From contig CAAEAB010000169.1 in the NCBI GenBank assembly GCA_900753685.1, positions 1-17,039 of the forward strand: a stretch of DNA of 17,039 nt. The letters run 5' to 3'. The notes under the pieces were generated by a model that had not been told where the DNA came from, did no database searches, and saw nothing but the letters and a program-made list of their open reading frames with translations. How positions within the stretch are numbered: position 1 is the first letter of the stretch; each line of letters starts with the position of its first letter. Shown one piece after another: positions 1 to 17,039 of the stretch. This DNA is from Lachnospiraceae bacterium (GTDB lineage Bacteria; Bacillota; Clostridia; Lachnospirales; Lachnospiraceae). A program made the translations under genes and the position numbers.

Positions 1-1
1 C

Positions 2-1426
2 AATGAAACAGAAGCGCCGGAGGCGGCCTCCGCGCTGACCGCTCATGCCATCGAAACCCTGTCCAGCGAATACTATAAAACCATTATCAACAACGATGTT
101 AAAAAACTCTTAAAGCAACTCGCCACCGAAACAAATCTGACAGATAAAGAACGGACAATTCTCAAAGACCTGCAAAAGCAATATGACAGCTTAGAACCGA
201 TTCCTCCGGTCAAATACCAGGCATATCAGGGACTTATAGCCAGAGCCCCGGCTATCTGGGCCAAAGCAAAAGCTTCTGACGACTACCGTATGTTCGCCCC
301 CACATTAAAGGAAATCATTGAATATCAAAAAGAATTTATCGATTACCGGCTCAAAGCCTCCAAGGGAAAACGGCTCCCCTACGATCTGCTGTTAGACGAC
401 TACGAAGAGGGCTTCACCATGCAGAAATTGGATGTTTTTTTTGAAATGTTAAAAGAAGAAATCATTCCTCTGATTCAAATGGTCAATGAAAAAAAAGACA
501 AAATCGATAAGAGCTACAATTACCGTGATTACCCTCTTAATTTGCAGAAAGAATTTAACAGGAAGCTGGCAAAACATTTGGGCTTTGATTTTAAACGAGG
601 CGTTATAAAAGAAAGCGTCCATCCTTTTACTACAAATCTGCATAATAAAGACGTCCGCATCACAACAGCTTATCATGAAAACAATCTGGAAAGCGCCATT
701 TTTTCCACCATTCATGAGAGCGGTCACGCATTATACGAAATGCACATTGGCGATGAGCTGACAGCAACCCCCGCCGGCGGCGGCGCCTCCATGGGAATGC
801 ACGAAGGCCAGTCCCGTCTCTTCGAAAATAATTTTGGACGGAGCCGTGACTTTTGGGTTCCGCTTTTCCAGGATTTAAAGGATATCTTTCCGGAATCTCT
901 GGCCGACACAGACCTGGATACATTTATTCTCGGCATCAATAAATCCGCGCCCGGACTGATTCGCACCGAATCCGATGAGCTGACCTATTCTCTTCATATT
1001 ATTATACGTTACGAAATTGAGAAAATGATTTTCGAAAAAAATGCAGACATCGACAAGCTGCCGGACATATGGAACAAAAAATACAAAGAATATCTCGGAG
1101 TCACTCCCAAAAACGCCTCGGAAGGTATATTGCAGGATATCCACTGGGCCTGCGGTAATTTCGGCTATTTCCCCTCCTACGCCCTGGGAAATGCCATTGC
1201 CGCCCAAATTTACGCCCATTTAAAACAGGTTATGCCATTGGATGATTATCTGAAATCCGGAAATTTCCAGCCAATTAACGAGTACCTGAAAGACCACATT
1301 CACCGTTTCGGCAAGACAAAAACAACCAATGAAATTCTTCGGGACATGATGGGTGAAGACTTTAATCCTCAGTACTATATCGATTATCTAAAAGAAAAAT
1401 ACGAAACATTATATAGATATTTATAA
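2..1426 (+). CDS. M32 family metallocarboxypeptidase (carboxypeptidase Taq type), 5'-truncated by the window edge
   Basis: This is a zinc carboxypeptidase of peptidase family M32, a cytoplasmic enzyme that removes C-terminal residues from peptides. The reading frame is open from base 2 with no start codon before an internal ATG at 290, and the residues before that ATG fit the family, so the gene begins outside the window. The visible 474 residues compare with about 500 for the family, so roughly 25 are missing. The zinc motif HESGH is at bases 713-727, inside TIHESGHALYE. Downstream come the family blocks MHEGQSRLFENNFGRS, ESDELTYSLHI and DIHWACGNFGYFPSYALGN. The stop is followed at once by a hairpin shared with the convergent operon. 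Family membership is very likely; substrate preference cannot be read from the sequence. Confidence 0.93.
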   Translation, partial: NETEAPEAASALTAHAIETLSSEYYKTIINNDVKKLLKQLATETNLTDKERTILKDLQKQYDSLEPIPPVKYQAYQGLIARAPAIWAKAKASDDYRMFAPTLKEIIEYQKEFIDYRLKASKGKRLPYDLLLDDYEEGFTMQKLDVFFEMLKEEIIPLIQMVNEKKDKIDKSYNYRDYPLNLQKEFNRKLAKHLGFDFKRGVIKESVHPFTTNLHNKDVRITTAYHENNLESAIFSTIHESGHALYEMHIGDELTATPAGGGASMGMHEGQSRLFENNFGRSRDFWVPLFQDLKDIFPESLADTDLDTFILGINKSAPGLIRTESDELTYSLHIIIRYEIEKMIFEKNADIDKLPDIWNKKYKEYLGVTPKNASEGILQDIHWACGNFGYFPSYALGNAIAAQIYAHLKQVMPLDDYLKSGNFQPINEYLKDHIHRFGKTKTTNEILRDMMGEDFNPQYYIDYLKEKYETLYRYL

Positions 1427-1464
1427 AAAATAGGGGATAGACCGGACACAATCGTCTATCCCCC
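1425..1464 (-). terminator. Rho-independent terminator at the end of the riboflavin operon, possibly bidirectional
   Basis: A perfect 10-bp stem (GGGGATAGAC at 1433-1442 with GTCTATCCCC at 1454-1463) encloses an 11-nt loop. Read on the minus strand it is followed by TATTTTTTAT, a good terminator tail for the operon ending with the alcohol dehydrogenase. Read on the plus strand the tail is only CTTATAC, so termination of the M32 gene would be weaker. It is the only structure in the 58-nt gap between the two convergent genes. Confidence 0.85.
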
Positions 1465-1484
1465 TTATACATCTATTCTTCCAA

Positions 1485-2600
1485 TCAATATAACGCTTTA
1501 TAAATTCCAAGTACCGTTTCCCGATTAAGCGCCGTATAGTTGTTTGCCGTTAAGCGGCCTTGTTTTTCTATAACAATATCAGTAAATTCTTCCAAATCAC
1601 TTTCTTTAACGCCATAAGCCCGAAGCGGCTGTTTTTTTAGCAATTGATTCAAAAGGTCATCCAAAGCGTCATAGGCTTTGTTTTCCGGACAGCCCAGAAT
1701 TCCGGAAATTAACCGATTCAAATCCCGAATAGCTCCCACTGGCTGAAGACGCTGGTAAGTTTTATAAACCTCTGTCAGCAGCACATAATTGGCTTCGCCG
1801 TGAGGCACATGGTATACGCCGCCCAAAGGCGCGCTCATGGCATGGACGGCCGCACAGCCCGCATTGCCAAAAGCAATTCCCGCATAGGTACTTGCCATAA
1901 GAAATCCCTTCATATGACTTAAGCGGGCATCCTCTCCATTGGCCGCAATGTCTTTGAAGCCGTTCAAAATCATACGAATCGCTTCTATCGAATACATTCT
2001 TGAAAAAGGACTGGCCTTTGGTGATGTAAAAGACTCAATGGCGTGAATCAGCGCATCGATGGAGCTGGTCGCAAAGAAGCGAAATGGAAGTCCCTCCAAA
2101 AGCTCCGGAATAAGAATCGCTTCATCACCAAACATGGCATCATCGGCCAGACCAAATTTCGTATTTCTTGATTCAAGCATTAGTACGCCGATATTGGTCA
2201 CTTCGCTGCCCGTACCGCAGGTTGTCGGCACAAGAATCAGTTCCTTATCCCGAACCGGCGAAATTTTTTTATCATAAAGGTCCAGCACCGGCATCATTGT
2301 TTTTAAAGCAAATAATTTTGCCACATCAAGAATAGCGCCGCCGCCGACAGCAATGACCCGTCGGTATTCATAGTCCCCCACTGCATCGTGCATTTTCTCG
2401 ACCATTGCATCACTCGGCTCACCCTGAATATACTGACGGTAATCGACCACTTTGGCTTCACCGGTTAGCCCCTCAAAATAACGTCTGTAGGTTCCTCCGC
2501 TGATAAACATCAAATCTCCTTTGATAGGATGTATCTGTTCGCAAAATTCTTTCACTGTATCGTATTGTTTAATTGTCGGCACAATGCGAAACTCCTTCAT
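1485..2600 (-). CDS. 4hbD: Iron-containing alcohol dehydrogenase, probable NAD-dependent 4-hydroxybutyrate dehydrogenase
   Basis: This is a group III (iron-containing) alcohol dehydrogenase of 371 residues. From memory, length and sequence track the Clostridium kluyveri 4-hydroxybutyrate dehydrogenase closely throughout. That enzyme interconverts succinate semialdehyde and 4-hydroxybutyrate in the succinate/4-aminobutyrate-to-butyrate route. Visible elements are the nucleotide-binding AVGGGAILDVAK (G86-88), PTTCGTGSEVTN, and the metal ligands D182 and H186 (SSIDALIHAIES), H253 (AVHAM) and H267 (PHGEANY). The ATG at 2600 lies 11 nt after the HAD stop and follows a G-rich ribosome binding site (TAGGGGGGC). 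No promoter or terminator separates it from the riboflavin genes, so it is probably the last gene of the FMN-riboswitch operon, which is an unexpected place for a fermentation enzyme. Substrate identity is inferred from remembered similarity. Confidence 0.85.
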   Translation of the reverse strand: MKEFRIVPTIKQYDTVKEFCEQIHPIKGDLMFISGGTYRRYFEGLTGEAKVVDYRQYIQGEPSDAMVEKMHDAVGDYEYRRVIAVGGGAILDVAKLFALKTMMPVLDLYDKKISPVRDKELILVPTTCGTGSEVTNIGVLMLESRNTKFGLADDAMFGDEAILIPELLEGLPFRFFATSSIDALIHAIESFTSPKASPFSRMYSIEAIRMILNGFKDIAANGEDARLSHMKGFLMASTYAGIAFGNAGCAAVHAMSAPLGGVYHVPHGEANYVLLTEVYKTYQRLQPVGAIRDLNRLISGILGCPENKAYDALDDLLNQLLKKQPLRAYGVKESDLEEFTDIVIEKQGRLTANNYTALNRETVLGIYKALY

Positions 2601-2611
2601 ACAAAGCCCCC

Positions 2612-3262
2612 CTAAAGCAATTTCTTCAAGTCCCTGATATCTTCCAGAATAATGTCGGCCGCCTCAATTTCCTTTCGCGTCCCGAAGCCGTAAGCACAGC
2701 CCGCCGTATATACTTTATGATACCGGGCCACCTCCATATCATGAAAACGATCTCCGACCACAAGATATTCCGGAGGATATTGTTCCTTTATCACATTAAA
2801 AATTTCATATTTTGGCTTTTGATCATAATCGCCGGTACAATACATATAGTCAAAATAATTTCTTAAACCGAAACATTCCGCATGCATATCCATATAAGGC
2901 CGCCCACAATTACTCAAATAAAGAACATGATACCCCCTACCTTTAAGATACTGTAAGGTCTCCAATGCTCCTTCGTAGAGCACCGCTTCTTTATTTTGAA
3001 TTTTTTCTGTCATCAGGCGACCTATTTCTCCGGCATACAACGTCTTTTTTCGTGATGAGAGTTCCGGCATGAAAGTGTCCCACATATCTTTGACACTGTA
3101 ACCGAGCCATTTTGTAATATCCGCATCCGTAAATTCCTGCTCCGGCGCATCCTTCGCCGCCACCATCTCCCGATAGACGCGACGAAACACATCCACATAA
3201 ATTTTTGTACTATTGTGGATGGTTCCGTCATAATCAAAAACAATCGTTTTAACGCCTTTCAT
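2612..3262 (-). CDS. HAD-superfamily hydrolase, candidate riboflavin-pathway phosphatase
   Basis: This is a haloacid dehalogenase-type phosphatase of 216 residues with a cap insert, like phosphoglycolate phosphatase-type enzymes. All four HAD motifs are visible: DYDGT with nucleophile D10 and acid/base D12, S117 in LYLSNCG, K149 in DQKPKYE, and the Mg-binding acids in GDRFHDME (D171, D175). The start is 5 nt downstream of the ribH stop and the next gene begins 11 nt after it, so it is transcribed with the riboflavin genes. Riboflavin synthesis needs removal of the phosphate from 5-amino-6-ribitylamino-uracil phosphate, a step done by HAD enzymes such as B. subtilis YcsE and E. coli YigB/YbjI. 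The position makes this gene a good candidate for that step, but this is inference. A generic sugar-phosphate or FMN phosphatase role is also possible. Confidence 0.85.
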   Translation of the reverse strand: MKGVKTIVFDYDGTIHNSTKIYVDVFRRVYREMVAAKDAPEQEFTDADITKWLGYSVKDMWDTFMPELSSRKKTLYAGEIGRLMTEKIQNKEAVLYEGALETLQYLKGRGYHVLYLSNCGRPYMDMHAECFGLRNYFDYMYCTGDYDQKPKYEIFNVIKEQYPPEYLVVGDRFHDMEVARYHKVYTAGCAYGFGTRKEIEAADIILEDIRDLKKLL

Positions 3263-3267
3263 ATCAA

Positions 3268-3729
3268 TTACATCTGGCGGAAAAGATTCGCCATTTCAAT
3301 AGCACTGAGCGCACAGTCATAACCTTTGTTTCCAGCTTTTGTACCGGCGCGCTCGATCGCCTGTTCAATATTATCTGTAGTAAGTACACCGAACATTACC
3401 GGCAGACCATACTGGAGAGATACGGATGCAACACCCTTGGATACTTCGGCACATACATAGTCATAATGAGATGTGGAGCCTTTAATCACAGCGCCAAGAC
3501 AAATAATCGCATCATATTTTTTGCTCTGAGCCATTCTCTGAGCAGCTACAGGGATTTCAAAAGCTCCCGGTACCCATGCAACTTCGATATCGTCATCATT
3601 CACACCATGACGAACAAGACCGTCCACAGCACCGCTGAGCAGTTTGGAGCCGATAAATTCATTAAAACGTGCAACGATAATTCCTACTTTTAATCCTTCC
3701 GCAACCAGTCTTCCTTCAAATGTTTTCAT
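3268..3729 (-). CDS. ribH: 6,7-dimethyl-8-ribityllumazine synthase
   Basis: This enzyme condenses 5-amino-6-ribitylaminouracil with 3,4-dihydroxy-2-butanone 4-phosphate to lumazine, the penultimate step of riboflavin synthesis. In most bacteria it forms 60-mer or pentamer shells. The 153 residues are full length for the family. Recognisable blocks are the N-terminal [16 protein letters not shown] (55-60 is GAFEIP), and [17 protein letters not shown], where H88 is the catalytic histidine and keeps the usual numbering. A strong AAGGAGG lies ahead of the ATG at 3729. The gene follows ribBA by 13 nt and precedes the HAD phosphatase by 5 nt. Confidence 0.98.
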
Positions 3730-3742
3730 TGTTATATCCTCC

Positions 3743-4954
3743 TTATTTGTATGTCAGCCAATGGCCCATTTTTTCCTGTTTTGTTTTTAAATAAAATGCG
3801 TCGTCTTTGCCCAGTTCCATCTGAATCGGCACACGCTCAACGATGGAAAGTCCATATCCCTCAAGTCCGTAAACCTTTTCCGGATTGTTCGTCATAAGAC
3901 GCATTTCTTTAATACCCAAGTCAACTAAAATCTGCGTACCTATAGTATAGTCGCGCATATCCGCCGGGAAGCCCAGCTTGATATTCGCTTCAATAGTATC
4001 ATATCCCTGATCCTGAAGCTCATAAGCACGGATTTTGTTAATCAAACCAATACCGCGGCCTTCCTGGCGCATGTAAAGAAGCACACCTCGGCCTTCGGCA
4101 GCAATCCGTTTCATAGCCGCATCGTACTGCTGACCACAGTCACAGCGGCCGGAGCCTAAAGCATCACCGGTCAGACATTCGGAATGGACACGGCAGAGTA
4201 CCGGTTTTCCATCCCAGATATCACCTTTAACTAAGGCCACATGATGTTCGCCGTTTAATTTATTAATATATCCATAGATTTCAAAATAACCATAACGGGT
4301 CGGCATTTTAGCCTTTGCCACACACTCAACAAAGCTTTCATGGGTTTTACGGTAATGAACAAGGTCTTTCACTGTTCCGATTTTTAATCCATGCTTTTCC
4401 GCAAACTCAATGAGGTCCGGAGTCCGGGCCATCATGCCGTCCTCCTTCATAATCTCACAACAAAGTCCTACCGGCTTCAAACCGGCAGCCTTCAGCAAAT
4501 CTACCGTTGCTTCCGTATGTCCCCGGCGCTCAATGACCCCGCCGTCTCTAGCCAACAGTGGGAACATGTGTCCCGGACGGCGAAAATCCTCCGGTTTCGC
4601 GTCATCTTCAACGGTTTTCATGGCTGTAATTGAACGCTCATAGGCGGAAATACCTGTAGTCGTGCTTACATGGTCAATAGATACAGTAAATGCGGTTTCG
4701 TGATTATCCGTATTATGAACGCACATCTGATGCAGCTCCAGCTTATCCACATATTCTTTGGACATAGGCATGCAGATCAGGCCTTTGGCATAAGTTGCCA
4801 TAAAGTTTACATTGTCCAATGTGGCAAACTCTGCGGCGCAAATGATATCACCTTCATTTTCTCTGTCCTCATCATCGATAAGAACGATATTCTTGCCAGC
4901 CTTCAAATCATCTAAGATTTCTTCAATGGTACTGAATTTAAATGCTTCACTCAT
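3743..4954 (-). CDS. ribBA: Bifunctional 3,4-dihydroxy-2-butanone 4-phosphate synthase / GTP cyclohydrolase II
   Basis: This fused enzyme opens both branches of riboflavin synthesis. The N-terminal domain (about 1-205) makes dihydroxybutanone phosphate from ribulose 5-phosphate and shows the acidic metal site [10 protein letters not shown] (27-36) and [11 protein letters not shown] with H146. The C-terminal domain (about 206-403) is GTP cyclohydrolase II, with zinc ligands C260, C271 and C273 (C-x10-C-x-[19 protein letters not shown]) and [10 protein letters not shown]. The length of 403 residues is normal for RibBA, and both active sites appear intact. It starts 36 nt after ribE; GAAGGA lies 8 nt ahead of the ATG. 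Nothing in the inter-gene gap suggests a separate promoter. Confidence 0.98.
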
Positions 4955-4990
4955 CCTTTAAGTCCTTCTTTCCTTGTTTAGTAAAATCGA

Positions 4991-5647
4991 TTAGATAAAA
5001 CCGTATTTTCTTAAATAATCTTCGTCTATGGTCTCTTTCACAGGATCGGGTGTCTCTTCCTGCCCCTTCAGAAGTTTCTCCACATACTTGCCAATCAGGT
5101 CGTTTTCCAGATTCACTTTATCGCCGGCATTCTTTTTCAATAATGTGGTCTCTTCTCCTGTATGAGGGATAATGGAAACCTTAAAGACTTTATCATCCAC
5201 ATAAGCCACTGTCAGGCTGATGCCGTCAATGGTTATGGAACCTTTCTCAATAATATATTTTAAAATATTGGGAGCTGCGGCAACGGTCACCCAGACCGCA
5301 TTATCCTCCCGCTCCAGAGACAGTACCTTACCGGTACCGTCCACATGGCCGCTGACAATATGTCCGCCAAGCCGGTCGCAGAGACGCAGGGCCCGTTCCA
5401 GATTCACTTTATCTCCCGGCCTTAAATCCCCAAGATTTGTTCTTCGGATAGATTCAGCCATAACATCTGCGTCAAAGGTCCCGGAGCCAAGCTTTGTCAC
5501 CGTCAGACACACGCCGTTCGTACAAATACTGTCTCCAAGTTTTGTACCTTCGAGAACCTTACTGGCCGCAATGGTCAATACGGAAGATTTCGCTCCGTGT
5601 TTCACACCCTTTAAAACACCCATTTCTTCAATAATCCCTGTAAACAC
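4991..5647 (-). CDS. ribE: Riboflavin synthase, alpha subunit (GTG start)
   Basis: This enzyme dismutates two lumazine molecules to riboflavin and 5-amino-6-ribitylaminouracil. The protein has 218 residues and two tandem lumazine-binding barrels: the first contains SICTNGVCLTV and GGHIVSGHVDG (94-104), the second SITIDGISLTV. I place the start at the GTG at 5647. This gives the canonical MFTGIIEE N-terminus and leaves 8 nt after the AAGGAAGG ribosome binding site. An in-frame GTG three codons upstream (5656) would abut that site directly. With this start the gene lies 5 nt beyond the ribD stop. Some schemes call this gene ribC. Confidence 0.96.
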   Translation of the reverse strand: MFTGIIEEMGVLKGVKHGAKSSVLTIAASKVLEGTKLGDSICTNGVCLTVTKLGSGTFDADVMAESIRRTNLGDLRPGDKVNLERALRLCDRLGGHIVSGHVDGTGKVLSLEREDNAVWVTVAAAPNILKYIIEKGSITIDGISLTVAYVDDKVFKVSIIPHTGEETTLLKKNAGDKVNLENDLIGKYVEKLLKGQEETPDPVKETIDEDYLRKYGFI

Positions 5648-5652
5648 TCTGC

Positions 5653-6783
5653 TCACCTTCCTTCTTTGATATATCCGATGATCTTCAGATCATCACCGAT
5701 AGTTTCTGCCTTCCAGTCGGAAATATGCCATGCCTGACTCAAGGTTTCAATCCCGCGGCCTTCTACCGGCGTCTTTGCACCTTCACCGCCGATAAGCACC
5801 GGCGCTATATAAAACTGCACTTTATCTACGATTCCAGCCTTTAGAGCGCCCTCCGCCAGTCTTCCGCCGCCTTCCAACAGTATACTATCTATCTTCATCT
5901 CTCCCAGCCGTTCCATAAGAGCATTCAAGTCGACATGCCCATCCTGATTCGCTGGGATTTCAATGACTTTTGCTCCCATCACTTCCAACCGCGCTTTTTT
6001 TGACGCATCGGACTTTTCCACAGAAGCTACGACCAGCGGAAATTCCTTGGCAGAAGCCGCCAGCTTAGAATTTTCAGGAATCGACAGATGACTGTCTACA
6101 ATAATCCGCACCGGCTGTTTACCCCCCGGAATTCGACAATTTAACATCGGATCATCGGCCAGTACTGTTCCGATCCCGGCCATAATCCCGGTCAGCTCAT
6201 GTCTTAAACGATGAACCTCTTCTCTGGAGGTCTCACAGGAAATCCACTGGGATTCCCCGTCGGCCGTCGCAATCTTTCCATCCAGCGACATGGCCGCCTT
6301 CAAAACGACGAAGGGACGTTTTGTCACAATATATTTCATAAAGACTTCGTTTAACGCGATGGATTCCTCTGCCAGCACTCCGGTAACGACAGGAATTCCC
6401 GCATTCCGGATTTTTTCAATCCCCCGGCCCGCCACAAGGGGATTTGGATCCAACGCACCGACAACCACCCGACCAATCTTCTTTTCCACAATCTTATCCG
6501 CACAAGGCGGTGTTTTTCCATAATGGGAACACGGCTCCAAAGTCACATACATGGTCGCACCGGTCACATCTTCTGCCGCGTTTTTAAAAGCATTCACTTC
6601 CGCATGACCTTCCCCGGCCCGGATATGATATCCTTCACCGATAATACGTCCATCCTTGACGATCACCGCTCCAACCATCGGATTCGGCGTTGTCGTTCCC
6701 CGGCCCCTGGCCGCCAGCGCCAACGCCCGTTCCATATACATTTCATCAATTTTCTTCTGTTCTTCCGGATAACCGTTCATCAT
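5653..6783 (-). CDS. ribD: Bifunctional diaminohydroxyphosphoribosylaminopyrimidine deaminase / 5-amino-6-(5-phosphoribosylamino)uracil reductase
   Basis: This enzyme catalyses the second and third steps of the GTP branch of riboflavin synthesis. The N-terminal cytidine-deaminase-like domain (about 15-145) carries the zinc site HAE (60-62) with PCSHYGKTPPC (C85 and C94). The C-terminal NADPH reductase domain (about 155-370) begins with the typical VLKAAMSLDGKIATADGESQWIS and contains SILLEGGGRLAEGAL. The 376 residues are full length. Two adjacent ATGs lie at 6783 and 6780; with AAGGAAAG just upstream, the second may be the better-spaced start. It is the first gene of the operon, about 170 nt downstream of the riboswitch-controlled terminator. 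Confidence 0.97.
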   Translation of the reverse strand: MMNGYPEEQKKIDEMYMERALALAARGRGTTTPNPMVGAVIVKDGRIIGEGYHIRAGEGHAEVNAFKNAAEDVTGATMYVTLEPCSHYGKTPPCADKIVEKKIGRVVVGALDPNPLVAGRGIEKIRNAGIPVVTGVLAEESIALNEVFMKYIVTKRPFVVLKAAMSLDGKIATADGESQWISCETSREEVHRLRHELTGIMAGIGTVLADDPMLNCRIPGGKQPVRIIVDSHLSIPENSKLAASAKEFPLVVASVEKSDASKKARLEVMGAKVIEIPANQDGHVDLNALMERLGEMKIDSILLEGGGRLAEGALKAGIVDKVQFYIAPVLIGGEGAKTPVEGRGIETLSQAWHISDWKAETIGDDLKIIGYIKEGR

Positions 6784-6954
6784 CTTTCCTTATGCCTTCC
6801 TTCCTCGGTATTTTACACGCCATTCGGGCATACCAAAAATTCACAGTAAATAAGAAAAACCACATACCGATTTCAGGGCTGTGGTTTCAATGCTCAATCC
6901 GGACACAGCTTTATTTCGCCGTTGTCTACACTCACAAGTCTTTACCACCCAGCC
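6784..6954 (-). other. Leader segment between the riboswitch terminator and ribD
   Basis: These 171 nt have no convincing coding frame. Two things stand out. An 8-bp A/U-closed hairpin (AAACCACA at 6880-6887 with TGTGGTTT at 6857-6864, then TTCTTATTT) could be a weak second pausing or termination site. Aptamer-like words at about 6890-6950 (GGTGGTAAAG, then GTCCGGAT) resemble parts of an FMN riboswitch. The segment ends with the ribD ribosome binding site. Confidence 0.5.
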
Positions 6955-6992
6955 AAAAAAACAAAAAGCTCCGGAATATATCATTCCAGAGC
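6955..6992 (-). terminator. Riboswitch expression platform: rho-independent terminator upstream of ribD
   Basis: On the minus strand GCTCTGGAAT pairs with ATTCCGGAGC (a 10-bp stem with one G-U pair, 5-nt loop), followed by TTTTTGTTTTTTT. It lies about 28 nt after the 3' end of the FMN aptamer and before ribD. That is the position expected for a transcription-attenuation platform that switches off the operon when FMN is bound. Confidence 0.88.
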
Positions 6993-7019
6993 ATAGCAAA
7001 CAAAACTGTATTCATCATT

Positions 7020-7126
7020 TACTTCTTTCATCCAGACTATACTGTCGGCTTCGGAATTTCACCGAATCGGCCTTTCGGCTCGTGGGCTTTACCACCGGTA
7101 GGGACTTTCACCCTGCCCTGAAGTAT
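7020..7126 (-). ncRNA. FMN riboswitch aptamer (RFN element)
   Basis: Read on the minus strand, the conserved RFN blocks appear in order: AGGGCAGGGTGAAAGTCCC, ACCGGTGGTAAAGCCCACGAG, a variable hairpin GCCGAAAGGC, GGTGAAATTCCGAAGCCGAC, and AGTCTGGATGAAAGAAG. The closing P1 helix is formed by TACTTC (7120-7125) and GAAGTA. Binding of FMN is expected to favour the terminator at 6955-6992 and so repress ribD-ribE-ribBA-ribH and the two genes behind them. No aptamer core position looks obviously broken. Confidence 0.96.
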
Positions 7127-7145
7127 TATTTAATTTACCTTATCT

Positions 7146-7174
7146 ATCATAATCCTTTTTATATGTAATGTCAA
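7146..7174 (-). promoter_or_regulatory. Near-consensus sigma-A promoter of the riboflavin operon
   Basis: The minus strand reads TTGACA (7169-7174), 17 nt, then TATGAT (7146-7151). The predicted transcription start is near 7139, a few bases before the aptamer. The -35 box overlaps the stop codon of the upstream 427-aa gene, and no terminator lies between them, so read-through from that gene could also enter the riboswitch. Confidence 0.8.
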
Positions 7175-8454
7175 GCCCTTTGCTGATAATCCAGCACTGC
7201 AGACAATTGGGCCATTTTCTCCTTAAGTTCTTTCAGCGTCATCCCTTCTGACATGCTCAAATCACCAAAAACTGCGCCGTTTCGACGTCCGCCGTCAAGA
7301 AAAAAGCAATCCATACTGGTACATTTCCGATAATCAATGTTCGTGTTTTTCGGAAGCATCATTCCGGTAACCGGTGTGATCCAATACTGCCCGTCGACAA
7401 TACTCTCAATAAAATCAAAATAAATAAATTTCTTTTTTTCATTCAGGTAGGCATATTGACGTTTATAAATATTGGAAACTTCGATAAAATCCGGCTGTGA
7501 AACAGCCATATAGGATGGATAGCTCCCTTTCCAGCCATGTTCAGAAAAAATCTTCTGAAGCTTTTCACGAATATAAGAACGGAAATTACTCATATCACGG
7601 TCGCATTCATACAATCCTTGCTGATCCCGACCACACTCTTCCAACAAATGATTCAAGGTTTTGAAAATAATATTTCCTTTTAAGGAACGAAGTGTGTATA
7701 ATAATTCCTGTATCAATTCCTTATCATTCCCCTTGTTTTTTGAAAAGCATCCAGACAAACGTCTCAATCCAAGACCTGCAAAAAAATCTGCACCCTGCTG
7801 CATCTGGCTCGAATCCAACGTCCACGCTACAGCATCTGAATCGTAAAGCACTGTCGACTTTCCAAAACCAATTTTTGTCGTCGGAGATAAATAAAGCTGG
7901 AAGTATGGCTTCAAAAATTTGAAGATTTTCAAGGCTTCCAGTTCATGCACATTCAAGTAATTCTCACCCAACACCTGACATTTCTTCTCGATTGCCTCCA
8001 AAGTTTCATAGACAAGATTCCACGGAAGTCCAATCGAATCGCTCCCCGGTTTTATCGTATGCACATGATAATTCCACAGACGGACGCCGCCTCGAAGGGA
8101 TGCAAAGGAAAATGCACCTTCCTTTGCCACCTGACCCTCCCCGGCCGAAGCCAGCCGATTCATAAAGCTCAGTCGGTAACGTCCATCCGCCAAACGCTCT
8201 CCGCGAAGACTATCCATAAAAATTTCTTTTGGATGACGTCCATCCTCAATTAACACATCCTGAAATTCTATGTCAATTGCAAATCCCTGGCACATTTGGA
8301 CATTTACCAGAAAATTCCGGTCTTTAATCTTATAAGGTATTTTCCGTTTTCCAACGAGTTCCCGATAAAACGCCAGCAGTACCTTCTGCTCTTCCGTATG
8401 AAATTGTTGAACGAACTGATGAAATGCTTCATCCACAAAGTCATGATTCGACAT
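7171..8454 (-). CDS. Uncharacterised 427-aa protein
   Basis: I do not recognise this protein securely. It may belong to one of the clostridial domain-of-unknown-function families (DUF3878 is a guess I cannot verify). It has no signal peptide, membrane segment or obvious catalytic motif. It is a soluble, mixed-charge protein with a conserved-looking middle block (RLWNYHVHTIKPGS) and an aromatic C-terminal block (KKFIYFDFIESIVDGQYW, then TPVTGMMLPKNTNIDYRKC). Scattered cysteines do not form a clear metal site. The ATG at 8454 follows AAGGGGC at good spacing, and coding is supported by a long uninterrupted frame with codon use like its neighbours. It lies between maf and the riboflavin operon on the same strand and has its own likely promoter, so its function cannot be deduced from context. 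Confidence 0.8.
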   Translation of the reverse strand: MSNHDFVDEAFHQFVQQFHTEEQKVLLAFYRELVGKRKIPYKIKDRNFLVNVQMCQGFAIDIEFQDVLIEDGRHPKEIFMDSLRGERLADGRYRLSFMNRLASAGEGQVAKEGAFSFASLRGGVRLWNYHVHTIKPGSDSIGLPWNLVYETLEAIEKKCQVLGENYLNVHELEALKIFKFLKPYFQLYLSPTTKIGFGKSTVLYDSDAVAWTLDSSQMQQGADFFAGLGLRRLSGCFSKNKGNDKELIQELLYTLRSLKGNIIFKTLNHLLEECGRDQQGLYECDRDMSNFRSYIREKLQKIFSEHGWKGSYPSYMAVSQPDFIEVSNIYKRQYAYLNEKKKFIYFDFIESIVDGQYWITPVTGMMLPKNTNIDYRKCTSMDCFFLDGGRRNGAVFGDLSMSEGMTLKELKEKMAQLSAVLDYQQRA

Positions 8455-8492
8455 AAAAAGCCCCTTACTCTAAATTTAGCTTAACTTTTACT

Positions 8493-8521
8493 ATTTTAGC
8501 ACGACTGTCCATTTGTTGCAA
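8493..8521 (-). promoter_or_regulatory. Candidate promoter for the 427-aa protein
   Basis: The minus strand reads TTGCAA (8516-8521), 17 nt, then TAAAAT (8493-8498), in the 67-nt gap after maf. The -35 box touches the end of maf. The predicted 5' leader is about 30 nt and contains the AAGGGGC ribosome binding site. Confidence 0.5.
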
Positions 8522-9124
8522 TCATTCTTTATTTTCAATGACAATCTTGCGCGTTATCTCATCTTTCATCAGTCGCTGCCAGATCTGCGCCACCGGCAGT
8601 CCGACCACGTTATTATAGTCCCCATGAATCTCCTGTACGAGGACGCAGCCTTGTCCCTGGATTGCATAGCTTCCCGCTTTATCCATCGGCTCGCCGGTCC
8701 GAATATATTCGATCAATTGTTCCTCATCCGCCGGATACATCGTCACATCTGTTTTTTCATAAAATACCTGAGCTTTATCCGACGTCATCATGCAAACCCC
8801 TGTATAAACCTGGTGGGTCTTTCCCTGAAGAAACCAGAGCATCTTAAGGGCGTCCGCTTCATCCTTCGGTTTCCCTAAGATAATATTATCCAAGGCCACA
8901 ATCGTATCCGCTCCGATGACTAACACATCTGTTTTTTCATCCTCGCCAACCTGACCAAATATATCTTCCGCTTTATCCATAGCAAGCCCCATAACCACCT
9001 GGGCCGGGCGGTTTCCCTGCATCCTTTCTTCCTTATGACTCGGCATAATTTCAAATTTTAATCCAATCTGTGTTAAAAGCTCCCGTCGTCTTGGAGATGC
9101 GGACGCTAATATAATTTTACTCAT
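8522..9124 (-). CDS. maf: Maf-type nucleoside triphosphate pyrophosphatase
   Basis: Maf/YhdE/YceF proteins hydrolyse nucleoside triphosphates, including dTTP, UTP and modified nucleotides, to the monophosphate, and are linked to septum control and house-cleaning. The 200 residues are full length. Family signatures are the N-terminal LASASPRRRELL (S8 to R13), VIGADTIVALD, ILGKPKD, HQVYTGVC, and the C-terminal GSYAIQGQGCVLV with GDYNNVVGLP. The ATG at 9124 follows GGGAGGA. It starts 63 nt after the TIGR03915-type gene, with a candidate promoter in the gap, so it may be both read through from the SOS-box operon and separately expressed. Confidence 0.95.
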   Translation of the reverse strand: MSKIILASASPRRRELLTQIGLKFEIMPSHKEERMQGNRPAQVVMGLAMDKAEDIFGQVGEDEKTDVLVIGADTIVALDNIILGKPKDEADALKMLWFLQGKTHQVYTGVCMMTSDKAQVFYEKTDVTMYPADEEQLIEYIRTGEPMDKAGSYAIQGQGCVLVQEIHGDYNNVVGLPVAQIWQRLMKDEITRKIVIENKE

Positions 9125-9144
9125 TTTACATTCCTCCCGGATAC

Positions 9145-9173
9145 AGTATACCCGGCAGGGTAAGGATTTTCAA
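9145..9173 (-). promoter_or_regulatory. Candidate promoter of maf
   Basis: The minus strand reads TTGAAA (9168-9173), 17 nt, then TATACT (9145-9150). The predicted start near 9138 would leave only about 14 nt of leader, just enough for the GGGAGGA ribosome binding site. It is a sequence match only. Confidence 0.4.
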
Positions 9174-9187
9174 CGGTTACTTTGGCA

Positions 9188-9958
9188 TTATTTTCCCATC
9201 ATCTCCGGCAGATTGCTCCAATACATTTTCGGCATCATATTCATGCGGCACCGGGGATTTTCCCGTTCTTTGATACCAATAGTTTCGTAAAAGCTTCTCC
9301 ACCACTGCTCAAACTGTTTCTGACTGTCAGATACATCCGAGATGGCCCGCAAGGCCGGAGTTACATCCTTTGCAATCCACCACCCCTTGCCGACTTCATG
9401 AACACATACCTCATGCCGCCGTTCATCATAAATCATCCAGTTTTCCATGGGATATCTGTCAGCAAAATGATCGGCAGCCAGCGGAAGCTGATGATGTTTC
9501 GGCGCGATTTTGGCAAAAAGAATGCCGTTACTCAATTCCTCAAAACGTACAAATCCATAAAAATGATCTTTTTCCCGCGAGACCTCCCTATCGAGCTTAT
9601 AGAGCCGATTTACCGCCGGATCCGTAAACTGCTCTGTCACCCTTCTGCCAATGCGAAAGCCACGCACAAGAAATCGATAAATCGTGTCCGCTTTATCCAT
9701 ATGACAGGACATGGCCCCGTATTTTACCATATGCCAGGCATAACCGGAAATTTTATGAATCACCGCATCGGCCACCCGGGCTGCCTTATCCATATCTGTC
9801 TCTACACGGATCATCTCCGCAAACAAGGAAGGCTCCACATAATCCCCAGCTTCAATAGACTGATATTCATGGCCGTAGCGACTCATATAGGCGGCATGGA
9901 CAGCAGATAAAATGCCTTCCAAAGAATCTTCACACATATAAATTCTCGGCGTTTTCAC
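9188..9958 (-). CDS. TIGR03915/DUF4130-type probable DNA metabolism protein, partner of the radical SAM protein (GTG start)
   Basis: This 256-residue protein matches the family annotated as a probable DNA metabolism protein, whose members always accompany the radical SAM family TIGR03916. In many genomes the partner is fused to a uracil-DNA glycosylase-like domain; here it stands alone. Visible are the N-terminal CEDSLEGILSAVHAAY, a middle RFLVRGFRIGRRV, and the C-terminal DUF4130 block with RFEELSNGILFAKIAP, YPMENWMIYDERRHEV and NPRCRMNMMPKMYWSNLPE. I start it at GTG 9958, which overlaps the radical SAM stop in a GTGA and is preceded by GGAGG 7 nt upstream. A longer ATG version from 9997 would begin with an unlikely Gly-rich leader inside the upstream gene. 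No catalytic residues are known to me. Tight overlap suggests 1:1 production and probably a complex. Confidence 0.85.
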   Translation of the reverse strand: MKTPRIYMCEDSLEGILSAVHAAYMSRYGHEYQSIEAGDYVEPSLFAEMIRVETDMDKAARVADAVIHKISGYAWHMVKYGAMSCHMDKADTIYRFLVRGFRIGRRVTEQFTDPAVNRLYKLDREVSREKDHFYGFVRFEELSNGILFAKIAPKHHQLPLAADHFADRYPMENWMIYDERRHEVCVHEVGKGWWIAKDVTPALRAISDVSDSQKQFEQWWRSFYETIGIKERENPRCRMNMMPKMYWSNLPEMMGK

Positions 9959-11301
9959 ACAACCACCTCCCGAAGGGTTGGCAGCGGGATCTGCCACCGA
10001 TTGTCCTGACTATCATCAAATAAAGAAAGCTGATGATAGCCGGAAATAGATTCTAGAACCTCGGCGGGCAGCCGTTCATGTACAGAAAGAAGATTCCGCG
10101 TAATGGCATCCTCATTAAAATTGATTCGGTACATCATCTTTCCTGAACAGGTAATAAAATACACTGCTCGCTTCAAGACAATCCCCATTTTCTTTAAATC
10201 ATTATAATTTAATGTGGCATGGCGTCTTGCCATGCAAATCCGCCGGGCACCGGTCACACCAATTCCCGGAACCCGCAAAAGCATTTCATAGGATGCCCTA
10301 TTTACTTCCACCGGAAACTTGTCAAGATTTCGCAGCGCCCAGTCACATTTTGGGTCTAATGCAATATTAAAGGAACTGTGCTGTTCACTCAGAAGTTCAT
10401 CCGCCTTAAAACCATAATACCGCAGCAACCAATCCGCCTGATACAGACGGTGTTCCCGCAAAAGCGGCGGCTTAGTATCTACTGCCGGAAGCAGATGATC
10501 TTCATTGACCGCCACATAGGCCGAATAAAATACCCGCCGCAGGGCAAATTTCTTATATAAGGCTTCCGCCACCGAAATAATCTGATAATCACTTTCCGGC
10601 GTAGCACCGACAATCACCTGGGTACTCTGCCCCGCCGGAACAAACTTCGGCGCATGGCGGTACACTGTCAATTCTTCCTTATTCTGCAAAATCCCCTGCT
10701 GCACCTGCCGCAACGGCTTTAATATCGTCTTTCTGTCTTTATTCGGCGCAAGCTTTTTCAGTCCTTCCGCTGTCGGCAGCTCAAGATTACAGCTCATTCG
10801 ATCCGCATAAAATCCGGCTCTCCGAATCAAATCTTCATCTGCGCCCGGGATCGACTTCACATGTATATAACCATGAAACTTGTATTTATCCCTTAAAAGC
10901 TGCAAAGTCTCCAGAATAAGCTCCATCGTATAATGGGGATTTTTCACCACACCGGAACTTAAAAACAACCCTTCGATATAATTTCTCCGATAAAAGCCCA
11001 TCGTCAGCTGACAAATTTCTTCCGGAGTAAACGTCGCCCTCGGTACATCATTGCTCAAACGGTTTTTGCAATATTTACAGTCATAAATACAGTCATTCGA
11101 CAAAAGAATCTTTAACAAAGATATACACCGGCCGTCGGAAGCAAAGCTGTGGCAAATCCCACAGGCTCTGGAATTTCCCATTCCCTGACCGCCGCTTCTC
11201 CGGTCCACACCCGAAGATGTACAGGCCACATCGTACTTGGCCGCATCCGCCAAAATCATCAATTTTTCCTGTAATGGCTCCTTCGCCGCCATATATTCCA
11301 T
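9955..11301 (-). CDS. Radical SAM protein, putative DNA modification/repair (TIGR03916 type)
   Basis: This 448-residue radical SAM protein of unknown chemistry is presumed to act in DNA repair or modification because the family is linked to uracil-DNA glycosylase-like partners. The 4Fe-4S motif is C71-x3-C75-x2-C78 (CIYDCKYC). Three more cysteines lie just before it (C47, C50, C59) in ACGICHSFASDGRC. The C-terminal part has a helix-hairpin-helix DNA-binding region (about 333-360, LLRVPGIGVTGARR). Near the end, Q424-F428 reads QLSLF, a match to the bacterial sliding-clamp-binding consensus. I choose ATG 11301 because AAAGGAGG sits 7 nt upstream; the ATG at 11322 lies before that site. The stop overlaps the next gene. 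LexA-like boxes cover its promoter. Confidence 0.88.
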   Translation of the reverse strand: MEYMAAKEPLQEKLMILADAAKYDVACTSSGVDRRSGGQGMGNSRACGICHSFASDGRCISLLKILLSNDCIYDCKYCKNRLSNDVPRATFTPEEICQLTMGFYRRNYIEGLFLSSGVVKNPHYTMELILETLQLLRDKYKFHGYIHVKSIPGADEDLIRRAGFYADRMSCNLELPTAEGLKKLAPNKDRKTILKPLRQVQQGILQNKEELTVYRHAPKFVPAGQSTQVIVGATPESDYQIISVAEALYKKFALRRVFYSAYVAVNEDHLLPAVDTKPPLLREHRLYQADWLLRYYGFKADELLSEQHSSFNIALDPKCDWALRNLDKFPVEVNRASYEMLLRVPGIGVTGARRICMARRHATLNYNDLKKMGIVLKRAVYFITCSGKMMYRINFNEDAITRNLLSVHERLPAEVLESISGYHQLSLFDDSQDNRWQIPLPTLREVVV

Positions 11302-11408
11302 TTCTCTGCCTCCTTTAGTCATCGTAAATCATCTGAGCATCCATTATGGTCGAATTATTCTTTGCCAATTACCTGCTTACGGCATCATTGATATTCATAT
11401 ACGAATCA

Positions 11409-11437
11409 ATTATACCACACATTTGTTCGTATTTCAA
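11409..11437 (-). promoter_or_regulatory. Promoter of the radical SAM / TIGR03915 operon
   Basis: The minus strand reads TTGAAA (11432-11437), 17 nt, then TATAAT (11409-11414), a strong sigma-A-type promoter. The predicted start near 11402 gives a leader of about 100 nt. Two LexA-like boxes overlap the -35 box and fill the spacer, which would allow tight repression. Confidence 0.75.
11416..11429 (-). promoter_or_regulatory. LexA (SOS) box 2, imperfect
   Basis: The minus strand reads CGAACAAATGTGTG. The left half is identical to box 1 and the right half has one departure from GTTY. It sits inside the promoter spacer, 19 bp from box 1 measured start to start, so LexA dimers could occupy both. 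Confidence 0.5.
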
Positions 11438-11448
11438 ACATTTGTTCG
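11435..11448 (-). promoter_or_regulatory. LexA (SOS) box 1
   Basis: The minus strand reads CGAACAAATGTTTG, matching CGAAC-N4-GTTY, the Gram-positive LexA/DinR operator core, at all fixed positions. It overlaps the -35 hexamer of the radical SAM operon promoter. Confidence 0.75.
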
Positions 11449-11458
11449 ATACCCTGGC

Positions 11459-11506
11459 AAAAAAATTTAGATTATCCCCCGGGACACCGGATTATCAGCG
11501 TCCCAG
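11459..11506 (-). terminator. Weak candidate terminator after the DUF4340 gene
   Basis: The minus strand has CTGGGAC (11500-11506) pairing with GTCCCGG (11479-11485), and about 10 nt later AAATTTTTTT (11459-11468). The gap between stem and T-tract is longer than usual, so termination may be inefficient. No better terminator lies between the ABC operon and the radical SAM promoter. Confidence 0.35.
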
Positions 11507-11521
11507 AGAATATATATGGCT

Positions 11522-12910
11522 CTAATTTAATACGATGGCATTCACCGCCTCCACCAGATTCACAACTTCACTTCTTGCCACAAACGCTGTTGACTTACCG
11601 TCAACCACAGCCATACAAGATTCGCCGTCCTGCCGATACAGACCAATCTGTACCGTCTCATAATTTTCATCATCCAGATAAAGCGTCAAACTGATTTCTT
11701 CTTTGGCACTGATTTCTTCCTCCTTAAATTCCGTTGCCGTCAGAGAGGCAAGCGCTGTCCGGAAATCATCTATGGCAACCTCTTCCTCTCCATAAAACCA
11801 TGTGATTTCATCGTCTTCTTCCTTGGCCACCAACGCATAATTCTTTCCTTCCAACGAAATCTCTACCTGAGTTACCTTATCGAAATCAGCCCAGAAAATT
11901 TCTTGATGCCTCAGTTCATCATAAGATGCTGCCATCAATGACTCATATTCCGTTTCTGTGATTTCATAAATCATCTGGGAATCGCCAATCCTTACATAAG
12001 CAGGTACCGATTCATCCGATTTCGTCTCTTCCTCTTCCAATTCTTCTTCCGCTTTTGCTTTTTCTTCCGCCGAACGGGATACATGAAGCACAAAAGTTTT
12101 CGATTCCGTATACTGTATCGTTACTGTCAATTCAGGATCATTCAAGCCGTAAGTTTCTAGCTCTTCTTCTGTTACATTGTAGGAAACATAATTTGTTAAA
12201 CTAAGGCCGCCAATCGTGGACAGGTATCCTTCCACAGTATCCGTATCCAGCGGCAGATATCCATCCTCACTGCTGGTTACGAAGTAGATATCGTCTTCAT
12301 GATACGTAGCATCACTTTCTTCCTGACATGCAATACCGTAATTATATTTTCCTACAAACGTAATCTCATCTGCCTTATCAATGTCAGGTGTCTCATCATG
12401 CAGAATCATATCTTTCAGCTCAATCTCATATGACTCCATTGGGTCTTGAGATACCAGATATACATTGCCATCTCCAATAGACAGATAACGCTGCTCATCC
12501 ATAGTACTGTAATCACCTAATTCAACCTCATAGGTTTCTTCTTCTGTTTCGATATGAATACTGCAGACTGGTTCATCCAGTCCATACTGCGCATAATCCT
12601 CAACGTTTTCAATAATGAAAGAAACGCCAAAAGATTCAAACATCCCTAACAGTTCATCCATTTTTTCCTCACTGACCGGAAAATTTTCATCTTCGTCATA
12701 GCGCCAGCCTTCATCCTTATGGAAAGCCAGACTTGTCCCGTCATATTCCCAGGAAAGCGCCGTCACATCATCCACTGCCAGCTCCAATATTACCTCATCA
12801 CTGTTTTTTATTTCTTCCTTGCGTTGTTCATAACGGCTGACCCCAAATGTTACGCCACAAATCATTGCAAGCGCTCCCAATAATATACCTAATCTTTTAA
12901 ACCGTTTCAT
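11522..12910 (-). CDS. DUF4340 domain protein, membrane-anchored component of a Gld-type ABC system
   Basis: This 462-residue protein has an N-terminal membrane anchor (about 7-24) and a large, strongly acidic extracytoplasmic part. It shows the repeated YGLDEP / YGLNDP blocks (about 109-114 and 254-259), each followed by beta-strand-like segments, typical of DUF4340. An acidic Glu/Lys-rich stretch (about 281-300) lies between repeats. A cysteine (C18) occurs in the anchor, but the residues before it (AMI) do not make a lipobox. The ATG overlaps the end of the GldG-like gene by 14 nt, with AAGGAGG placed correctly, so the two are translationally coupled. DUF4340 proteins commonly end GldA-GldF-GldG operons; the molecular role and the transported substrate are unknown. 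Confidence 0.85.
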   Translation of the reverse strand: MKRFKRLGILLGALAMICGVTFGVSRYEQRKEEIKNSDEVILELAVDDVTALSWEYDGTSLAFHKDEGWRYDEDENFPVSEEKMDELLGMFESFGVSFIIENVEDYAQYGLDEPVCSIHIETEEETYEVELGDYSTMDEQRYLSIGDGNVYLVSQDPMESYEIELKDMILHDETPDIDKADEITFVGKYNYGIACQEESDATYHEDDIYFVTSSEDGYLPLDTDTVEGYLSTIGGLSLTNYVSYNVTEEELETYGLNDPELTVTIQYTESKTFVLHVSRSAEEKAKAEEELEEEETKSDESVPAYVRIGDSQMIYEITETEYESLMAASYDELRHQEIFWADFDKVTQVEISLEGKNYALVAKEEDDEITWFYGEEEVAIDDFRTALASLTATEFKEEEISAKEEISLTLYLDDENYETVQIGLYRQDGESCMAVVDGKSTAFVARSEVVNLVEAVNAIVLN

Positions 12911-14351
12911 TCTGGCGCCTCCTTCTGCTTACGATTACATTAATACCGTATCCTAAAAACGCAAGTGGAATTGCGCCGATCATCATTACTTTCAAATAAA
13001 AAGCTGTAGACTCATTGATCGTCAGATAACTATAATTCAGAGACTTGCTCCGAATCGCCACTGCCTCCCTCTCTCCTATCATAGAAGAGAGTGCATTCAT
13101 ACTAAGATCCAGATTTGCTCCCGATGAATAGGAATTGTACATTTCGTCAAGAAAATAAGCGGAGGAAAACCACACAATCTGACCCTCATTACCGCATTCA
13201 ATCGATACTGCTGTAGCAAACGGGCCATCAATATCATTCTCTTCCTTTTCATAAGTTTCTATGGCGTATCCGGCTATCTTGGAGAAAGAAGCCTCTGATG
13301 TGGTCAGAAGCTGTGTTACAGCGCCTGTGGTATCGGTTACTGTAAGACCCTGGGCGAGGGGCATGATAACATAATAACTAGCTTCGAGCAAAGGCGTGGT
13401 AATTTCATGCTCTGCTATTTCCGGCAGAAGGATATATGGCTGTTGGAATGCATAATAGTCCCTGCTGCCCTCCACGACAATGCCTTCTTCAGCTTTTACG
13501 CCATAATTCTCAAGCAGGCCGCAGAGATTTGTTAACTCTCCATCCTCTACGGGTCCTGCCAGTACCATCAGCTTCCCGCCATTCTCCACATACTCTACCA
13601 GCATGTTCTTTTCTTCTTCAGAAATATCGCTAGCAGGTGCATAAATCAGTACCACATCTGCTTCTTCCGGCACCGTATCCTCATTCAATAGGGTAAAGGT
13701 GGTAGTTTCTATATTCTCTTTTTCAATCTGCTCTTCAAACACAGCAGAAAGATCAGATTCTCCATGGCCTTCTGTGATGTAAAGCTGCGGATGATCTTCA
13801 CTGACCACATAGTCGATGGCCGAGGTAATCGCTCCCTCTCCATCAAACGACTGGGTATAGGAATAAGTAGTCATATCTGTTTCTGTCAAATAAATATCTT
13901 CATAGCTAATGTAGCGGTTGCTGTCGCCGCACTCCACGATCAGACTATTATTCGGAACTGTTTCCGAGGTGTACTGCTGGGTAAAAGTTGGATATACATC
14001 TGGATTCTTTTTCACTACTTCAATGTGGTCGGATAGGCTTTCATATTTAGCTAGCAGATTCTCAATAATAGAATCCTCTTGATCTGCCTGCACCACCCAA
14101 TAAATGATTACATCCTTTTCCAGTGCATTTACTACGACCTTCGTATTACTTGTAATAGAATATAGCTTCATAGAACTGATATCCAGTTGGGTCCATGCAG
14201 ACGGCAATACGGATGCAAATACATTAACTGCAATCAGGATTGCCAGTACAATACCTGTCAACATCAGAGAATAGGAACCGCCCTTTAACGCGATCTGATT
14301 TTTACGTACATTCTCTCTGGCTTTTTTCTCTTTCTTTATGAATCTTTTCAT
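12897..14351 (-). CDS. GldG-like ABC transporter auxiliary protein
   Basis: This 484-residue protein is of the GldG / ABC_transp_aux type. It has a basic cytoplasmic N-terminus, a membrane segment at about 28-47, a long extracytoplasmic domain, a second membrane segment at about 455-474 and a basic tail (SRRRRQNETV). The family blocks LDISSMKLYSITSNTK, VYWVVQ-like strands, LYITEGHGESDLS and YVENGGKLMVLAGPV are recognisable. It starts by a 1-nt overlap with the permease stop (TGATG) and overlaps the DUF4340 gene. In Flavobacteria GldG belongs to a gliding-associated ABC complex; in Firmicutes the same gene set is an exporter-like system of unknown substrate, so the gliding name does not imply motility here. 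Confidence 0.87.
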   Translation of the reverse strand: MKRFIKKEKKARENVRKNQIALKGGSYSLMLTGIVLAILIAVNVFASVLPSAWTQLDISSMKLYSITSNTKVVVNALEKDVIIYWVVQADQEDSIIENLLAKYESLSDHIEVVKKNPDVYPTFTQQYTSETVPNNSLIVECGDSNRYISYEDIYLTETDMTTYSYTQSFDGEGAITSAIDYVVSEDHPQLYITEGHGESDLSAVFEEQIEKENIETTTFTLLNEDTVPEEADVVLIYAPASDISEEEKNMLVEYVENGGKLMVLAGPVEDGELTNLCGLLENYGVKAEEGIVVEGSRDYYAFQQPYILLPEIAEHEITTPLLEASYYVIMPLAQGLTVTDTTGAVTQLLTTSEASFSKIAGYAIETYEKEENDIDGPFATAVSIECGNEGQIVWFSSAYFLDEMYNSYSSGANLDLSMNALSSMIGEREAVAIRSKSLNYSYLTINESTAFYLKVMMIGAIPLAFLGYGINVIVSRRRRQNETV

Positions 14352-15214
14352 CAGTTATACCTCCGTTTCTCAAGAGACTGTACGGACAGAAACAAAAAGA
14401 ACACAATTACTGTCACATAATATACGATTCCTGTCAGATCAAATACTCCATTAACGAATTTATAAAAACGTTCAAACAGAGAAAGTTTTGTCATAATATT
14501 CGGCAGTAAACCTTCAAAAATTGTACTATCGATAAAAAACAGTACAACAATAACAATAGAAAGAACCGCCCCAATACCCAAAGCCAGTTTTTCATTTCCC
14601 GTCAAATAGCGGATGACAAATCCAAGGATGACAGTAACTACAATCAGAGCTACAGCAGAGCCAAACGCAGTGGAGGAAACATATTCAGCCAGCGTTACGC
14701 TGTAATAATTCAAAAGAATTACCGGAACTGCAATACCTGCGGCAAATCCCAGGTTATCTGTAAGAGAAGAGATAAATGTACCAATTGCAATAAGTGCCGC
14801 ACCCATCATAAAAAAGGCAAACATAGATCCATAGGATGTCAGCAGATAAACATCTCCAAACTGAGCAAAAATCAGCGGATAAAAGGAAATGACCACAAGC
14901 GGCACCAAATAAACCACCAGAAGCGCTAGATATTTCCCGATGATGATCTGTGAAGTTGTCAGCGGCAAGGAATATAAAAGCTGATCTGTTTTCTGCTTGC
15001 GTTCCTCGGCAATCACCTTCATCGTCAAAATCGGTATAATCACAGTAAAGCCGAGGCAGACAAAACTCAACACATACTCAAAATTAGCTACGGCCGACTG
15101 GATGTTATAAAGCATTGCTCCAAGGCCCACAAAAGTCAGGAGAAATGCAGAAAAAATATAGGCTGTCAACGAATGGAAATGATTCGACAGTTCATGCTTC
15201 CATACAGCAATCAT
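14351..15214 (-). CDS. ABC-2 family permease (GldF-like)
   Basis: This 287-residue integral membrane protein has about six hydrophobic segments: roughly 17-37, 50-65, 97-117, 126-150, 155-205 (two) and 215-230, plus a C-terminal one near 260-280. The cytoplasmic coupling segment EERKQKTDQLLYSLPLTT, typical of ABC-2/GldF permeases, follows the second. It starts with a 4-nt ATGA overlap with the ATPase gene, preceded by GGGAGGTGGAG, and ends in a 1-nt overlap with the GldG-like gene. It forms the membrane channel of the exporter with the upstream ATPase. Confidence 0.9.
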   Translation of the reverse strand: MIAVWKHELSNHFHSLTAYIFSAFLLTFVGLGAMLYNIQSAVANFEYVLSFVCLGFTVIIPILTMKVIAEERKQKTDQLLYSLPLTTSQIIIGKYLALLVVYLVPLVVISFYPLIFAQFGDVYLLTSYGSMFAFFMMGAALIAIGTFISSLTDNLGFAAGIAVPVILLNYYSVTLAEYVSSTAFGSAVALIVVTVILGFVIRYLTGNEKLALGIGAVLSIVIVVLFFIDSTIFEGLLPNIMTKLSLFERFYKFVNGVFDLTGIVYYVTVIVFFLFLSVQSLEKRRYN

Positions 15215-16164
15215 TCTTTCTCCACCTCCCTTTCTTCCGGCGCCTCTTCTGCAGCGACTTCGCCGTCGACGTCTCCTTCTGTCAATTCAATAAATACATC
15301 TTCCAGATTTGCTTTCTTTGCGTTCATCTCAACAATTGCTTTCTGCTTTTGGGCAAATGCAAAAAACAGCTGTCGACACACCATACGAAGATCATCCATA
15401 TTGGCTTTCATATGAACTTTCACGAGCCCCGCTTCTACTTCATCTAACGTATATTCTTCATAAATCGCCAATTCTTCCATAATCGCCTCTGCTTCCTCAG
15501 GAAGTGCTTCTGCGGTAAAATCAATACCATTTGATGACATTCTAAGTTTTTCCAGATTATTCGGTGTGTCAAAGGCTACCAGCCTGCCCTTTGCAATAAT
15601 CAGCACCTTTTCACAAATTGCCTGCACCTCTGAAAGAATATGAGAGCTTAGGATGACTGTATGATTTTCACCTAACTGCCGGATCAGATCGCGAATTTCA
15701 ATGATTTGAATTGGGTCAAGTCCAACCGTTGGTTCATCCAAAATAATGACCTTCGGGTTTCCTAAAAGAGCCTGTGCAATTCCGACGCGCTGCCTATAGC
15801 CCTTTGACAGCGCCTGAATCAATTTGTTTCTGACACTGCTAATTTTTGTCTGCTCAATTACTTCCTCCACCTGCTGTGCCAGTTCCACGCCTTTTAATCC
15901 TTTTGCCTCACCAACAAATTTCAAATATTCCACAGGTGTTTCATTCATATACAGTGGCGGCTGCTCCGGCAGATATCCAATCAGTTTTTTTGCCATCTGC
16001 GGTTCTTCAAATATGTCATGACCGTAAATTTTAACTGTGCCGTCAGTAGCTGACAGACACCCTGTCATGATATTCATTGTCGTAGATTTCCCGGCGCCGT
16101 TCGGTCCTAAAAAGCCATAGACATGCCCTTCCTCGATCTCAAAAGACAAATCATTAACTGCCAT
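15211..16164 (-). CDS. ABC transporter ATPase (GldA-like), N-terminus lost to an in-frame stop
   Basis: This ATP-binding subunit pairs with the adjacent ABC-2 permease. From the ATG at 16164 it has 317 residues: Walker A GPNGAGKST (20-28), Q-loop in YLPEQPPLY, signature LSKGYRQRVGIAQAL (LSKGY in place of LSGGQ, normal in this subfamily), Walker B VIILDEPTVGLDP, and H-loop VILSSHILSE. The C-terminal tail is highly acidic. The protein starts abnormally late: homologues begin about 14 residues earlier. The missing residues are encoded in frame upstream but cut off by TAA at 16174-16176. The product therefore lacks the first beta strand and the A-loop aromatic residue unless the stop is read through. 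Initiation at 16164 could use AAGG 7 nt upstream, a weak site that also allows re-initiation after the short upstream frame. Confidence 0.85.
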   Translation of the reverse strand: MAVNDLSFEIEEGHVYGFLGPNGAGKSTTMNIMTGCLSATDGTVKIYGHDIFEEPQMAKKLIGYLPEQPPLYMNETPVEYLKFVGEAKGLKGVELAQQVEEVIEQTKISSVRNKLIQALSKGYRQRVGIAQALLGNPKVIILDEPTVGLDPIQIIEIRDLIRQLGENHTVILSSHILSEVQAICEKVLIIAKGRLVAFDTPNNLEKLRMSSNGIDFTAEALPEEAEAIMEELAIYEEYTLDEVEAGLVKVHMKANMDDLRMVCRQLFFAFAQKQKAIVEMNAKKANLEDVFIELTEGDVDGEVAAEEAPEEREVEKE

Positions 16165-16173
16165 GAAATCGCC

Positions 16174-16206
16174 TTAATATTTTGTCAAATGCTCTATTGT
16201 GATCAT
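16174..16206 (-). pseudogene. Interrupted true N-terminus of the ABC ATPase (10 codons then TAA)
   Basis: An ATG at 16204-16206, preceded at 6 nt by a strong AAAGGAGG, encodes MITIEHLTKY and then TAA. The same frame continues as GDFMAVNDLSFEI into the ATPase. Together MITIEHLTKY-x-GDFMAVNDL is the usual start of this ATPase family, where x is normally tyrosine (TAT or TAC). One base change to TAA explains the interruption. It may act as a leader peptide coupled to re-initiation, or it may be a sequencing error. Confidence 0.75.
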
Positions 16207-16243
16207 TATGGCCCTCCTTTTTTATTTTTTTACTCTGAAATAT

Positions 16244-16274
16244 TTTATAAAGTCATGCTAAAGCCAGCCTAAAG
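16244..16274 (-). promoter_or_regulatory. Candidate activator-dependent promoter of the ABC operon with 11-bp direct repeat
   Basis: The minus strand has TATAAA (16244-16249) with a poor -35 box TTTAGG (16267-16272) at 17 nt. The -35 region lies in a direct repeat of CTTTAG with an 11-bp period (16269-16274 and 16258-16263). This layout is typical of class II activation by OmpR/PhoB-family response regulators. A sensor kinase gene lies just upstream, so its partner regulator is the natural candidate. Confidence 0.45.
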
Positions 16275-16316
16275 AAAGCTGTGAAAGATTTGTGAATTCA
16301 AAGCAGAACATAGATT

Positions 16317-16352
16317 AAAAAACGGAGCTATCGGTAAATAGATAGCCCCGTT
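16317..16352 (-). terminator. Rho-independent terminator of the sensor kinase gene
   Basis: On the minus strand AACGGGGCTATC pairs with GATAGCTCCGTT (a 12-bp stem with one G-U pair, 8-nt loop), followed by a T-tract (CCGTTTTTTAATC). It is 14 nt past the kinase stop and separates it from the ABC operon promoter. Confidence 0.88.
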
Positions 16353-16365
16353 GTACAAATATTTT

Positions 16366-17039
16366 TTATCGCCATACCACTTTAAATCCAATATGGTTCT
16401 TATCTTTTTTATAAGCGCTGATTTCGCTTTTATGCTGCATCACAATTGCTTGAGCAATAGATAATCCAATTCCAAAACCGCCTGTAAAGGTTCGCGCTTT
16501 ATCAGCCCGGTAAAACCGGTCAAATAATTTGGAAAGTTCCATTTCACCGACATCCGCATAGGTGTTTTCCACATAAAGTACAGGATGCTTCTTCTTTTCC
16601 AGTCTAAGGTAAATATCGCCTCCCTCATCACAATATTTAATAGCATTGTCTAAAAGTATGGAAACCACTCTATGAACAGCGATTACGTCGCCAAAATAAT
16701 CCACATTGGAATCAATCTGTATATCCATAGCTTTTCCTCGATCCTGTGCTAACACTTGAAATTCTAAAACAGTGTCCATAATTACATCACTCAACGAAAA
16801 TCGCCGCATTTCAAGATTTGTCTTGTCTTCGTCCATCCTCGCCAATGCAACCAACTGGTTCACCAACGCAGTCATACGTTCTCCTTCGCTGCGAATGTCC
16901 GACAACCACTCATTTTCACCAATTTCAGCTTCCAGAATATCCAGATTTGTCATCACTAATGTCAGCGGCGTCTTTAATTCGTGATTAGCATCTGTAATAA
17001 ACTGTTTCTGCTTCTCATAGCTTTCCGCCACAGGCCAGA
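16366..17039 (-). CDS. Sensor histidine kinase, C-terminal part (5' end outside the window)
   Basis: This is the catalytic half of a two-component membrane sensor kinase (HisKA plus HATPase_c). The frame stays open to the window edge through WPVAESYEKQKQFI, so the GTG at 17031 is an internal valine and not a start. The phosphoacceptor histidine is in DANHELKTPLT (codon 16981-16983). The ATP-binding domain shows the N box LLDNAIKYC, FDRFYRADKAR and the G box GGFGIGLSIAQAIV. All catalytic motifs appear intact. The sensing domain and presumably the response regulator gene lie beyond 17039. Its position just ahead of the ABC operon, whose promoter carries an OmpR-type direct repeat, suggests that it controls that exporter. 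Confidence 0.92.
   Translation of the reverse strand, partial: WPVAESYEKQKQFITDANHELKTPLTLVMTNLDILEAEIGENEWLSDIRSEGERMTALVNQLVALARMDEDKTNLEMRRFSLSDVIMDTVLEFQVLAQDRGKAMDIQIDSNVDYFGDVIAVHRVVSILLDNAIKYCDEGGDIYLRLEKKKHPVLYVENTYADVGEMELSKLFDRFYRADKARTFTGGFGIGLSIAQAIVMQHKSEISAYKKDKNHIGFKVVWR

What the first reader, a model, noticed from the sequence alone, without database searches (positions are those of the whole stretch)
11409..11448. Double LexA-type box embedded in the promoter of the radical SAM / TIGR03915 operon
The minus strand shows CGAACAAATGTTTG over the -35 box and CGAACAAATGTGTG inside the spacer of a TTGAAA-N17-TATAAT promoter. The first matches the Gram-positive LexA operator core (CGAAC-N4-GTTY). 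The placement would give tight repression and induction by DNA damage. This ties a poorly understood radical SAM family directly to the SOS response.
Basis: partly seen in the sequence, partly recalled or inferred. Interest (0 to 1): 0.78.

Follow-up and report, generated by a model that had tools for sequence, protein, structure and literature searches.

The report
SOS-controlled radical SAM repair operon
A little-understood pair of probable DNA-repair genes in this gut bacterium sits behind two predicted binding sites for LexA, the switch that turns on repair genes after DNA damage; the same kind of site recurs in front of most relatives examined, so the link looks real, although parts of it were already in print.

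Summary
On the minus strand, CGAACAAATGTTTG (11448-11435; 9 of 10 fixed positions of CGAACN4GTTCG) overlaps the -35 box and CGAACAAATGTGTG (11429-11416; 8 of 10) fills the spacer of TTGAAA-N17-TATAAT, ahead of TIGR03916 radical SAM and TIGR03915/DUF4130 genes. The window alone proves nothing: near-matches are no more frequent than chance. Comparison does. At least one box precedes TIGR03916 in 79 of 94 Bacillota regions and in 40 of 40 further Lachnospiraceae regions, against 56 of 1565 other windows. Dyad discovery without a preset motif ranks GAAC-N4-GTTT first. In the congener F. caecimuris the motif lies before lexA and recA. Where LexA reads another motif, the operon carries that one: 14 of 14 Alphaproteobacteria fetched, 1 of 1 betaproteobacterium. 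So this is very probably a LexA-controlled SOS operon. It is not the first report: PMC3828012 predicted it in C. acetobutylicum, and PMC8565304 describes SOS control of what I take to be the same operon in other phyla. The lesion is unknown; LexA binding and induction were not tested.

The parts
11435..11448 (-). LexA box 1, CGAACAAATGTTTG, overlapping the -35 hexamer
   Evidence: exact match to CGAACN4GTTY; 9/10 to CGAACN4GTTCG; identical 14-mer in F. caecimuris L001
11416..11429 (-). LexA box 2, CGAACAAATGTGTG, inside the -35/-10 spacer
   Evidence: 8/10; weaker second box (7/10) at 19 bp in L001; in L003 both boxes are 7/10, 20 bp apart
11409..11437 (-). sigma-A-type promoter TTGAAA-N17-TATAAT with TG before the -10
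   Evidence: 11 of 12 matches
9955..11322 (-). TIGR03916 radical SAM protein (CxxxCxxC motif, weak C-terminal helix-hairpin-helix match); probable start ATG at 11301 behind AAAGGAGG
   Evidence: NCBIfam 690.2 bits; PF04055 and HHH_3 matches, both under the gathering cut-off; start codon by reading
9188..9997 (-). TIGR03915/DUF4130 partner gene, overlapping the end of the radical SAM gene
   Evidence: NCBIfam 243.5 bits; DUF4130 178.3 bits; tblastn finds the partner in 89 of 101 loci

Best explanation
The region is a LexA-repressed SOS promoter. In undamaged cells LexA dimers sit on two boxes that cover the edge of the -35 and the spacer, which should block RNA polymerase. After DNA damage, RecA-stimulated LexA self-cleavage frees the promoter, the operon for the TIGR03916 radical SAM enzyme and its DUF4130 partner is transcribed, and the pair repairs or processes a DNA lesion. 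Shown here: the boxes, their place in the promoter, their conservation before orthologues, the same motif before lexA and recA in a congener, and the use of other LexA motifs in other classes. Inferred: LexA binding, repression, induction, and the repair chemistry.
For: Boxes of at least 8/10 in 79 of 94 Bacillota upstream regions (52 with two or more) and in 40 of 40 additional Lachnospiraceae regions (38, plus 2 that a wrong anchor had cut short, re-read), against 56 of 1565 other 300-bp windows of the same loci and a shuffle mean of 2.74 of 40. Dyad count over 87 regions: GAAC-N4-GTTT in 48 against a null of 0.3, ranked first of 122,552 dyads. In F. caecimuris the five places of CGAACN4GTTYG include lexA, recA and this operon. 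A box lies upstream of 23 of 25 lexA genes checked. A divergent TIGR03916 subfamily has boxes in 5 of 6 loci, two of them 10/10. 14 of 14 alphaproteobacterial orthologues fetched from the plasmid collection have a perfect GTTCN7GTTC/GAACN7GAAC upstream; background 1 of 626 windows of 126 bp. Caballeronia has CTGTATAAATATACAG 29 bp before the gene, one of two CTGTN8ACAG places in its 685-kb plasmid. Of 26 phylum genomes, one with no LexA match and one with only a sub-cut-off match both lack the box (L101, L111).
Against: No binding or expression data for this organism. 15 of 94 regions lack an 8/10 box, including the congener L003, which has two 7/10 boxes. Eight of 20 regions of the phylum sample lack an 8/10 box, and six of these eight lie in genomes that do have LexA (L092, L097, L099, L100, L105, L112), though L092 and L100 keep the core GAACN4GTTY; the tie of box to LexA presence is therefore incomplete. 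Box 2 breaks the GTT half-site. The window's own genome is not held, so LexA is taken from a congener with a 92% identical radical SAM protein.
Confidence: 0.92

Rival explanations
1. Only box 1 is a working LexA operator; box 2 is a decayed or chance copy that adds little.
For: Box 2 has GTGTG in place of GTTCG; in L001 the second box is 7/10, in L003 both are 7/10, and L002 has one good box with the next match 58 bp away.
Against: Two or more boxes are common: 52 of 94 and 27 of 40, whereas no shuffle gave more than 2 such regions in any group; the second match keeps its 19-20 bp spacing in L001 and L003.
Confidence: 0.35
2. The dyad is the site of another repressor (for example a phage-type or other HTH regulator) that happens to share the GAAC-N4-GTTC form.
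For: No binding data exist; the congener has a second, 96-aa open frame with a LexA-type DNA-binding domain.
Against: The same motif lies before lexA and recA in the congener and before 23 of 25 lexA genes; in the Alpha- and Betaproteobacteria examined the operon carries the LexA motif of those classes instead, which another regulator would not readily explain.
Confidence: 0.04
3. Chance: a palindromic AT-rich stretch in a promoter resembling a LexA box.
For: Counts inside the window and in the congener's genome are not above expectation.
Against: 119 of 134 upstream regions of orthologues carry a box (79 of 94 and 40 of 40), and the dyad ranks first in a motif-free count.
Confidence: 0.01

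Closest known systems
CAC3343-CAC3344 of Clostridium acetobutylicum (PMC3828012, passages read)
   Same: [quoted passage not shown] LexA control predicted from footprinting and expression data.
   Different: One species, prediction only; in the passages read there is no survey of Clostridia and no double-box or promoter anatomy. That CAC3343 is a TIGR03916 member is taken from its name, not scored here.
SOS-controlled COG1573-COG4277 operon (PMC8565304, passages read)
   Same: Two-gene operon involving a uracil-DNA glycosylase, predicted SOS-regulated in Bacteroidetes and said there to have been reported in Verrucomicrobia and Alphaproteobacteria. That COG4277 is the TIGR03916 family is recalled, not shown by a call; the alphaproteobacterial operons seen here fit it.
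   Different: In the Clostridia examined the partner is a stand-alone DUF4130 protein without UdgX, and the LexA motif is the Gram-positive one.
Classical Gram-positive SOS promoters (lexA, recA, uvrB)
   Same: GAACN4GTTY boxes, often several per lexA promoter (motif as quoted in PMC4234289, passages read).
   Different: Here the controlled genes are a radical SAM/DUF4130 pair; the words 'radical SAM' do not occur in the held main text of the C. difficile LexA paper.
SplB (spore photoproduct lyase), another SOS-regulated radical SAM repair protein
   Same: Radical SAM, DNA repair, SOS-regulated in several species (PMC8565304).
   Different: SplB is COG1533; the window protein scores 690.2 bits to TIGR03916 and matched no SplB model at E 0.001.

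Membership tests
LexA operator, Gram-positive type (CGAACN4GTTCG) | sequence match to the consensus | tested here: met
   9/10 and 8/10; box 1 exact for CGAACN4GTTY
LexA operator, Gram-positive type (CGAACN4GTTCG) | lies where it can block transcription initiation | tested here: met
   overlaps -35 and spacer of an 11/12 promoter
LexA operator, Gram-positive type (CGAACN4GTTCG) | LexA of the lineage uses this motif | tested here: met
   by motif only: same motif before lexA and recA in F. caecimuris; before 23 of 25 lexA genes of F. caecimuris and other Bacillota
LexA operator, Gram-positive type (CGAACN4GTTCG) | bound by LexA | not testable with these tools
   needs gel shift or footprint
SOS regulon member | operator conserved upstream of orthologues | tested here: met
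   79 of 94 and 40 of 40 regions
SOS regulon member | control follows the LexA motif of each lineage | tested here: met
   14 of 14 Alphaproteobacteria fetched with the alpha motif, 1 of 1 betaproteobacterium with the E. coli-type motif
SOS regulon member | induced by DNA damage through RecA and LexA | not testable with these tools
   needs transcript measurement in wild type and mutants
TIGR03916 radical SAM family | score over the curated cut-off | tested here: met
   690.2 bits, cut-off 343.5
TIGR03916 radical SAM family | adjacent TIGR03915 gene | tested here: met
   243.5 bits, cut-off 112.25; open frames overlap
UdgX (TIGR03914) system | UdgX domain fused to the partner or elsewhere in the genome | tested here: not met
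   no TIGR03914 match in the window's TIGR03915 protein; 0 of 27 Bacillota genomes over the TIGR03914 cut-off, 17 of 27 with sub-cut-off matches that I take for ordinary uracil-DNA glycosylases

The most novel reading that the evidence does not exclude
The radical SAM-DUF4130 pair is a core SOS function kept under LexA across at least three classes with three different LexA motifs, and in anaerobic Clostridia it works without UdgX as a dedicated, damage-induced radical repair system for a DNA lesion that no characterised enzyme is known to handle; UdgX was added in Proteobacteria.
Probability: 0.4. Interest if true: 0.7.

Novelty: new member of a known kind. Interest (0 to 1): 0.45.

Why it matters
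A radical SAM family for which I found no known substrate carries LexA boxes before its gene in nearly all sampled Lachnospiraceae (a common gut family), and in the proteobacteria sampled it carries the LexA motif of those classes. That makes DNA damage the condition under which to look for its substrate, and gives a simple test: delete the pair and screen DNA-damaging agents. It also suggests that DUF4130 rather than UdgX is the constant partner.

Tried and rejected
Significance from counts alone was rejected: neither the window nor the F. caecimuris genome has more motif matches than expected. UdgX as part of the clostridial system was rejected. Maf and DUF3878 as fixed members of the operon found little support: the window's Maf and DUF3878-like genes were found beside the pair only in L001, L002, L003 and L005. 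This is a limited test, since only the 41 loci had flanks up to 4 kb; the genome-search loci had about 1.5 kb, too little to show DUF3878. An RNA element in the leader: the only Rfam hit over a gathering score in the window is an FMN riboswitch elsewhere. Structure prediction of both proteins was tried and gave no model. Sequence search of solved structures gave for the radical SAM profile a ComEA-type protein (E 1.4e-4, helix-hairpin-helix stretch) and radical SAM enzymes at E 0.019 or more, and for DUF4130 one ferritin at E 0.054.

Rows dropped before counting: L026, L030, L040 (no anchor; upstream cut by the contig end), L031 (no anchor; it has one 8/10 box), L065 (duplicate of L008), L091 (same genome as L001), L104 (short), L119 and L120 (partial, sub-cut-off matches). 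Seven regions without an anchor (L004, L113-L118) were added by hand through the match start. The 30 family loci are the best-scoring of 169 over the cut-off in 299 genomes; the 40 later ones were picked by hand from listed rows that had no locus. Of the 15 box-less regions, L092 and L100 have the core GAACN4GTTY.

Proteobacteria and others: 158 plasmid-collection records matched, 60 were listed, and I fetched 21, chosen by hand mostly for different genera: 14 alphaproteobacterial (two Azospirillum, two Paracoccus), 1 betaproteobacterial, and 6 others. No box was seen in Acinetobacter L121, Fusobacterium L122, Phocaeicola L123 and the clostridial Subdoligranulum L129; Gemmatirosa L090 showed none, but its gene start was not located; the sixth, Lachnospira eligens L089, is among the 94. 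The alphaproteobacterial count is 14 of 14; the stricter script gives 13 of 14, because the start of L127 was set at the match start, upstream of the ATG, and the box runs past that limit.

Full report
Observation. The minus strand of 11448-11409 reads CGAACAAATGTTTGAAATACGAACAAATGTGTGGTATAAT. Box 1 (11448-11435) is an exact CGAACN4GTTY and 9/10 to CGAACN4GTTCG; box 2 (11429-11416) is 8/10. The promoter TTGAAA-N17-TATAAT with a TG before the -10 matches 11 of 12 bases. Box 1 shares its last three bases with the -35, and box 2 fills most of the spacer. The operon is TIGR03916 radical SAM (690.2 bits) and TIGR03915/DUF4130 (243.5 bits), with overlapping open frames. By reading, the probable start codon is ATG at 11301, behind AAAGGAGG, which leaves a leader of about 100 nt.

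Chance. Inside the window, matches with up to one mismatch number 8 against 6.13 expected. In the F. caecimuris genome the strict motif has 6 strand-hits at 5 places, against 5 for the reversed control. So counts alone prove nothing. But the five places are before lexA, before recA, before this operon, before a small open frame that reads like a helix-turn-helix protein and is followed by a D12 adenine methyltransferase gene, and before an open frame with an RdRP match.

Which LexA. The window's genome is not held. Its closest held relative is Frisingicoccus caecimuris, family Lachnospiraceae (92% identity of the radical SAM protein; taxonomy). That genome has a LexA with a 245-aa open frame (91.9 bits for the DNA-binding domain) and a second, 96-aa frame with the domain. 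Its lexA upstream region carries three boxes of at least 8/10. I checked 26 lexA-type loci (F. caecimuris and 25 genomes of its phylum that carry TIGR03916); an open frame was found in 25, and 23 of these 25 have a box upstream.

Conservation in Bacillota. TIGR03916 is over its cut-off in 169 of 299 genomes of the family and 27 of 119 of the phylum. I anchored upstream regions on a conserved motif near the start of the protein. In 87 deduplicated regions, boxes of at least 8/10 occur in 30 of 36 (relatives of the window protein), 29 of 29 (family sample, the best-scoring loci), 12 of 20 (phylum sample) and 2 of 2 (the window and Lachnospira eligens); dinucleotide shuffles give means of 2.3, 2.3, 1.1 and 0.1. 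Other 300-bp windows of the same loci have one in 56 of 1565. Seven regions that the anchor had missed were added: 79 of 94 have at least one box and 52 at least two. A further 40 family regions, picked by hand from rows without a locus, gave 38 of 40 in the script, and the two misses, cut short by a wrong anchor, have boxes on re-reading. Without a preset motif, counting all 4-mer dyads in the 87 regions puts GAAC-N4-GTTT first, in 48 regions against 0.3.

Results against. Fifteen of 94 regions have no 8/10 box. They include the congener L003 (two 7/10 boxes, 20 bp apart) and five Clostridium or Clostridia bins with pairs of 7/10 matches (L010, L012, L014, L015, L017). In the phylum sample eight regions lack an 8/10 box. 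L101 comes from a genome with no LexA match and L111 from one with only a sub-cut-off match, which fits the model; the other six (L092, L097, L099, L100, L105, L112) come from genomes with LexA, of which L092 and L100 keep the core GAACN4GTTY. For L097 the lexA gene of the same genome also lacks the box (L143), so a changed motif is possible there. L097, L101 and L118 also show no match to the window's DUF4130 protein.

Other classes. Of 158 matching plasmid-collection records (60 listed) I fetched 14 alphaproteobacterial ones; 14 of 14 have a perfect GAACN7GAAC or GTTCN7GTTC upstream, 13 of them within 50 bp of the start; background is 1 of 626 windows. The one betaproteobacterium, Caballeronia, has CTGTATAAATATACAG at -29, one of two CTGTN8ACAG places in its 685-kb plasmid. 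The Acinetobacter, Fusobacterium, Phocaeicola and Subdoligranulum records show none of these motifs. The operon thus carries the motif that LexA reads in each of three groups. This is the strongest argument that LexA, and not another regulator, is the selecting factor.

Partner. A TIGR03915 partner is found in 89 of 101 loci by tblastn, and at least two divergent loci without a tblastn match have a DUF4130 gene there (L113, L116: over the Pfam cut-off, under the NCBIfam one). In L079 and L080 the partner is a fusion of TIGR03915 with UdgX, and further alphaproteobacterial records annotate a 'UdgX family' protein of similar length as the next gene. In the Acinetobacter, Fusobacterium, Phocaeicola and Subdoligranulum records it matches TIGR03915 alone, as in the window. 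None of 27 Bacillota genomes has a TIGR03914 match over the cut-off; 17 have sub-cut-off matches, which I take for ordinary uracil-DNA glycosylases.

Promoter architecture. Of 73 regions with a promoter call, 45 have a box in the -35, spacer or -10; the commonest layout, 25 of 73, is one box in the spacer plus one within 45 bp downstream, and the window's layout occurs once. L001 has the same layout with a 7/10 second box. The double box is common; its exact place here looks like a variant of the genus.

Prior work. PMC3828012 (passages read) predicted LexA control of CAC3343-CAC3344. PMC8565304 (passages read) predicts SOS control of a COG1573-COG4277 operon in Bacteroidetes and cites reports in Verrucomicrobia and Alphaproteobacteria; that COG4277 is TIGR03916 is my recall, and the two cited papers were not held. 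[quoted passage not shown] PMC13130816 (passage) reports a protein of this name upregulated on desiccation in Acinetobacter. Searches of the held library for LexA with radical SAM, SOS and Clostridi*, TIGR03916, DUF4130, UdgX with radical SAM, UdgX with SOS, COG4277 and 'repair radical SAM protein' listed no title that reads like a clostridial survey of this operon; most listed papers were not opened.

Mechanism. Shown: anatomy, conservation, motif tracking. Inferred: LexA binds both boxes, blocks initiation and is released on damage; the pair acts on damaged DNA through radical chemistry, perhaps with the weakly matched C-terminal helix-hairpin-helix as the DNA grip. The lesion remains unknown.

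Noticed in passing
window 7016-7129 (-): FMN riboswitch (119.1 bits) upstream of the open frames 6783-3268 (-), which read as a riboflavin operon (my reading, not scored).
   Followed up: no
window 7171-8454 (-), 8522-9124 (-): A weak DUF3878-like gene (under the Pfam cut-off) and a Maf gene follow the pair; same genes beside it in L001, L002, L003 and L005. In Lachnospira eligens (L089) an annotated DUF3878 gene follows the pair directly.
   Followed up: partly
L045 1501-1514 and L187 (F. caecimuris): A strict LexA box 28 bp before a 930-aa open frame; its first 495 aa match PF05183 (RdRP; E 4.7e-7; YonO/QDE-1-like by recall). PF05183 matches 14 of 250 family genomes (F. caecimuris itself was missed by that six-frame search); boxes of 8/10 lay within about 300 bp upstream in 2 of 16 such frames.
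   Followed up: partly
L194 and L195: In two genomes the RdRP-like gene is divergent from TIGR03916, with about 0.4 and 0.6 kb between the starts and LexA-type boxes in or at the edge of that stretch; in L195 further open frames follow that look phage-like to me (impression only).
   Followed up: partly
L042 1770-1783: In F. caecimuris the lexA box region is shared with a divergent small LysM protein, reminiscent of the SOS division inhibitor YneA (recall).
   Followed up: no
L046 1501-1514: Strict LexA-type box about 100 bp before a small open frame that reads like a helix-turn-helix protein, then a D12 adenine methyltransferase gene.
   Followed up: no
phage collection hits H61-H70: Ten phage-labelled records hold a TIGR03916 relative, 8 'Bacteriophage sp.' from faeces and 2 'Acinetobacter phage MD-2021a' of 240 kb; the labels may be wrong.
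   Followed up: no
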